In this document: positions 1-64,000 of the stretch, piece by piece
Layout of the letters: each line of letters begins with the position of its first letter
Numbering within the stretch: the stretch's first letter is position 1
Source of the DNA: Pseudomonadota bacterium
Lineage (GTDB): Bacteria > Pseudomonadota > Gammaproteobacteria > Burkholderiales > Methylophilaceae
DNA: 64,000 nucleotides
Assembly: GCA_029556915.1 (NCBI GenBank)
Contig: JAKQIT010000074.1
Location: 124,001 to 188,000 of the forward strand
Direction: 5' to 3'
Position numbers and translations under genes: made by a program
Notes under the pieces: generated by a model
Databases searched by the model: none
What the model was told of the DNA's origin: nothing
Seen by the model: only the letters and a program-made list of their open reading frames with translations

Positions 1-1
1 C

Positions 2-325
2 CTTGGAGTAGAGCTTTTAAGTCGTACAGCATTTGCTGCTGAAGCCGAAAATATTAGTAGTCAGTTTGAAAATACGCAAGAGGCTAATGAATTTAGTGAC
101 TCAATCAGCAACTTTAGTCACGACTTTACACGCTTTACATGCTTGTTTTTACCAAAAGCTTTTTCAAACACTAAGGAAGATACGTTGATTATTCCTAGGC
201 ACCAATACAAAAAAAATAATCAATATAGTGTCAATATTCTTGGTAAGAACCTCTTGATTAAACCTACCGAAACGCTTGAGCAACATGAAAACTGGGTGCG
301 CGTTGCTTATCGGTCTGTTAAATAA
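2..325 (+). CDS. C-terminal end of an unrecognised protein (partial)
   Basis: The frame is open from the first full codon at base 2 to a TAA at 323-325, so this is the last 107 residues of a gene that begins upstream of the window. An internal TTG at 143 also opens a frame, but nothing marks it as a true start. The visible part is polar, with no membrane segment or motif I recognise, and ends in a mixed basic/aromatic tail (NWVRVAYRSVK). It converges on the efflux operon with only 15 bases between the two stop codons. Function unknown. Confidence 0.6.
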   Translation, partial: LGVELLSRTAFAAEAENISSQFENTQEANEFSDSISNFSHDFTRFTCLFLPKAFSNTKEDTLIIPRHQYKKNNQYSVNILGKNLLIKPTETLEQHENWVRVAYRSVK

Positions 326-340
326 AATGACTATTTGTAA

Positions 341-1777
341 TTAGTTAGTTTGAGGATGCCAACCACCACCCAAGGCTTTAAACAAGGCTACCGAAGCACT
401 TAAACGCGCCTGACGGCTTTGTAAAAACGTCAATGCAGTTTCATTATGCACACGCTGCGCATCAAGCACGTCTAAATAAGCGGAATACCCTGCTTGATAA
501 CGATTTTTGGCTATTTCTAATGCTTTTTTTGCAGAGGCCTCGCTTACTTTAAGTGCAGTTTCACGCTCGGTTAGTTGCCGCAAATTGATCAATGCATCAT
601 TCACCTCGACAAATGCATGTTGAATAGCACTTTCATAATTTGCTAACGCTTGCTTTTGCTTGGCACTGGCTTGGTCAAGGCGTGCATTTCGTTTACCAGA
701 ATCAAAAATAGGTAAATTTAAACTCAGCCCACCAGTCCAAATCCGCGCAGCAGATTTAAGTATATCGCCAAGTTCTAAGCTTTCTCCGCCTAAATTAGCT
801 GTGAGTGAAATAGTCGGATACAAAGCTGCTTTTGCCACCCCAAAATTGGCATTCGCAGCTATCATTTGCTGCTCGGTTTGCTGTATATCAGGTCTCATCT
901 CTAGCAAGCGAGAAGGCAAACCTGCTGGAGGAACAGGTGGAATTGGAAGAGTTTGAATGTCTGCGGCGGCAATACTTAAGTTTAAATCCCCCGTTAGCAA
1001 AGCTAATTGATGTAAGCTCAAACTGCGCTGCCTAGTGAGCTCAGCAATTTGAGCCGCCAAGTTTGCGCTCGCCACCTCAGCCTGATGTACATCTAATATT
1101 GAAGCTATGCCACCATCTAAACGCCGCTGCGTTAATGCTAGACTTTCATTGCGAATTTTTAAATTTTCTTGGCTGAGTGCGATTTGTGAATCTAAACTGC
1201 GTAACACTAAATATTGATTAACAACAAGACCTGACAACGATAATGCCACCGTATCTTTCGCATAACTTGTAGATAACGCTTGAGCACGTGCCGACTCTTT
1301 TGCGCGCTGTAATTTACCCCAAAAATCGAGCTCAAAAGATGTGCCAAGCTGAGCTTTAAAATTATTACGAGGATTATTTATGACATCTTCAGCTACGCCA
1401 GCCTCTGTAACGCGAGAACGATTTGCAGAAGCGCTGACATCCACTTGCGGTAAAGATGCCGCCCCAATTTCTCTTTCCGCTGCCTGCGCCTCTTCGATGC
1501 GAGCAACAGCCATTTTTATATCAACATTATTTTTTAACGACTTCTCCACTAAGCTATTCAATACCGTGTCTTCGTATAAAGTCCACCAACTCTTTGATAT
1601 ATTAGCTTCTGATACCTGAGTTTGCGCTGTGTATTGACTAGGCAATTCAATCATTGGCCGTTGATAATCATGGCTAACAGATTTACAACCAGTCATTAAA
1701 ACGACTGGGATGATGAAGCTTGTCAACTTAAACTTAAAGGGAGTATTTGCGTTTTTAGTTAAATATTGATTCATCAT
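341..1777 (-). CDS. RND efflux outer membrane factor, NodT family lipoprotein
   Basis: Outer membrane channel of a tripartite efflux pump (OprM/NodT type), 478 residues, the usual length. A lipoprotein signal ends in LMTGC with the acylated Cys at residue 31. The rest has the duplicated OEP architecture, including the typical RPDI(Q) segment and the C-terminal stretch NRYQAGYSAYLDVLDAQR. It starts with ATG-ATG overlapping the pump gene's stop codon by four bases, so it is translationally coupled as the last gene of the operon. Trimeric barrel and periplasmic tunnel are known for the family. Substrates cannot be predicted from the sequence. Confidence 0.93.
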   Translation of the reverse strand: MMNQYLTKNANTPFKFKLTSFIIPVVLMTGCKSVSHDYQRPMIELPSQYTAQTQVSEANISKSWWTLYEDTVLNSLVEKSLKNNVDIKMAVARIEEAQAAEREIGAASLPQVDVSASANRSRVTEAGVAEDVINNPRNNFKAQLGTSFELDFWGKLQRAKESARAQALSTSYAKDTVALSLSGLVVNQYLVLRSLDSQIALSQENLKIRNESLALTQRRLDGGIASILDVHQAEVASANLAAQIAELTRQRSLSLHQLALLTGDLNLSIAAADIQTLPIPPVPPAGLPSRLLEMRPDIQQTEQQMIAANANFGVAKAALYPTISLTANLGGESLELGDILKSAARIWTGGLSLNLPIFDSGKRNARLDQASAKQKQALANYESAIQHAFVEVNDALINLRQLTERETALKVSEASAKKALEIAKNRYQAGYSAYLDVLDAQRVHNETALTFLQSRQARLSASVALFKALGGGWHPQTN

Positions 1778-4700
1778 ACCGTCTCCTGCGCATTTAAAGC
1801 ATTTTCAATGCTACCGTGATGGCGCACATGCTTACCTGATAGCCAAGTGAAAAACAGGGGAATAAATAAAGTCGCGATAAAGGTAGCTAAAATCATGCCA
1901 CCAAATACTCCCGTGCCCATACTACGTCGTGCAGCAGCCCCCGCACCAGTAGCAAATACCAACGGTACAATCCCTAACACAAAAGCCATAGAAGTCATTA
2001 CAATGGGTCTAAAGCGGAGTCTAGCTGCCTCGAGTGCCGCTTGTGCAACAGGCATACCTTGCTCCATTTTCTGGCTGGCAAACTCTACAATCAAAATGGC
2101 ATTTTTTGCAGCCAAACCAATTAAAGTTATTAAGCCGATTTGAAAGTAAATATCGTTGGGCATTCCTCGCAACAATACCGCCAAGAATGCCCCAGCTAGT
2201 GCAAATGGCACAGCCATAATTACCGCAAGCGGTAGTGCCCAAGTTTCGAACTGGGCTGCTAAAATGAGAAATACCATGATGATTGCAAAACCAAAGGCAA
2301 ACATCGCCGCTGAACCAGTTCGCTTTTCTTGATAAGCTTGTGCAGTCCAAGCAATTTGATAGCCATCTGGTAAGTTAGCTTTAGCTACACGCTCCACGAT
2401 GTTAATTGCATCGCCTGAACTCACTCCTGCGGCCCCGCTACCGAAAACTTTAGCTGAAAGTAAGCCGTTGTAACGTTCTAATTGTTCTGCACCCACAATA
2501 TTGCTCACTTTGCTAAGTGCTGATAGTGGCACCATATTACCGTTGGGATACAAGCTACTTGCTTGGCTGCGAACATAAACTTTCCCTAAATCTTCCGGCT
2601 TCATTCTAAAGTCTGGTTCCGCTTGTAATTGCACGCGGTAAGTACGCCCATTCTTATTAAAGTCATTCACATAAAATGAGCCCATGGTGCTTTGTAAAGT
2701 GGCATATATATCAGAAATCTTCACGCCTTGCGAAATTGCTTTTGCCTCATCAACTTCAATTTTCAATTGGGGAACTGTTGGGCGGAAAAAAGTTTTTGGT
2801 GGTGTTAATAGCGGCTCTTTTGCCATCGCTTCCATTAAATTATTCATCACTGCGGCTAATTTAATTGGGTCAGTATCACGCTGGCTTTGAACATACACTT
2901 CAAATCCAGCTGCGGCACCTAAGCCGCGAATTGCAGGTGGGTTAACTGCAAATGCCATTCCATCAGGTTGGCTCATGCCAATGCCAAACAGTTTTTTTAC
3001 AATATCATCTGCAGTCGTTTCGCGCAGGCTCCAGTCTTTAAGCCGGACAAACATGGTAGCTGCATTCGTTTTATTAGCACCTGTTAAAAGTTCTAGACCA
3101 TTCACCGCAAATTCAAAAGCCACTGCTGGGTCTTGAGCAATCGTAGCGCGAATATTTTCAGTAGTTTTTGTTGTGCGACCCAGCGTTGCACCGTCAGGCA
3201 TCATTACAACGGTCACCACATAACCTTGGTCTTCAGCTGGTACAAAACTGCCTGGTACCAACTTATATAATCCGACCAAAGCAATGAGAATACCGATAAA
3301 AGCAAGACCGCCAATCACTTTATGCTTTAGCGTGATACCTACAGTATGCGTATAAAAATGTGTGAACTGGTTGAATATTTTATTAAACCAGTTAAAAAAC
3401 CAATGGCTATTATGCGCTTTCCTCAAAATGATTGCGCAAAGTGCGGGGGTTAAAGTTAACGCAACTACGCCTGAAATCACCACGGAAATTGCTACTGTCA
3501 CAGCAAATTGACGATATAACTCACCTGCTATACCGCCTTGAAAAGCAACTGGGACGAATACTGCACACAACACAAGTACAATAGCGACTACTGCGGCAGA
3601 TACCTGATGAATCGACTTAATGGCAGCATTTAAAGGTGATAAGTTTTCTTCACTCATTAAACGCTCAGTATTTTCAAGCACCACAATCGCATCATCCACC
3701 ACAATCCCAATGGCTAAAATCATGGCAAATAGTGTAAGCAAATTGATAGAAAAACCAAAAACATACAAACCAGCCAGCGTACCTATTAAAGAAATAGGCA
3801 CCGCAATTAACGGTATCAGCGTTGCACGCCAACTTTGCAAGAATAAAAATACCACCAACACGACCAAAAGTAAGGCTTCGCCAAAGGTTTTAAATACCTC
3901 TTTGATCGTTGCCTTAACAAAATCGCTCGTATCATAAGGGATGGTGTATTGCATCCCTGCTGGAAATCGCGCTTTTAGCTCCTCTACTTTTTGTTTAATG
4001 CCTTTTGCAGTATCTAGTGCATTTGCGCCACTTTGTAAAAAGATAGGAATCGCCACGCCTGGCTGGCCGTTTAAAGCTGAAGTCACATTATAACTTTGTG
4101 CGCCTAACTCAATGCGTGCGACATCTTTGAGATAAAGCACACCGCGTGAACCATCTGCCTTGATGATAATGTTGCCAAACTCTTCAGGATTAACCAAACG
4201 CCCTTTAGCTGTGACGGTATAAACCAACTGCTGATCTGCTGGTGCTGGCTCTTGGCCGATTTTACCGGCGGCGTATTGATTATTTTGTGCGCCTATCGCT
4301 GCGGCAATATCACTAGTGCTCACGCCTAGCTGCGCCATACGATCTGGTCTTAACCATATGCGCATGGCGTAATCTTGCCCGCCAAAAATTAATGCATCAC
4401 CCACACCTTTTACGCGCTTAAGCTCATCTAACACATTGAGCGTGGCATAATTACTCAAAAATAAACGGTCATGCTTCACATCTTTTGAAGTTAACATGAC
4501 GACCAATAAAATATCATTGGATTTTTTTTGTACAACTAGCCCGTTACGACGTACATCATCTGGTAAACGCGGGGTTGCAATATTGACACGATTACTCACA
4601 TTAAAAGTTGCTTGGTCAACATCTGTACCCACCTCGAATGTGGCAGTAATCACTAATGTGCCACTCGAATCTGCACTGGAGTTGAAATACAAAAGATTAT

Positions 4701-4917
4701 CAACGCCACTGAGCTGCTCTTCGATTGGCCCAGCCACAGTTTTGGATAGCGTTTCAGCACTTGCCCCAGGGTAATTGGCGGTAATAGTGACTGTTGGCGG
4801 TGCAATTTGTGGATATTGGGCTATTGGCAACTTAAATGCAGCGGCCAAGCCAGCCAATACAATAATGATAGATAGTACCGAAGCAAAAATAGGCCGTGTG
4901 ATAAAAAACTTAGTCAT
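1774..4917 (-). CDS. RND multidrug efflux permease, HAE1/AcrB family
   Basis: Inner membrane proton/drug antiporter of the AcrB/MexB type, 1047 residues, full length. The N-terminus MTKFFITRPIFASVLSII is typical of the family. The proton-relay Asp pair is present in TM4 (IGIVVDDAIVVLENTER) and two large periplasmic loops lie between the membrane blocks, as expected. It sits 10 bases after the membrane fusion protein gene and overlaps the outer membrane factor by four bases, completing a three-gene operon. Closest named relatives are probably AcrB/MexB/TtgB/AdeJ; substrate range is not predictable. Expression is probably set by the AcrR-like operators in the divergent promoter region. Confidence 0.95.
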   Translation of the reverse strand: MTKFFITRPIFASVLSIIIVLAGLAAAFKLPIAQYPQIAPPTVTITANYPGASAETLSKTVAGPIEEQLSGVDNLLYFNSSADSSGTLVITATFEVGTDVDQATFNVSNRVNIATPRLPDDVRRNGLVVQKKSNDILLVVMLTSKDVKHDRLFLSNYATLNVLDELKRVKGVGDALIFGGQDYAMRIWLRPDRMAQLGVSTSDIAAAIGAQNNQYAAGKIGQEPAPADQQLVYTVTAKGRLVNPEEFGNIIIKADGSRGVLYLKDVARIELGAQSYNVTSALNGQPGVAIPIFLQSGANALDTAKGIKQKVEELKARFPAGMQYTIPYDTSDFVKATIKEVFKTFGEALLLVVLVVFLFLQSWRATLIPLIAVPISLIGTLAGLYVFGFSINLLTLFAMILAIGIVVDDAIVVLENTERLMSEENLSPLNAAIKSIHQVSAAVVAIVLVLCAVFVPVAFQGGIAGELYRQFAVTVAISVVISGVVALTLTPALCAIILRKAHNSHWFFNWFNKIFNQFTHFYTHTVGITLKHKVIGGLAFIGILIALVGLYKLVPGSFVPAEDQGYVVTVVMMPDGATLGRTTKTTENIRATIAQDPAVAFEFAVNGLELLTGANKTNAATMFVRLKDWSLRETTADDIVKKLFGIGMSQPDGMAFAVNPPAIRGLGAAAGFEVYVQSQRDTDPIKLAAVMNNLMEAMAKEPLLTPPKTFFRPTVPQLKIEVDEAKAISQGVKISDIYATLQSTMGSFYVNDFNKNGRTYRVQLQAEPDFRMKPEDLGKVYVRSQASSLYPNGNMVPLSALSKVSNIVGAEQLERYNGLLSAKVFGSGAAGVSSGDAINIVERVAKANLPDGYQIAWTAQAYQEKRTGSAAMFAFGFAIIMVFLILAAQFETWALPLAVIMAVPFALAGAFLAVLLRGMPNDIYFQIGLITLIGLAAKNAILIVEFASQKMEQGMPVAQAALEAARLRFRPIVMTSMAFVLGIVPLVFATGAGAAARRSMGTGVFGGMILATFIATLFIPLFFTWLSGKHVRHHGSIENALNAQETV

Positions 4918-4927
4918 GATTTTTATC

Positions 4928-6169
4928 CTATTTAGCCGCTTGGCTTGCAGGTTTTACCGAATTTGGCATTGCTGGTTTTTCACCTAAAGGATGTGGCGCA
5001 ACTGCCGCACCTGGACGAATTTTAATTAAATTATCTGCAATCACTTGATCGCCTGCATTTAATCCACTAAGTATCACCCAATCTTTACCTTGCCATCCAC
5101 CCTCTATAATCGGACGAATTGTGGCTGTGACTTTGCCCGCTTTATCACGCTCCGCCACAAACACAAATTTGCCTTGATCGCCCGTTAACACAGCAGTTTG
5201 CGGCAATAAAAATACACCATCTCGCGTGCCGGTTGTTACGCGCACGCGCACAAACTGCCCCGGCAATAAACGTTTATCGGAATTTTCAAATGTCGCGCGA
5301 AGTTGTTGCGTCCCTAACTGAGGGTCTATACCACTTGCCGCAAAGTTTAATTTGCCCTTTTGTTTATACTCTGAGCCATCTGGCAAAATCAGCGTTACTT
5401 CTTTAACGTGCGCAGGTGATAAGTGCCCACCTAGCTGTGCTAATTCACTATCAGATAAGCTAAATCGCACCCAGATAGGTGAAATTTGGCTGACTTTTGT
5501 CAGCAAACTTGTATTTGCATTCACTAGCGCGCCTTCAGAGAACTCAAACCGCCCAGTAATCCCCGATAGTGGCGAGGTAACAGTTGTGTACGATAAATTG
5601 AGTTCTGCTTCTCGTACCCCAGCTTCATATGCGGCTAATCCTGCGCGAGCCATACTGCTATCTGAGGCAGCATTATCAGCCTCTCGTTTACTGATAGATT
5701 GCGTTGCTAACAAACCGTCTAATCGCCCTGCTTCGCGCTGCGCCTGCTCCACTTTGGCTTGCTGTTGCGCTAACTGAGCTTTGGCATTAGATAAAGCAAT
5801 TTGAAATGGCACTGGGTCTATCAAAAACATAGCTTGCCCTGCCTTAACTTGCGCACCTTCTTCAAACAGTTTTTTCAGTAAAATCCCGCCAACGCGTGGG
5901 CGAATTTCCACCTCTTTTGCCCCTTCAGTTTGGGCAACTGCTTCAGCACTAATCGGCACAGAAGTGGGCTGCAACGTCACAACACCTACAGGCATGGCTG
6001 GCGCATCTTCAGCTTGCTTAGCATCTGCGCTGGTAGCTTCCTTATTTCCACACCCCGCTAATACAACACCAAGCAGAAATGCTAATGTGGCAGTTTTTGA
6101 GGCTGATATTAACTTTGCGCTCAATAAAGCCTTAATTTGTTGAGAATACTGATAGATGCTTATTGTCAT
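4928..6169 (-). CDS. RND efflux membrane fusion protein (periplasmic adaptor lipoprotein)
   Basis: Adaptor of the pump, AcrA/MexA family, 413 residues. After a longer than usual leader, a lipobox VLAGC places the acylated Cys at residue 40. Then come the barrel-sandwich/lipoyl halves (EIRPRVGGILLKKLFEEGAQV, and LSYTTVTSPLSGITGR after the hairpin) around an alpha-helical hairpin rich in Ala/Gln, and a beta-barrel domain. The start is supported by AGGGA seven bases upstream. First gene of the efflux operon; the 184-base gap upstream holds two AcrR-like operators and separates it from the divergent, frameshifted repressor. Confidence 0.93.
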   Translation of the reverse strand: MTISIYQYSQQIKALLSAKLISASKTATLAFLLGVVLAGCGNKEATSADAKQAEDAPAMPVGVVTLQPTSVPISAEAVAQTEGAKEVEIRPRVGGILLKKLFEEGAQVKAGQAMFLIDPVPFQIALSNAKAQLAQQQAKVEQAQREAGRLDGLLATQSISKREADNAASDSSMARAGLAAYEAGVREAELNLSYTTVTSPLSGITGRFEFSEGALVNANTSLLTKVSQISPIWVRFSLSDSELAQLGGHLSPAHVKEVTLILPDGSEYKQKGKLNFAASGIDPQLGTQQLRATFENSDKRLLPGQFVRVRVTTGTRDGVFLLPQTAVLTGDQGKFVFVAERDKAGKVTATIRPIIEGGWQGKDWVILSGLNAGDQVIADNLIKIRPGAAVAPHPLGEKPAMPNSVKPASQAAK

Positions 6170-6234
6170 GGCATTTCCCTGCTTGTTATTCGCTAATGAC
6201 GCTGGATGTTGAAGTTATTTCATGTAAACTTGCT

Positions 6235-6254
6235 TACATTCACATTTGAATGTA
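6235..6254. promoter_or_regulatory. AcrR/TtgR-like operator (perfect palindrome)
   Basis: TACATTCACATTTGAATGTA has 8-base arms (TACATTCA/TGAATGTA) around a 4-base centre. It resembles the E. coli acrAB operator as I recall it (arms TACATACA/TGAATGTATGTA). It lies between the efflux operon and the TetR-type gene, the usual autoregulated arrangement. The binding protein is inferred from position and motif only. Confidence 0.7.
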
Positions 6255-6256
6255 TA

Positions 6257-6286
6257 TTATATACAAACGAGAATGTATGTATATAT
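6257..6286. promoter_or_regulatory. Second AcrR-like half-site region
   Basis: The half-site GAATGTATGTA (6271-6281) is extended by an imperfect inverted partner TATATACA to its left. It lies about 17 bases from the perfect palindrome, in an AT-rich stretch that probably also contains the divergent -10 elements. It looks like a second, weaker repressor site. Confidence 0.4.
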
Positions 6287-6353
6287 TTTTTTAAATAATT
6301 ATTCATTTTAATTGGGCACCGAAAAATAGCTTAGATTTTTTTAGAGATGAATC

Positions 6354-6976
6354 ATGGTTAGAAAGACAAAAGAAGATGCAGAACTCACACGTAAGCGCAT
6401 TATTGATGCTGCACGTGCGGTGTTTTTAGCACGTGGAGTGAGCCGCTCTACTCTTGAGCATATCGCCAGCCAAGCCAACGTGACGCGTGGCCCGTTTATT
6501 GGCATTTTAAAAATAAAACTGAGATTTTTCATGCAATTCGCGACCAAGTTTTTTTGCCGTTGATAGACCGCATGGATGACACACTCACCATAGAAAATCA
6601 TGCTGATGCTTTAGACCAGATTGAAAAAAGTATGTGCGACACGATTAATGAGCTTAATGCGAATAGTGAAATGCGTCAAACGTATGAAATCATGATGATG
6701 AAATGCGAATATGTGGAGGAGTTCTCAACTGTATTAGAACAAATTTTGGACAACTGCTCGAGCATTACTGGCAAATTTGAATCTGCTTATGAGCGTGCAA
6801 AAACGCAAAACTTATTATCAGTCACGCAAACACCACGTGCCCTTGCCCTAGACACGCATTTATTTTTTAGCGGTTTATTACACATGTGGGTGAAAGACAC
6901 TGACGGGACTAAATTTCGCTATCAAGCGACCGATCTTATCAAATTACATATCAATTTACGCAGAAAACCTCAATAA
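6354..6976 (+). pseudogene. TetR/AcrR-type repressor, frameshifted
   Basis: The first frame encodes a typical AcrR/TtgR start (MVRKTKEDAELTRKRIIDAA) and most of the helix-turn-helix (STLEHIASQANVTRG), then runs into a stop at 6561-6563. From about base 6490 the family sequence continues one frame over: VYWHFKNKTEIFHAIRDQVF, followed by the ligand-binding domain to 6976. Adding one base inside the GGCCCG run at 6489-6494 restores a 207-residue protein, normal for the family. A one-base deletion (or sequencing error) is therefore the simplest reading. It is divergent from the RND operon it would repress; if the lesion is real, the pump should be derepressed. Confidence 0.88.
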
Positions 6977-7067
6977 AACAGCAAGTTCTTTACAAAAGTT
7001 AAACTAAAGCCTTGATAAGTGCAGTGACTAAAGATAGTATAAACATACACTAAGCTGAGGAAACGTG

Positions 7068-7412
7068 ATGAACATTCATACTGGCGAGATTTACGGCAAA
7101 CAAACCACCGCTAAATTTGTTATGTATAGCGTGCTCAAAGTCAGTAAAGCCAAGGGAGTTGCGCAAGAAATCGTCACTTTACAAAACATTGACAACCCGC
7201 TTAGCTTATTTGAAACCACCGCCCAAAAACTTGCCACTTCAGGCTATATACGCATCAGCCAAACGCCTTACATTGACTTACAAGCCACAACACCCAAAAA
7301 ACGTAAGGCCGCACGTAAACCAACCCGTTGTCCGCATACAGTTGATTTTTTAGCAGACCGTGCCGACTGTGAACGTCCCACCCAGATTTTCAGCGATTTA
7401 CTGAGTGTGTAA
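7068..7412 (+). CDS. Small unknown protein with a CPHTVDFL motif
   Basis: 114 residues, not recognised. The ATG at 7068 is preferred over the GTG at 7065 because GAGG lies seven bases upstream. The N-terminal part looks like a small alpha/beta domain. A basic linker (PKKRKAARKPTRCPHTVDFL) follows, then an acidic tail. No signal peptide or membrane segment. The last two thirds are matched by a truncated second copy about 2 kb downstream (9293-9508) in which KPTRCPHTVDFL is identical, so this Cys/His stretch is probably functional. A weak hairpin with a T run follows the stop codon. Confidence 0.65.
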   Translation: MNIHTGEIYGKQTTAKFVMYSVLKVSKAKGVAQEIVTLQNIDNPLSLFETTAQKLATSGYIRISQTPYIDLQATTPKKRKAARKPTRCPHTVDFLADRADCERPTQIFSDLLSV

Positions 7413-7418
7413 TAATCT

Positions 7419-7436
7419 AAGCGACCGCGCTTTTTT
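7419..7436 (+). terminator. Weak intrinsic terminator
   Basis: AAGCG-ACCG-CGCTT stem-loop followed by a run of T, seven bases after the stop codon of the small unknown gene. The stem is only five base pairs, so termination may be partial. Confidence 0.45.
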
Positions 7437-7511
7437 GTATTTTTCGTGCTGATTTATTCGAGAGCATCATTAGAGTTTTACAAAACATAATCCATAACTT
7501 AATTTTTAACT

Positions 7512-7976
7512 ATGCAAACAAGTGCATCATTATTAACAAACACCGGATTACGTCCGACAAAGGCACGTCTTGCTGTACTCACAGTTATCTTCGACGCAAA
7601 AAAAGCACTAAGCCATGCAGAAATTGCGGCGGCACTTGAACCCAAAGCGCACTTTGATAGAGTAACCGTTTATCGCGTGTTGGAGTGCTTGCTTGAACAC
7701 CAACTTATACACAAAATTTCTACTGAAGACCGTGCTTGGAAGTACCAACTTAACACACCCAGTCCACAAGCCCAATACATCGCCAAGAATAATAAATCCT
7801 CCTTTCTATCTCACACACATGCACACTTACATTGCACACTTTGCGGTGGTGTCACATGTATTCACGAATTTACAACAAGCATACCTTCGGCAATTTTATC
7901 AACCTATCTTGTATCTCAAGTAGAAGTTACCTTAAAGGGCGTTTGCCCCTTGTGTAAAGTTGACACCTCCAATTAG
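7512..7976 (+). CDS. Fur-family transcriptional regulator, Zur-like
   Basis: 154 residues with the Fur architecture. A winged helix comes first (TGLRPTKARLAVLTVIF, then VTVYRVLECLLEHQLIHKI), followed by a dimerisation domain. The two CxxC pairs of a structural zinc site are visible (CTLCGG and CPLC), as is a His-rich segment HTHAHLHC that could form the regulatory metal site. Zur-like rather than Fur-like is my inference from this layout. The next gene downstream, in the same direction, has two 7-1-7 palindromes over its promoter, the site geometry of Fur-family proteins, so it is the obvious candidate target. Confidence 0.85.
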   Translation: MQTSASLLTNTGLRPTKARLAVLTVIFDAKKALSHAEIAAALEPKAHFDRVTVYRVLECLLEHQLIHKISTEDRAWKYQLNTPSPQAQYIAKNNKSSFLSHTHAHLHCTLCGGVTCIHEFTTSIPSAILSTYLVSQVEVTLKGVCPLCKVDTSN

Positions 7977-7986
7977 CTAAGGATTC

Positions 7987-8117
7987 ACGGAATAAGTGTC
8001 TGCGTGAGCGAATTGCTTCATTGCACGCTACTCGCAACCTCGCTAAATACCACACACTATCTCGGTTTCTGCGTTCCGTTCGCCTCGCATTTCATCACAC
8101 TCAACGACTTATTCTGT
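7987..8117. repeat. Segment bounded by near-perfect 11-base inverted ends
   Basis: ACGGAATAAGT (7987-7997) and ACTTATTCTGT (8107-8117) are inverted copies with one mismatch. The 109 bases between them are richer in C and G than the surroundings, hold repeated CTCGC-type words and contain no open frame. It fills most of the gap between the Fur-family gene and the prepilin promoter. It could be a small mobile palindromic element or simply the regulator's 3' structure; no target duplication is evident. Confidence 0.35.
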
Positions 8118-8158
8118 TAATGCCTAAACTATTCCTATAGCTACACAAATAAATTTTA

Positions 8159-8173
8159 TGCAACACTGTTGCA
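8159..8173. promoter_or_regulatory. Fur-family-type operator 1 (7-1-7)
   Basis: TGCAACA-C-TGTTGCA, perfect 7-base arms around one base. Its right arm contains the TTGCAA that I read as the -35 element of the prepilin gene, so a bound protein would block RNA polymerase. Confidence 0.65.
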
Positions 8174-8197
8174 ATAAACACTCCTTTTCCATACAAT
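8169..8197 (+). promoter_or_regulatory. Probable sigma-70 promoter of the prepilin-like gene
   Basis: TTGCAA (8169-8174), a 17-base spacer, then TACAAT (8192-8197). The predicted start of transcription falls at about 8204, inside operator 2. Operators at -35 and +1 are the classic arrangement for tight repression. Confidence 0.6.
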
Positions 8198-8202
8198 CTT
8201 GT

Positions 8203-8221
8203 AATGCAACATTGTTGCATT
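8203..8221. promoter_or_regulatory. Fur-family-type operator 2 (9-1-9)
   Basis: AATGCAACA-T-TGTTGCATT, a perfect palindrome with 9-base arms sharing the TGCAACA core of operator 1. The centres of the two sites are 46 bases apart. The adjacent Zur-like gene is the likely source of the repressor. Confidence 0.7.
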
Positions 8222-8259
8222 AGTTGCAAACAACTCAAATTAAAAAATGGAGAGGAAAA

Positions 8260-9153
8260 ATGAGAAGCATCGGAAATAAAGGCTTTACCCTGCTCGAATT
8301 ACTTGTAGTCATTACATTATTGGCAATACTTTCTTTAGGGGCACTATCTGCGTATGAAGGTTTGACAGATACCGCTCAAACTACAGCCAAAGCAAATAAT
8401 TCTACTACGATAGACCGAGCCATTCGTGCTTATGCGGTAATTGAGCAGAACTACCCAAATCACTGGGATCATTTGGTAACTAATACAGGAGCAAGTCTAA
8501 CAATTGCAGCAGATATTACATATGAACATCTGGCAAACGTCAACATAGTCGCACCATTATTTAGAAGTAACTTTGACGAAATGTTTGAAAATGTTGGAAT
8601 GGATACCTTTAAAGTACGGCAAATTGTCGGCTTCACACCAGATGTCGTGCCAAATCTGCAACATAATTTTGGCTCTGCCGGTGCAGATGTTTCTGCTACA
8701 GCAATTTCATCATTAAGTGATTTTGCAATTGTGCCTGATGCGACATCTGGAGGTACAGCTTGTAGTGTTGCCGGTGTGCCGGTTAATAACAAACTGAATG
8801 GTGTTCTGGTTTCTGCAGATGACGCAAACCATTTGAATGCAATCAACGATAGTTTGGATACTGAAAATTGTGAGTTAATTGTAGCATTCGGTTTTGGACA
8901 TGATGCCGCACATAGCACGGCTCAATCTAAGGCGGCGATTGCAACCGCCCCGACGCACGTAACAAAAGATGTAAACCCAGCAAAAAATTACGCACGATTC
9001 CTCGGGTTATTTAAGGTGGGCGAAGATCAAAACGGTGATGATAATATTGACGAAACCGAACTTTATAAAAAGCCAAGATTAATTTCAATGGTATGTGCCG
9101 AAGGACATCCACTAGATGAAGAAATCGGTGAGGCATTTGAGAAAGATCAGTAA
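8260..9153 (+). CDS. Prepilin-like secreted protein with type IV N-methylation signal
   Basis: 297 residues from the ATG at 8260, chosen because GGAGAGG lies five bases upstream. A type IV prepilin leader is clear: a short basic leader, G followed by FTLLELLVVITLLAILSLGA, with Glu at mature position +5. PilD would cleave before Phe. The mature part (about 285 residues) is larger than most pseudopilins, is acidic, and has scattered His/Asp and four Cys. I do not recognise the globular domain. No other pilus or secretion gene lies next to it. The promoter bracketed by Fur-family-type operators suggests metal-dependent expression, possibly for an extracellular zinc-related role, which is an inference. 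Confidence 0.8.
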   Translation: MRSIGNKGFTLLELLVVITLLAILSLGALSAYEGLTDTAQTTAKANNSTTIDRAIRAYAVIEQNYPNHWDHLVTNTGASLTIAADITYEHLANVNIVAPLFRSNFDEMFENVGMDTFKVRQIVGFTPDVVPNLQHNFGSAGADVSATAISSLSDFAIVPDATSGGTACSVAGVPVNNKLNGVLVSADDANHLNAINDSLDTENCELIVAFGFGHDAAHSTAQSKAAIATAPTHVTKDVNPAKNYARFLGLFKVGEDQNGDDNIDETELYKKPRLISMVCAEGHPLDEEIGEAFEKDQ

Positions 9154-9193
9154 TTCATATCGAAATTACGTTAAAATGCGCTAACTCTGGTCG

Positions 9194-9232
9194 AATCTGA
9201 CATTTATCGAATTTTGAGGTGTCTGTCAGATT
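9194..9232 (+). repeat. 9-base inverted repeat downstream of the prepilin gene
   Basis: AATCTGACA and TGTCAGATT are perfect inverted copies separated by 21 bases. They lie between the prepilin stop codon and the strong terminator, and could form an mRNA 3' stem or a protein site. Confidence 0.4.
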
Positions 9233-9250
9233 AGATTCAGACTGATTCAG

Positions 9251-9286
9251 TTACGAGAAAATTAATTTTTCTCGTAACCTTTTTTT
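9251..9286 (+). terminator. Intrinsic terminator of the Fur/prepilin segment
   Basis: TTACGAGAAAA / TTTTCTCGTAA form a perfect 11-base-pair stem with a 5-base loop, followed by CC and seven T. The nearest upstream gene on this strand is the prepilin-like gene, about 100 bases away. Confidence 0.85.
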
Positions 9287-9292
9287 CACCTC

Positions 9293-9508
9293 CCGCTAAG
9301 CCTATTTGAAATCACCGCGCGAAAACATGCCCGCACGGGTTACCAGCGCTTCAGTCAATCCCCGTATGTGGATTTTAAGGTAACTGTCAGCAAAAAACGC
9401 AAAGTATCAAGTAAGCCTACACGTTGCCCGCACACTGTTGACTTTTTAGAGGCGCATGCTGATAGCCAACGCCCTGCCCCCGTTTTTCAAGATTTATTTA
9501 CCGCCTAA
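9293..9508 (+). pseudogene. 5'-truncated second copy of the CPHTVDFL gene
   Basis: This frame (71 codons and a TAA, without its own start) starts at PLSLFE and keeps SPYVDF and KPTRCPHTVDFL. It is collinear with the last two thirds of the small gene at 7068-7412. Divergence is spread along the whole length, so the duplication is not recent. The 5' third is missing and replaced by the terminator that follows the prepilin gene. The likeliest reading is that the Fur/prepilin segment came to lie between two paralogous copies and removed the start of the second. Confidence 0.75.
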
Positions 9509-9593
9509 GCAACAATTTAATTTAAGCTAAAATTGCGCTTAAAAATGCAAAATTAATTGCGTGTTTTTCAACTAAAATTTCACATCTTCATTT

Positions 9594-9656
9594 GACCCGC
9601 CCTGTAAGCCTTATTCTATGCGGCTTCCAGAGCATTAATTTTCGCTCGGGGGCTAT
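9594..9656 (+). repeat. Dispersed intergenic repeat, copy A
   Basis: Contains CCTGTAAGCC, then 11 bases, then GGCTTCCAGAGCAT and a trailing TTTTCGCTCGGGGG. The AAGCC/GGCTT arms form the core hairpin. It shares this order with copies at 15922, 24614, 30956, 36301 and 62526. Confidence 0.75.
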
Positions 9657-9690
9657 ATTGCGTTAAAAAGAGTCGTTCTAACACTGAATT

Positions 9691-11025
9691 TTAGCGGGGT
9701 GGCCCACCACGCAAATCATGGCCATCAGCACTGTAAATTTCAACTTCGACAAAATCGCCAGGCGTTAAGCCTTCAGCATCTTCGCAATACACGACACCGT
9801 CAATTTCTGGCGCATCCGCTTTAGTTCGGCCAATCGCTTCTATATTGCCTTCACTATCATGCACAATTTCATCTATCAGCACCGTTTGCATAGTGTCTAT
9901 TTTGGCATGTAGTTTTGCCGCGCTAATGCGTTCTTGCACGGCCATAAAGCGACTTAAACGCTCTTGTTTGACCTCTTCTGGGACTTGGTTAGGTAATTCA
10001 TTGGCTTTTGCACCATCCACCGCGCTGTATGCAAAACAACCAACTCTATCGAGCTGCGCTTCTTCTAAAAAGTCGAGCAATAGTTGAAAGTCATCTTCTG
10101 TCTCACCCGGAAAGCCCGCGATAAAGGTTGAACGCACCGTAATATCTGGGCAAATTTCGCGCCACGCTTTGATGCGGGCTAAATTATTTTCCGCATGTGC
10201 TGGACGTTTCATGGCTTTTAGTATGCGTGGGCTGGCATGTTGAAACGGCACGTCTAAGTAAGGCAAAATCAAGCCATCTGCCATCAATGGAATCACTTCA
10301 TCCACATGTGGATAAGGGTAAACATAATGCAAACGCGTCCACACACCCAACTCGCTTAAAGCTTGGCAAAGCTCAGTCATACGGGTTTTTACAGGGCGGC
10401 CGTTCCAAAAACCGCTTCTATATTTGACATCCACGCCATAGGCTGAGGTATCTTGCGAGATGACTAAAATCTCGCTCACTCCCGCACTCACCAAGTTTTC
10501 GGCTTCATTCATTACCTCGCCAATCGGGCGGCTGACTAAATCGCCACGCATGCTGGGGATAATGCAAAAGCTGCAACGATGATTACAGCCTTCTGAAATT
10601 TTCAAATACGCATAATGACTAGGTGTGAGGCGGATGCCTTGTGGTGGCACTAAATCGGTATAAGGGTCGTGCAGCTTGGGTAAATTGGCATGCACATGCG
10701 TCATCACCTCTTCTAATGCATGTGGCCCAGTCACAGCCAAGACGCTTGGGTGCGCGTTTTGTACCACGTCTTTTTTCGCACCTAAGCAGCCAGTGACAAT
10801 CACCTTGCCATTTTTATGAATGGCTTCACCAATCGCATCTAGCGACTCTTGCACTGCGGAATCAATAAAGCCGCAGGTATTCACCACCACCAAATCAGAC
10901 TCTTCATAACTGGGTGAAATTTCATATCCTTCAGCACGTAACTGGGTGAGAATACGCTCAGCATCTGAGCCCGCTTTTGGGCAACCAAGGGAGACAAAAC
11001 CAACTTTAGGGGTGGATGTTTTCAT
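9691..11025 (-). CDS. rimO: Ribosomal protein S12 methylthiotransferase RimO
   Basis: Radical SAM enzyme that adds a methylthio group to a conserved Asp of ribosomal protein S12. 444 residues, typical. Order: N-terminal UPF0004 domain with three conserved Cys ([28 protein letters not shown]), radical SAM core with CNHRCSFC, and a C-terminal TRAM domain. GCPKA and the IIPSMRG segment distinguish it from MiaB. The ZIP transporter lies 18 bases upstream in the same direction, so the two may be co-transcribed. Confidence 0.95.
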
Positions 11026-11043
11026 GTGTAATATCTAAATAAA

Positions 11044-11973
11044 TTATTCTAAAAAATAACCTGCCAGCCAAATAGAACTGACGCCACAAGCAATCAGCAC
11101 CAATTGTGAAATCGTTGCGCGCAATTCAGTGCGTTTATGCAAGCTGGGAATTAAATCAGCCACCGCCACATACAGCATGCTGGCTGCGGCAATGCCTAAA
11201 ATGGTAGGAATCCAGCCTTGCACAAATTGCAACGCAAAATAAGCGATAACGCCGCCGACCACCGTTGCCAAGCTCGAAACTAAATTAAAAATAAATGCCT
11301 GTTTTTTGCTATAGCCAGAATGCAGCAAAATTAAAAAATCGCCCACTTCTTGTGGAATTTCATGCGCAATAATAGCAATCGCAGTCACAATACCGACTTT
11401 GACATCCACCATAAAGGCTGATGCGATTAAAATGCCATCCACAAAATTATGAAAAGTATCGCCTATCATCACCATCATGCCGCTACGCCCGTGATCATGT
11501 GAATGATTGTGTGAATGGCTCACTTTTACCGCCCGAGCATTTTTAGCACCGCTGGAAGCCTTATATTTACTGGCTTGCAGCGCATCGCCTTTGATGTTAG
11601 CTGATTTTTTAGGGTTTGCATCAGGACAATCAGCTTCAGAATGTAGCGCATGCACCTCGCAATGGTCGCCATGACAATGCCGCCAGATGACTAATTTTTC
11701 AAGCGTAAAAAACAGCAAAATGCCAAACAAAACGGTGCCCGTCATTTGCTGAGGGCTGCTAGCAATATGGATCGCTTCAGGTAAAATTTCTAAAAAAACT
11801 GCCCCTAACATTGCGCCAATTGCGTAGCTAATTAGCATCGGAATTGCCGTTGCGCGCGCACTGAGCGCCACTAAAGCAGCCCCTGCCACGCTTAACAAGC
11901 CGCCAATCAAGCTAAATAATATAATCCACGTGAGGGTAGAAAATTGCGCGGTGTAGGTTGAAAAACTTAACAT
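11044..11973 (-). CDS. ZIP-family metal (zinc) transporter
   Basis: 309 residues, about eight hydrophobic segments. Family metal-site motifs are present: FHNFVDG in TM4 and HEIPQEVGD in TM5. The cytoplasmic loop before TM4 is His-rich (VSHSHNHSHDHG) and preceded by HCHGDHCEVH. Within this loop, residues about 130-143 (DALQASKYKASSGA) are encoded by DNA that matches the dispersed repeat of this genome, so part of the loop may be repeat-derived. ZIP proteins move Zn or Fe into the cytoplasm. No TGCAACA-type operator is visible upstream. Confidence 0.9.
   Translation of the reverse strand: MLSFSTYTAQFSTLTWIILFSLIGGLLSVAGAALVALSARATAIPMLISYAIGAMLGAVFLEILPEAIHIASSPQQMTGTVLFGILLFFTLEKLVIWRHCHGDHCEVHALHSEADCPDANPKKSANIKGDALQASKYKASSGAKNARAVKVSHSHNHSHDHGRSGMMVMIGDTFHNFVDGILIASAFMVDVKVGIVTAIAIIAHEIPQEVGDFLILLHSGYSKKQAFIFNLVSSLATVVGGVIAYFALQFVQGWIPTILGIAAASMLYVAVADLIPSLHKRTELRATISQLVLIACGVSSIWLAGYFLE
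11552..11586 (-). repeat. Copy of the dispersed repeat inside the ZIP transporter gene
   Basis: On the coding strand GATGCGCTGCAAGCC, 11 bases, then GGCTTCCAG. This matches intergenic copy C (GATGCCCTGCAAGCC ... GGCTTCCAG) in 23 of the 24 bases of the two arms. It is read in frame as DALQA...ASS in the variable loop between TM3 and TM4. Confidence 0.65.
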
Positions 11974-12083
11974 AAATGCTACAAGGATTGCATCCGTTTA
12001 ATTTAAACTATGAGAGTCAGCATTATAAACGAGCAATCGACATGGTTGCCCAGAATTTAACCAGTATTTAGTATAGGTAAGCC

Positions 12084-12875
12084 ATGAATCACGCTACAAA
12101 AATTCGACAACCTGCCCTATTTGTTGGGCATGGCAACCCGATGAACGCCATCAGCCAAAATCCATTTAGAGATGCTTGGCTGCAACTTGGCGAACAACTC
12201 AAAACAACATACTCACGCCCGCGTGCCATTTTATGCATATCTGCCCACTGGCAGACGCAAGGGTCATGGGTTTGCGCCGTAGAGCAGCCTAAAACCATCC
12301 ATGATTTTGGTGGTTTTCCAAAAGAATTGTTTGCGCAGCAATATGCGGCACCCGGCGCACCTGATGTGGCTGAGATGCTATGCGAATTGGTGAATGACAA
12401 GCAAATTCAAGCCACTCAAGACTGGGGCTTAGACCACGGCGCTTGGACAATTTTGCAATCGCTATTTCCTGCTGCTGATATTCCTGTATTGCAACTCAGT
12501 CTAGATGTAAAACTAGATTTTGCTCAACATTTTCAATTAGCAAGCCAGCTTGCTAGCGTTCGCGAGCAAGGTATTTTGGTGATAGGGAGCGGTAATATTG
12601 TGCACAACTTGGGCTTGCTCAAACAAGGCGTTGCATATGATTGGGCTATTGAATTTGATGAATATATTAAAGAAGCATTGGAAACCAACAACGACGAAGC
12701 GCTCATCCATATTTCTAAAGTGGGACAAGCTGCAAAATTATCAGTACCAACTGACGAACATTATTTACCCTTACTTTATATTGCCGCCATACGCCATGCT
12801 GAAGATAACATGCGCTTTTTTAATGCGTCGTATGATTTAGGCAGTTTAAGTATGCGTAGCTTTATTTACCAATAA
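12084..12875 (+). CDS. ygiD: 4,5-DOPA-extradiol-dioxygenase family protein
   Basis: 263 residues, full length for the LigB-superfamily YgiD proteins. Conserved stretches: ALFVGHGNPMNAI, CISAHW, TIHDFGGFP, DWGLDHGAW and IGSGNIVHNL. Their His residues would bind the catalytic metal. The family is described as extradiol dioxygenases acting on DOPA-like catechols; the natural substrate here is unknown. Divergent from the ZIP gene and convergent, one base apart, with pgeF. Confidence 0.9.
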   Translation: MNHATKIRQPALFVGHGNPMNAISQNPFRDAWLQLGEQLKTTYSRPRAILCISAHWQTQGSWVCAVEQPKTIHDFGGFPKELFAQQYAAPGAPDVAEMLCELVNDKQIQATQDWGLDHGAWTILQSLFPAADIPVLQLSLDVKLDFAQHFQLASQLASVREQGILVIGSGNIVHNLGLLKQGVAYDWAIEFDEYIKEALETNNDEALIHISKVGQAAKLSVPTDEHYLPLLYIAAIRHAEDNMRFFNASYDLGSLSMRSFIYQ

Positions 12876-12876
12876 T

Positions 12877-13623
12877 TTACTTAGCGAGCCAAATAAGCGT
12901 GGCCATACGCCCTGTATCGCCATCACGGCGGAAAGAGAAAAATCGAGCCTCATCGGTATAAGTACAAAACTTCTGTCCATTTTCTTGGCCACCATAAACT
13001 TGGGTAACACCTAAATTCTTGAGCCGTTGTCTGGCGATGGTGTAAATATCGGCCAGCCATTTTTCACCATGCGGTTTAAATGCAATTTCTGCCTGTGCAT
13101 CTTTTGCTATAAATTGCGCCCTCACCTCGCCACCAACTTCAAATGCATGCGGCCCAATGGCTGGGCCAAGCCATGCCATCAAATCGTTCGCATTAATACG
13201 CATTTTTGCGACAGTTGCTTCAATCACACCATCACAAAGGCTACGCCAACCCGCATGAATTGAGGCAACCACTGTACCCATGTTGTCGCATAGTAGCACT
13301 GGCAAACAATCGGCTGTCATGGTGACGCACACAACATTTTTTTGTTGGGCATAGCTCGCATCAGCCTCTGGCACACAGCTTGCTGCTGCTGCATCTACTA
13401 CTTGAATGCCATGTACTTGGTTGAGCCAAACTGGTTCACTAGGTAAGATTGGGCTTAGTAACTGGCGATTTTGCGCGACATGTTGCGCATTATCTTTAAC
13501 GTGCATGCCAAAATTAAGACTGTTATACGGGGCACGACTCACTCCGCCAAGGCGTGTAGTTTGGATAGCCTTTACATTTGTGGGCGCTGGCCAGTCTGGC
13601 AGAACAAAGTCGCTAAACTTCAT
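12877..13623 (-). CDS. pgeF: Peptidoglycan editing factor / laccase-domain protein (YfiH)
   Basis: 248 residues from the ATG at 13623, which begins MKFSDFVLPDWPAP as in relatives and overlaps the end of rluD by 11 bases. A longer reading from 13707 would run deep into rluD and is unlikely. Metal-site motifs are present: LNQVHG, TADCLPVLL and SIHAGWRSL. YfiH/PgeF proteins are purine nucleosidase or polyphenol-oxidase-like enzymes; E. coli YfiH corrects L-Ser misincorporation in peptidoglycan. Coupled translation with rluD is common in proteobacteria. Confidence 0.9.
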   Translation of the reverse strand: MKFSDFVLPDWPAPTNVKAIQTTRLGGVSRAPYNSLNFGMHVKDNAQHVAQNRQLLSPILPSEPVWLNQVHGIQVVDAAAASCVPEADASYAQQKNVVCVTMTADCLPVLLCDNMGTVVASIHAGWRSLCDGVIEATVAKMRINANDLMAWLGPAIGPHAFEVGGEVRAQFIAKDAQAEIAFKPHGEKWLADIYTIARQRLKNLGVTQVYGGQENGQKFCTYTDEARFFSFRRDGDTGRMATLIWLAK

Positions 13624-14692
13624 CTTCATCATCCTCAAATTCTTCGTCATCGTATAAATCGTCATCACCGCCAACGTACAAGCCATTTTCATCCACGCCA
13701 AAATCAAATGGCTCTAGTTCATCTTCAGGCAAATCTTCATGACGCATGGCTTCTAATAATGCGCGCATATCGTCAGCCAATTCAATTTGCCACTCCATTG
13801 CTTCACCCGTTTTGGGGTGAATTAACCCTAATTTAATGGCGTGCAAGGCTTGCCGATGAAAACCATCTACCGCATCACGCAGCGTTTGCGTCATGTGTTT
13901 ATGCGGAATAATATTGCCTATGCCATATAAAGGATCACCCAACATTGGCGCTTTAAGATATTGCATGTGTACACGTATTTGATGTGTTCTACCGGTTTCT
14001 AAGTTGCAGCGCACATACGTATTTACGCCAAAGCGCTCTAAAATTTCATAATGCGTGATAGCTGGCTTACCTGTACGTGAAACTGCCATTTTAGTACGCG
14101 CATGGCTGTGGCGGCCAATCGGTTGATTAACAGTGCCATTGCGCCACAACTGCCCCCAAACGATAGCGCGATACTCACGCTTCACAGTTCGCGCCTGAAG
14201 CTGACGCACCAAGCTGGTTTGTGCTTCAAGCGTTTTTGCCACCACTAACAAACCGCTGGTGTCTTTATCCAGCCGATGCACAATACCGCAACGAGGAATA
14301 TCGGCTAATTTTGGCGCGTAAAATAGCAATGCATTTAGCAACGTGCCAGACCAATTACCCGCCGCTGGGTGCACCACCAGCCCTGCTGGTTTGTTAATTA
14401 CTAGCAGTTCATCATCTTCATACACAATATCTAGCGGGATATTTTCAGGCTTAAAGGCATTTTCTTGCAGATTTTTAGGCGGCGTAATGTTAACTTGCTC
14501 ACCGCCCCACACTTTACATTTTGCGGTGGTGGGCGCATTTTCCAATGTGACCAAGCCTTCTTTAATCCACGCCTGCAAGCGTGAGCGAGAGTGCTCAGGC
14601 AGCATGGTTTGCAAAGCAACATCCAGCCGCAAGCCACCTAGATGCGGTGGAATAGCCAAGCTGATTGAATTTTGTTGAGTAGAATCTGTCAT
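13613..14692 (-). CDS. rluD: 23S rRNA pseudouridine synthase RluD
   Basis: 359 residues: S4-like RNA-binding domain (about 15-75), then the RsuA/RluD catalytic domain with HRLDKDTSGLLVVAKT carrying the catalytic Asp. It makes pseudouridines in helix 69 of 23S rRNA. The C-terminus carries a 35-residue acidic tail (runs such as GGDDDLYDDEEFEDDEDEV) beyond the usual end. Divergent from bamD, the usual neighbour, and the start of rluD overlaps the probable bamD promoter. Confidence 0.93.
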   Translation of the reverse strand: MTDSTQQNSISLAIPPHLGGLRLDVALQTMLPEHSRSRLQAWIKEGLVTLENAPTTAKCKVWGGEQVNITPPKNLQENAFKPENIPLDIVYEDDELLVINKPAGLVVHPAAGNWSGTLLNALLFYAPKLADIPRCGIVHRLDKDTSGLLVVAKTLEAQTSLVRQLQARTVKREYRAIVWGQLWRNGTVNQPIGRHSHARTKMAVSRTGKPAITHYEILERFGVNTYVRCNLETGRTHQIRVHMQYLKAPMLGDPLYGIGNIIPHKHMTQTLRDAVDGFHRQALHAIKLGLIHPKTGEAMEWQIELADDMRALLEAMRHEDLPEDELEPFDFGVDENGLYVGGDDDLYDDEEFEDDEDEV

Positions 14693-14702
14693 GGGGTATA
14701 AT
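14675..14702 (+). promoter_or_regulatory. Probable bamD promoter
   Basis: TTGAGT (14675-14680), 16-base spacer, TATAAT (14697-14702), ending 27 bases before the bamD ATG. The -35 lies inside the first codons of divergent rluD. Confidence 0.5.
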
Positions 14703-14729
14703 TAGCAAACATTTACTGATGGGTTTTAC

Positions 14730-15530
14730 ATGAAGTATATCTTAATTTTAGCCTTAGCCTTGTTTCTAAATGCTTGCTCCATTTTTGGTAAACCAACTGA
14801 ACTTGACGATACCAAAGGCATGTCACCTGAGCGCATATACCAAGCAGGCTCAGATAGCATGGCCGATAAAGACTACGACAAAGCCATTGTTTATTTTGGT
14901 AAATTAGAATCACGCTACCCGAATGGTCGCTATGCTACGCAGGCGCAACTTGAAACCGCTTATGCCCATTATAAAAAAGGTGACCCTGTAGCGGCTGTAG
15001 CGGCTGCAGAGCGCTTTATTAAGCTGCACCCTAATCACCCCAATGTTGATTACGCATACTATCTAAAAGGTCTGGCGGTATTTAACGAACGCGGTGTGAT
15101 AGAAAAATTAACAAAACAACAAATTAGCGACCGCGATCCGCGTGCATTACGTGACTCATTCATGACCTTTAAAGAGTTAGTCACCCGCTACCCAAACAGC
15201 CGTTATGCTAAAGATGCCACGCAGCGCATGATTTACTTATCCAATAGCTTATCCGAGCATGAGCTAGATGTAGCGCGTTATTACATGAAACGCCAAGCCT
15301 ATTTAGCAGCTGTCAACCGCTGCAAATACATTATTGAATATTACCCACAGTCACCCGCAGTTGAACATGCTTTGGTAACCATGGTGAGCGCCTACGACTT
15401 ACTGGCTTTAGATGACTTGAAAAATGACACCTTACGCATTTTAAAAACCAACTACCCCGAAAACCCCATGGTAACAGGCAAAGTCAAACAAGATGAAAAA
15501 GTGTGGTGGAAATTCTGGGAAGCTTTTTAG
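14730..15530 (+). CDS. bamD: Outer membrane assembly lipoprotein BamD
   Basis: 266 residues. Lipoprotein signal with LNAC, acylated Cys16. TPR-like repeats follow (KDYDKAIVYFGKLESRYPNG, YLKGLAVFNERGVIEKL, FMTFKELVTRYPNSRYAKDA). BamD is the essential periplasmic lipoprotein of the BAM complex that inserts beta-barrel proteins. The bamD/rluD/pgeF arrangement is conserved. BamB is encoded in the same window at 18974-20173. Confidence 0.95.
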   Translation: MKYILILALALFLNACSIFGKPTELDDTKGMSPERIYQAGSDSMADKDYDKAIVYFGKLESRYPNGRYATQAQLETAYAHYKKGDPVAAVAAAERFIKLHPNHPNVDYAYYLKGLAVFNERGVIEKLTKQQISDRDPRALRDSFMTFKELVTRYPNSRYAKDATQRMIYLSNSLSEHELDVARYYMKRQAYLAAVNRCKYIIEYYPQSPAVEHALVTMVSAYDLLALDDLKNDTLRILKTNYPENPMVTGKVKQDEKVWWKFWEAF

Positions 15531-15553
15531 TCATTTATTTTTAACTAAAATTC

Positions 15554-15886
15554 ATGCGCTTTTTGAACAAACTACCTGGTTACAACAAAGCGCCCGCAGG
15601 TTTTGAATGGACGCTGTTCAAAAAAATTCCGCTGATATTTCTGATAGGCACTTTATTTCCAGTCGCCCAAATCCTATATTTCGTATTCACCGATAAAGTC
15701 ATTACTGCAGCACACCAAAAAACCATTTATGTTTGTTTAGGCTTTATATTTAGCTACTGGTTTTTTGTTGGGTTGATATTTTTTGGCTGTATTGTCGTCA
15801 TCTTGATGAAAGGCCCCGCCTACGTCGCCGACCCTTACGAATTGCCCAAAGAAAACGAAAAGTTTGAGCAATTTCCGAATGTGTAA
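15554..15886 (+). CDS. Small unknown membrane protein
   Basis: 110 residues with two predicted membrane segments (IPLIFLIGTLFPVAQILYFV and a segment around FIFSYWFFVGLIFFGCIVVIL). The C-terminal tail is soluble and acidic. It follows bamD by 23 bases, so it is probably in the same transcript. Not recognised. A strong bidirectional terminator lies about 100 bases downstream. Confidence 0.7.
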   Translation: MRFLNKLPGYNKAPAGFEWTLFKKIPLIFLIGTLFPVAQILYFVFTDKVITAAHQKTIYVCLGFIFSYWFFVGLIFFGCIVVILMKGPAYVADPYELPKENEKFEQFPNV

Positions 15887-15921
15887 AACTCCATTTTTAC
15901 GCTAATTTTTAATCAACATCA

Positions 15922-15982
15922 TTGATGATGCCCTGCAAGCCTTATTCCATGCGGATTCCAGAGGGGTGAAAATCTCTCGCAT
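15922..15982 (+). repeat. Dispersed intergenic repeat, copy B
   Basis: CCCTGCAAGCC, 11 bases, GGATTCCAGAG, then AAAATCTCTCG. It has the same order of blocks as the other copies, with one core mismatch (GGATTCC). Confidence 0.75.
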
Positions 15983-15984
15983 AA

Positions 15985-16026
15985 AATAAAGGCTTAAATA
16001 AATCATTATTTAAGCCTTTATTAAAG
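15985..16026. terminator. Bidirectional intrinsic terminator
   Basis: Perfect 17-base-pair inverted repeat (AATAAAGGCTTAAATAA / TTATTTAAGCCTTTATT) with a 4-base loop, A/T runs on both sides. It lies between convergent genes, the small membrane protein and the flotillin-like gene. Confidence 0.9.
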
Positions 16027-16079
16027 TTGGTGATTGCAGGTTTTATGAAAGTTTCAATCCCTTAAGAAATTACCAGCAA

Positions 16080-17489
16080 TTACTCTTTAGTTGTTTTTAC
16101 AGTGCTGGATTTACTGGTAATTTTATCAACAACCGCTTTTCCAGTCTCCGTTTGTGCTAGGCCTTCAAGCATTGCTCCAATTGACGTGCCCCCTTTAGCG
16201 CTGATGACATCACCTAACTTTGCTATACCAGAACTGGCGTCACCACTATTGGCAATGATTTTAATATCGGCTTTTTCCAGCGCTTTGGCTTGCTCTACGC
16301 CAACCACTTGGTTGGCCTTAATTTGCTCTACAGTAATTAAATATTGTTGATAACCTACATTTTCACCAATCTCTTTTGCCAGCACAATCTGCGCTTGCAC
16401 AGGGGCAAGTTGCATGGCTTTCTCAGCTTCTGCACGGGCATTACCTTCAAGCGCAATCCCTTCAGATTCACGCTTTTTAGACTCTAATAAACCTTCCGCG
16501 TCCAGCACAGCCTTATTTTTTTCACCTTCAGCGTTAATAGTGACGCGCTGTTTAATTCCCTCAGCCTGAATAATACCCGCTTGCTTATCTTGTTCGGCTT
16601 TCACCAACTGTACTTGCTTGTTAATTTCTGCCTGGTTAACCTCGGCCACTTTAATCACAGCCATTTCTTTTTCTTTTGTCACGCGCTGTTCTTCTTGAAT
16701 CGCCTGTGTTGACTGCTCATTGGCAATCCCTACTTCGCGGTCTTTATTCGCCGTTTGAATGCCCACTTGTTGCAAGGCCAATTGTTTTTTAACATCTGTT
16801 TCACGTTGCGCTTCAATTTCAGCGATCTGCGCTGCACGCATATTGGCAGCAACTTCGGTTCGACTTTCCATCTCAATAAAGGATTTTTTCTTTTCCATAA
16901 TATTGTGAATCACCGCACTACTTTCACTATCGCGAATATCCATTAGTTCTATATTTTTCACTGCAACTACACCCCAATTAGTGAGTTGCGATGACACTTC
17001 GTGCGTAAATTGTTCGCCAAAGGTCGCACGGCCTTGCATAATTGCTTCGATTTCATTTGAGGCTAAAATAGTCCGCACTGCACCTTGTACAATGGCTTTA
17101 AGTTGCTTATGAAGTTCATCAAACGAAGCAACACGTTGTGCCGCTAAGTTAGAATCTGCAATACGGAAAAAGGCTTTTACATCAATTCTAAAAGGCAAAC
17201 GACCTTTGTCGTAAGCCTCATAATCAATCAAATCTAAATCAAATACTGATACAGGTAAAATGATTTTTGTGACGCCAATAATAGGAATCCAAGATGGCCA
17301 TTCATAATAAGTGTTACCGTTATTGGTGTCTTTACCGTAAGAGGTAGTCAGTTTACTTGACTGTACAATATGCACTTCATTAGTGGTGACCACGCGACGT
17401 AAACTTAGTATCCAAAATATCAGCTTGATAACGACGAACAACAGCACAATGCCAATAATGGGTAAAATGTATTGCGTGATTTCGAGCAT
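16080..17489 (-). CDS. Flotillin-like SPFH-domain membrane protein
   Basis: 469 residues. One N-terminal membrane segment (about residues 7-30), an SPFH/band 7 domain (about 35-210), then a long coiled coil rich in Ala/Glu/Gln (about 215-400, e.g. AEGIKQRVTINAEGEKNK, AEGLLESKKRESEGIALEGNARAEAEK), then a Ser/Lys-rich tail. This is the flotillin/YqiK layout. Such proteins form large assemblies in functional membrane microdomains. It lies 30 bases downstream of der, where many betaproteobacteria carry hfq. No NfeD-type partner is adjacent. Confidence 0.85.
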   Translation of the reverse strand: MLEITQYILPIIGIVLLFVVIKLIFWILSLRRVVTTNEVHIVQSSKLTTSYGKDTNNGNTYYEWPSWIPIIGVTKIILPVSVFDLDLIDYEAYDKGRLPFRIDVKAFFRIADSNLAAQRVASFDELHKQLKAIVQGAVRTILASNEIEAIMQGRATFGEQFTHEVSSQLTNWGVVAVKNIELMDIRDSESSAVIHNIMEKKKSFIEMESRTEVAANMRAAQIAEIEAQRETDVKKQLALQQVGIQTANKDREVGIANEQSTQAIQEEQRVTKEKEMAVIKVAEVNQAEINKQVQLVKAEQDKQAGIIQAEGIKQRVTINAEGEKNKAVLDAEGLLESKKRESEGIALEGNARAEAEKAMQLAPVQAQIVLAKEIGENVGYQQYLITVEQIKANQVVGVEQAKALEKADIKIIANSGDASSGIAKLGDVISAKGGTSIGAMLEGLAQTETGKAVVDKITSKSSTVKTTKE

Positions 17490-17519
17490 ATCAACCTTTC
17501 ATTTAGAGACTATACGGCG

Positions 17520-18974
17520 TTAATGTTTTTTTGCTTTTCCTGCTTCTAATTCAGCGGTTTTTTTCGCTTTTAATTCTGCCCGTTGAGCTGTTTTACGGCG
17601 ACGCATGCTGACAATCCCTTCGCCAGGTTTACGTTTATCTTCATCTTCAGCAAACGGGTTGTTGCCTTGCTTATATTGCACGCGTAAAGGTGTGCCAGAT
17701 AGTTGAAAAGTACGGCGGAAAGTTTTTTCTAAAAAGCGCGTATAGGCATCTTTTACGCCATCCACATGGTTACCATGAATCACCACAATGGGCGGGTTGC
17801 TACCGCCTTGGTGTGCATAGCGTAATTTTGGGCGAATCCCTTTGCTGATGGGCGGCTGGTGTTGTTGTACTGCATCAGCTAACACGCGTGTCAACTGCGG
17901 GGTGGATAATTTAGCAAAAGCCGCTTTAAAGGCGATATCAACTGATTTAAACAATTCTGGCAGGCCTTTTTTACGCAGTGCAGAAATATAGTGAAATTCT
18001 GCAAAGTCTAAAAACATCAGTTTGCGGTCAATTTCACGTTTAATCCAATCACGCTCTTCTTCTTTTAAGCCATCCCATTTATTAATAGCCACCACTAATG
18101 CCCGTCCAGCATCCAAGATATACGCGGCTACGTGTGCATCTTGTTCGGTAATACCTTCTTGTGCGTCCACCACCAAAATCACCACGTTAGCTTCTTCAAT
18201 GGATTGGATGGTTTTAATAACGGAGAATTTTTCAATCGCCTCGAGCACACGTCCGCGCTTACGCACACCCGCAGTGTCAATTAGCGTGTAATGTTTGCCA
18301 TTCTTTTCTAAATCTATACTGATAGAATCGCGCGTCGTTCCTGGCTCATCAAATGCAATCACACGCTCTTCACCAAGCAAAGCATTGACCAGTGTTGATT
18401 TACCTACATTAGGACGACCCACAATCGCCACTTTAGGTGTTTTATCTTGGGCATTGTCGGTGTCAGCGGCGTATTCTTCTACGTTAAAATGCTCAAGCGC
18501 TAGATCAATAATGTCCTTTACACCCTCACCGTGGGCTGAGGAAATGGAAAGTGGATCGCCTAATCCTAGCTCATGAAAATCCGCACTAACCACTGCCTTA
18601 TTCATACCTTCGGTTTTATTGACCGCTAAAAAAACTGGGCAACGGCTTCTGCGCAAGCGATTAGCAATCTCCATATCCTGAGGAGTTGCGCCTTGACGAC
18701 CATCAACCAGAAAAATAATCGCATCGGCTTCATCAATGGCTTGCAGGGTTTGCTTAGCCATGGCTTTTAAAATACCACTATCGGTATTCGGCTCAAAACC
18801 ACCGGTATCTACCACCAAGTAAGGCTGGCTAGCGCCTAGGCCGCGTCCATAATGGCGGTCACGCGTTAGGCCTGGTAAATCGGCTACCAAAGCATCGCGG
18901 CTTTTCGTTAAGCGGTTAAATAAAGTGGATTTGCCGACATTAGGACGTCCGACCAGCACAATGGTAGGTAGCAT
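17520..18974 (-). CDS. der: Ribosome-associated GTPase Der (EngA)
   Basis: 484 residues with two tandem GTPase domains, each with GRPNVGKST (about residues 8-16 and 187-195), DTGG / DTAG switch motifs and NKTEG / NKWDG, followed by the C-terminal KH-like domain. The basic Lys/Arg/Ala-rich C-terminal tail is a common extension. Essential for 50S subunit maturation. Its ATG shares one base with the bamB stop codon. Confidence 0.96.
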
Positions 18975-20173
18975 TATTTAACCTGAACCGCATATAAGCC
19001 ACCATCACGCGTTTGCGCCAAGAGGGTGTTACTATTGATAAGCGCCATTTGTGGCATTACAGCGCTGCCACTTGTTTTAATACGTGAGGAGAATACGCCG
19101 TCATCGCGACTTAAAAAGTGAATATACCCTTCAACATCCCCTACGGCAGTATAATTACCCATTGGCACTGGTGCGCTTAATTGACGATTTTTTAAATCTG
19201 CTTGGCGCCAAAAAGTTTTACCCGTGGTGTAGTCTAATGCATAAATTGAACCCATGGTATGGGAGACAAAAATACGCCCATCTTCAACACTTAACCCAGT
19301 CAAGCTTGAAATATCTCGATTCCAAATAACACGGCCAGAAATACGATCAATGGCCACAATTCGACCCTGATAAGCTACAGCATATACCAATGGACCATCT
19401 AAAACGGGCAAGCTAGTAATGTCAGCTATTCGCTCAATTTCAGTCACCCCTTTTGGCTGCGCTACAGAAGCTTCCCAAAGCAACTTGCCATTATCCGCGC
19501 GCACAGCAACCATTTTTCCACCACCAAAGCCTGCATAAACGGCACCACCATCTACTACCAAACCTGCGCTACTGCGTAATGTTAGCGCTGGGCCAGTGCG
19601 GTTATACACCCATTTGCGGCTTCCATCATCTGCATTAATGCCATAAATATGACTATCGCCAGTACGCACAATAACCGTACCATCAAAATATTTAGGGGCA
19701 CTGAGTACTTCGCTACTTAACTTAGACTTCCAAAGTAGTTTTCCCGAAATATCAAAGGCATACACACTGCCTTTTTGCGTTCCAACCATGGCCAAACTAC
19801 CGCCAACGCCAACGCCACCCGATATTTTTTCTCCCACACTCACTCGCCAAACTGATTTACCGTTGGATACATCTATTTTAACTACTTCACCATTAGCGCC
19901 TGCAGCATAGGCATAGCCCGCATCAACCACCGGCGAGAACTCAAAGTCTTCAGCAGCACCAACTTTGGCCTGCCACAATATTTTGCTACTTGCAGTTTCT
20001 TTAATTTCTTTAAGTGGCTCTGGAGCATCTACTGGCTCGCGACCAAATATTCTTTCCGAAACATCCGTTTTTAAGTCAGTTAAGGTTCCGCACGCGGATA
20101 ATGACAAAACACCAGCAAAACATAGCAATGCAATAAATTTATTTAACAAATTTTTCAAACCCAACCCCAACAT
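18974..20173 (-). CDS. bamB: Outer membrane assembly lipoprotein BamB
   Basis: 399 residues. Lipobox LSAC with acylated Cys28, then eight-bladed PQQ-like propeller repeats with the AxDxxxGxxxW pattern (e.g. [50 protein letters not shown]). Non-essential scaffold of the BAM complex. Placed between yfgM and der, the conserved order in beta- and gammaproteobacteria. Confidence 0.95.
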
Positions 20174-20186
20174 CTATTATGTCTAA

Positions 20187-20810
20187 TCAGCCTAATGACT
20201 CTAGCTTACGTTGTGTAATTGACCGGTATTTACCTTGTACATCTAACTTTTTGAGTGCCTCTTCATAGGCTGCTTTCGCTTCCGCAGATTTTCCTTGTGC
20301 ACTCAATACATCACCTTTTAAATCCGCAAAAAGCCCCGCGAAACCTGCATCATGGGGGGCATTAAGTAATTTCAATGCGCCCTCATAATCTTTTTCCTCC
20401 ATGAGGATATTAGCTAACTGTAGGCTAGCTAAAGCACTGGCCGCAGTTTCTTTAGCATTTTTAATCGCCCAGTCTAATTGCGCCTTAGCACTTTTAGTGT
20501 CCTTTGCATCATAATTCGCCTTAGCCGCAAATAATGCTGCGCGTGCGGCATATGGTGTGCCGCCAAATTTATCCATGATGGTTGCCGATTTTTCTTGAAT
20601 TGCTTTCAAGTCTTTAGCATCCGTAGTGACTAAAGCTTGATACTCACTTGATGCTTCCACCGCTTGTTTGTTTTGCGTGTAGTGCCAAACTTGGTAGCCT
20701 GCATAAAGTGCAACACCACCAATCACAAGGGTACTCACCATTTTACCGTATTGCTTCCACCACGCTTTGAATTCGTCTATTTGTTCCTGCTCTTCTAAAT
20801 CGTATGCCAT
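20187..20810 (-). CDS. yfgM: YfgM family membrane-anchored TPR protein
   Basis: 207 residues. A short cytoplasmic N-terminus (MAYDLEEQEQIDEFKAWWK) is typical of the family, then one membrane segment (about 24-42) and periplasmic TPR-like repeats. In E. coli YfgM works with PpiD at the Sec translocon in periplasmic chaperoning. Upstream of bamB as usual, but hisS, its customary left neighbour, is displaced by three inserted genes. Confidence 0.9.
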   Translation of the reverse strand: MAYDLEEQEQIDEFKAWWKQYGKMVSTLVIGGVALYAGYQVWHYTQNKQAVEASSEYQALVTTDAKDLKAIQEKSATIMDKFGGTPYAARAALFAAKANYDAKDTKSAKAQLDWAIKNAKETAASALASLQLANILMEEKDYEGALKLLNAPHDAGFAGLFADLKGDVLSAQGKSAEAKAAYEEALKKLDVQGKYRSITQRKLESLG

Positions 20811-20865
20811 TACTTTCTTCCTAATATCAATTACGTTTGTTATATTTTAGCGCACTAAATTGCTT

Positions 20866-21672
20866 TTAATGCTTTTTACCTGGAATTGCTGCCAACAAGC
20901 TGCGCGTATATTCTTGCTGTGGATTTGCATAAATATCAGCCACACAGCCTTGCTCCACCACTTTACCTTGGTGCATTACCATCACATCATCTGCAATGTG
21001 ACGCACTACCCGCAAATCATGCGTAATAAATAAATAGCTCAAACCCATTTCAGCTTGTAACTCTTTAAGCAGTAACAAAATCTGCGCTTGTATTGACACA
21101 TCCAATGCAGACACGGGCTCATCACACACAACGACTTTGGGTCGTAAAACTAATGCTCTTGCAATGCCTATCCGCTGGCGCTGCCCACCTGAAAACTCAT
21201 GCGGATATTTTTGCATATCCGCTTCGGTTAAGCCCACACGCTTTAACATGGCAACCACTTTTTGTTGTTGCTCAAATTTACTTCCTATATTGTGAATGAG
21301 CAAACCCTCGCCTACAATTTCACCCACATTTAATCGCGGGTTAAGCGATGCAAATGGATCTTGAAATACCATTTGTAAATGTTGACGCACTTCACGCAAT
21401 GCAGTGCCTCTTAGCTTTGCAAGGTTTTTTCCTTGAAAAAGCACTTCTCCACCTTCAAACGGGTGCAATTGTAACAGACATCGCGCCAAGGTGGACTTTC
21501 CACTGCCAGATTCCCCCACAACAGCTAGAGTTTTACCAGCAGTTAAACTAACACTCACGTCATCCAAAGCTTTCACAAAAGTAGTGCCAAAGCCAAATTT
21601 TCCGCTACGCTGCGCATAAATTTTCACTAAGTGCTTAGCTTGTAGAATAACTTGATTGGTGGGTTCGCTCAT
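20866..21672 (-). CDS. Opp/Dpp-type peptide ABC transporter ATPase (OppF-like)
   Basis: 268 residues from the ATG at 21672, which overlaps the stop of the preceding ATPase by four bases (ATGA). A longer start at 21696 is unlikely. Walker A GESGSGKSTLARCL, the Q loop (MVFQDPFASLNPRL), signature FSGGQRQRIGIARAL, Walker B VVCDEPVSALDVS and H-loop TH are all intact. It lacks adjacent permease and substrate-binding genes, so the partner may be encoded elsewhere. It and the OppD-like gene form an unusual insertion between hisS and yfgM. Confidence 0.88.
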   Translation of the reverse strand: MSEPTNQVILQAKHLVKIYAQRSGKFGFGTTFVKALDDVSVSLTAGKTLAVVGESGSGKSTLARCLLQLHPFEGGEVLFQGKNLAKLRGTALREVRQHLQMVFQDPFASLNPRLNVGEIVGEGLLIHNIGSKFEQQQKVVAMLKRVGLTEADMQKYPHEFSGGQRQRIGIARALVLRPKVVVCDEPVSALDVSIQAQILLLLKELQAEMGLSYLFITHDLRVVRHIADDVMVMHQGKVVEQGCVADIYANPQQEYTRSLLAAIPGKKH

Positions 21673-22541
21673 GCGGTAGCCCCCTCTTTTAACCATGCAT
21701 AATCAATTGGCCTTAATGCCTTTTTACCCTCTGCATCAGGTACGCATGCTAACAATGCTTTTGTATATGGGTGTTGTGGATTGCCTAACACAGCCTCTTT
21801 TGTGCCAATTTCAACAATCTCTCCTCTAAACATCACCACCACTTGATCGGCAATATCGGCAACCACACCAAAGTCATGGGTAATAAACAACATCCCCATA
21901 TTCATACGATTTTTTAAATCATCTAATAGTTTGAGAATTTGCGCTTGTACGGTGACATCTAATGCAGTCGTTGGCTCATCGGCGATGAGCAGTTGAGGTT
22001 CACAGGCAATACTCATGGCAATCATCACACGCTGGCGCTGCCCACCTGACAACTCATCAGGATAGCTGCTGGCACGACTTGCAGGAATGCCAACCAACGC
22101 AAGCAGGCTTGCTACTTTTGTTTTAAGCGCATCCCCTTTGATGCCTAAATGCGCAGTGAGTGACTCACCAATTTGATAACCGACCGTCAACACTGGGTTA
22201 AGCGAAGTCATCGGCTCTTGAAAAATCATGGCGATTTTTGCACCACGAATTTTTTGCAAGCTATCTATATCCAATTTTGTTAAGTCTTGAACGCCTGCTT
22301 CTGTATTGTTAAATAAAATACTCCCGGAATTTAATTGTAGCTGTTTGGACAATAGCCCCATCACCGCCAGCGCTGTCAGGCTTTTACCACTGCCAGACTC
22401 TCCCACCACACAAGTCGTCTTACCCGCTTCAATGTTGAAACCAACCCCATTGACCAACAAGCGCGTTGGCGCTTTTCTTGGCGAGATACTAAGCTGCGAA
22501 ATTTGCAGAATGGGCGTATTTTGTTGATAGGTGCTTGTCAC
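21669..22541 (-). CDS. Opp/Dpp-type peptide ABC transporter ATPase (OppD-like)
   Basis: 290 residues. Walker A GESGSGKSLTALAV, Q loop MIFQEPMTSLNPVL, signature LSGGQRQRVMIAMS, Walker B LLIADEPTTALDVT, H-loop ITHDFGVVAD, and the C-terminal HPYTKALLACVP of the peptide/nickel transporter subfamily. Together with the next gene it equals the two halves of YejF-type fused ATPases. Translationally coupled to its partner. Seven bases after the SIMPL gene. Confidence 0.88.
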   Translation of the reverse strand: MTSTYQQNTPILQISQLSISPRKAPTRLLVNGVGFNIEAGKTTCVVGESGSGKSLTALAVMGLLSKQLQLNSGSILFNNTEAGVQDLTKLDIDSLQKIRGAKIAMIFQEPMTSLNPVLTVGYQIGESLTAHLGIKGDALKTKVASLLALVGIPASRASSYPDELSGGQRQRVMIAMSIACEPQLLIADEPTTALDVTVQAQILKLLDDLKNRMNMGMLFITHDFGVVADIADQVVVMFRGEIVEIGTKEAVLGNPQHPYTKALLACVPDAEGKKALRPIDYAWLKEGATA

Positions 22542-22548
22542 TTAAGGT

Positions 22549-23301
22549 CTATTCAATGTTGTAAACTATCGTCACAACAACACGCGCTGTCTTGTCGATA
22601 GTAGATTTATCATAAGTGCCACCATAGCTATCTTCCATTGTTTCGCCACCTACAGGCAAAATATAAAAGGCACCCTGGCTAGCAGACTTCATCACGCCAA
22701 CTTTTACACCATCTTGCTTCACAAATTCAGTTGCACGTGAACGCGCATTTGTAGTTGCATCGGCAATTAAAGACATTTTAATTGCTTCCAGATTGCTCAC
22801 CAAATAATGGGGTGGTTGCGCTACAACAGGATGGTTGTCAGCACGCAATTGTAAAATAGCTTTATGCGCGTTAGTGATTTTAGCCAAATCTTTTGTACTG
22901 ACAAAAATACTTTGGTTTGCATCAAAACCATTTTGCACTTGGCGTGAACGGTCTTTTTCAAAGATTTCTTCATAATGCGGTCTTAATTCTTCTACTTCAG
23001 TTAACCACGTTTCGGCTTCCAAACCTTGTTTTACCAAAAACGCTTCTACTACTTTGCGCTCAACAGCAAGCTTTTGTAATGCGCCTGCTTGTGTGGCATC
23101 CATTACTGAAAAATCAATGCGCCATTCCGCACTATCAGCTTTTATCGGCTTTTCAGCCAAACCTTTTACAGTAATACTTTGTTGCCCTGAAACCGCGCGT
23201 TTGGCTTGCACGCCTAGAATAAATGCCGCACTCGCCATACCAATTGCCAACAACAAGCCTAATACAATAATGGCTTTTGAAAAATCTTTTTGATTGTTCA
23301 A
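22549..23301 (-). CDS. SIMPL-domain (YggE/DUF541-like) membrane-anchored protein
   Basis: About 250 residues from a TTG at 23301. The start is chosen because AAGGAG lies six bases upstream and TTGA overlaps the hisS stop codon. An upstream ATG at 23343 lies inside hisS with no better site. An N-terminal membrane segment (KAIIVLGLLLAIGMASAAFIL) is followed by a SIMPL domain (SITVKGLAEKPIKADSAEW ... VVVTIVYNIE). Family proteins are periplasmic or envelope-attached; their biochemical function is unclear (YggE has been linked to oxidative stress). Neighbouring hisS and the two ABC ATPases on one strand suggest one transcript. Confidence 0.82.
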   Translation of the reverse strand: MNNQKDFSKAIIVLGLLLAIGMASAAFILGVQAKRAVSGQQSITVKGLAEKPIKADSAEWRIDFSVMDATQAGALQKLAVERKVVEAFLVKQGLEAETWLTEVEELRPHYEEIFEKDRSRQVQNGFDANQSIFVSTKDLAKITNAHKAILQLRADNHPVVAQPPHYLVSNLEAIKMSLIADATTNARSRATEFVKQDGVKVGVMKSASQGAFYILPVGGETMEDSYGGTYDKSTIDKTARVVVTIVYNIE

Positions 23302-24560
23302 ACCGTACTCCTTATCAATGTCGCCACTTCCTGATATGCACATTTCACTTGCTCACCTGCTTGCAACAATGGTTTAAGCGAAATTTGACCCGTTTGCACT
23401 TCATCATCCCCTAAAATGGCTGCATAACGCGCGCCACTTCTGTCAGCTTTTTTCATTTGTGATTTGAAACTGCCGCCACCAGCGTGCAATACTACGCTTA
23501 AGCCTGCGCTTCGCATATTTTCAGCTATCACAAAAGCTTGTTTTTCAGCCATCTCACCCACATTGACCAAATAAACATCTGGCGCATGGTTTGCAGTAAC
23601 GCCATATTCTTGCATCAATAAAAATACACGTTCTAAGCCTATACCAAATCCGCATGCCGGTGTTGCATTGCCACCTAAACGCTCCACCAAACTATCATAA
23701 CGGCCACCGCCTGCAATGGTGCCTTGCGCGCCTAATTTAGTTGTAACCCACTCAAACACTGTGCGGTTGTAATAATCTAAGCCGCGCACCAAACGGGCAT
23801 TAAGGCTATAAGCCACACCCGCTGCATCTAGCAACTTGCATAGACTGTTAAAATGCGCACGGGTTTCATCGCCTAGACAATCAATCAATTTAGGTGCGGC
23901 TTCGCAAATCGCTTGCATGCGTGGATTTTTGCTGTCTAAAATGCGCAGCGGATTAGTGTATAAGCGACGTTTTGCATCTTCATCCAACACATCTGCATGT
24001 TGCTCAAAATATGCTATCAATGTTTTTCTATATTCGGTACGCTCATGCGCATCCCCTATGCTATTGATTTGCAAGGCCACATCTGTAATACCCAATTCGC
24101 GCCACAAACGTGCTAGCAGCACAATTTGTTCTGCATCCACTTCAGGTGAAGCAAAACCAAATGCTTCTACACCAATTTGGTGAAACTGGCGCTGACGACC
24201 TTTTTGCACATTTTCATGCCGAAACATCGCCCCGCTATACCACAAGCGCACGGGGCCGTTATAGGTTAGATTATTTTCCACCACGGCGCGCACGCAGCCC
24301 GCAGTACCTTCTGGCCGCAAGGTGAGTTTGTCGCCATTGAGTGCATCTGTCCACGCGTACATTTCTTTTTCTACAATATCGGTATGCTCGCCAACTGAGC
24401 GAACAAACAAATCGGTACTTTCTACCAATGGCATGCGAATATTGTTGTAACCGTATTGTGCTAACACCCTTCTAGCCGTGTCTTCAAGCTTAAACCACAG
24501 AGGGGTTGCTTCAGGCAAAATATCGTAAAAACCTTTAATACTTTGAAATTTTTCTGCCAT
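23298..24560 (-). CDS. hisS: Histidyl-tRNA synthetase
   Basis: 420 residues, class II synthetase. Motif 1 region near the N-terminus (KGFYDILP), motif 2 (SGAMFRHENVQKGRQRQFHQ), HisA motif (LVRGLDYYNRTVFEW and GGGRYDSLVERLGG) and motif 3 (GFGIGLERV), then the anticodon-binding domain. It normally lies between ispG and yfgM; here the downstream side carries an inserted trio of genes. Confidence 0.97.
   Translation of the reverse strand: MAEKFQSIKGFYDILPEATPLWFKLEDTARRVLAQYGYNNIRMPLVESTDLFVRSVGEHTDIVEKEMYAWTDALNGDKLTLRPEGTAGCVRAVVENNLTYNGPVRLWYSGAMFRHENVQKGRQRQFHQIGVEAFGFASPEVDAEQIVLLARLWRELGITDVALQINSIGDAHERTEYRKTLIAYFEQHADVLDEDAKRRLYTNPLRILDSKNPRMQAICEAAPKLIDCLGDETRAHFNSLCKLLDAAGVAYSLNARLVRGLDYYNRTVFEWVTTKLGAQGTIAGGGRYDSLVERLGGNATPACGFGIGLERVFLLMQEYGVTANHAPDVYLVNVGEMAEKQAFVIAENMRSAGLSVVLHAGGGSFKSQMKKADRSGARYAAILGDDEVQTGQISLKPLLQAGEQVKCAYQEVATLIRSTV
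23308..23313 (-). promoter_or_regulatory. Ribosome binding site deciding the TTG start of the SIMPL gene
   Basis: AAGGAG, six bases before the TTG at 23301-23299, located within the last codons of hisS. The TTGA start/stop overlap indicates coupled translation. Confidence 0.7.
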
Positions 24561-24613
24561 TTTTTTGATGATTAAAATTGATTAAATAATGTGTAAATTT
24601 GCTACGAGCAAAA

Positions 24614-24665
24614 AATGATGCCCTGCAAGCCGCATGCAGACTGGCTTCCAGAGCATCGCGATGGA
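24614..24665 (+). repeat. Dispersed intergenic repeat, copy C
   Basis: GATGCCCTGCAAGCC, 11 bases, GGCTTCCAGAGCATC. The outer GATGC/GCATC blocks add to the hairpin. It lies between ispG and hisS, within what should be one leftward transcript. Confidence 0.8.
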
Positions 24666-24695
24666 TAAGTGCGATTATGACTCAAATAAATCATA

Positions 24696-25997
24696 CTAAA
24701 TTGATTGAATTGGAATCACTTTAGGAGTGGTTTGCGCTGTACGTAATTTTCCACCAACAGCGTAATTTTTTTGCACGTACTCTTCCACAATCGCCTGAAA
24801 TTCTTGAGCAATATTATCGCCTTTTAGCGTCACCGTTTTTTCGCCATCCACAAATACTGGTGCGACTGGCGTTTCCCCCGTGCCAGGTAAACTAATACCA
24901 ATATTAGCTAATTTAGACTCACCTGGTCCATTCACTACGCAGCCCATCACCGCCACATTCATATTTTCTACGCCCGAATACAAGTCGCGCCACACTGGCA
25001 TTTGGTTGCGCAAGTAGCTTTGAATTTGCATAGCTAACTCTTGAAAATAAGTGCTGGTGGTACGACCACAGCCCGGGCAAGCCGTCACAAGCGGTGTAAA
25101 CGAGCGTATGCCCATGGTCTGCAAAATCTCTTGCGCGACGATGACTTCTTTTGTGCGCGATTCATTTAGTTCTGGCGTCAAGCTCACGCGTATGGTATTA
25201 CCTATGCCTTGCTGTAATAAAATAGCCAATGCTGCCGTTGATGCAACCACGCCTTTTGAACCCATTCCCGCTTCTGTTAAACCTAGGTGAAGTGGATATT
25301 CGCAACGCTTAGAAAGATCAGAATATACTTTAATTAAATCTTGTACGTTACTGACTTTACAGGAAATTATTATTTTATTTTTAGGCAATCCGATGGTTAC
25401 AGCTTGCTCAGCACTTTCTAAAGCGGATTGAATTAACGCTTCACGCATCAGCGCATCTGATGACAAAGGCTCTGCTAACCCTGCATTATCATCCATCATC
25501 TGTGCCATTTTAGCTTGGTCTAAACTACCCCAATTCACCCCAATGCGCACCGCTTTTTGGTATTGAATAGCCGTTTCTATCATGGCGGCAAACTGCTCAT
25601 CGCGTTTGCTACCTTTGCCCACATTGCCTGGGTTAATGCGATACTTTGCAAGCGATTCTGCACAATCAGGGTAAGCAGCAAGCAACTTATGCCCGTTGTA
25701 ATGAAAATCCCCGATGAGTGGAACATGGCAACCCATTGCATCTAAGCCACGGCGAATATTGCCCACTTGTGCGGCAGCTTCAGGGGAGTTTACCGTAATA
25801 CGCACCAACTCAGAACCAGCTTGCCATAACTCAAATACTTGTTGTATCGTTGCTTGCGCATCAGCGGTATCAGTATTGGTCATACTTTGCACGACGACAG
25901 GGCTTACCGGTGTAGATGCTAAACCGCCCCCGACAGGCACATGACCTACCAATACCTGTAGTGTGTTGTGTTGTAGTTGTTGCAAACTTAAATTCAA
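24696..25997 (-). CDS. ispG: (E)-4-hydroxy-3-methylbut-2-enyl-diphosphate synthase IspG
   Basis: 433 residues. Reductive step of the MEP isoprenoid pathway (MEcPP to HMBPP). N-terminal TIM barrel, C-terminal iron-sulfur domain with TACPGCGRT and CVVNGPGES supplying three Cys ligands. Single-insertion length typical of proteobacteria. Follows rodZ by 15 bases and precedes hisS, the conserved order. Confidence 0.97.
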
Positions 25998-26012
25998 GCT
26001 AATTCCAAACCT

Positions 26013-26960
26013 TTAGGGTAATTTAACACGCGCAACATTGCCTTTAGTAGAGGCTGTTAAATCAACTGGCTGACCTAAATATTGAAGTTTAGTAGCGCTC
26101 GCGTTGCCAATCAAAATGCTGACAGGCGGCTCATCATCAAAACCACCCGTATCGCCGGCAGAAAAGGTTTTTTCAAAGATGACTTTACCTGCTTTATTTT
26201 TAGCACGTACCCAAGTTGGTTCGCTGAATGTCATGCTGATTTTATGTGTAACAACAGCATTTTGTTCTGTGACATTTGGGGTTGTTGAACTAACGCCAAC
26301 CTGTGCGGTTTCCGCTGCTAGTGTGCCAGAAGCACTTGCCTGTTGTTCTGTTGGTGCCGGCTGTTGTGCCACCTGCGTAGCCGATTGCGCTGCAATAGAT
26401 GGCATTGCCTCTGGCAACGCGCTGGTGGTGGTGACAACTTCAGCAGCCGCATTTCGCTCAGCAGCAGGTAATGCAACCTCTGGCAGTGGTTCTGAAATAG
26501 TAGCATCTTTACTTTCTGACGATGGTCCAGTGAACGCTGGAATGAGATTCATCGCATATAACCCGCTTAATAATATCAGCAGTAACAAGCCAGCTAGCAG
26601 GTATTTAAGCCTTGGATGATGTGTTTCGTGTTTCATCACATGACGCGTACTGGTTTTAACACTTAAACTTGCAGGCTCATTTGATGGGATACGCTGGCGA
26701 TGGCTTGCTAGTAAAGGTTCTGCTTCCACCCCTAAAAAGCGCGCATAATTGCGGATAAAGCCACGTGTAGTGGCTGATTCTGGCAACAAATCGAATGCAT
26801 TGTTTTCTATCGCATCAATTTGCTTAACGCTAATACGTAAGCTGTTAGAGACGTCATTTTGCGACAGTTTTTTAGCTTTTCTCGCCGCTAATAACACTTC
26901 TCCTAATGGAGCAAACTGCGTTCCAGATGCTGCAGAATCAGAGCGTGTTTCATCTACCAT
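26013..26960 (-). CDS. rodZ: RodZ-like cytoskeleton/transcription protein (HTH, TM, DUF4115)
   Basis: 315 residues. Cytoplasmic helix-turn-helix (about 18-85, LGEVLLAARKAKKLSQNDVS), one membrane segment (about 117-136, LKYLLAGLLLLILLSGLYAM), a Pro/Ala/Gln-rich linker, and a periplasmic DUF4115 domain ending in beta-rich sequence. RodZ links MreB to the cell wall machinery. It sits between pilW and ispG, as in many proteobacteria, two bases after pilW. Confidence 0.9.
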   Translation of the reverse strand: MVDETRSDSAASGTQFAPLGEVLLAARKAKKLSQNDVSNSLRISVKQIDAIENNAFDLLPESATTRGFIRNYARFLGVEAEPLLASHRQRIPSNEPASLSVKTSTRHVMKHETHHPRLKYLLAGLLLLILLSGLYAMNLIPAFTGPSSESKDATISEPLPEVALPAAERNAAAEVVTTTSALPEAMPSIAAQSATQVAQQPAPTEQQASASGTLAAETAQVGVSSTTPNVTEQNAVVTHKISMTFSEPTWVRAKNKAGKVIFEKTFSAGDTGGFDDEPPVSILIGNASATKLQYLGQPVDLTASTKGNVARVKLP

Positions 26961-26962
26961 GA

Positions 26963-27715
26963 TTATTTTCCGCTTTGTAATAATTTCGCTTGCGCAGAAT
27001 CAGGATAAAGACTTCGTAGTTGCAGTGCGTAACTCGCCTCTTCATCTTGGCCACCTAATTCTCGCTCAATTTGTATGCCTAACCATAAAATTTCTGGGCC
27101 TGGCCGCGTGAGCAATGCATTTTGCAGGGTTTTCTTAGCTATTGTAGTTTGTTTACGTTGAAACTGGATGTTCGCAAGTTGATAAGCTGCAGTGTTCATC
27201 AGCGGATCAATTTGTAAGGCCTTATTAAAATAGACTTCAGCATTAGCCATATCATTTTTACGCGCTGAACATACGCCCGCATTGGTGTATGCAATGGCTG
27301 GCGTTGCGTAAAGCGGGTTTTTAACTGCAGCTAAAAAATGTGGGATAGACTCATCAAAACGACTTCTAGAACACAAAAATGTACCGTAATTATTCTGTGA
27401 TTCTGAGTTATTAGGATCTATTTGTACTGCCTTTTTAAAATTCGAATCCGCATCGCTATCTTTACCAAGTTCCGCATTCACCAAACCCAGTCCGTTGAAT
27501 GCAAGTGCGTAATTAGGGTCAATTTTTGTGGCTAAACCAAACTCTTCTAAAGCAATCTCATATTGTTTTTGCTGAAAATAAACAGCGCCTAAATCGGTAT
27601 GCGCGCGTGCGCGCGATTTTGTATATTCGGCTTGTTTTTCTTTAGATTCTGTACTTGCACAACCAGCAATAAACAAAGCCAAAGTAGCTAACGAAAACAG
27701 TTTAATTAAATTCAT
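26963..27715 (-). CDS. pilW: Type IV pilus biogenesis/stability lipoprotein PilW/PilF
   Basis: 250 residues from the ATG at 27715, which gives a clean lipoprotein signal with FIAGC (Cys19). The earlier TTG at 27733 lies inside rlmN and is unlikely. TPR repeats follow (AHTDLGAVYFQQKQYEIALE, YALAFNGLGLVNAELG, SESQNNYGTFLCSRSRFDE). PilF/PilW helps the PilQ secretin to assemble in the outer membrane. Position between rlmN and rodZ is conserved. Confidence 0.92.
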   Translation of the reverse strand: MNLIKLFSLATLALFIAGCASTESKEKQAEYTKSRARAHTDLGAVYFQQKQYEIALEEFGLATKIDPNYALAFNGLGLVNAELGKDSDADSNFKKAVQIDPNNSESQNNYGTFLCSRSRFDESIPHFLAAVKNPLYATPAIAYTNAGVCSARKNDMANAEVYFNKALQIDPLMNTAAYQLANIQFQRKQTTIAKKTLQNALLTRPGPEILWLGIQIERELGGQDEEASYALQLRSLYPDSAQAKLLQSGK

Positions 27716-27719
27716 GCTG

Positions 27720-28820
27720 TTAAATTGCCTCAATAGGAATTCTATTTATAGTTCGCTTGGTTTTATCGAACACTTTGCCAGCTAATTGCCCACAAGCTGC
27801 ATCTATATCATCTCCGCGTGTTTTACGCACGGTGACCACATAACCCGCTTGCATTAAAATATCACGAAACACCTTGATGTGGCTAGGCTTAGATGTCGCG
27901 TAACCGCTATTGGGGAATGGATTAAACGGGATTAAGTTAAATTTACATGGCGTATACTTGACCAATTGCAGCAACTCATGTGCGTGCTCTACCGTATCAT
28001 TTACGCCATCTAGCATTACATACTCAAAGGTCACAAAATCGCGCGGAGCTTTTTCTAAATAGCGGTTACAAGCTGCCATTAAATCCTTAAGCGGATATTT
28101 TTTGTTGATGGGTACAATTTCATCCCGTAGCGTATCATTTGGCGCATGTAAGCTCACAGCAAGTGCAACGGGGCAGTCTTCTTTAAGTTTATCCATGGCT
28201 GGCACAATACCACTGGTGGAAAGCGTTACTCGACGGCGGCTTAAGCCATACGCACTGTCATCCAGCATAATTTGCATTGCAGTGACCACATTATCGTAAT
28301 TGGTCAATGGCTCGCCCATACCCATCATCACCACGTTTGAAATAATGCGGTCATTGGCCGACAACATATCATAGCCAGCTTCTTGACGAAGCGATTTGTT
28401 CGCAATTGCCAACTGGCCGATGATTTCAGCCACGCTCAGGTTGCGATTAAAGCCTTGCGCGCCGGTACTACAAAATGTACACGCAAGTGCACAGCCGATT
28501 TGCGATGAAATACACAACGTACCTCTGTCATCTTCAGGAATAAATACTGTTTCAATAGAGTTTGCCACATCAGCACCAATCAGCCACTTGCGCGTACCAT
28601 CATTAGACACTTGCTCTAACTGCACATTAGGTAGTGTGATTTGCGCCTCAAGTTGCAACTTTTCACGCAAACTTTTGGCAATATCCGTCATCTGATTAAA
28701 ATCATGTACGCCAAAATGATGCATCCAGCGCATCAACTGCTTGGCTCGAAAAGGCTTCTCGCCGATACTAGCAAAGTATTCGGCGAGTTGTTTTTGACTA
28801 AAATTAAGTAAATTAATCAA
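27720..28820 (-). CDS. rlmN: Dual-specificity 23S rRNA/tRNA methyltransferase RlmN
   Basis: 366 residues, radical SAM enzyme methylating C2 of A2503 in 23S rRNA and A37 in some tRNAs. The cluster motif [19 protein letters not shown] is present, as are [12 protein letters not shown] and the C-terminal [18 protein letters not shown] with a catalytic Cys. Downstream of ndk across a 141-base gap holding a nested palindrome. Confidence 0.96.
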
Positions 28821-28838
28821 TCTTACCTTAACCTTTTC

Positions 28839-28964
28839 AAATCATTTAAGTTTCTAAATGAGGCGAGGCGCAAACGAAAAATGATAACGCGGCATACATT
28901 AAAGTATGTAAGGAAATCATTTTTTGTAAGCAACAAAGCATCATGACGAAGATTGAATGATTTA
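28839..28964. repeat. Nested palindrome between ndk and rlmN
   Basis: Three concentric inverted pairs. Outer: AAATCATTTAA (28839-28849) with TTGAATGATTT (28953-28963). Middle: AAAAATGAT (28877-28885) with ATCATTTTT (28916-28924). Inner: CATAC (28893-28897) with GTATG (28904-28908). The RNA would fold into a long hairpin inside the ndk-rlmN transcript. It differs in sequence from the dispersed GC-rich repeat. Confidence 0.65.
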
Positions 28965-29366
28965 ACCAAAGAAGTATTTAATTTCAATCGCTGCATTTTC
29001 AGCAGAATCTGAACCGTGTACTGCATTGGCATCAATACTTTCAGCAAAGTCAGCACGAATCGTACCCGCCGCCGCTTCTTTAGGGTTTGTTGCGCCCATC
29101 AAATCACGGTTTACTTGTACCGCGTTTTCACCTTCTAAAGCTTGAATCATTACTGGGCCTGAAATCATGAATTTAACTAAATCTTTAAAGAAAGGACGCT
29201 CTTTATGCACTGCGTAAAAACCTTCAGCCTCGGCTTGGGTTAATTGCGCCATTTTAGCAGCAACAATTTTTAAGCCTGCGTTTTCAAAACGCGTATAAAT
29301 TTTACCAATTACATTTTTAGCTACTGCGTCAGGTTTGATGATAGAAAGCGTGCGTTGAACAGCCAT
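28962..29366 (-). CDS. ndk: Nucleoside diphosphate kinase
   Basis: 134 residues, slightly shorter than the usual 140-143 but complete. N-terminal [11 protein letters not shown], the segment [14 protein letters not shown], and the active-site His in NAVHGSDS are all present. Transfers phosphate between NTPs and NDPs. First gene of the leftward block; divergent from fadL across 278 bases. Confidence 0.95.
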
Positions 29367-29644
29367 AATTACTCCACAAAATGAACAAGTTGAAAAGAAC
29401 AGTAAAATACCATTTTTGACGCTTTTAATAAACCAAAAGTTGTGAATAAAGCTAAAAATAACCGCATTTATGCGCTTTTATTACTGAATTGAATCATATA
29501 AAAAAACTTATGATTGAAAGCTATACGTTAACTGTAAAAATCAGTAAGATGCCATTGTTACAAATCATTTACAATGGTTTCTCGTAATGAGGTACTTACA
29601 ACAAAATTACACTTGCAGTTTACACATTATTGGGGAGTGATGTA
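29367..29644. other. Divergent promoter region of ndk and the FadL-type porin
   Basis: 278 AT-rich bases without a gene. Near the porin side there is an inverted repeat, CCATTGT (29552-29558) and ACAATGG (29571-29577), 12 bases apart, a possible operator. No convincing -35/-10 pair could be fixed by eye. Confidence 0.4.
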
Positions 29645-30931
29645 ATGAAACTAAAAAATAGTATTCAAGTAGCTTTAGCAGCCTCATTATTAGGCACATT
29701 TAGTCAGGCGCAAGCCGCTGGTTTTGCAATCATTGAGCAAAGTGGTAGCGGCATGGGCAACGCTTATGCTGGTGCTGCAGCGGTTGCTGAAGATGCCAGC
29801 ACCATATTTTTCAATCCCGCTGGGATGACGTATATCGAAGGCACACAAATTGTTGGTGCTTTGCATATTATTAAACCTAAAGCAGACTTTGAAAATCAAG
29901 TATCGGTAAACGCTGCGCCTAGACCTTTGGGTGGCGAAGGTGGCGATGCTGGAGATTGGGCGTTTGTTCCGAATTTTTATTATAAACGTGATTTAACCGA
30001 CACCTTAAAGTTTGGCTTGGGTGTCAACTCGCCATTTGGCCTTAAAACTGAATACGATAAAAGCTGGATGGGACGCTTTCAAGGCATTAAATCGGAATTA
30101 AAAACAGTCAACATCAATCCTGCCATTGCTTTTAAAGTCAACGACCAACTTTCGTTAGGTCTTGGTTTGTCAGCCATGTGGATACAAGCCGATTTAACAA
30201 GTGCGGTCAACCTAGGCGCTGCGGAATCATCAGCTAAAAACAAAGGTGATGATTGGGGCTTTGGTTTTAATTTAGGTGCAATTTACCAAATTACGCAAGA
30301 CACCCGAGTTGGTTTAGCTTACCGCTCAAAAGTTGAGCAGCATCTCAAGGGTGAGTCTAAATCGCCCTTTACCGGTCTGAATGCAATTCCAAGTCGAACC
30401 TTAAATACTGATATAAAGGCCGACGTCACCTTGCCAGAAACACTATCTTTAAGCGCATTCAGTAAACTTGATGACAAATGGGATTTACTTGCTGATGTTA
30501 CTTGGACGCGCTGGAGTCAATTTGATGAGTTAAGAATCATTCGTGACAATGGAACAAACAGTACCCTCGCATTAACGCCAGAGAATTGGAGCAACACAAT
30601 GCGCTATTCGATTGGCGCTAACTATCATTACAGCGACACCATGAAGTTGCGTGCTGGTTTAGCCTATGATGAAGAGGCTATTAGTACTGAATATCGTACC
30701 GTTCGCATTCCTGGTAACGATAGAAAATGGTTAGCTTTAGGTGCTAGTTGGCAAGCTACCCCTAGCACGAAGCTAGATATTGGCTATGCACATTTATTTG
30801 TTAGTGACACAAAAATTGATGATGATCAACGGATTCCTGTCGCACCTTCACCAGTTGGCAAAGGTAGAGTAAATGGTGAATACGATGCAAACGTTAACAT
30901 TTTAAGCTTACAAGTAACGCATAATTTTTAA
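29645..30931 (+). CDS. FadL/OmpP1-family outer membrane transport protein
   Basis: 428 residues from the ATG at 29645, preceded by GGGGAG. Signal peptide MKLKNSIQVALAASLLGTFS ending AQA, then mature AGFAIIEQSGSGMGNAYAGA with the family's N-terminal plug sequence and FFNPAGMT (NPA motif). The 14-strand barrel ends in a C-terminal Phe (LQVTHNF), the BAM signal. It imports long-chain fatty acids or other hydrophobic compounds; the substrate in a methylotroph is unclear. Stands alone before the fhc operon, separated by a large hairpin. Confidence 0.92.
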   Translation: MKLKNSIQVALAASLLGTFSQAQAAGFAIIEQSGSGMGNAYAGAAAVAEDASTIFFNPAGMTYIEGTQIVGALHIIKPKADFENQVSVNAAPRPLGGEGGDAGDWAFVPNFYYKRDLTDTLKFGLGVNSPFGLKTEYDKSWMGRFQGIKSELKTVNINPAIAFKVNDQLSLGLGLSAMWIQADLTSAVNLGAAESSAKNKGDDWGFGFNLGAIYQITQDTRVGLAYRSKVEQHLKGESKSPFTGLNAIPSRTLNTDIKADVTLPETLSLSAFSKLDDKWDLLADVTWTRWSQFDELRIIRDNGTNSTLALTPENWSNTMRYSIGANYHYSDTMKLRAGLAYDEEAISTEYRTVRIPGNDRKWLALGASWQATPSTKLDIGYAHLFVSDTKIDDDQRIPVAPSPVGKGRVNGEYDANVNILSLQVTHNF

Positions 30932-30955
30932 GCTAATAATCACCCGAGCAAAAAT

Positions 30956-31052
30956 CACTGCCCTGCAAGCCGCATGGATACTGGCTTTCGCATTCGACTT
31001 AGTGCTTTAGCACTTAGTGAGAATGGTGATGCCAAGTACTGGTACAGGGCAG
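30956..31052 (+). repeat. Dispersed repeat copy D in a 95-base hairpin
   Basis: CTGCCCTG (30958-30965) pairs with CAGGGCAG (31045-31052). Inside are the repeat core GCAAGCC...GGCTTTC and an inner hairpin AGTGCT-TT-AGCACT. It lies between the FadL-type gene and fhcB, and may end transcription of the former, though no T run follows. Confidence 0.7.
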
Positions 31053-31146
31053 CACAAATGAAGATGGTTCAAAATTGGTCTTAAAAATAAAAAATTTTAA
31101 ACAAAAAAAATGTAATAACAGTTAAATAATGCAACAATAAACTTTT

Positions 31147-32346
31147 ATGAATTCTGCCCAGCTCAATGTGCAATTTGTCACCTGCCCCGCTTGCGGTTTG
31201 CTGTGCGATGATGTGCAGGTTAAAAGTACAGATAATGCAATAAAAGTGCAAAAAAATGGCTGTGCAAAAAGTTTAGCTTTTTTTGAGCAGGTTACCCCCG
31301 AGTTACAACCGACAATTGCTGGAAAATCTGCTACTTTAAAAGAAGCGATTGCTGAAGTGGTACGTTTGCTCAAGCAAGCAAAAAATCCTTTATTAGACGG
31401 TTTAAGTACAGACATTACAGGTTTCCGTGCCCTATTTGGTTTAGCACAGAAAACCAATGCCGCATTACGGCATACTAACGCCACTAGTATCGCGCGCAAT
31501 ATGCGCGTACTGCAAAGCGCTGGTTGGCAAACCACCACACTCACTGAAGTAAAAAATCATGCCGATGTAATCGTCTGCTTTGGCAGCAATATTGTTGCGC
31601 ACAACCCACGTTTTTTTGGGCGATTTATTGATATGGACGGGATGTTTGTATCAGCCAAAAATCGGCAAGTAATTGTGCTTGGCAACACTCAAAAAACATC
31701 CAACATTAAAAGCGATGCGCTGGAAGCCCCATGGAATCTGCCTTGCAGGCCAGATGATTTACCCTCGGTGACAATTGCCTTACGCGCATTGGTGGCTGGT
31801 AAAGCGTTAAAAGCGAGTGAAATTGCTGGCATTCAAGTAACAGATTTACAAAAATTAGCGAACATTTTAAAAGCCGCAAAATACGCAGTTTTGGCTTGGG
31901 TGGCCAAAGATTTGGATTTTCCACATGCAGAACTCACCATACAAAATATTACCGAAACCGTTGCAACTTTAAACGAAACCACGCGGGCTGCTGGTTTAGC
32001 GCTAGGAGGTAGCGATGGTGACACCAGCGCCAACTATGCCAACGCATGGCTAAGCGGTTTTGTGCTGGACGAAAATATTCCTGACCACGATGCGGTCATT
32101 TGGGTGAATAGCTTTAGCGTAGATAAATTGCCTAACAACACACCTCACCCTTTGATTGCCTTAGGTGTAGCGCCGCCGTCCAACATAACACCGACTGTAT
32201 ATATTCCTATCGCCACACCCGCTCTTGATTGCGCTGGCATGTTATTTCGCGTGGATGGATCAGTGACCTTGCCGCTTAAAAAAATTCGCGAAAATCATTT
32301 GCCAACTTTAAGCGAGGTTATCAGCCAAATTGAGGCTTTGCTATGA
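31147..32346 (+). CDS. fhcB: Formyltransferase/hydrolase complex subunit B (formylmethanofuran dehydrogenase B-like)
   Basis: 399 residues. N-terminal FVTCPACGLLCDDVQV is typical of FhcB. Homologous to archaeal FmdB/FwdB; in bacteria the Fhc complex is a hydrolase that releases formate from formyl-methanofuran-like carriers and does not need the molybdopterin. Residues about 190-204 (DALEAPWNLPCRPDD) are encoded by DNA resembling the genome's dispersed repeat, in a probable surface linker. First of five coupled genes; fhcA overlaps by four bases. Confidence 0.92.
   Translation: MNSAQLNVQFVTCPACGLLCDDVQVKSTDNAIKVQKNGCAKSLAFFEQVTPELQPTIAGKSATLKEAIAEVVRLLKQAKNPLLDGLSTDITGFRALFGLAQKTNAALRHTNATSIARNMRVLQSAGWQTTTLTEVKNHADVIVCFGSNIVAHNPRFFGRFIDMDGMFVSAKNRQVIVLGNTQKTSNIKSDALEAPWNLPCRPDDLPSVTIALRALVAGKALKASEIAGIQVTDLQKLANILKAAKYAVLAWVAKDLDFPHAELTIQNITETVATLNETTRAAGLALGGSDGDTSANYANAWLSGFVLDENIPDHDAVIWVNSFSVDKLPNNTPHPLIALGVAPPSNITPTVYIPIATPALDCAGMLFRVDGSVTLPLKKIRENHLPTLSEVISQIEALL
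31714..31757 (+). repeat. Copy of the dispersed repeat inside fhcB
   Basis: GATGCGCTGGAAGCC, CCATGGAAT, then CCTTGCAGG. This is the reverse orientation of intergenic copies. Against the complement of copy B the 30-base core agrees at about 25 positions. It is read in frame as DALEAPWNLPCRPDD. Confidence 0.6.
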
Positions 32347-34004
32347 CAACCCTACTTAAAAATGGCAAAATTTATGATCCTGCGCACCAAAAAAACGGGG
32401 TGATTGAAGATATTTATATTAAAAATGGCCGTATTGTTGCCAAACCAAATGCTACTGAAAAAATCACCCAGACGATTGATTTAAAAGGAAAAATCGTCAT
32501 GGCGGGGGCTATTGATATGCATAGCCATATTGGCGGTGGCAAAGTTAACATCGCCCGCATGTTGTTGCCAGAATTTAGAACTTACACCGAGCCTGAAGCG
32601 CACATTTGCACACCGCATTGCTTGCACCACGCGACACCCACCACCACAGAAACTGGCTTTCGTTACATTGAAATGGGCTATACCGCAGCCTTTGAGCCGG
32701 CCATGATGCCGATTAATGCACGCCAAACGCATCTGGAAATGGGCGACACGCCCATGATAGATAAAGGTGGCTACGCCATGTTGGGCAATGATGACTATTT
32801 TTTGCGCTTGCTAGCGAATAATGCTGACCAAAAAGCCATTAACGATTATGTGGCTTGGACACTTCATGCATCGCAAGCCATCGGCATTAAAGTGGTCAAC
32901 CCAGGCGGTATTTCAGCTTTTAAGTTTAATCAGCGTCGTTTAAATTTAGACGAAAATAACGCGCATTATCAGGTGACGCCGCGAGCAATATTGCAAAAAT
33001 TGAGCCGCGCTGTCTATGAGCTTGGCGTTTCCAAGCCCTTGCATGTGCATTGCAATAATTTGGGTGCCGCCGGCAACTTTCAAACCACACTAGATACCAT
33101 GACTGCTTCGGATGGATTGCCAATGCATCTGACGCACATTCAGTTTCATAGTTATGGCACAGAAGGCGATAAGAAGTTTTCTTCGGCCGCCGCGCACATT
33201 GCAGAGGCTTTAAACAAAAACAAGCATATCACGGCTGATGTTGGGCAGATTTTATTTAACCAAACCGTGACGGCATCTGGCGATACCATGATGCAGCACT
33301 TAAACGCCAAGCACGCGAATCCGAAAAAATCAGTCATTATGGATATTGAGTGTGATGCGGGCTGCGGCGTGGTACCGTTTAAATATCGTGACCAAAACTA
33401 TGTCAATGCTTTGCAGTGGGCGATTGGTTTAGAGATATTTCTGAGTGTAGAAGACCCGTGGCGCATCTTTTTAACTACCGACCACCCCAATGGTGCCCCT
33501 TTTACCAGTTACCCGCACCTTATTCGCTTGCTGATGGACAAAACCTTCCGCAATGAGATGTTCGATAAACTCAACCTTGATGCGCAAGCGATGAGCAATC
33601 TGAAATCATTGGAACGTGAGTACAGTTTATATGATATTGCCATTATGACGCGCGCTGGGGCAGCCAAGCTGATTGGCCTCAACAATTGCGGGCATTTAGG
33701 TGTGGGTGCGCAAGCTGATATTACAATCTATACCGACCAACCAGACCGCGAGGCGATGTTCAGCAAGCCTGACTTTGTGTTTAAAAATGGTGAGTTGGTT
33801 GTTAAAGATGGCAAAGTTGTTAAGGTGGTTTGGGGCACCACGCATGTTGCCAAACCTGCATTTGATATAGCCGTAGAGAAAAGTTTAGATTCCTATTTTG
33901 AGCAATATCACACCATTCAATTAGGCAATTTTAAAATAGCTGATGATGAAATCGGTAACGACGGACGCGGCAGTATCACCGTCAACGCCAAAAAGAATGA
34001 TTAA
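32343..34004 (+). CDS. fhcA: Formyltransferase/hydrolase complex subunit A
   Basis: 553 residues, amidohydrolase superfamily, homologous to archaeal FmdA/FwdA. The metal-binding motif DMHSHIGGGKVNIARM is present, with LTHIQFHSYG and TTDHPNGAPFTSYPHL further on. It is the catalytic hydrolase of the Fhc complex, making formate from the formyl carrier. Four-base overlap with fhcB. Part of the tetrahydromethanopterin C1 pathway that marks the organism as a methylotroph. Confidence 0.95.
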   Translation: MTTLLKNGKIYDPAHQKNGVIEDIYIKNGRIVAKPNATEKITQTIDLKGKIVMAGAIDMHSHIGGGKVNIARMLLPEFRTYTEPEAHICTPHCLHHATPTTTETGFRYIEMGYTAAFEPAMMPINARQTHLEMGDTPMIDKGGYAMLGNDDYFLRLLANNADQKAINDYVAWTLHASQAIGIKVVNPGGISAFKFNQRRLNLDENNAHYQVTPRAILQKLSRAVYELGVSKPLHVHCNNLGAAGNFQTTLDTMTASDGLPMHLTHIQFHSYGTEGDKKFSSAAAHIAEALNKNKHITADVGQILFNQTVTASGDTMMQHLNAKHANPKKSVIMDIECDAGCGVVPFKYRDQNYVNALQWAIGLEIFLSVEDPWRIFLTTDHPNGAPFTSYPHLIRLLMDKTFRNEMFDKLNLDAQAMSNLKSLEREYSLYDIAIMTRAGAAKLIGLNNCGHLGVGAQADITIYTDQPDREAMFSKPDFVFKNGELVVKDGKVVKVVWGTTHVAKPAFDIAVEKSLDSYFEQYHTIQLGNFKIADDEIGNDGRGSITVNAKKND

Positions 34005-34013
34005 GGCAAACAC

Positions 34014-34673
34014 ATGAGCAGACTTTACGGCGAACAACACAGAAAACTTCAAGATGATTTTGGCACACGTGGCATGGCTGACCGCGTGGAAGAGTTGGTA
34101 TGCCGTACTGAGTTTGATGAAGGCGCAATAGGCTTTGTTCAAAGCGCTGAAATGTTTTTCTTATCCACCATAGACCATCAGGGACGCCCTTCTGTTTCTT
34201 ATAAAGGCGGCGATGCCGGATTTGTAAAAGTGGTAGACAATACAACACTTATTTTTCCAAGTTATGATGGTAATGGCATGTTTTTCTCAATGGGCAACAT
34301 TAGCCAAAATGCTAATGTCGGTTTGCTGTTTATTTCATTTGAAACGCCTAACCGCTTGCGTGTGCAAGGCACAGCGAGCCTATCACAAGCCCCTGAATTA
34401 CTTGCCCATTACAAAGAGGCTGAGTTTGTTGTGACGGTAAAATTGTCTGAGTTTTGGGTGAATTGCCCAAGATACATCCCAAAAATGCAAAAAGTGCGTG
34501 ACTCACGCTATGTACCGCGCACGCATTGTGAAACGCCGTTGGCGGGATGGAAGCAACTTGATTTAGTACAAGATGTGATTTCTAAAGACGATGTTAAAAA
34601 AGCCGAAAAAGAAGGCATTATCACCATTGAAGAATGGATGGGCAAAGTCATGACTGGTGCGGATGATGCCTAA
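34014..34673 (+). CDS. Pyridoxamine-5'-phosphate-oxidase-like flavin-binding protein within the fhc operon
   Basis: 219 residues. A split-barrel FMN-binding fold is suggested by FFLSTIDHQGRPSVSYKGGD, GNGMFFSMGNISQNANVGLL and RLRVQGTASL. The C-terminal third contains a Cys-bearing stretch (WVNCPRYIPKM) seen in this uncharacterised family. It lies nine bases after fhcA and 16 before fhcD, so it is co-transcribed with the formaldehyde oxidation genes. A redox or cofactor role in that pathway is an inference; activity as PdxH is unlikely given the family branch. Confidence 0.85.
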   Translation: MSRLYGEQHRKLQDDFGTRGMADRVEELVCRTEFDEGAIGFVQSAEMFFLSTIDHQGRPSVSYKGGDAGFVKVVDNTTLIFPSYDGNGMFFSMGNISQNANVGLLFISFETPNRLRVQGTASLSQAPELLAHYKEAEFVVTVKLSEFWVNCPRYIPKMQKVRDSRYVPRTHCETPLAGWKQLDLVQDVISKDDVKKAEKEGIITIEEWMGKVMTGADDA

Positions 34674-34689
34674 ATTTAGCGCTTAAAAT

Positions 34690-35592
34690 ATGATGAAAAT
34701 AAACGGCATACACATTGATGATACTTTTGCTGAAGCATTCAATATGCGCGGCACGCGTGTCATCATTACCGCGCAAAATTTAAAGTGGGCTTATCATGCC
34801 GCCAACGCGATGACAGGCTTTGCCACCAGCGTCATTGGTTGTGGTGTAGAAGCGGGTATTGAGCGCGAATTAGCTCCTACTGAAACACCCGATGGCCGCG
34901 CCGGAGTGAGCATTTTAATGTTTGCTATGGGCAGCAAGGTGTTGATGCAGCAGCTTGAAACCCGTATGGGGCAATGTATCCTCACCTGCCCCACTGCGGC
35001 CGCATTTGCTGGCATTGAGAGCGATGATAAAATTAGTCTTGGCAAGCATCTGCGCTACTTTGGCGATGGCTACCAAATTTCTAAAATGATTAGCAAAAAA
35101 AGATACTGGCGCATCCCCGTGATGGACGGCGAGTTTTTAGTGCAAGAAACCACCGGCATGGTGCGCGCGATTGGCGGCGGTAATTTTTTGATTTTAGCCA
35201 CCTCTCAACCAGCAGCGTTAGCTGCTGCTGAAGTGGCGATTGAGGCGATGAAAAAAGTGCCCAATGTGATTATGCCTTTTCCAGGTGGCGTAGTGCGAAG
35301 CGGCTCAAAAGTCGGTAGTAAATATCCTAAAATGTTTGCCTCGACCAACGATGCATTTTGCCCGACACTTAAAGGCGCAGTCAAAACCGAGTTGAGCGAC
35401 GATATTGAATCTGTGATGGAAATTGTGATTGACGGTTTGAGCTTTGAAGATATTGCACTCTCCATGAAAGTGGGCATTGAAGCGATTGGTCAACTTGGTG
35501 AGAAAAGTGGCGTAAAACGCATATCTGCTGGTAATTACGGCGGAAAACTCGGCCCACACTTGTTTAAACTACATGAAATTTTGGCTAAATAA
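34690..35592 (+). CDS. fhcD: Formylmethanofuran:tetrahydromethanopterin formyltransferase (Fhc subunit D)
   Basis: 300 residues (ATG-ATG at 34690/34693). Typical Ftr start INGIHIDDTFAEAFNMRGTR, with ITAQNLKWAYHAANAMTGFA and QCILTCPTAAAFAG. Transfers the formyl group from formyl-H4MPT to the methanofuran-type carrier. Complex partner of FhcA/B/C. Full length. Confidence 0.96.
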   Translation: MMKINGIHIDDTFAEAFNMRGTRVIITAQNLKWAYHAANAMTGFATSVIGCGVEAGIERELAPTETPDGRAGVSILMFAMGSKVLMQQLETRMGQCILTCPTAAAFAGIESDDKISLGKHLRYFGDGYQISKMISKKRYWRIPVMDGEFLVQETTGMVRAIGGGNFLILATSQPAALAAAEVAIEAMKKVPNVIMPFPGGVVRSGSKVGSKYPKMFASTNDAFCPTLKGAVKTELSDDIESVMEIVIDGLSFEDIALSMKVGIEAIGQLGEKSGVKRISAGNYGGKLGPHLFKLHEILAK

Positions 35593-35593
35593 T

Positions 35594-36271
35594 ATGATGG
35601 CTCTCACTTTTAGCTTGAAAAAAACGCCCAGCCAGCCACTCGACTGCAGCCAGTTAACTGCAAATGGCTTAGCTGGTCTGAGCCTTGTGCAAATGAAAAA
35701 CTTGCCCCTCGCCAAATCAAATTTGAAAGTAGCTGATTTTTTTGAGATTTCTGGCGACGATGCACAATGTATTATCTTTACCAATAGCACATCACAACTT
35801 CACTATATCGGCCACAAAATGACAGGTGGAATAATTACCATTGATGGCGACGCTGGCGATTATTTAGGCGCAAAAATGCAAAACGGTACTATTTTGTGCC
35901 ACGGAAACGCGGGAAATCGCGTGGGCGACCAGATGCGTCGCGGCTTGATTTTAGTGGACGGCAATGTGGGCAATTATTGTGCGAGCCGCATGATTGCCGG
36001 CACCATTGGTGTGTTTGGTCAGGTTGGCGCTTATTTGGGTTTTGCCATGAAACGCGGCACGATATTGCTCACGCAGACACCAAAACTGCATGCCACGATA
36101 CAAAGTTGCGGTAAACACACCCTACCATTCCTCGCCTTACTTTTTAAATCTTTTTGCGCACTGCAAACAAAGTTTAGTGAGATTCAATCGCAACGGGTTG
36201 AGCGTTTTGCTGGGGATTTAGCTTGCGGTGGAAAAGGGGAAATATTAGTGATGTCGCCTACTGAAAAATAG
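35594..36271 (+). CDS. fhcC: Formyltransferase/hydrolase complex subunit C
   Basis: 225 residues from the ATG at 35594, one base after the fhcD stop; an earlier ATG at 35573 lies within fhcD. It has the beta-helix GxxGxxxG repeats of the glutamate synthase C-terminal domain (GDAGDYLGAKMQNGTILCHG, NAGNRVGDQMRRGLILVDG, NVGNYCASRMIAGTIGVFG). Homologue of archaeal FmdC/FwdC. Last gene of the fhc operon, convergent with epsA. Confidence 0.93.
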   Translation: MMALTFSLKKTPSQPLDCSQLTANGLAGLSLVQMKNLPLAKSNLKVADFFEISGDDAQCIIFTNSTSQLHYIGHKMTGGIITIDGDAGDYLGAKMQNGTILCHGNAGNRVGDQMRRGLILVDGNVGNYCASRMIAGTIGVFGQVGAYLGFAMKRGTILLTQTPKLHATIQSCGKHTLPFLALLFKSFCALQTKFSEIQSQRVERFAGDLACGGKGEILVMSPTEK

Positions 36272-36300
36272 CCATTTTAATGTATTTTTCACACAACATC

Positions 36301-36372
36301 ATTTGACCACCCCGCTAAGCCAGTCTGGATGCGGCTTCCAGAGCATCAAAATTCTCTCGAGGGATTTTCAAG
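36301..36372 (+). repeat. Dispersed intergenic repeat, copy E
   Basis: ATTTGACCACCCCGCTAAGCC, then GCGGCTTCCAGAGCATC, then AAAATTCTCTCGAGGGATTTT-like arms that could form a terminator-type hairpin. It lies between convergent fhcC and epsA. The longest unit among the copies. Confidence 0.78.
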
Positions 36373-36409
36373 CATTTTTAACAGCCACTTTGCGTGCGTT
36401 AAAATATAC

Positions 36410-37180
36410 TTAATTCATAAATTTGCCCACCGCTTGTGCGCGGGTGGTGACATTGAGTTTACCAAAAATACGTTTTAAATGGCTTTTAACCGTATTTTGG
36501 CTGATGAATAAAATTTCACCAATTTCTTGATTCGTTTTGCCCACACGCACCCAATATAAAATTTCAAGTTCGCGCTCACTAAGGCCCGCTGCTACGTTCG
36601 GGTCAATGGTGACACCTTCAGGAACTTCGTCAATTTCCAGATGCTGAATGCGTCTAAGCGTGCTGTCAATATGCGGCATCACTAGACCCATGACCGAGTT
36701 TTGCACGCTAAACGTTGTATCTTTACTAAAAAAAACATATAAACATTCGTTGCTTCCGCGCACATCACTCACACCGTACACCAACATAGAGTGAAACGAA
36801 TTGAGCTTATCAGGAAAAGGCGCCTGAATTTGTCCCGCTAAGCCTGAATCGTTGGGGCTATTCAAGATAAACCAACGTTGCCGATTATTGCCCCATAATT
36901 GATACAAATGACGCATAAATGCATCAAATATCTCTGACGCATCCATAATTGCCTGTGTGTTTACTTCGTTTACATTAGAAGCCACATCATAACTTAGGCC
37001 ATTTTTTTTGTGCGCGTGACTAAACTCACCCCAGCTAGCAAGCAACATATCGTGGGGTAATACCTCACCCACAGCCCCTTGAAGCCAGGTAAAAAAATCC
37101 ACATGCTTATCAATCTTGTATGAAGATCGAATGGCAGCAAATATTTTTTCTACGAGTTGATTGTCGATTTCTGTCTGCAT
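36410..37180 (-). CDS. epsA: LuxR-type transcriptional regulator EpsA
   Basis: 256 residues. N-terminal sensor-like domain typical of the XrtB/PEP-CTERM-associated EpsA family (VEKIFAAIRSSYKI ... FFTWLQGAVGEVLPHDMLL), and a C-terminal LuxR helix-turn-helix (about 190-250, GLSERELEILYWVRVGKTNQ, NTVKSHLKRIFGKLNV). EpsA is known from the methanolan exopolysaccharide locus of Methylobacillus. Here it precedes hpt, galU and the polysaccharide cluster, which it probably controls. No exosortase gene is in the window. Confidence 0.88.
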   Translation of the reverse strand: MQTEIDNQLVEKIFAAIRSSYKIDKHVDFFTWLQGAVGEVLPHDMLLASWGEFSHAHKKNGLSYDVASNVNEVNTQAIMDASEIFDAFMRHLYQLWGNNRQRWFILNSPNDSGLAGQIQAPFPDKLNSFHSMLVYGVSDVRGSNECLYVFFSKDTTFSVQNSVMGLVMPHIDSTLRRIQHLEIDEVPEGVTIDPNVAAGLSERELEILYWVRVGKTNQEIGEILFISQNTVKSHLKRIFGKLNVTTRAQAVGKFMN

Positions 37181-37226
37181 TGATATTGAAATGATGTGCT
37201 TTTATTTTGCTTTTGCAACCATTTTA

Positions 37227-37247
37227 CACGTAACTGCATCGTACGTG
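37227..37247. promoter_or_regulatory. Inverted repeat upstream of epsA
   Basis: CACGTA, nine bases, TACGTG, a perfect dyad about 47 bases before the epsA start. A 21-base dyad fits a LuxR-type dimer site, so autoregulation is possible; no second copy was found by eye. Confidence 0.4.
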
Positions 37248-37274
37248 AATAATTTATGCAATATCAATGGCTTA

Positions 37275-37850
37275 TCATAAGGCATAAATGGCTGGCAAAT
37301 TGCGCCAATAGCCATGAATATCCATACCGAAACCAAATACATAGCGATTAGGCACAGTAAGACCTACATAATCTGCGCGAATATCGGCATGTCGATTGAT
37401 GGATTTTTCTGCTAACACCGCCGAAAACACTGCTTTTGCACCTAAAGCGAGGCATTTTTCTCGGATTGCTTGCAAAGTAATGCCCTCATCTAAAATGTCA
37501 TCAATCAACAGCACTGTTCTATTGTTTAAATCAAGTCGAGGTGCGGCAAACCAGGTGAGCGTCTGCCCCTCTTTTTGATTTTGATAACGACTGGCATGGA
37601 TGTAATCGACTTGTAGAGGAAAGGTTAACTGCGTTAATAATCGGCCAGCGAATACCAGCCCACCATTCATCACGCAAATAACAACTGGGGCTGTATGCGA
37701 GAGTTGTGAAGATATTTCGAGACCCAAACGATTAACGGCATCAGCAATGACCTCAGGCGAATGAACAAGCTGCGCTTGTGCGAGAAGTTCCTGAGGGGTC
37801 TGATGTTGGATGCTCAATGCACTAAACTTAATACGCTTACTTTGTAGCAA
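37275..37850 (-). CDS. hpt: Hypoxanthine-guanine phosphoribosyltransferase
   Basis: 191 residues in the longest form, which starts at a TTG inside galU; the real start could be a little downstream. The PRPP-binding motif [14 protein letters not shown] is clear, as are [16 protein letters not shown] and the C-terminal [11 protein letters not shown]. Purine salvage. Fourteen-base overlap with galU. Confidence 0.88.
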
Positions 37851-38709
37851 GCCCTTTTAAGTAGGCTGAGAACTCTGCGCTGATTTCAGGATGCTTCAAA
37901 GCCAGTTCAACGTTTGCTTTCATAAAGCCTAGCTTGCTACCACAGTCATAACGCGTGCCTGCAAAACGATATGCCATGATTTTCTCAAATTGCATTAAAT
38001 CTGAAATACCATCTGTCAGTTGAATCTCGCCGCCTTTGCCAGGTTTAACCTTTTCAAGGCAATCAAATATTTTTGGCGTAAGCACATAACGGCCAACCAC
38101 CGCTAAGGTTGATGGTGCGTCCGCTGGTTTTGGTTTTTCAACAATGCTTTTTAATTGTAGTAAGTTTTTGTCAATCTCAAAGGCATCTACAATGCCATAA
38201 CTGGCGGTTTCTGCAGGCAAAACGTCTTCAACACCCAAAATTGAACATTGCTTGCTAGCGAATACATCTGCCATTTGCTTGGTAGCCGAAGGCGTGGCAT
38301 CAATTAAGTCATCAGCCAAAATTACAGAAAATGGATTATCTCCCACCACTGGTTTTGCGCACAGCACTGCGTGACCCAACCCTAGCGCTTTGGGTTGACG
38401 AATAAAAATACAAGAAACGTGCGAAGGTAAAATTCCTCTGAGAATTTCTAACAATTGTTTTTTTCCACCAGCCTCTAACGACGCCTCTAACTCACTCGCA
38501 TTATCAAAGTGGTCTTCAATTGATCGCTTATTGCGTCCAGTAATAAAAATCAGCTCTGTAGCACCAGCTGCAATTGCCTCTTCAGCAGCGTACTGAATGA
38601 GTGGTTTATCAACAATCGGGAGCATTTCCTTGGGACTGGCTTTAGTTGCAGGCAAAAAACGTGTGCCTAAACCAGCCACAGGAAATACCGCTTTACTCAT
38701 TTTATTCAT
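37837..38709 (-). CDS. galU: UTP-glucose-1-phosphate uridylyltransferase
   Basis: 290 residues. Nucleotide-binding signature [20 protein letters not shown] and [19 protein letters not shown], with ILADDLIDA and the Glu/Lys motif [12 protein letters not shown]. Makes UDP-glucose for surface polysaccharides. Thirteen bases from the dehydratase gene, at the end of the long polysaccharide transcript. Confidence 0.95.
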
Positions 38710-38722
38710 GTTCGTTACTTTC

Positions 38723-40699
38723 TTAATGCAATGTTACTTGTTTGCCCGTTGCCTGCAGTTGCTCACTTTTAAGGTCAACATTTTCCGCAAGTTTTAAATC
38801 TGGCGTGTATTCTTCAACCCATAATTTTAACTCAGTTTTAATTTGCGTTTCGCTATTAGATTGTAAAGTTTTAATCCAAATCAAAAGTCTGTTCACCCAT
38901 TCTTCATCAACAGTTCTAGCGGATGCAATACGGAGTTTATCGTGAGGAGTCGGTAGCGTATGTTCATCGTCTGCGAGCAGCTCTTCATACAACTTCTCCC
39001 CTGGCCGCAGGCCCACATATTCTATTTTAATTTCATCTTCGTGAAAGCCAGAGAGATGTATCATATCTTTTGCCAGATCGGTAATTCTAACTGGCTCCCC
39101 CATATCAAGCACAAAAATCTCTCCGCCTTGGCCCATAAAGCCTGCTTGCATTACCAACTGAGCAGCCTCTGGAATAGACATAAAAAAACGCGTGATTTCA
39201 GGGTGTGTAATTGTAACTGGCCCACCTTTAGCGATTTGTTCCCTAAATTTAGGTATCACGCTTCCACTGCTGCCAAGCACATTACCAAAGCGCACAATGA
39301 CAAACTTAGTTAACGATTCCTTAATTAGTAAACTTGATTGCAATCCCTGACAAACCATCTCAGCTAGTCGCTTAGTAGCACCCATAACATTGGTAGGATT
39401 AACAGCTTTATCAGTGGAGATTAAAACAAATTTTTCAACTCCAACTTCTTTACAAACATTTGCTAAAGTATAAGTTCCTATCACATTATTTGACAATGCT
39501 TCAAAAACATTTCCATTTTCCATAAGAGGAACATGCTTGTATGCCGCAGCATGAAAAACAACGGCTGGCTTAAATTCCAATAGCAACTCTTTTACTCTAT
39601 CACCATTTTTAACATCTCCAGTGAAATAATGAATTTTTATTGGCAACTGAGTTTTGCTAAGCTCTTGCTCTAAGCTATATAATGAAAATTCAGATATATC
39701 TAAGCAAACCAAAACGGTTGGTTTAAATTTTATAATTTGACGGCATAGTTCTGACCCAATAGAACCGCCTGCCCCGCTGACTAATACCGCTCTATCTCTA
39801 ATCAAATGCTGTAAACCAGAATTATCTAGCTGGACTTGATCACGACCCAGCAAATCTTCTATTTCAACATGCCTGATTTTAGAAACCTTAATATTACCAT
39901 TCATCAGATCTTCAACAGATGGCACAGTAAACACATTCAAACCAGCATCATTAGCGATTTCAATCACACGGCGACGCGCTTGGTGAGCTTCAGAGGGTTT
40001 GGCAACTATCACATTTTTAACCCCTAGCTTATTAGCAATTTCTGGCAGCTTTGCAACATCGCCAAGAATATTCACCCCCATCAATGAACGACCATGAATA
40101 TTCGAGTTATCATCAAGCAATCCAATGACGCGCCACTCTTCACTACGCTCTAAATCTCTTAATAGTCCAATAGCAGCATCTCCGGCACCTAAAACTAATA
40201 CCGGCTCGCCGCGAATTTGATTTACCCCATAAAGCTGATGCTCTTTCCAAGATCGGTATAGAAAACGGCTACCTGCCATCAACATCATTAATAAAATTGG
40301 GTTTAGCAACAACACAGATCTTGGAACAATAATATAAATTGGTTTAAACATATACAGCAACGCAACTATCGTAATAGACGCCATTATGATTGCCATTAAA
40401 ATACGTTTTAAATCTAGGAGGCTCGCAAAGCGCCAAACACCTTTATACAAGCCAAACTGAACAAAATAAATTGATTGAATTGGAATAACAAACAGTGCAA
40501 CTTGCCATAAACTTGGTATGTATTCTGGTGGTAAATTAAAATTAAAACGCAATTGGTAAGCAAAAACCCAGGCCAGAATTGCAGCTAGAATATCATGCAT
40601 GAGAGCTGCCACACTGCGTTTATTCAATAACCTTTTAACCATATTTCTTAAATCAACACTTTTGTTTTCGTCAATCATAATTTTTCTATCAATTTTCAT
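38723..40699 (-). CDS. Membrane UDP-N-acetylglucosamine 4,6-dehydratase (CapD/PglF family)
   Basis: About 658 residues. Four N-terminal membrane segments, a first nucleotide-binding domain ([18 protein letters not shown]), then the catalytic Rossmann domain ([16 protein letters not shown]). In [18 protein letters not shown] the usual Tyr of YxxxK is Met, as is known for CapD/PglF/WbpM enzymes. It would make UDP-4-keto-6-deoxy-GlcNAc, the first step to bacillosamine and legionaminic acid. The ATG at 40699 overlaps the wzz end by 11 bases; ATG at 40678 is the alternative start. Confidence 0.88.
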
Positions 40700-41555
40700 G
40701 TAATTCAACTGGCCGAAAAACTCTCCATACTGCTGAAAAAAACAAGCCCATCAAAAAACCAATAAAACAAAATATTGGTTTATTAGGAAACAATGGATCT
40801 TCAGAAATCTCAATTCTGCCAATCTGATTAGTTTCATAAGTTTTAACTGGACTTAAAAAATCCTCTAATTCACTTTCTCGGATTCGTAAATTTTTTACTT
40901 CATTTCCACGCAATAGAAGTATATTACTCATTAAAGCAGCACGCGAAAAATTTAAATCATTTAGAGAACCATCTTGAGTTTGTAACAATTTTTCCAAACG
41001 GATTGACTCGGAATTGGCTGTCTCTAATTTTTGCTGGGTTTGCAGTAATTCTGTTTTCCATCTATTTATAGTGGGGGTTGATATTTTCAAATGAATTTTT
41101 TTTAGTACATTAATCAAACCATCAATAAGCTTCCCCGCTTCTTGTTGCGAGCGCGCTTGAACAGACACTCTGATTAAATTAGACTTTTCCAACTTCACTT
41201 TAAGCAAAGTACGAAAACTCTCGGCCTCTTTATCTTTTTCACTTGTTGGCATGCCTAAATGCACTAATACATCATTTTGAAAAGATTTACTTTTAATTCG
41301 ATCTAGTACCAGTAGTGGTGACTCAATTGCTTGACTTCCGATTGCTTGAATTCCATTTCCACTATCCGCCAATTGACCAACTTGTATCAAAGTAGAAGCT
41401 TCCCATCTGGCAGGCAAAATCATGGAAATAACCAGTCCTAAAAGTCCTCCCATAAGTGCTCCAATCAATAATATGCGGGAGTTCAACTTAATGAAGTTAA
41501 TAACATCTGAAATAGTTAACTCATCGTTAATTTGATTTTTATCTATGCCCATCAC
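40689..41555 (-). CDS. Polysaccharide chain-length regulator Wzz
   Basis: 288 residues with the Wzz layout: N-terminal cytoplasmic part, TM1 (about 31-51, ILLIGALMGGLLGLVISMIL), a periplasmic coiled coil, and a Pro-rich TM2 (PLFPNKPIFCFIGFLMGLFF). It sets the length of Wzy-made chains, consistent with the Wzy-like and flippase genes in this cluster. No tyrosine kinase domain is present. Confidence 0.88.
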   Translation of the reverse strand: MMGIDKNQINDELTISDVINFIKLNSRILLIGALMGGLLGLVISMILPARWEASTLIQVGQLADSGNGIQAIGSQAIESPLLVLDRIKSKSFQNDVLVHLGMPTSEKDKEAESFRTLLKVKLEKSNLIRVSVQARSQQEAGKLIDGLINVLKKIHLKISTPTINRWKTELLQTQQKLETANSESIRLEKLLQTQDGSLNDLNFSRAALMSNILLLRGNEVKNLRIRESELEDFLSPVKTYETNQIGRIEISEDPLFPNKPIFCFIGFLMGLFFSAVWRVFRPVELHEN

Positions 41556-41601
41556 TTAAACTCGAAATTATAAAATTAAACTGAATTAGTCTTTATAGTG
41601 A

Positions 41602-43071
41602 CTAGATTGTTGCACACACCTTTCTAATAACTTTAATCACACGGTCAACATCTATCTCAGACAAATTCGAACCAGACGGCAAACAGATTCCGTATTCAAA
41701 TAAATCGTCAGAGACAGATTTATCACCATGCGTAAAATACATAGCATCTTTATATATCGGTTGCAGATGCATTGGTTTCCAAACCGGCCTTACCTCTATC
41801 ATTTCTGCCATAAAAGCTTTAAGCAAATCTACGTTTTTAATTTCGGAGTCATGCTTTATTGTGCAGGCGGTTAACCAATGTGTTGAATAACTCCAATCAG
41901 GTTCAGGCATCCAATTAATACTTTTAATATCTGACAAAGATTGCTGGTATTTATGAAATATTGCCCTACGTGCGTTAACTCTGTCTTCTAGCACTTTCAA
42001 CTGCCCTCGACCAACTCCTGCCAATATGTTGCTCATCCGGTAGTTAAATCCTATCTCGCTGTGCTGATAATGTGGGGCAGGATCTCGCGCCTGCGTCGCC
42101 AAAAACTTTGCTTTTTCAATCAAGTCCAAGTTGTCTGAAACCAACATTCCGCCACCTGAAGTTGTAATTATTTTATTCCCATTGAATGAGTATACGCCTA
42201 ACTTACCAAACGTCCCACTTGCCTTTCCCTTATAAGTAGCTCCTAATGATTCAGCTGCATCTTCTATTATTGGCACATCATATTGATTACAGATTAATAG
42301 TAGAGCATCCATATCCGCACTTTGCCCATATAAATTCACAACAATTACAGCTTTGGGCATTTTTCCTTGCTTTTCAGCGTAATAAAATGCTTTTTTGAGC
42401 GCATATGGTGACATATTCCAGCTCGTATCCTCTGAATCAATAAATACTGGAGTAGCCCCTTGATATACAATAGGATTAGAACTTGCTGCAAAAGTTAAAG
42501 TTGAACAAAAAACAAAATCACCGACCCCAACATCCAGAAGACGTAGCGCCAAATGAATTGCAGCTGTGCCTGAAGATACAGCTGCCGCACCCTTAATTCC
42601 GACCAAGTCAGCTAACTCCTGTTCGAAAGCATCTACATTTGGGCCAAGCGGTGCAATCCAATTCGTTCGGAAAGCTTCTTCAACAAAACTTTTTTCGGCA
42701 TCTCCCATATGAGGGGTCGAAAGCAATATTTGCTGATCAATGACTTTTCTATCTAGCACATCCACTAATAAACCCTGTTGATTTATGACAGGAATATGAT
42801 TAATGCTATAAAGATTCATCAGGTCTAAAATTTCTCGCCTAGTAGCACCCTCGGTAGCTACAATAGATTCAATTTTAGGTAGTGATTCTAAAGTGTCAGA
42901 TAGAGCTACTCCTTGTAATAACAATCTGCGTAAATCACCATCTGTAACGGTACGCTCAAACAAGCCGTTTTCACTCACTAATATCAGAAGTCCTAATCCA
43001 GTTTGTTCTAACACCTCTAGTGCTTGTCGAATAGTTACATGACGATTTACTGAAAACTCTTTTAATTCCAA
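41602..43071 (-). CDS. CBS-domain-fused DegT/DnrJ/EryC1 sugar aminotransferase
   Basis: 489 residues, about 110 longer than PglE/LegC-type aminotransferases. Residues about 8-115 form a CBS pair (TIRQALEVLEQTGLGLLILV, TVTDGDLRRLLLQG, INHIPVINQQGLLVDVLDR). Residues about 118-489 form the PLP aminotransferase: SSGTAAIHLAL, EDAAESLGA (Asp271), and the Schiff-base Lys300 in SFNGNKIITTSGGG. The reaction is probably transfer of an amino group to C4 of the 4-keto sugar nucleotide. In Campylobacter the CBS pair of this kind belongs to the nucleotidyltransferase PtmE, not the aminotransferase. Confidence 0.87.
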   Translation of the reverse strand: MELKEFSVNRHVTIRQALEVLEQTGLGLLILVSENGLFERTVTDGDLRRLLLQGVALSDTLESLPKIESIVATEGATRREILDLMNLYSINHIPVINQQGLLVDVLDRKVIDQQILLSTPHMGDAEKSFVEEAFRTNWIAPLGPNVDAFEQELADLVGIKGAAAVSSGTAAIHLALRLLDVGVGDFVFCSTLTFAASSNPIVYQGATPVFIDSEDTSWNMSPYALKKAFYYAEKQGKMPKAVIVVNLYGQSADMDALLLICNQYDVPIIEDAAESLGATYKGKASGTFGKLGVYSFNGNKIITTSGGGMLVSDNLDLIEKAKFLATQARDPAPHYQHSEIGFNYRMSNILAGVGRGQLKVLEDRVNARRAIFHKYQQSLSDIKSINWMPEPDWSYSTHWLTACTIKHDSEIKNVDLLKAFMAEMIEVRPVWKPMHLQPIYKDAMYFTHGDKSVSDDLFEYGICLPSGSNLSEIDVDRVIKVIRKVCATI

Positions 43072-43074
43072 AAT

Positions 43075-43704
43075 TTAACCCCTGATTTTTCTTGCTGGAA
43101 CACCAGCAAATGTTGTTGCAGCTGGTATATTTTGTGTAACAACCGCACCTGCACCAATTACCGAAAAGTCACCTATTGTGATTTGCGGAAGTACGTTTGC
43201 CCCTGCACCTATAAAGACATGCTTTCCTAACTGAACACCACCACCTAAAGTTGCAGTAGGAGCCACATGACAAAAGTCTCCAACAACACAATCATGATCA
43301 ACCACTACGCCATGATTAATGATAGTTGACTTACCCACGCTCACCATTGGTCCGACCACTGCATTTGCAGCTATAAATACACCTTGCTCCAAACGTGAAA
43401 ATTTAGAAACTACCGCTTTTGGATGGATAACAGTGAAGGGAATTAATTCTAACTTAGTTAGTAACAAGCACACTTGCTCTCTTGCCTTACTATCTCCAAT
43501 AGCTAAATGAAATAACTGTCCAGCATTTTTAATATCTGGGTAACCAATTTTTACAGGCCAACTTAGAATTTTTTGTCCATCATATTTTGTCGCTAAATCT
43601 CTCAATACAATTTGATTAGCCGCAATATTTAAAGCTGACATAGCATCTAGGACTACTTTACCATGCCCTCCAGCACCAATTACATGTATAAGTTCAGTAA
43701 GCAT
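43075..43704 (-). CDS. PglD/NeuD-type sugar O/N-acetyltransferase
   Basis: 209 residues from the ATG at 43704, giving MLTELIHVIGAGGHGKVVLD at the N-terminus; a longer form would enter the upstream gene. N-terminal Rossmann-like domain, then left-handed beta-helix hexapeptide repeats with the putative base His in NHGVVVDHDCVVGDFCHVAP. Likely acetylates the 4-amino group to give UDP-diNAcBac (PglD/LegH role). It overlaps the 2-epimerase gene by 11 bases. Confidence 0.85.
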   Translation of the reverse strand: MLTELIHVIGAGGHGKVVLDAMSALNIAANQIVLRDLATKYDGQKILSWPVKIGYPDIKNAGQLFHLAIGDSKAREQVCLLLTKLELIPFTVIHPKAVVSKFSRLEQGVFIAANAVVGPMVSVGKSTIINHGVVVDHDCVVGDFCHVAPTATLGGGVQLGKHVFIGAGANVLPQITIGDFSVIGAGAVVTQNIPAATTFAGVPARKIRG

Positions 43705-44824
43705 TGGTTTTACAAAGCAAATCATTAGAAAGTGGAATACTGGATAACAAGTTAACAATATTCACGTCAGCTTTTCCATCTCCATAAATATTGTTCTTCT
43801 CAAAGCGTTTTTCTAAAATAGCTTTTTGAATAGCATTTTTCATATCACTGGCATCATCAGTCACATCAATGACATTCACATTCCTCTCACGCTTGTTTTG
43901 CCGTATACCAACATTAATTACAGGCGTACCAAATGTACCCGCTTCAATAATGCCTGCACTTGAATTTCCTATTATAAAGTCTACTGCTGCCATACAAGAT
44001 AAAAATTTATCTCTTTCAAAATGTGTAGCTAAAATTACATTTACATTGTCATGCCTAGCCTGTAATACTTGTCTAACCCCAAGACTACCAGCATCAGCAT
44101 TGGGTAACAATGCAATCACTTTAACATTTAAGTTTTTTAAAATATCAAGCATGGTTTTCACCACTTTACCCGCATTACTAGATTCTTGCAGAACGGGATG
44201 GTACAACAAAAGAGCAATGCAATCTGAATGACTAAAACCAACTTCATCAAATAGCTGCTCCCTTTTCAACAGAGCAGATGACACAATACCTACTAGTCCA
44301 GGAGCCCCTGTAACAAATATATTTGCAGGTTGCTCCCCCATTCTGATAAGCCTGTTTTTTGCACTTTCTGTAGAAGTAAAATGATAATGTGCCAACTTAG
44401 AGATTGCATGTCGAATTGGTTCATCTACAGTTCCAGATAACTCGCCGCCATGAATATGAACAATAGGTATATTTAAATGGATAGCTGCTATTGCACCCGC
44501 AAGCATCTCACCACGATCTCCTAGCAATAAAACAATATTAGGTTTTATTTTTATCAATTCATCGACAAAACCAAGAATCATTCTACCTATGCCTTTAGCC
44601 ATACTCTCTCCACTGGATTCTGTGGAATCACTTTTCACTGTAGCGGCAATAGGTAAATTAGATTTCTTAACATCCTGAATTGTTAAACCAAATTGTTCAT
44701 CGAGGTGCATACCTGTCACTAAAACTGCAAGTTCTAATGTATTAGAGCCATCAATGGCTTTAAGGGTAGCCTGCATCAGGCCAAAATCAGCACGTGTCCC
44801 TGTTATATAGCAAACTTTACGCAT
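43694..44824 (-). CDS. Hydrolysing UDP-sugar 2-epimerase (NeuC/LegG type)
   Basis: 376 residues, WecB/NeuC superfamily. VCYITGTRADFGLMQATLKA, LLLGDRGEMLAGAIAA, VHIHGGELSGTVDEPIRHAI and the C-terminal DFIIGNSSAGIIEAGTFGTP are typical of the hydrolysing branch. It would convert UDP-diNAcBac to free 2,4-diacetamido-2,4,6-trideoxymannose and UDP. Placed between the acetyltransferase and the synthase, as expected for the pathway. Confidence 0.88.
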   Translation of the reverse strand: MRKVCYITGTRADFGLMQATLKAIDGSNTLELAVLVTGMHLDEQFGLTIQDVKKSNLPIAATVKSDSTESSGESMAKGIGRMILGFVDELIKIKPNIVLLLGDRGEMLAGAIAAIHLNIPIVHIHGGELSGTVDEPIRHAISKLAHYHFTSTESAKNRLIRMGEQPANIFVTGAPGLVGIVSSALLKREQLFDEVGFSHSDCIALLLYHPVLQESSNAGKVVKTMLDILKNLNVKVIALLPNADAGSLGVRQVLQARHDNVNVILATHFERDKFLSCMAAVDFIIGNSSAGIIEAGTFGTPVINVGIRQNKRERNVNVIDVTDDASDMKNAIQKAILEKRFEKNNIYGDGKADVNIVNLLSSIPLSNDLLCKTNAY

Positions 44825-45857
44825 TCGGCTCTAGATCAGACCAGTGTAATGTTGTTCCAGAAGCTATATCTCGAATCAATTTCTTTCCCAAGGCATTTTC
44901 TAATTCTGATGGTGCTATTCCTGTGCCAGGTCTTAATATAGCCACATCATCAACAGTTATTTTCATACCTCTTTTTAAATTCTTTACAACTGTTAAACTT
45001 CTCCTAACTAACTTTCTTACGGGTAATTCAGATGGTGTAGGCTCTTTAATGCTTGACCCAAGAGCATTTTCAACTTCCCGAATTTGTTTCACCAACTCCT
45101 TTAACTCAAATGGAGTGAGTGATGCTTTGTGATCCGGTCCAGGTAGGTTTTTATCTAATGTAAAGTGTTTTTCAATAATGACTGCACCCATCGCTATGGC
45201 TGCAGTAGATACGGCCAAGCCTAATGTATGGTCAGAATATCCAACTGGCAATCCTGTACTCGCTGCTATAGTTTGCATAGCTCGCAAATTGACATCTTTA
45301 CAATCAGCAGGATAGTTAGACGTGCAGTGTAAAACTGTAAGCATTTTTTCAATAGGCAAAATAAATCCATTCCTTAATCTTTCAGCCACAATCACACTTA
45401 CTGCTACTTTGATTTCATCCAGTGTTGACATTCCTGTAGATAAAATTAGTGGAATGTCCTTTTTAGCGAGAAACTTTAAAAATGGGTGGTTGGTTATCTC
45501 CCCCGAAGGGATTTTAATATGTCGCATTCCAATAGAGACTAAAAAATCTGCCGCATCTTCATCAAAGGGAGTAGACATAAACTCAATGTCAATCTCGTTA
45601 CAGCGCTTCACCAACTTATGATGTAAGGCACCTGACATTTCAAGGGCTTTTAACATATCATGCTGGTCGCCATCGCCAGTTGCACTCTTTTGATACTCTG
45701 CTTTTTCTGCACCTACACAAACTAACTTATCAGCAGTAAACGTTTGAAACTTTACTGCATCCGCTCCACATTCTTTAGCAACTTCAACAAGCTTTAGAGC
45801 AAGAGATTCATCTCCGTTATGGTTTACGCCAGCCTCAGCGATAATAAAAGTTTTCAT
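44817..45857 (-). CDS. Nonulosonic acid synthase (NeuB/LegI type)
   Basis: 346 residues from the ATG at 45857, four bases after the preceding stop. N-terminal TIM barrel (TFIIAEAGVNHNGDESLA, DAVKFQTFTADKLV, IKIPSGEITNHPFLKFLA, EKHFTLDKNLPGPDHKASL) and a C-terminal SAF/antifreeze-like domain (VVKNLKRGMKITVDDVAILR). Condenses the 6-deoxy-mannose derivative with phosphoenolpyruvate. NeuB and PseI share the fold; the neighbouring genes favour LegI. Confidence 0.9.
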   Translation of the reverse strand: MKTFIIAEAGVNHNGDESLALKLVEVAKECGADAVKFQTFTADKLVCVGAEKAEYQKSATGDGDQHDMLKALEMSGALHHKLVKRCNEIDIEFMSTPFDEDAADFLVSIGMRHIKIPSGEITNHPFLKFLAKKDIPLILSTGMSTLDEIKVAVSVIVAERLRNGFILPIEKMLTVLHCTSNYPADCKDVNLRAMQTIAASTGLPVGYSDHTLGLAVSTAAIAMGAVIIEKHFTLDKNLPGPDHKASLTPFELKELVKQIREVENALGSSIKEPTPSELPVRKLVRRSLTVVKNLKRGMKITVDDVAILRPGTGIAPSELENALGKKLIRDIASGTTLHWSDLEPNA

Positions 45858-45861
45858 ATAA

Positions 45862-46665
45862 TTACCATACCGTCCAACCACCGTCTACAATGAAATTTTG
45901 CCCGGTAACCCAAGCCGACAAATCGCTAGCTAGAAATGCCACAACTCCCTTAAAGTCCTCCTCAGAACCCATTCGCTTTAAAGGAGTTCTATTTACATAT
46001 TTAGTTACAAATGACTCAGGCTGACCTCTCGCCAAGCCTCCAGGGCTAATACAGTTCACCCTAACCTTTGGTGCCATCGTTGTTGCAAGCCATCTCGTCA
46101 TTTGCAATAATCCACCTTTACTACTAGCATAAGCTGCAGGATTACCCATTTTAGTGCTGCTATATAAATCCCAATCTGGCCCTACAATCCCATAAATAGA
46201 ACCTATATTTATGACTACTCCACGGCCACTTTTAGTTATATATTGCGATAATAATTGTGTCAGATGAAATGGTGCAGTTAAATTAACTTCTATTGCCCTT
46301 CTCCATGTTTCAATATTTTGGTTTTCAAAGTCAGCTACCCAACCTTGTAGTTGACTGTCCCCAACAAATCCTGCATTATTTATGAGTATATCAACTCGTC
46401 CAAATTGCTTAATTAAGTCATTTACTAAAGTTATTCGTACTGACTGATCTTCTAAATCTGCAGTCATCCCAAATAATAATTTTTCAGTATACTCAGGATA
46501 CGATTTAATTGCCTTATCTAAAGCATCTTGACTTATATCAACCAAGCAAACCATACAGCCCAATTCTAACAAGGCTTCCGCAATCGCCATGCCTATATGT
46601 CCAGCACCACCAGTTACAACCGCAACCCGACCATTTAAGTCAGATAATTCCTTTAATGTTCTCAT
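45862..46665 (-). CDS. SDR oxidoreductase, PtmA-like
   Basis: 267 residues from the ATG at 46665, chosen for the GAGAG upstream; a GTG at 46704 would overlap the previous gene. Classical SDR: TGGAGHIGMAIAEAL, NNAGF, and the catalytic YASSKGG with INIGS. Relatives occur beside Leg/flagellin glycosylation genes in Campylobacter (ptmA). The exact substrate is unknown; supply of an amino sugar precursor is possible. Confidence 0.8.
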   Translation of the reverse strand: MRTLKELSDLNGRVAVVTGGAGHIGMAIAEALLELGCMVCLVDISQDALDKAIKSYPEYTEKLLFGMTADLEDQSVRITLVNDLIKQFGRVDILINNAGFVGDSQLQGWVADFENQNIETWRRAIEVNLTAPFHLTQLLSQYITKSGRGVVINIGSIYGIVGPDWDLYSSTKMGNPAAYASSKGGLLQMTRWLATTMAPKVRVNCISPGGLARGQPESFVTKYVNRTPLKRMGSEEDFKGVVAFLASDLSAWVTGQNFIVDGGWTVW

Positions 46666-46690
46666 TAATTTACTCTCATAACGAACTGGT

Positions 46691-47395
46691 TCATTTAATT
46701 TCACTAGCTAAAAATTCCGCAAGCTTAAAATCATAGGGGGTATCAATATCTAATGCTCTTTCTACTGGAATTTCAATGGCTTTAACGTTACCATCAAAAA
46801 CTCCAGAATATTTTTTGATAAAACTGGTTCTTGCGACATAAGCCACCGTTGTCATATCGTAAACAGTAGGGGCATCTTGACGTCTTAGGATTTTTTCTCC
46901 AATTGGAATCACTAACGAAGCATTGCTTAAGTCATCAAGCCGAACCATATTAAAATACGGACTTCTATCAGCTTTCTTAACAGTAATTATAATATCGGTC
47001 TCAGGGCTTTTCGCAAGTGCAGATATACATGCCTCAACATCTAACACACTTCTAAATGGAGAGGTGACCGGTAAACTAATAAAAAAATCAAACTCACCTT
47101 CATTGAGTTCAGTCCAATTAATGGCATGTTGCCATGCCTTCCATTCAGAAGCAGTGTCTGTTGCCAGTTCATCGGGTCTCATAAATGGAACGTTTGCTCC
47201 GTACCTGCGCGAAATTTCAGCGATTTCATCATCATCTGTAGAAACTATTACACTGCCTAAACTCGGACAGTTCAGTGCAATTTCAATTGAATAGGCAATT
47301 AAAGGCTTTCCTGCTAAAAGCTTTAGATTTTTCCTAGGAACTCCTTTAGAACCGCCACGAGCAAAAATAAATGTTTTACATGAAATTTTATTCAT
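46691..47395 (-). CDS. CMP-nonulosonic acid synthetase (NeuA/LegF type)
   Basis: 234 residues. Nucleotide motif FIFARGGSKGVPRKNLKLLAG, VSTDDDEIAEISRRYGA, LPVTSPFRS, and the Asp-bearing ERALDIDTPYDFKLAE. Activates the free nonulosonic acid with CTP. Completes the pathway begun by the dehydratase, all within 9 kb. Confidence 0.9.
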   Translation of the reverse strand: MNKISCKTFIFARGGSKGVPRKNLKLLAGKPLIAYSIEIALNCPSLGSVIVSTDDDEIAEISRRYGANVPFMRPDELATDTASEWKAWQHAINWTELNEGEFDFFISLPVTSPFRSVLDVEACISALAKSPETDIIITVKKADRSPYFNMVRLDDLSNASLVIPIGEKILRRQDAPTVYDMTTVAYVARTSFIKKYSGVFDGNVKAIEIPVERALDIDTPYDFKLAEFLASEIK

Positions 47396-47410
47396 TTTTT
47401 ACCAAAATAA

Positions 47411-48412
47411 TTAACGAGTTAAAGTTTCAACAGATTTTGAATGCATTGATCTTTTCGCAGCCTCGATAATTTCCATTACATCTATTCCTTGAGTAGCATT
47501 TATTGTAGGCTCTGTATGAGTTTCTACGCATTTCAAAAAATGCTCTATTTCATCAAGATAGCACTGGTTTGAATCTGCTTGATTTGAAATATTTGCAACC
47601 TCTATGGATTTTGAGCTTGCATTGTATATTTCAACATTATCTTTGATTCCATCCCAAATCAATGTTCCTTCCGTCCCTACAAAACTACAACTTCTTGAAA
47701 CCTGACGTTGAATGAAATCAAGATGAATTGATATGATGCGCTTTGGATTTTGATATAGAAGAACAATTTCTACGGTATCCTCAACATCAATATCTAAGGA
47801 TGATAACTTATCTGCAATACAAAACACACCTTGAGGCATACCAAACATCCAATATATATAATCTATTTCGTGACTTAACTCCAACAGTGCCCCACCGCCA
47901 AGTTTTTTTTGTGCAGTAACATTTTTTTTGTAATCTGAATTAGGACGCCAATCAGGTAAATATTGTCCTACAGAAGCTCTTACATAAGACACTTGCCCAA
48001 TCGAACCATTTACCACTCTTCTACGAGCTTCAATTAAAGAAGATTTAAATCTTAAGTTATATCCAATCATAATTGGAATTTGTTGAAGTTTTGCAGTATC
48101 AACCAACTCTTTTATCTGTGTCATAGAATTAGAAAATGGCTTTTCAATCAAAACTGGAACTCCCATATTCACTAGTTTTGCGGCTATTTCCACATGGGTA
48201 GATGCAGGACTTGCAATTAATGCCGCTGAAGGATTGAATAATAGCGCATCATTAATGCTAAAGAATTGCAAATCACTAAACTCAGGTAGTGCCGAAGATG
48301 TATCTGAATTCAATCTTAATACTGCAATAACGCTGTCGGGGAATAGTATGCGAATATTGCGTATATGCCTAGCGCCTATACTGCCAGCGCTAACCACAAG
48401 ATATTTACGCAT
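47411..48412 (-). CDS. Gfo/Idh/MocA-family oxidoreductase, PtmF-like
   Basis: 333 residues. N-terminal Rossmann domain (VSAGSIGARHIRNIRILFP), the EKP motif (VLIEKPFSNSMTQI) and a C-terminal beta-sheet domain (GGGALLELSHEIDYIYWMFG). Similar proteins are encoded by ptmF-type genes next to legionaminic acid genes. Probably acts on a sugar or sugar nucleotide; substrate not predictable. Confidence 0.82.
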   Translation of the reverse strand: MRKYLVVSAGSIGARHIRNIRILFPDSVIAVLRLNSDTSSALPEFSDLQFFSINDALLFNPSAALIASPASTHVEIAAKLVNMGVPVLIEKPFSNSMTQIKELVDTAKLQQIPIMIGYNLRFKSSLIEARRRVVNGSIGQVSYVRASVGQYLPDWRPNSDYKKNVTAQKKLGGGALLELSHEIDYIYWMFGMPQGVFCIADKLSSLDIDVEDTVEIVLLYQNPKRIISIHLDFIQRQVSRSCSFVGTEGTLIWDGIKDNVEIYNASSKSIEVANISNQADSNQCYLDEIEHFLKCVETHTEPTINATQGIDVMEIIEAAKRSMHSKSVETLTR

Positions 48413-48416
48413 GATA

Positions 48417-49502
48417 TTACCTCACCTCTAAGAGTTTTTTAATTGTACTGGCTATTTTTTTATGATGTCTTTCACCAAAATGAGATAATACTACTGCGAG
48501 TGTTATCGTTATGAAGGCGCATACGCACATACCCAACCAACCCCGAATTTCCGTATTTAAGTTTATCAAATACAATATAGGATAATGAATCAGGTAAAGT
48601 GAGAAACTAAAATCTGCAACATACCGAATTACCCGAACGACCATAAGTTGCCTTATTAAAGCATTTGTTGTTTGCGTAAGCAGTAGTAACATCAGAAATG
48701 CCAACATAACTAACGGGTAGATTCTTAAATCATATTCACGTGAAGGAACAACAAGATAAAACACCAGCATCAAAACTGATAACAACATCAATAAGACTAC
48801 AGAATTTTTATACTTAAAATTATTTAAATACTCACCAACAAAATAGCAGTAAAAGCCCCCAAGCCAAAGCAATGTAATGTTAGATCCAGTGGGGCCCGTC
48901 TGAAAATAAAAATACGGAAAATAAGAAAAAAGACAGGCTAAAAATAGCGCCCTAACATTTGTCCGTGTCAGGAAATAATAGATCCCACCAGCAAACACAT
49001 ACAAATGAAATTCTAGTGGCAGTGTCCACAGTTGTCCAGAAAGAGGAAAATGCGATACTTTCAAAGGGGAGCCATTTAAAAGCAAAAAATTGTTAACTGT
49101 CACACCCAGCGTGACATCATTAGGTGTAGGATGTAACCCAAACATCACCAATATCACGCTTAATAGGACAATAAATCCCAAGCAAGGCACTAACCCACTG
49201 TATATTCTTGAAAATCTATTTATGAGATAGCATCTGAAACTCTCGCCTTTTTGTAATCCTTTATTTAAAGTATATGCAATCAAAAAACCTGAAAGAATAA
49301 AAAAAACCAAAACCCCGAAATTCTGCATATATGGAAAATTTGGGGGTTTAATAGCCGCCCCCACTTCCATAAAATCAATCCCATGTCCAAAGAATACAGC
49401 AAACGAAGCTATTACTCTCAACAAATCTAGAGTGATAGAAGTATCGTTCTTATTTGATCCAAGCTCCCAACCAAGGGAAGATCTACGATTGTTCTCGTTC
49501 AT
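48417..49502 (-). CDS. Acyltransferase family 3 membrane protein (OafA-like)
   Basis: 361 residues from the ATG at 49502, preceded by AAGGGTGGAAATA; an earlier ATG overlaps hisH2. About ten membrane segments, the N-terminal LDLLRVIASFAVFFGHGIDF with the catalytic-type His, and FFILSGFLIAYTL. Such enzymes O-acetylate surface glycans. Given the neighbours it may acetylate the nonulosonic acid (C8 O-acetylation is known for Legionella legionaminic acid); this is an inference. Confidence 0.85.
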   Translation of the reverse strand: MNENNRRSSLGWELGSNKNDTSITLDLLRVIASFAVFFGHGIDFMEVGAAIKPPNFPYMQNFGVLVFFILSGFLIAYTLNKGLQKGESFRCYLINRFSRIYSGLVPCLGFIVLLSVILVMFGLHPTPNDVTLGVTVNNFLLLNGSPLKVSHFPLSGQLWTLPLEFHLYVFAGGIYYFLTRTNVRALFLACLFSYFPYFYFQTGPTGSNITLLWLGGFYCYFVGEYLNNFKYKNSVVLLMLLSVLMLVFYLVVPSREYDLRIYPLVMLAFLMLLLLTQTTNALIRQLMVVRVIRYVADFSFSLYLIHYPILYLINLNTEIRGWLGMCVCAFITITLAVVLSHFGERHHKKIASTIKKLLEVR

Positions 49503-49528
49503 TATTTCCACCCTTGTCATGCTATCAG

Positions 49529-50179
49529 TCAAAAACTTCTGGCAAAACTATCAATAAGTTCCAAGCCAAGATTACCGCTTCGTTCGGGATGGAACTGCAC
49601 TGCGACTATATTATTTCTTTGTACTGCAGCACAAATTCTATGCCCCCCATAAACACAGTCAGCAAGCCTGTCTGAGGGTATTGTTGGCACTGCCGAAAAA
49701 GAGTGAACAAAATAGACTGACGGGTGCTCTACTTCATATCTATCTAACAATGTTCCTCTCCAACTGGGAATTAAGTCGGGTTTTATCAGGCTATTCCAAC
49801 CAATATGTGGTATTTTTTGAGAGTAGCCATCCGTTGTTTTTTCAGGAATCTTTTCAACCTTCCCAGGTAGAATACCCAAGCCCTTATGGGTACCAAACTC
49901 TTCACTAACATCGAATAGCATTTGCATACCTACGCAAATACCAAAAAATGGTCGTTCAGTACTGATGAATTGGCGAATTACATCATCAAAACCACGACGT
50001 CTCACCTCTGCAATACTGTCTTTAAATGCGCCCACACCAGGCACCACCAGACGGTCTGCATTGACTGCATCTTGAGGTGTTTCGGCAATTTTCACCTCTG
50101 CCCCAACATGTTCAAATGCCCTGGCCACATTGAGCAAATTGCCCATGCCGTAGTCTAAAAGCGTAATTTTTTTACTCAT
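49529..50179 (-). CDS. Glutamine amidotransferase HisH2 for sugar amidination
   Basis: 216 residues, class I amidotransferase of the HisH type. The catalytic triad is intact: Cys82 in FFGICVGMQMLF, His197 and Glu199 in VQFHPERSG. With HisF2 and WbpG next to it, and no other his genes, it most likely supplies ammonia for conversion of an N-acetyl group to N-acetimidoyl (acetamidino), as in the P. aeruginosa O5 and Campylobacter PseA systems, and not histidine synthesis. Confidence 0.87.
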   Translation of the reverse strand: MSKKITLLDYGMGNLLNVARAFEHVGAEVKIAETPQDAVNADRLVVPGVGAFKDSIAEVRRRGFDDVIRQFISTERPFFGICVGMQMLFDVSEEFGTHKGLGILPGKVEKIPEKTTDGYSQKIPHIGWNSLIKPDLIPSWRGTLLDRYEVEHPSVYFVHSFSAVPTIPSDRLADCVYGGHRICAAVQRNNIVAVQFHPERSGNLGLELIDSFARSF

Positions 50180-50193
50180 AATGCATGTACATT

Positions 50194-50955
50194 CTAAATT
50201 CTTCTAACTGCCAAACCCGCTTCAAGGGCTGAAGAGCGGATCTCACCAATTGTTAGTCGGTTATAATGGAGCACGTCAGCCATAGATATAGCATCTGCAC
50301 CACCCACTTTTGCAGCGTCTATGAAATGTGAAATTGACCCCATACCACCGCTTGCAATCACGGGTACTGACACTGCATCACTAATTTGTTTGATAAGGTC
50401 AGTTTCAAAGCCCTGTTTTGTACCTTCTCTATCAACAGATGTAATTAGCACCTCGCCCGCACCTAGTTCAACACCACGTTTCACCCAATCAACCACATCT
50501 AAACCTGTACGCTCACGACCATTATCCGTATAGGCCTCCCACTTGCCTGACGAAATATATTTAGCTTCTATAGATAGAACCATTGCTTGAGAACCAAAAC
50601 GATTTGCGACCTCTGAAATTAATGATGGATTAGCAATTGCAGCGGTATTAATTGCCACCTTATCAGCCCCAGACCTTAATATATGGCGAGCATCGTCAAC
50701 AGAACGTATGCCACCACCAACAGTAATTGGAATAAATACATTTTTAGCAGCTCGGCTGATAATATCACTTAGGTTGTTACGGCCATATAGGCTAGCAACA
50801 ATATCCATATAAATTAACTCATCTGCTCCAGCTTCGTAATAACGAATTGCATACTCTTGAGGGTCACCAACAACCCTTAGACCTTCAAGCCTTATCCCCT
50901 TAATTAGATTTGATCCCTTAATATCTAACCTAGGGATAATTCGCAAATTACTCAT
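50194..50955 (-). CDS. HisF2-like ammonia-channel subunit for sugar amidination
   Basis: 253 residues, HisF TIM barrel. The Asp11 of the cyclase is kept (RLDIKG), but the position equal to catalytic Asp130 of Thermotoga HisF is Glu (SIEAK at 128-132). This argues against normal imidazole-glycerol-phosphate synthase activity and for a role in passing ammonia to the adjacent WbpG-type enzyme. ITVGGGIRS, INTAAIANPSLI and VIASGGMGS are retained. Confidence 0.87.
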   Translation of the reverse strand: MSNLRIIPRLDIKGSNLIKGIRLEGLRVVGDPQEYAIRYYEAGADELIYMDIVASLYGRNNLSDIISRAAKNVFIPITVGGGIRSVDDARHILRSGADKVAINTAAIANPSLISEVANRFGSQAMVLSIEAKYISSGKWEAYTDNGRERTGLDVVDWVKRGVELGAGEVLITSVDREGTKQGFETDLIKQISDAVSVPVIASGGMGSISHFIDAAKVGGADAISMADVLHYNRLTIGEIRSSALEAGLAVRRI

Positions 50956-50978
50956 TACCGCTTCCTATAAACCTAATC

Positions 50979-52295
50979 TCAATCTTGCCAAACAGCATGT
51001 CGTAACTTCCACATATTATCTTCCCACTTCCATAAATGTGGTGAACGGAATGTATCAGCAAGTTTTGCATAATAATCCCGATCCATAATTGGCTGCTCGA
51101 ACATCTTAGACGCTTCTGGAAATTCTTTTTCATTAATACTTAGATATTGAAATATTTCATCTGCAAAACGCTCAGGAAACTCGTGATCATAACGTTTGAC
51201 CAAAGCCACACCTTCTTCACGGGTAATATCACCAGACCGTATTTCTTGGGCGGCATCGTAACTTGCGCGACCTAGTCCGAACTTAATACCAGTCGTATGA
51301 TAATGAAAATCGTCGATTCTATCATCAATACTATTGTACTTACTGTATGTTCCTGGTGTACGTTCTGGAGACGCCTCAAAGCCACCATGTTCAACCGCAT
51401 AGTAATAACAACTTTGTGGATGCCATTTTAGATAGTAACCAAGGTAGTGAACCTCTATTTTCTCTTTTTCAATTTTGTGTGGATCTGCAGGAAGGTAAGG
51501 AATTAAATCTTGCTGTTCAACACCAAAGTATTTTTTAAGATCTGGCACAGCAACTCCTCCCAAGCTCACCTTTGACTGATCCTCAGCAGTAAAATATGAC
51601 CAGTCACGTTTGGCAGAATCTGTATCTCCAATCGGATTGCCATACTCTGCTTCATTTTCACCAAAAAATACTAGGGGAATCTTATGCAGCAATGCCATTT
51701 TAGGTGCTAAAGATTTTTGACCAAACATAAATGCTTGAAACGGATGGAATAAATTATCCACTGCCAACCGGGTAAGCAACCTGTGTACAAGTCCGTTCGG
51801 AGTCATCAACAAATTATCATGGCCTGCATGAATCCAACGCTCAAAATTCTTCCAACCCCAAGGAGTATAAACATGTGGAGCCCATGTCACCGTTAATGGA
51901 TGCATACCATATTTGGTTTTAAGTATGTGTGACGCGTAAAAACTATCTTTACCACCAGAACCAGGTACTATACAGTCATAGCTACCATCTTTGCTCCGAT
52001 GACGGTCAAGCAAATCCCTTAATTGACGTTCACGTTCATTCCAGTCAATTGATCCTTGTTTTCTTTCAGCAAATCTGCATGCGTCACAAATACCCTCCTC
52101 GTCAAAATGAATGGTTTTTTTCTTAGTGTCTTTAGTATGAGCGTACTCAACTGCTGAATTAGGACGCTGATTTGAGATTACACAACGTCGGCAATACACC
52201 ACCTCAGAAGGAAGGCCATATTTAATTCCGGGTTTTTCAATATTGGGCTGAAATAGAGACTTATCTATTTCATTTGGTGCAGGAATACGATCCAT
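50979..52295 (-). CDS. N-acetyl sugar amidotransferase (WbpG/PseA family)
   Basis: 438 residues. Two CxxC pairs of a likely zinc site (VYCRRCVIS and ICDACRFAE), then an adenylation PP-loop VPGSGGKDSFYAS. Family enzymes activate an N-acetyl group of a sugar with ATP and use ammonia from HisH2/HisF2 to form an acetamidino group. In Legionella the legionaminic acid carries a 5-acetamidino group, which fits the neighbouring leg-type genes. It overlaps the glycosyltransferase gene by 26 bases. Confidence 0.9.
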   Translation of the reverse strand: MDRIPAPNEIDKSLFQPNIEKPGIKYGLPSEVVYCRRCVISNQRPNSAVEYAHTKDTKKKTIHFDEEGICDACRFAERKQGSIDWNERERQLRDLLDRHRSKDGSYDCIVPGSGGKDSFYASHILKTKYGMHPLTVTWAPHVYTPWGWKNFERWIHAGHDNLLMTPNGLVHRLLTRLAVDNLFHPFQAFMFGQKSLAPKMALLHKIPLVFFGENEAEYGNPIGDTDSAKRDWSYFTAEDQSKVSLGGVAVPDLKKYFGVEQQDLIPYLPADPHKIEKEKIEVHYLGYYLKWHPQSCYYYAVEHGGFEASPERTPGTYSKYNSIDDRIDDFHYHTTGIKFGLGRASYDAAQEIRSGDITREEGVALVKRYDHEFPERFADEIFQYLSINEKEFPEASKMFEQPIMDRDYYAKLADTFRSPHLWKWEDNMWKLRHAVWQD

Positions 52296-53511
52296 GTAAA
52301 TCCTTATTTTTATTTAAAATTGAATGAATTTGAGACAAAATTAGATTGGTAGCATTGGGCAATTGCTCTCTCTCTGGCAATGCTCTTATTGATTTTGAGA
52401 CTTTAAGTATAACTAAAGACAATGCATCTAAATCCTCGACTCCCGTTGAGATACCCATTGTACTGTATGGCGCATCCTCAGTAAATATAGATGTATCAAT
52501 TGAAATGACTTTACGCCCTGCAATTGATGCTTCAAGGCCAACTGTTGAGGCTGTTACAATAACAACATCCACAGCATTTAACACTACTGCTACTTTCTCA
52601 TTTACTGGGCTAAATTCTACCATTTCTTGTGGCATAAACAGCTCAGTCTCACTTGGGTGATAACGAACTATCAATCGAAAACCATCGTGTTTAGCAACAA
52701 AACTCCTAAGTTCTTGTTCTATTCTTCTAGGTAATGTTGAGTCACCCACTTTATCATTGAACGGATGTTTTGCAGGTTCAGGTTGAGATGCCCACAAAAT
52801 GTTAATTTTGCCATCATCCCAACCCCTGCTTTGTTTGAGTTTTAAACCTGCTAATTTAGTTTCCTGTGTATTAAGCATGTCAAAAGCGGGGTTACCAGTG
52901 ACAACAGTTTCATGTGGTTGCCTGCCATGTTTAATAAACATCTGTCTGACAGACTCGTTAAGCACACAGATTTTATCAGCATATCCATCTTGGCCTATCC
53001 ATTGCACTTCTTGCAAAGCAAACAAGTCAACTAAACACATAGATGGGATATTTAGTTCCCGGGCGGCCATGATAGCTGCACGCTCTGAACGAGGAGAGTT
53101 TGTTGCAATTAATAAATCTGGTTTGATTTTACTCAAAAAATTCTTCATAAGTTCTACTGGTAAGAATGCTTGCCTACCATACTTAGCATATAAATCTATA
53201 GCTTGTTGTTCCCCATGTTTGACTACTAACTCTCGAAAATTTAGGCCTAGGTATGCAATGGTTTCCTCAATTGATATGGTGCCATTGCTTGGCACATCAA
53301 TAGCTAGCAACTTTCCCCAATTTTGTACAGTTATATCACTCGCTTCAATCATGTCTTTGTATCCGATAAAGTCAATTCCTTGTTCTTTAAAGTAATTGCC
53401 AGCTGTTGTAAGTGCTAACACCACAAGATCAACCTCTTGATAAATAAGCTCCTTAATTATAGGTGCTACGAGTGCAGCATGACCGCCACCATAAGTAATA
53501 AAAAGTATCAT
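52270..53511 (-). CDS. Putative GT-B glycosyltransferase
   Basis: 413 residues. N-terminal LFITYGGGHAALVAPIIKEL, a middle DKICVLNESVRQMFIKHG with VVTGNPAFDML, and a C-terminal ASTVGLEASIAGRKVISID of the GT-B/UDP-GlcNAc-2-epimerase-like fold. No close family is evident. It lies between the Wzy-like gene and the amidination genes, so it could transfer the nonulosonic acid. Not certain to be a transferase. Confidence 0.65.
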   Translation of the reverse strand: MILFITYGGGHAALVAPIIKELIYQEVDLVVLALTTAGNYFKEQGIDFIGYKDMIEASDITVQNWGKLLAIDVPSNGTISIEETIAYLGLNFRELVVKHGEQQAIDLYAKYGRQAFLPVELMKNFLSKIKPDLLIATNSPRSERAAIMAARELNIPSMCLVDLFALQEVQWIGQDGYADKICVLNESVRQMFIKHGRQPHETVVTGNPAFDMLNTQETKLAGLKLKQSRGWDDGKINILWASQPEPAKHPFNDKVGDSTLPRRIEQELRSFVAKHDGFRLIVRYHPSETELFMPQEMVEFSPVNEKVAVVLNAVDVVIVTASTVGLEASIAGRKVISIDTSIFTEDAPYSTMGISTGVEDLDALSLVILKVSKSIRALPEREQLPNATNLILSQIHSILNKNKDLHGSYSCTK

Positions 53512-54548
53512 TTCACTGGACCAATATTGGATAAGTTATTGTTTAAATCAATTACATTATCTGTAAATATCTTTGTAGGAGACACATGGGTCAAATTTGA
53601 AAGGTTAACGTTTAAAAATACCCAAAATAACGGGAAAAATAGTGCTACAACGCCCAAACCTTCAAAAAAAATACCTGAAATACAACACAGCAACATAGTC
53701 CTATTGTTTTTATCACGTCCGAAAAAAATCGAGAAAAACATAAGATACAGTAAGTAAACTATAACAGTTAAATACGCAAAGCCTCTTAAATATTGGTCTT
53801 CGGCAAGAGAAACTAACAAAGTAGAGCGACTTAACGCAGTTAATAATAAATTATCAGTTGAAGTCTCATATGCTTCATAGCCAGCAGCCCCAGATTGAAA
53901 GCCATAATATTTATTTATTAAAGACGCCAATAATGACAATATTAGAAGAAGTAAGGCAAGTTTAGTTTGAAGATTATAAACTTTGTTGTTTTGCTGATGG
54001 TTCGGTTTTAAAAATATTAGCAAAAAAATAGCAGATAATACTGAAGCAGAACTTAAATTAACCCAAATTAGGCCTGCCCAAAGCATCCAATAACGATGTT
54101 TGTAGTTATAGATAGATAGGATGATGCAAGCCACACCAAGCGCTACTAGTACGCTACGTCCACTCAAAAACAAGGGTAATGTAAACGGTAATAACCTAAT
54201 TACTGAAGGATGCTCTTTGTATATCGGCCGCGCAACTAGCAAGATGCAACACAGCAAAAGAGTTAGTGATGCATAAGTTCCCAACCAGACTTCAAGTAGT
54301 AAAAAAGGGCTAACCCCTATATAACGAACAATATGTACGAATTCTAAACCACTCCCATCATCATTATCCAAGCTTGCTTCCCCCGTCAAAACTTCTGAAG
54401 CATGTCGCATTTGAGATTGAAAACCATCTATAGCGGACTCAGAATATGGCAAAAAGGCAAAATCTGAATTAAGAGTGCCAACTAAAAATACAACCAATAT
54501 TACAAAATAAAATAAAATTTGTTTTTCTATTATTTTCAACCTTTTCAT
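53508..54548 (-). CDS. Wzy-like polysaccharide polymerase (EpsG-like membrane protein)
   Basis: 346 residues, about nine to ten membrane segments, with a periplasmic loop (DNDDGSGLEFVHIVRYIG). Sequence resembles EpsG/O-antigen polymerase-type proteins in layout only. Encoded four bases into the glycosyltransferase gene and downstream of the decayed acyltransferase. A polymerase is required for the Wzx/Wzy route suggested by the flippase and Wzz, and this is the best candidate. Confidence 0.7.
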   Translation of the reverse strand: MKRLKIIEKQILFYFVILVVFLVGTLNSDFAFLPYSESAIDGFQSQMRHASEVLTGEASLDNDDGSGLEFVHIVRYIGVSPFLLLEVWLGTYASLTLLLCCILLVARPIYKEHPSVIRLLPFTLPLFLSGRSVLVALGVACIILSIYNYKHRYWMLWAGLIWVNLSSASVLSAIFLLIFLKPNHQQNNKVYNLQTKLALLLLILSLLASLINKYYGFQSGAAGYEAYETSTDNLLLTALSRSTLLVSLAEDQYLRGFAYLTVIVYLLYLMFFSIFFGRDKNNRTMLLCCISGIFFEGLGVVALFFPLFWVFLNVNLSNLTHVSPTKIFTDNVIDLNNNLSNIGPVK

Positions 54549-54588
54549 TCAATTCTGACCTTGCATTTTTATGGTTAATTTGAAAAAA

Positions 54589-55625
54589 TTATTGGCAACT
54601 TTTTTTACCAACTTTAATTAAAGGTTTTTCGACAAACTGATATGCCATTAAAGATAAAAATATTGTAATTACAATAGTCAATGAAATTGTAGTTATGGAT
54701 GAATTTGGTAAGTTAAGCTTATTAGATAATATCTTGATACTTTGATAAATGATTGGGTGCAGCAGATAAACACCATATGTAATTATTCCAAGTTGCGTGA
54801 GTGGAGTTGTCATGAGGGTTGGAACTCGAACATTTAATTTATAAAATCCAATTACCAGTAAAATTGAAGCTATTGAGAAGGTAATCCTATTTCCACCAGT
54901 TACAAGCTGGACTTCACCCCCTTCTGAGGGGTAAAACAGAAAAATAGATAATCCTGCAAATACAACGGCAAGCACCATTTCATTTCCAAATTTCCATTTA
55001 TAGATATTGAAATAGATTGCTATACCCGCAATGTAAAAAAATAAATTATTAAAGGGATTAATATAAGTATTCCATTGATTTGCCAAGGTATTGACACTTG
55101 AAATTAATTCGAGAGCAAAAACACCTCCTATAAATATTGATGCAACAAGCAATATATTTCCGTAGAGAACACGCTTGTCAAATATATAAAGCAAGAATGG
55201 CGTCAACGCATAATATACCATTTCATTGCCAATTGACCACGCACCAGTATTAATGTAAGACCCTGGTGATACAAATCCAAATAATGTTGTAAAATTAAGC
55301 AACAACTCAACAAAATCAACTTGACTATTCAAAGCTAACTTACCAATAGTAACAAAAATAATAGCCAGCCAAAGTAATGGCCATATGCATATATTCTTCT
55401 AATATAAAAATTCAACGCACATGCAATATTGCAATGATATTTGCTTTATGCAACTGCCATGCTCAGGCCTGAAAGCAAAAAAAACATCGACACCCCATAA
55501 ATACCTAAGCGTCCGAGTAAATGACTTGATTCTAGAGGTGAAATTTCCCACGACGTAAGATGGTAAATCATAATTGAAAACGCGAGCAGACCTCTAAGCC
55601 AATCTAGGGAATCTAGTCTACCCAT
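54589..55625 (-). pseudogene. Acyltransferase family 3 gene, broken by a stop and a frameshift
   Basis: The N-terminal part (MGRLDSLDWLRGLLAFSIMI, FFLLSGLSMAVA) ends at a TAA at 55446-55448. The same frame continues as SKY...NFYIRRIYA, then near 55383-55391 a one-base loss moves the family sequence to another frame (IWPLLWLAIIFVTIGKLALN). That frame runs on with about eight membrane segments to 54589. Restoring both gives a 345-residue protein, normal for the family. GGAGG precedes the ATG at 55625. The gene is probably inactive, leaving one intact acyltransferase (48417-49502) in the cluster. Confidence 0.85.
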
Positions 55626-55716
55626 CAAAAACATCCTCCTATTTTTATATTATTCTTTGATTTTGTGTTGGTAAATTTAGGCAATACTTCAGCTTCAGTT
55701 TAGAAATAAAAATCAA

Positions 55717-56346
55717 TCACAAATAATAACCTATAGTATTCAGCGCCACAGACAATTCACAATCCTTTATTATTTCCTTTTGGATTTCCATATAAAACTT
55801 TTTATGGCTTACAAATATAATTGGGATACTAATGTAAGAAATTTTTCTTCCTGATAATTTCCAATTACTATCTCCATATGTTTCGATGTGGCTAACATAA
55901 TCGCTTGAATTCAGAAGATTAATTTTTGGTGACATTTTTATTGCAATTTGACAGTAGGCCCCCTCACTTTGAGCCCAAGCTTTCATTTTTACCACTAAAT
56001 GTACTCCTTTAATATCTCCACCAACATCACCTACAGCAACTTTATATTTTTCTTTATCTACTGGTGGATATAAATTGTTTCTTTGTACTGGATTTAGTTC
56101 AACAATACATTTTGAAGCCTTATCAGCCCTATCTACATCATCACAATTAACAGTTGCCAATGAATGATCGTCAAGTAATACCTCTTTTTTCCATGCCCTA
56201 CCCCAAAGTTGTGCATCACCACTCATAAAAATATCACTTGCTATTTTTCTATACTTGTAAGCATCCCCTCTATCATGTTCACTTTGATAACAACCAACGT
56301 GCATAAAACACATAATAAGTACGCAAAAATAATTTATTTTTTTCAT
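55717..56346 (-). CDS. Unrecognised lipoprotein in the polysaccharide cluster
   Basis: 209 residues. Lipoprotein signal with MHVGC, acylated Cys19. The rest is soluble, with three or four Cys (NCDDVDRADKASKCIVEL; AYCQIAI; KDCELSV) and beta-rich C-terminal half. No family recognised. Encoded 19 bases downstream of asnB, on the same strand as the glycan genes, so a periplasmic role in polymer handling is possible but not shown. Confidence 0.7.
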   Translation of the reverse strand: MKKINYFCVLIMCFMHVGCYQSEHDRGDAYKYRKIASDIFMSGDAQLWGRAWKKEVLLDDHSLATVNCDDVDRADKASKCIVELNPVQRNNLYPPVDKEKYKVAVGDVGGDIKGVHLVVKMKAWAQSEGAYCQIAIKMSPKINLLNSSDYVSHIETYGDSNWKLSGRKISYISIPIIFVSHKKFYMEIQKEIIKDCELSVALNTIGYYL

Positions 56347-56365
56347 TTTCAGGGAAATAAAAAAA

Positions 56366-58123
56366 TCAAATTTTAATTGATTTCCATATCTTAAACGCGA
56401 TTAATGCTCGTAATTCACGCGTCATATCATGATCATTTAGCACATGATTATTAAATATTTCATCTAGAACTTGGGTATTAAACCATTCATAAGGCAAACC
56501 ATCTTTGCAGTATTGAACTCTATTTGTTTTAAACCAATCGCCTACTGGTACAGTAAACATTTGCTTTTTTCGGTATGCTAACTCTTTACCAATTAATGGT
56601 GTAACCGCTTTTTTATATAAATATTTTGTTTCACCATGCTTCAATTTTAACTCGCCAGGCATACGAAAACCAAACTCCATCATTCTATAATCTAGAAAAG
56701 GGGTCCGAGCTTCTAATGAAACAGCCATTCCCATACGATCTGGTTTTACTAGATTGTTACCAGACAACAATAATTGCATATCTAAATATAACGCTTGGTT
56801 AATTCTGTCTTGATGTTTTACTTCATCAAAAAATGGCTTGGCAACTTCAAAAGAATCAACTTTTGCCAATCGATATTTTAACTCAGGGTAATATAGGCTA
56901 AGCTTTCTTTCATCCGAAAACAATGAAATGCTTCTGAAATAATGACGCTGAAATTCATCATCCCCCATAGATAACACGTCACTATTCGAGAAAAATGATT
57001 TATATTTGTCGTAGCCAGCGAACAACTCATCTGCGCCATCCCCTGTCAGAACAACTTTTACTTGCTTAGCAGCTAATTGAGAAACACGATATGTGGGTAA
57101 GAATGAAATATCTCCATGTGGCTGATCACAGTGATAAGTCGCCAATGGCCATAAATCCAGCATATCTGGATTAACTTTTTCCATCACGTGCTGAGTTCCG
57201 AAACGATTTGCTGCCAATTGCGCAAAAACAGATTCATCGTACTTTGGGTCATCAAAGCCTATACAGAAGGTTTTAACAGGTTCCGACATATGTTTCGACA
57301 TCAGTCCAACTACTGTACTTGAGTCAACTCCACCTGATAGAAATGCACCGAAGGGCACATCACAGCGCAATCTCAGCTTAACTGCGTCATTCAAGATACT
57401 ATTGAACTCCTCTATCCAGTCTGACTCGCTTCTTCCGTGAACTGGTTCAACCTCTGCAAGATTCCACCAGCGTGTCAACTTTGTTTCACGACTTGTTATT
57501 TTAACCAGATGGCCTGGCATTATGTGTTTTATACCTTGATACATCGTATGAGGGGCAGGTACATAATTGAAAGTTAGAAAATGGTGGAGTGCTATTTCAT
57601 CCATCTCTGGAATAAACTTTAAAGCTGGCATTAACGCTTTAATCTCTGACCCAAATGTAATCTGTAGGCCATCATCATGTATATATAGCGGCTTAACTCC
57701 TATTCGATCTCTAATTAAATACATTGCCTGCTCTCGTAAATCGTATATCGCTATAGCAAACATTCCATTCAATTTGTTGACGAAGCCTATTCCTTCTTGC
57801 TCATAAAGTCTTAATATTACTTCTGTATCAGAGTGAGTGCGACACGGGTTACCTGACTTCAATAAATCAGCAGCTAATTCAATATGATTAAAGATTTCTC
57901 CATTTTGTACAACAATGATATTTCCATCATCAGATACAAAGGGTTGATGACCACCTTTAACATCTATAATTGAAAGTCTTTGATTTCCCAGTGCGAAACC
58001 TTTTCCTTGATGTATACCTTGATCATCTGGACCTCTATGTAGAATAGAATGGCCCATTTCTCCTAATACTTTAAGAGAAATATTTTCTCTTAGTCTATGC
58101 ATATAGCCAAAAATACCGCACAT
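56366..58123 (-). CDS. asnB: Asparagine synthase (glutamine-hydrolysing), AsnB/WbpS type
   Basis: 585 residues. The N-terminal glutaminase has catalytic Cys2 (MCGIFGYMH), NGEIFNH and the RGPDDQG segment. The synthetase domain has the PP-loop AFLSGGVDSSTVVGLM. In polysaccharide loci such proteins amidate uronic or related acids on sugars instead of making asparagine. It directly follows the initiating transferase gene (1 base gap), so it belongs to the cluster. Confidence 0.9.
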   Translation of the reverse strand: MCGIFGYMHRLRENISLKVLGEMGHSILHRGPDDQGIHQGKGFALGNQRLSIIDVKGGHQPFVSDDGNIIVVQNGEIFNHIELAADLLKSGNPCRTHSDTEVILRLYEQEGIGFVNKLNGMFAIAIYDLREQAMYLIRDRIGVKPLYIHDDGLQITFGSEIKALMPALKFIPEMDEIALHHFLTFNYVPAPHTMYQGIKHIMPGHLVKITSRETKLTRWWNLAEVEPVHGRSESDWIEEFNSILNDAVKLRLRCDVPFGAFLSGGVDSSTVVGLMSKHMSEPVKTFCIGFDDPKYDESVFAQLAANRFGTQHVMEKVNPDMLDLWPLATYHCDQPHGDISFLPTYRVSQLAAKQVKVVLTGDGADELFAGYDKYKSFFSNSDVLSMGDDEFQRHYFRSISLFSDERKLSLYYPELKYRLAKVDSFEVAKPFFDEVKHQDRINQALYLDMQLLLSGNNLVKPDRMGMAVSLEARTPFLDYRMMEFGFRMPGELKLKHGETKYLYKKAVTPLIGKELAYRKKQMFTVPVGDWFKTNRVQYCKDGLPYEWFNTQVLDEIFNNHVLNDHDMTRELRALIAFKIWKSIKI

Positions 58124-58124
58124 A

Positions 58125-58709
58125 CTAGTTACCCCCTCTTAATACTATTTGCCTAAATGTTAAGAGAATAATTTTTATATCTAGCCACATACTTTGCTGC
58201 TCTACGTAATTCAAATCTAATCTCTTTCTTTGCTCTGGGCTAGCTGACGACCTTAACGTAGCTTGCGCTAAACCTGTAATTCCTGGTTTTACACTTAGCC
58301 TTTTTAACCACTCGTCTTCACTATACTCACTTTTTTGCTTTAGCACATCTGGTCTGGGACCGACTACACTCATTTCACCTCTTAACACATTAATAAGTTG
58401 TGGCAGTTCATCAATACTTGATCGTCTTATAATCCTGCCTACTGGCGTGATGCGTGAATCATTATCTAACGTCGAATATCCCCCTAACTTCTCGGCATTA
58501 ACAACCATGCTTCTAAACTTATACAGTCTAAACAATTTTCCAGCCAAGCCCACTCTGTTTTGAAAAAAAATGACAGAATGGCCGTCGTAAAGAAATATAA
58601 AAATGGCAGTGATTAACAATATTGGAAACAACAATATCAATGCCACTGAGGACATAACTATATCAAATGCACGCTTTAAGAATAAATAAGTTCTACTAAA
58701 TTTTGCCAC
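58125..58709 (-). CDS. Initiating sugar-phosphate transferase (PglC-like)
   Basis: 194 residues, the short monotopic form of the bacterial sugar transferase family. One N-terminal hydrophobic hairpin (RAFDIVMSSVALILLFPIL), then VIFFQNRVGLAGKLFRLYKF, RSSIDELPQLINVLRGEMS and SVVGPRPDV. PglC-type enzymes use UDP-diNAcBac, which the neighbouring genes could supply. Would attach the first sugar phosphate to undecaprenyl phosphate. Overlaps the flippase gene by 14 bases. Confidence 0.88.
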   Translation of the reverse strand: MAKFSRTYLFLKRAFDIVMSSVALILLFPILLITAIFIFLYDGHSVIFFQNRVGLAGKLFRLYKFRSMVVNAEKLGGYSTLDNDSRITPVGRIIRRSSIDELPQLINVLRGEMSVVGPRPDVLKQKSEYSEDEWLKRLSVKPGITGLAQATLRSSASPEQRKRLDLNYVEQQSMWLDIKIILLTFRQIVLRGGN

Positions 58710-60180
58710 GAAATAACCTTAAAATTAAATATGAACTAAATGCAAACCCAATTAAAAGCAATGCAAATCTAGTCCATACATTGTAAATATGAAGTAGGTA
58801 ATCTATTAGCATTACAATTATTGCAGGCACTAATGTAAGTAGAATGCACGCTATTAAATTTACACTCAATAGTGCATTTCGACCAAATATCTTCTGTTTA
58901 ATTACAATTAATAATGCTATCGCGTTTATTCCGTGAAATAAAACTACTGCATACATTAGTTGTGTTTCCGAATTATTTAACAATCCAGGAACAGCCAAAA
59001 ATGGCAATATAAGCAAACTTAATAAACCAACCTTCAAGACTTTAAAGTTGTTCTTACTAGCATTTAAATACGTTGTTGCCATCATACAGGTGGCTATCAT
59101 TGGTAAAGATAACAATCCAATTTTAAATAGCTGAGCAATTCGCTGTGTGGCGGCTTCATCAAAATCACCTCTAGCATAAATAATCTGAACAATCGGTTCG
59201 GAAAACCAAAGCCCGAGTGCCAGTATTACCATGGCGAAACATATGCTATTTTGGGTTTGTTGGTTAAATACATTCAAACAATAATTGGTGTTGTTTTCTG
59301 CAAATGCTTGGCTCATTTTAGTTAAAGCAACAGTAGCAAATGAAGCAAAAAAAATGCCTACTGGAAGCTCAATTAATTTCTGTGTGTAATTAAAAGCGGC
59401 TATGGCACCTTCGCCCGTTAACGAAGCCATAGCTCTTATTAAAATAGGCGCAATCAATAAAATCGAAGCTGAAAATGCGGCATAAAAAAACGACCTAACA
59501 AGAGCCCTGTCAACTAGTGATTCTTGTTTATTAGTTTCATATTTTGGTAAGATAACCAAGAGTGAAAGCCAACGTAAAAAAGCACCCACACCTATCCCTA
59601 AACACAACAGTAAGAACTTATTTTGTCCCTGTGGAAATAGAGTTGAATGATTGTATAACTGCAAAGCTAAAATAATTATTAAGTTAAAAATTAACGTACC
59701 ACATCCAGCAATAAAATAAAAATTCTTTGAGTTTAAGTAAGCAGAAAACACACCGGCTAGACCAGTTAATGGAATAGCTATCGCTACTGCTGCGATTGAA
59801 ATCCAAGTTAAAGATGCTGGGAGGTTAATTCCTGGAGCAAAAACTTTAAAAACAAAATCAGGCAGAATAAATACTAACATTCCCATCGGAATAAAAAAGA
59901 TAGCCAGCAATAATGTAATTTGACGGAACAGAGCAGCCGACTGATTTAAGTTTAATTCCAAGAATCTAGGTACCAGAGCTGCACTAATACCTCCAGAGAT
60001 TAGTAAATTGACAAACAAGTCTGGAATAGATAATAACAGCACTGCAATATCCGCATCGGCACCAATACCAAAAATCTTTGCCAGCTCAATCTCTCTCACT
60101 AAACCTGCTAATCTTCCTGCAAATAGCGCCAAACTTAAGGCTAGCCCTGCCGATAAAAAACCAGATTGCTTACGTTTCAT
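58696..60180 (-). CDS. MurJ-family flippase in the polysaccharide cluster
   Basis: 494 residues, about 14 membrane segments, MurJ/MviN type (FLSAGLALSLALFAGRLAGL, ISGGISAALVPRFLEL). A paralogue in a glycan operon probably acts as the Wzx-like flippase of the lipid-linked repeat unit; a second, housekeeping MurJ would be expected elsewhere in the genome. It stands just before the PglC-type gene in the transcript. Confidence 0.8.
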   Translation of the reverse strand: MKRKQSGFLSAGLALSLALFAGRLAGLVREIELAKIFGIGADADIAVLLLSIPDLFVNLLISGGISAALVPRFLELNLNQSAALFRQITLLLAIFFIPMGMLVFILPDFVFKVFAPGINLPASLTWISIAAVAIAIPLTGLAGVFSAYLNSKNFYFIAGCGTLIFNLIIILALQLYNHSTLFPQGQNKFLLLCLGIGVGAFLRWLSLLVILPKYETNKQESLVDRALVRSFFYAAFSASILLIAPILIRAMASLTGEGAIAAFNYTQKLIELPVGIFFASFATVALTKMSQAFAENNTNYCLNVFNQQTQNSICFAMVILALGLWFSEPIVQIIYARGDFDEAATQRIAQLFKIGLLSLPMIATCMMATTYLNASKNNFKVLKVGLLSLLILPFLAVPGLLNNSETQLMYAVVLFHGINAIALLIVIKQKIFGRNALLSVNLIACILLTLVPAIIVMLIDYLLHIYNVWTRFALLLIGFAFSSYLILRLFRGKI

Positions 60181-60190
60181 TACTAAAATG

Positions 60191-61012
60191 CTATCTATTA
60201 ACTAAGCTATGAGATATTTGTATAATTTTATTCACTGTTTCGCGATGTTGTTGATTTAATAATTCAACACTGGAATTTAAATAAAATTCATATTTATCTT
60301 TTAACTTTTTTACCTCATCTGCAAAATCCATGTGCTGCTGAATTTCTTCTACCGTTGTCGACTGTCTATGAAAGGTTCTAGACAAAATCGCTGCATTTGA
60401 ACCCACCCTTACATGCTCTGCTAGCAGTCTTTCCGCGGGCAGTAGGCCCTCACCCAACCTAGCAACACCCCCAATACCAAAGGGTATTTGGTATTTTCTT
60501 AACGTTCTTGCCATAGTATCGATATGACCATCAGAGAAAAGCTCAAACATAAAATTCTTCTTCATTTCCAAATGCAAATCATTAAGTCCAATGTGTACTT
60601 CGTTCACCCCTGGAATTGAAATACACTCCTCCAAAGATGTCATTGCACCTATTGTCTCTACTAATAGGGAAGTTCTAGCCCTTCCTGATACTAAATTTAT
60701 GAATGTTTTAACTTCGCTGACGCTGTGAAACATTGGCAACATAATAATGTCGGCCCCCGCCGCAACCACAGCGTCAATTTCTTGAGCAGACTCTTCATGA
60801 ATAGGATTAACCCTCACTAAAAGTCGCCCATTTTCTAACACTGAACGCAATACAATAACGTCAGATAAGTTATGACGACTAATTACGGTGCTTAAATGCC
60901 CCTGTCTTTTTTCTTTTCCAATAATTTCCAAATCTACAAAAATTCTATCGACCCCCGCGCTTATAGCAAATTTTGCCATTGATGGTGAGTTGGTAATAAA
61001 AAATAAATTCAT
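60191..61012 (-). CDS. HpcH/HpaI aldolase-like protein
   Basis: 273 residues, HpcH/HpaI aldolase/citrate lyase beta superfamily. SAGVDRIFVDLEIIGKEKRQ, the metal-binding ETIGAMTSLEE and IGLNDLH, and GIGGVARLGEG are typical. A C-terminal extension of about 60 residues is helical. First gene of the long polysaccharide transcript, 11 bases before the flippase gene. Such enzymes make or split 2-keto acids; a role in building an unusual acidic sugar or a pyruvyl-type substituent is possible but speculative. Confidence 0.75.
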   Translation of the reverse strand: MNLFFITNSPSMAKFAISAGVDRIFVDLEIIGKEKRQGHLSTVISRHNLSDVIVLRSVLENGRLLVRVNPIHEESAQEIDAVVAAGADIIMLPMFHSVSEVKTFINLVSGRARTSLLVETIGAMTSLEECISIPGVNEVHIGLNDLHLEMKKNFMFELFSDGHIDTMARTLRKYQIPFGIGGVARLGEGLLPAERLLAEHVRVGSNAAILSRTFHRQSTTVEEIQQHMDFADEVKKLKDKYEFYLNSSVELLNQQHRETVNKIIQISHSLVNR

Positions 61013-61126
61013 TATGAGCTTCTAATTAAATAACATAAAACATTCAAAGTTTATAAATCATTCACCATCTGATGCACAGCAACATACCATATTACTGCAA
61101 CTCTAATTTAGGCGCGTATATTTCAG

Positions 61127-61777
61127 TTAGACTAAAGTGTTTACTATATCCAGTGTATTTCGCATAAACTCATTTGCACCCCACTCTTCAGGCCTATCCG
61201 CAACATCCAAATATCCATATAGCGCAACGGCTGTTTTCATCCCTGCGGCATTGCCTGCTTGAATATCACGCTCCGCGTCACCTACATACCAACAGTCTTG
61301 CGGCTGCACTTTAGCTTGTTGACATGCTAATAGCAAGCTTGCTGGGTCTGGTTTAGGCTCTTTTACATCATCACCACACACAACACAAGTAGCACGTTGC
61401 ATCAGGTTAATAGACTCTAGTAGCGGCACTGTGAATCGGCGCGGTTTATTGGTAACAACGCCCCATAAAATGCCTTTATTTTCAAGTTTCCAAAGTAGTT
61501 CGTCAACGCCCTCAAACAGTGTTGGAGCGCGCGTTAACACTTGGTCATATAAGGCTAGATATTCATCACGCATCGCCTGAAAACTTGCATCTTCTGGCTT
61601 TAAATTGAACCCTACAGATAGCAAACCTTTTGAACCATGAGAAGCATAAGGACGAATGACTTCATGTGGCAGATGAGCTAGGCCATGTTTTTCGCGTTGA
61701 AGATTAAGCGCATATCCCAAATCATGGGCAGTATCCACCAGCGTACCATCTAAGTCAAACAGTACCATGCGCGTCAT
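61127..61777 (-). CDS. gph: Phosphoglycolate phosphatase
   Basis: 216 residues, HAD superfamily. Motif [15 protein letters not shown], motif II GVVTNKP, motif III KPDP and motif [22 protein letters not shown]. It starts with ATGA overlapping the ubiG stop codon. The ubiG-gph pair is conserved in beta- and gammaproteobacteria. Whether phosphoglycolate is the main substrate is not visible. Confidence 0.92.
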
Positions 61778-62469
61778 GTCTTGCTCGCTTGCATGATGTA
61801 ATTTACTGAAACATCTTCTCCAAGTGTGTAATTTCGCGTAATTGGGTGGTAACTCATCCCTGTGCTGGTACCTAAATCTAAGCCAGCACTTCGCATCATT
61901 TGCGCTAATTCAGAGGGTTTAATAAATTTAGCATAATCATGCGTGCCTTTGGGTAACATGTTCAGCACATATTCTGCGCCAATTACCGCAAATAAATAAG
62001 CTTTAGGGTTGCGGTTAATAGTAGAAAAAAAAACTTTGCCATCGGGTTTTACCAGCTTGGCACAGGCAGCAACAACACTTGCGGGCTCAGGCACATGCTC
62101 TAACATTTCCATGCAAGTCACCACGTCAAAACTAGCAGGCATTTCTTCAGCCAGTTTTTCAACAGCAATCAGGCGATAATCTACCTGAGCACCACTTTCT
62201 AGCTGGTGTAGCTTAGCGACATTAAGCGCTTTATCGCCTAAATCTATGCCGGTCACCTCTGCACCTTTAAAGTACATTGACTCTGCCAAAATGCCGCCGC
62301 CGCAGCCCACATCTAACACACGCTTTCCACTAAGTGGCGCTAGATGGTTAATCCAATTGAGCCGTAGCGGGTTAATTTCGTGCAACGGTTTAAATTCGCT
62401 TTCTTTATCCCACCATTTATGGGCGAGTTCTGCAAATTTTTGTAATTCAATCTCATCTACATTTGCCAT
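61774..62469 (-). CDS. ubiG: Ubiquinone biosynthesis O-methyltransferase UbiG
   Basis: 231 residues from the ATG at 62469 ([20 protein letters not shown]), the family start; upstream codons to 62550 read through intergenic DNA and a repeat. SAM motif [15 protein letters not shown], and CMEMLEHVP, are present. Catalyses both O-methylations in ubiquinone synthesis. Coupled to gph. Confidence 0.95.
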
Positions 62470-62525
62470 ATTATTATTCCGAATTGATTTGCAAAAATCA
62501 CTCAATATTACTCCGTACAAAAAAC

Positions 62526-62571
62526 ACCACCCCGCCAAGCCAACAACCATGCGGCTCGCAGCCCTATGCCA
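62526..62571 (+). repeat. Dispersed intergenic repeat, copy F (diverged)
   Basis: CACCCCGCCAAGCCAACAAC, then CATGCGGCTCGCAGCCC. It keeps the CCCCGC.AAGCC and GCGGCT blocks of copy E but loses TTCCAG. It lies at the end of mtaD and before ubiG. Confidence 0.5.
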
Positions 62572-63922
62572 AAGAAGATATACTATTTTCCTTAAATTGT
62601 TTCAATTTTGGCTGCCAAGTATTGACCACATTTTTTAGTTCATTTGGCTCTACATTTGCAAATACACCTTCACTGTAGCGTAACTCCCCAGCCACCCATG
62701 TGTGGGTGACATGCTCTCGTCCACACGCATACACAAGATGTGAAATGGGGTCAAAATATGGCGCAATGGCGAAATCGCTTAATTTAACCGCTGTTAAGTC
62801 AGCTAATTTGCCACTTTCAATCGAGCCAATTTTATCATCTAAGCTAAGTGCTTTTGCTGCATTTATAGTGGCCATTTCTATTGCTTGGTGTGCCGGCAAA
62901 GCAGAAGCCTCCCCACTCACACCTTTTGCTAACAAGGCTGCTAGCCGCATTTCTGCAAACATATCAAGCCGATTATGGCTTGCGGCACCATCTGTGCCCA
63001 AACCCACATTCAGCCCTTTTGCTAGCATGGATGTTACTGGTGCTATACCGCTGGCTAACTTTAAGTTTGAGGTTGGACAATGCACGATATGGCAACCAAA
63101 CTCGCATAGCATATCAATTTCATGCGGCAATAGATGCACACCATGCGCAGCCACAAAATTATGACCGAGCAACCCTAAATCTGCCATACGCTGAATAGGA
63201 CGTGCATTGTGTTGCATTTCAGACTGCGCAATTTCAGCTTGTGTTTCATGCAAATGGGTATGAATGCCAACTCCTAATTGCTCGGCATAAGTCACGATGC
63301 TTTCAAATGTTTTATTTGACACCGTATAGGGTGCATGCGGTGCAATGGACGTAGAAATACGCGGATGATTGCGCCAACTATCATGCGCATCAAAGCCCTT
63401 TTGCAAGTAATCTTGCGCATCATTGGCGTAAGCCGTCGGAAACTCAAGCACCACCAAGCCCAAATTTGCTCTAATGCCAATCTGCGTAATAGCCGCAGCC
63501 GCTGATTGCGGATAAAAATACATATCATTAAAAGTGGTAATGCCACCGCTTAGCATTTCCGCACAAGCCAATAACGTACCATCTTGCACATAACTGGGGG
63601 ATACAAACTTTTGCTCAGTTGGCCATATAAATTGCTCCAACCATGGCATCAGGGAAACATCATCTGCAAAACCACGCATTAAACACATGGCTGCGTGGGT
63701 ATGCAAATTGATTAAACCTGGCATCAACACATGCTCAGTCAGTGAAACTACTTCTTTAGGCAGATAGCGTGTTTTTGCTACCTCGCTAGGGCAAATGTCC
63801 ACAATTTTGCCATCATGAATCACCGCAGAATGATTTTCTAATAAAGACTGACTTGGAATCACTGGCAGCAACCAGCGCACCTCAATAATTAAATCAACTA
63901 AAATAGTATCGCTCTTTATCAT
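62564..63922 (-). CDS. mtaD: Methylthioadenosine/S-adenosylhomocysteine deaminase (MtaD/TRZ family)
   Basis: 452 residues from the ATG at 63922. Amidohydrolase with [18 protein letters not shown] (HxH metal motif), [17 protein letters not shown] and [16 protein letters not shown]. Known relatives deaminate MTA and SAH; earlier annotations call them TRZ/ATZ chlorohydrolases. Next to ubiG, gph, the usual betaproteobacterial neighbourhood; SAH removal suits two methyltransferase steps in UbiG. A GTG upstream (63946) is possible. A TATAAT lies 6 bases before the ATG. Confidence 0.9.
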
Positions 63923-63978
63923 CCCAGCATTATATCGGTTAACCACCCATTTTTAATTTTTAACTAGCTTTAGACAAT

Positions 63979-64000
63979 AAAAAACCCCGCAATTGCGGGG
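63979..64000 (-). terminator. Intrinsic terminator at the window edge (leftward transcription)
   Basis: CCCCGCAATTGCGGGG (63985-64000) is a perfect palindrome; on the minus strand it is followed by TTTTTTATTG. It ends a transcript coming from beyond the window and isolates mtaD. Confidence 0.85.

Follow-up and report, generated by a model that had tools for sequence, protein, structure and literature searches.

The locus described here raises the question of whether a palindromic repeat dispersed between the genes of a Methylophilaceae genome also encodes a segment of a central C1 enzyme and, if so, whether it has lengthened that enzyme. A preliminary description of the window (i.e., the whole stretch of 64,000 nucleotides that was analysed) had proposed that a segment of fhcB is a copy of such a repeat, that this copy adds 15 residues to the protein, and that the genome carries a gene-tolerated palindrome comparable to the Rickettsia palindromic elements, which insert into genes in frame. 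The gene concerned is:

31147..32346, plus strand: fhcB, formyltransferase/hydrolase complex subunit B, 399 aa (NCBIfam TIGR03129, E 2.4e-72, with a score under the curated cut-off)

Other Fhc-type ORFs (named by eye) are located 3′ of fhcB. FhcB is classed, in the cited portion of a previous study, as a scaffold subunit without Mo/W-bisPGD (PMC10100899). An AlphaFold model of the protein, with a mean pLDDT of 58 (too poor for use), presented a coil at residues 180–195. The genome (G000; 3.28 Mb, 165 contigs, contamination estimate 5.65%) and that of the relative G134 carry the genus label g1, like many genomes with an FhcB only ~43% identical; in the FhcB tree, the protein clusters with genus g22 despite this label, a discrepancy for which the label, gene transfer, or the estimated contamination could be the cause.

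The repeat unit was derived from 51 intergenic copies found in a 464-kb sample (the window plus 400 kb, representing 14% of the genome). It is a REP-like unit of ~76 nt, consisting of a CCCGAG box, a hairpin, and a ATGATGTTG box; the consensus reads CCCGAGAGAATTTT, followed by hairpin arms of approximately ATGCCTCTGgAAGCC and GGCTTgCAGAGG enclosing loops such as GCATGGATACT, and then by a box like AAATGATGTTGTG. The core CTGNAAGCC-N11-GGCTTNCAG presented 404 sites genome-wide at ≤3 mismatches (6 for the reversed pattern), and the hairpin core presented 364 sites at ≤2 mismatches (0 for the reversed pattern). An HMM built from the 51 intergenic copies gave 159 matches in the sample (E ≤ 10, both strands of each palindrome being counted), as compared to two in the reversed sample, the better of which had an E of 6.9. 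Counted once per place at E < 0.001, these matches represent 67 loci, including 52 intergenic loci, 12 within ORFs, and three spanning ORF ends. Because the ORFs were picked by length alone, several of the 12 copies within ORFs that lie at ORF starts or ends may fall outside true genes; copies close to ORF starts, for which this may apply, are found at C14b 34262, C12 25962, C14b 1996, and C12 163739. The 51 intergenic copies with both neighbours presented 1 divergent, 24 convergent, and 26 tandem arrangements, while divergent spaces make up 31 of the 157 spaces of at least 80 nt in the sample. The family is thus a REP-like one with hundreds of dispersed copies, mainly intergenic and rare in divergent spaces; in the broad sense of the term REP, both a high-copy palindromic core (364 sites) and a mainly extragenic location (52/67 loci) were found. 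No Rfam 15 family matched within the window at gathering score. The copies outside genes, together with a weak one across an ORF start, are:

9578..9652, minus strand: REP-like unit, intergenic (nhmmer E 3.5e-18)
15908..15979, minus strand: REP-like unit, intergenic (nhmmer E 1e-16)
24605..24671, plus strand: REP-like unit, intergenic (nhmmer E 2.6e-13)
30941..31072, plus strand: long-loop form, intergenic and directly upstream of fhcB, with an extra nested palindrome that splits the unit (nhmmer 30941–30989, E 1.5e-12; right end 31043–31072, E 0.54; fold)
36287..36363, minus strand: REP-like unit, intergenic, downstream of the fhc gene cluster (nhmmer E 1.3e-16)
62530..62561, minus strand: weak partial copy across an ORF start (nhmmer E 0.081; core pattern with 3 mismatches)

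Long-loop forms of a similar plan were found at four places in the sample (window 30941–31072, C14b 90520, C12 162707, and C12 151273). In these forms the hairpin is split by a nested palindrome, e.g., CTTAGTGCTTTAGCACTTAG followed by GGTGATGCCAAG.

The copy inside fhcB is:

31699..31768, minus strand: diverged, nearly full-length REP-like unit in fhcB (nhmmer E 2e-4, model positions 5–73 of 78; synonymous recoding 1/20,000)

The three sequence parts that had been noted by eye are present, namely GATGCGCTGGAAGCC at 31714–31728, CCATGGAAT at 31729–31737, and CCTTGCAGG at 31741–31749, and they encode DALEAPWNLPCRPDD, residues 190–204. The hairpin core lies at 31720–31748, with arms CTGGAAGCC and GCCTTGCAG and a loop at 31729–31739; by hand count, the 29-nt core differs at only 4 of 29 positions from the intact genomic copy CTGGAAGCCGCATGGAATAAGGCTTGCAG. 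The repeat in fhcB is therefore real, but its extent had been understated, as the match covers ~70 nt (31699–31768) and reaches beyond the segment noted earlier. The unit HMM scored this copy at 19.9 bits (E = 2e-4 in the 464-kb sample), while the best E in the reversed sample was 6.9. When codons were resampled by genome usage, one of 20,000 synonymous recodings scored at least as high as the observed core, indicating that the match is in the DNA and not in the peptide alone; the fhcB genes of the relatives G101, G038, and G068 gave 0, 4, and 3 such recodings per 20,000, respectively. The fhcB segment is best explained as an ancient copy of the REP-like palindromic family that now codes for protein, most likely without a function of its own. 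Judged by its sequence, fhcB with this segment is an open reading frame encoding the orthologous protein.

The proposed addition of 15 residues did not hold. When FhcB was aligned with 59 homologs, nine being duplicates, no lineage-specific gap was found at residues 190–204, as homologs without the repeat fill these positions; five repeat-poor g22 relatives (L034 and L037 to L040) have exactly the same length at the site, and many other homologs are one residue longer. The exceptions are four homologs (L066, L067, L072, and L073) that are ~19 residues shorter at the site; two solved FwdB-type chains are 4 to 5 residues shorter, after their DPR stretch in the alignment. Among relatives rich in the repeat, G068 and G139 are ~4 residues and G101 is 1 residue shorter. 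G134, whose FhcB is the nearest on the tree, is ~19 residues longer and carries an extra in-frame nested palindrome in the loop, of a plan like that of the long-loop forms. Three further alleles (G126, G111, and G083) are half-native, combining a native left half (ISPxG) with a repeat-like right half. Equal length in the repeat-poor relatives therefore indicates that the repeat sits on native codons and adds none, and the fhcB case is a replacement in outcome rather than a lineage-specific insertion with a gap.

Tolerance of the palindrome in frame, which had been proposed for fhcB, extends to other genes. Besides fhcB, four genes carry an in-frame copy deep within their coding sequence, namely mutL, pabB, mpl, and a gene for a ZIP transporter; genes for a short-chain dehydrogenase and a DUF4139 protein carry weaker copies. 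The ZIP copy lies in the window:

11530..11602, plus strand: REP-like unit, in frame, in a ZIP transporter gene (ORF 11044–11973, minus strand; nhmmer E 7.1e-9, model positions 2–74; Pfam Zip PF02535)

None of 20,000 synonymous recodings scored as high for any of the ZIP, pabB, mutL, and mpl copies. The pabB copy lies between two Pfam domains (the first ending at 153, the second starting at 199), and the mutL copy lies in the linker preceding MutL_C (domains to 343 and from 448). Both pabB and ZIP have near-native length in alignments, which did not bear out a clean insertion in either gene. In mpl, the repeat-like DNA of this genome, G121, G101, and G038 comes with four additional residues net; the mpl of G134, 90% identical at the protein level to that of this genome, has the native GLRAKVGNAR, and in this genome GLRAK is retained with its codons moved towards the repeat. 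At C12 163739–163773 (L115), near the N-terminus of a 333-aa ORF without a family match, the repeat core encodes the hydrophobic ALAAAWILAC, which, provided that the start is correct, may be a repeat-derived signal peptide. Another palindrome (GTTCG...CTTCGACAAGCTC type) is found in frame in the ZIP gene of G106 (L129/L131) and in mutL of G106 (L196) and G137 (L188); in the G106 ZIP gene it represents a plain insertion with ~26 residues gained, unlike the REP-like family.

We compared these sites in a draw of 150 genomes, in which core sites were counted at ≤2 mismatches and 13 relatives with at least 15 core sites were designated REP-rich. As compared to 364 in this genome, core sites numbered 112 in G038, 89 in G139, 87 in G101, 50 in G121, 48 in G068, 47 in G111, 40 in G089, 35 in G106, 25 in G137, 22 in G126, 18 in G134, and 15 in each of G083 and G116; a repeat-poor set (G022, G050, G059, G095, G077, and G145) presented 0 to 3, and the remaining genomes 0 to 11. 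With nhmmer, the fhcB site was matched at E ≤ 0.04 in 6/13 REP-rich relatives (G038, G101, G121, G068, G089, and G134) and weakly (E 0.8 to 20) in 5/13 (G116, G111, G126, G139, and G083); no match was found in the fhcB of REP-rich G106 and G137 or of the repeat-poor relatives (0/6), and 30 other genes in this comparison gave two weak matches, located elsewhere in the gene. The pabB site was matched in 8/13 REP-rich (four with E ≥ 0.1) and 0/4 repeat-poor relatives, the mutL site in 6/10 (two weakly) and 0/3, and the ZIP site in 1/12 (weakly, G106) and 0/1. The preliminary description had held that the match would be chance if the same residues were present in distant FhcB proteins from repeat-free genomes, which was not observed; the pattern SDAL.A.W.LPC recurs in G038, G101, and G121, which carry 112, 87, and 50 core sites, while repeat-poor homologs have only single residues in common, e.g., the Cys of LPC.

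In a rank test that required a matching codon register (with a slack of four codons for ZIP and mpl and of two for the other genes), using a threshold of p ≤ 0.011 that was chosen after the values were known, REP-rich rows passed for fhcB (8/13), pabB (9/13), mutL (8/10), ZIP (3/12), and mpl (4/11), i.e., 32/59 in total, leaving 27/59 REP-rich gene rows without an occupied site; none of the 17 repeat-poor gene rows passed (0/6 for fhcB), nor did any of 34 other fhcB rows (three of them duplicates). Fisher's test for 32/59 versus 0/17 gave 3e-5, which is no true probability because the rows are related by descent; for the same reason, the contrast between REP-rich and repeat-poor relatives may rest on few events. 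The backbone of the tree is without resolution. At the fhcB site, the same codon register is occupied in most REP-rich relatives, with varied decay, and is free in the repeat-poor ones; pabB and mutL present the same pattern of a site shared among REP-rich relatives and found in no repeat-poor one.

We consider it likely that the fhcB segment was gained by ancestral entry of a repeat copy with loss of native codons, in-frame versions being kept. The site would have received a copy in the ancestry of the REP-rich lineages, once or repeatedly; the native codons that gave way to it may have been lost at once, by template switching or a conversion-like replacement, or afterwards, as an insertion was trimmed; and selection would have retained only in-frame versions compatible with the protein. 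We give one-step replacement and insertion followed by trimming about equal weight. Tolerance may be explained by position: the subunit that contains the fhcB segment is a scaffold and has no cofactor, and in pabB and mutL the copies fall within interdomain linkers. A 1988 review reportedly asks, in its title, whether REPs evolve by gene conversion. For the five genes, resemblance of the native site to the repeat was ordinary by longest run and identity in 50 repeat-free rows (median p from 0.28 to 0.85 per gene), with single rows below 0.05 for fhcB (L023 and L046), pabB (L180), and mpl (L220); since the native sites in these rows do not resemble the repeat, there is no support for a conversion seeded by homology already in place. 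It is conceivable, and we hold this only tentatively, that REP copies are written over existing coding sequence (e.g., by template switching at replication or by annealing of single-stranded repeat DNA), leaving gene length about unchanged and affecting several lineages at identical codon positions.

It is rather unlikely that the family is spread by the single REP-associated tyrosine transposase (RAYT) of the genome. This gene (L056:1408–1947; NF047646, E 2e-58) is the only Y1 transposase match in the genome, and its 3′ end is formed by a repeat copy that lies past the matched family profile, so that its last ~20 residues are repeat-derived; however, gene ends frequently carry copies in any case. 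Homologs were found in 2/6 repeat-poor and only 2/13 REP-rich relatives; the 11 without a homolog include G038, which is 99% complete and has 112 core sites, although several of the assemblies are incomplete. Repeat abundance and RAYT homologs are thus uncorrelated, and RAYT was rejected as the mover. Among the 51 intergenic copies, the tags GTAG, CTAC, CGTC, and GACG were found near the hairpin 0, 1, 3, and 2 times, respectively.

Classical in-frame insertion, in which a whole unit inserted in the style of the Rickettsia palindromic elements still lengthens FhcB, appears improbable. Full-length copies within genes, the ~19 additional residues in G134, the net gain of four residues in mpl, and the clear length insertion in the G106 ZIP gene would agree with it, but the last involves a different palindrome, the present length of FhcB, without extra residues relative to repeat-poor homologs, contradicts it, and the pabB and ZIP copies are also near native length. 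A drive like that of DNA uptake sequences, in which biased uptake builds up short motifs in genes, would account for resemblance in place at unchanged length, and lone genic arms at two mismatches did exceed the reversed control (7 vs. 1, 26 vs. 16, and 5 vs. 1; reversal being a rough control). However, the unit is ~76 nt long with two boxes, and 26 of 27 matches to GATGCNCTGNAAGCC at ≤1 mismatch lie in or near a palindrome, with 0 lone ones in genes; close lone arms are thus almost missing from genes, which suggests that the unit moves as a whole, and such a drive is very improbable. Equally remote is mere chance resemblance of native fhcB codons to the repeat, which the divergence of the match (19.9 bits) and the presence of LPC and DLP residues in repeat-poor homologs would allow, but against which stand the E of 2e-4 across the whole unit, the single recoding in 20,000, and the rank test (p ≤ 0.011 in 8/13 REP-rich vs. 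0/6 repeat-poor and 0/34 other rows).

Our preferred reading, ancestral entry with loss of native codons, differs from the closest known systems as far as the cited portions of the respective reports describe them. REPs of the GTAG/CGTC superfamilies are likewise short, high-copy palindromes found mainly between genes; some copies lie within genes, frequently those for repair (here mutL), and in one reported instance two Xanthomonas species have REPs at nearly the same recB position; the family described here is without tag and has a longer unit with two flanking boxes, and while those REPs are described as inserts interrupting genes, the coding copies found here bring no length gain and occupy sites common to many relatives (PMC3733652). 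Rickettsia palindromic elements are also found both between genes and within functional reading frames, but as in-frame inserts of 105–146 bp, as compared to ~76 nt in Methylophilaceae with an FhcB that is not longer (PMC2229807). The comparison with Rickettsia made in the preliminary description thus stands in part: the palindrome is tolerated in frame in several protein genes (fhcB, ZIP, mutL, pabB, and mpl), but residues were not added in FhcB, and the only gain relative to homologs is the net four residues in mpl. REPINs and RAYT-linked REPs share hairpin formation, dispersal, and a location mainly outside genes, but the family here is without tag and without RAYT correlation among the relatives searched (PMC3116915, PMC8266576). 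Coding palindromes of Nematomorpha mitochondria are similarly part of native coding sequence, with template switching discussed as a route, but are long perfect inverted repeats rather than copies of one dispersed family (PMC6649704). The RepRanger paper states, in its cited portion, that REPs seldom overlap coding regions (PMC12306157). A search by title of open-licence literature (on Methylotenera palindromic repeats and on intragenic, in-frame, or same-site REPs) found no paper on this REP-like family. Intragenic REPs and Rickettsia palindromic elements are thus already known; length-neutral, site-shared occupancy is new.

Outside Rickettsia, gene-tolerated palindromes are now also found in free-living methylotrophs, where they lie in conserved genes of C1 metabolism, DNA repair, folate, and the cell wall. 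If overwriting in place were true, a selfish repeat could, without any insertion, rewrite stretches of ~13 to 25 residues in housekeeping proteins. The shared sites in REP-rich and repeat-poor relatives represent a natural series (native, half, full, and long-loop), which makes it testable how a mobile repeat replaces protein sequence without lengthening it.
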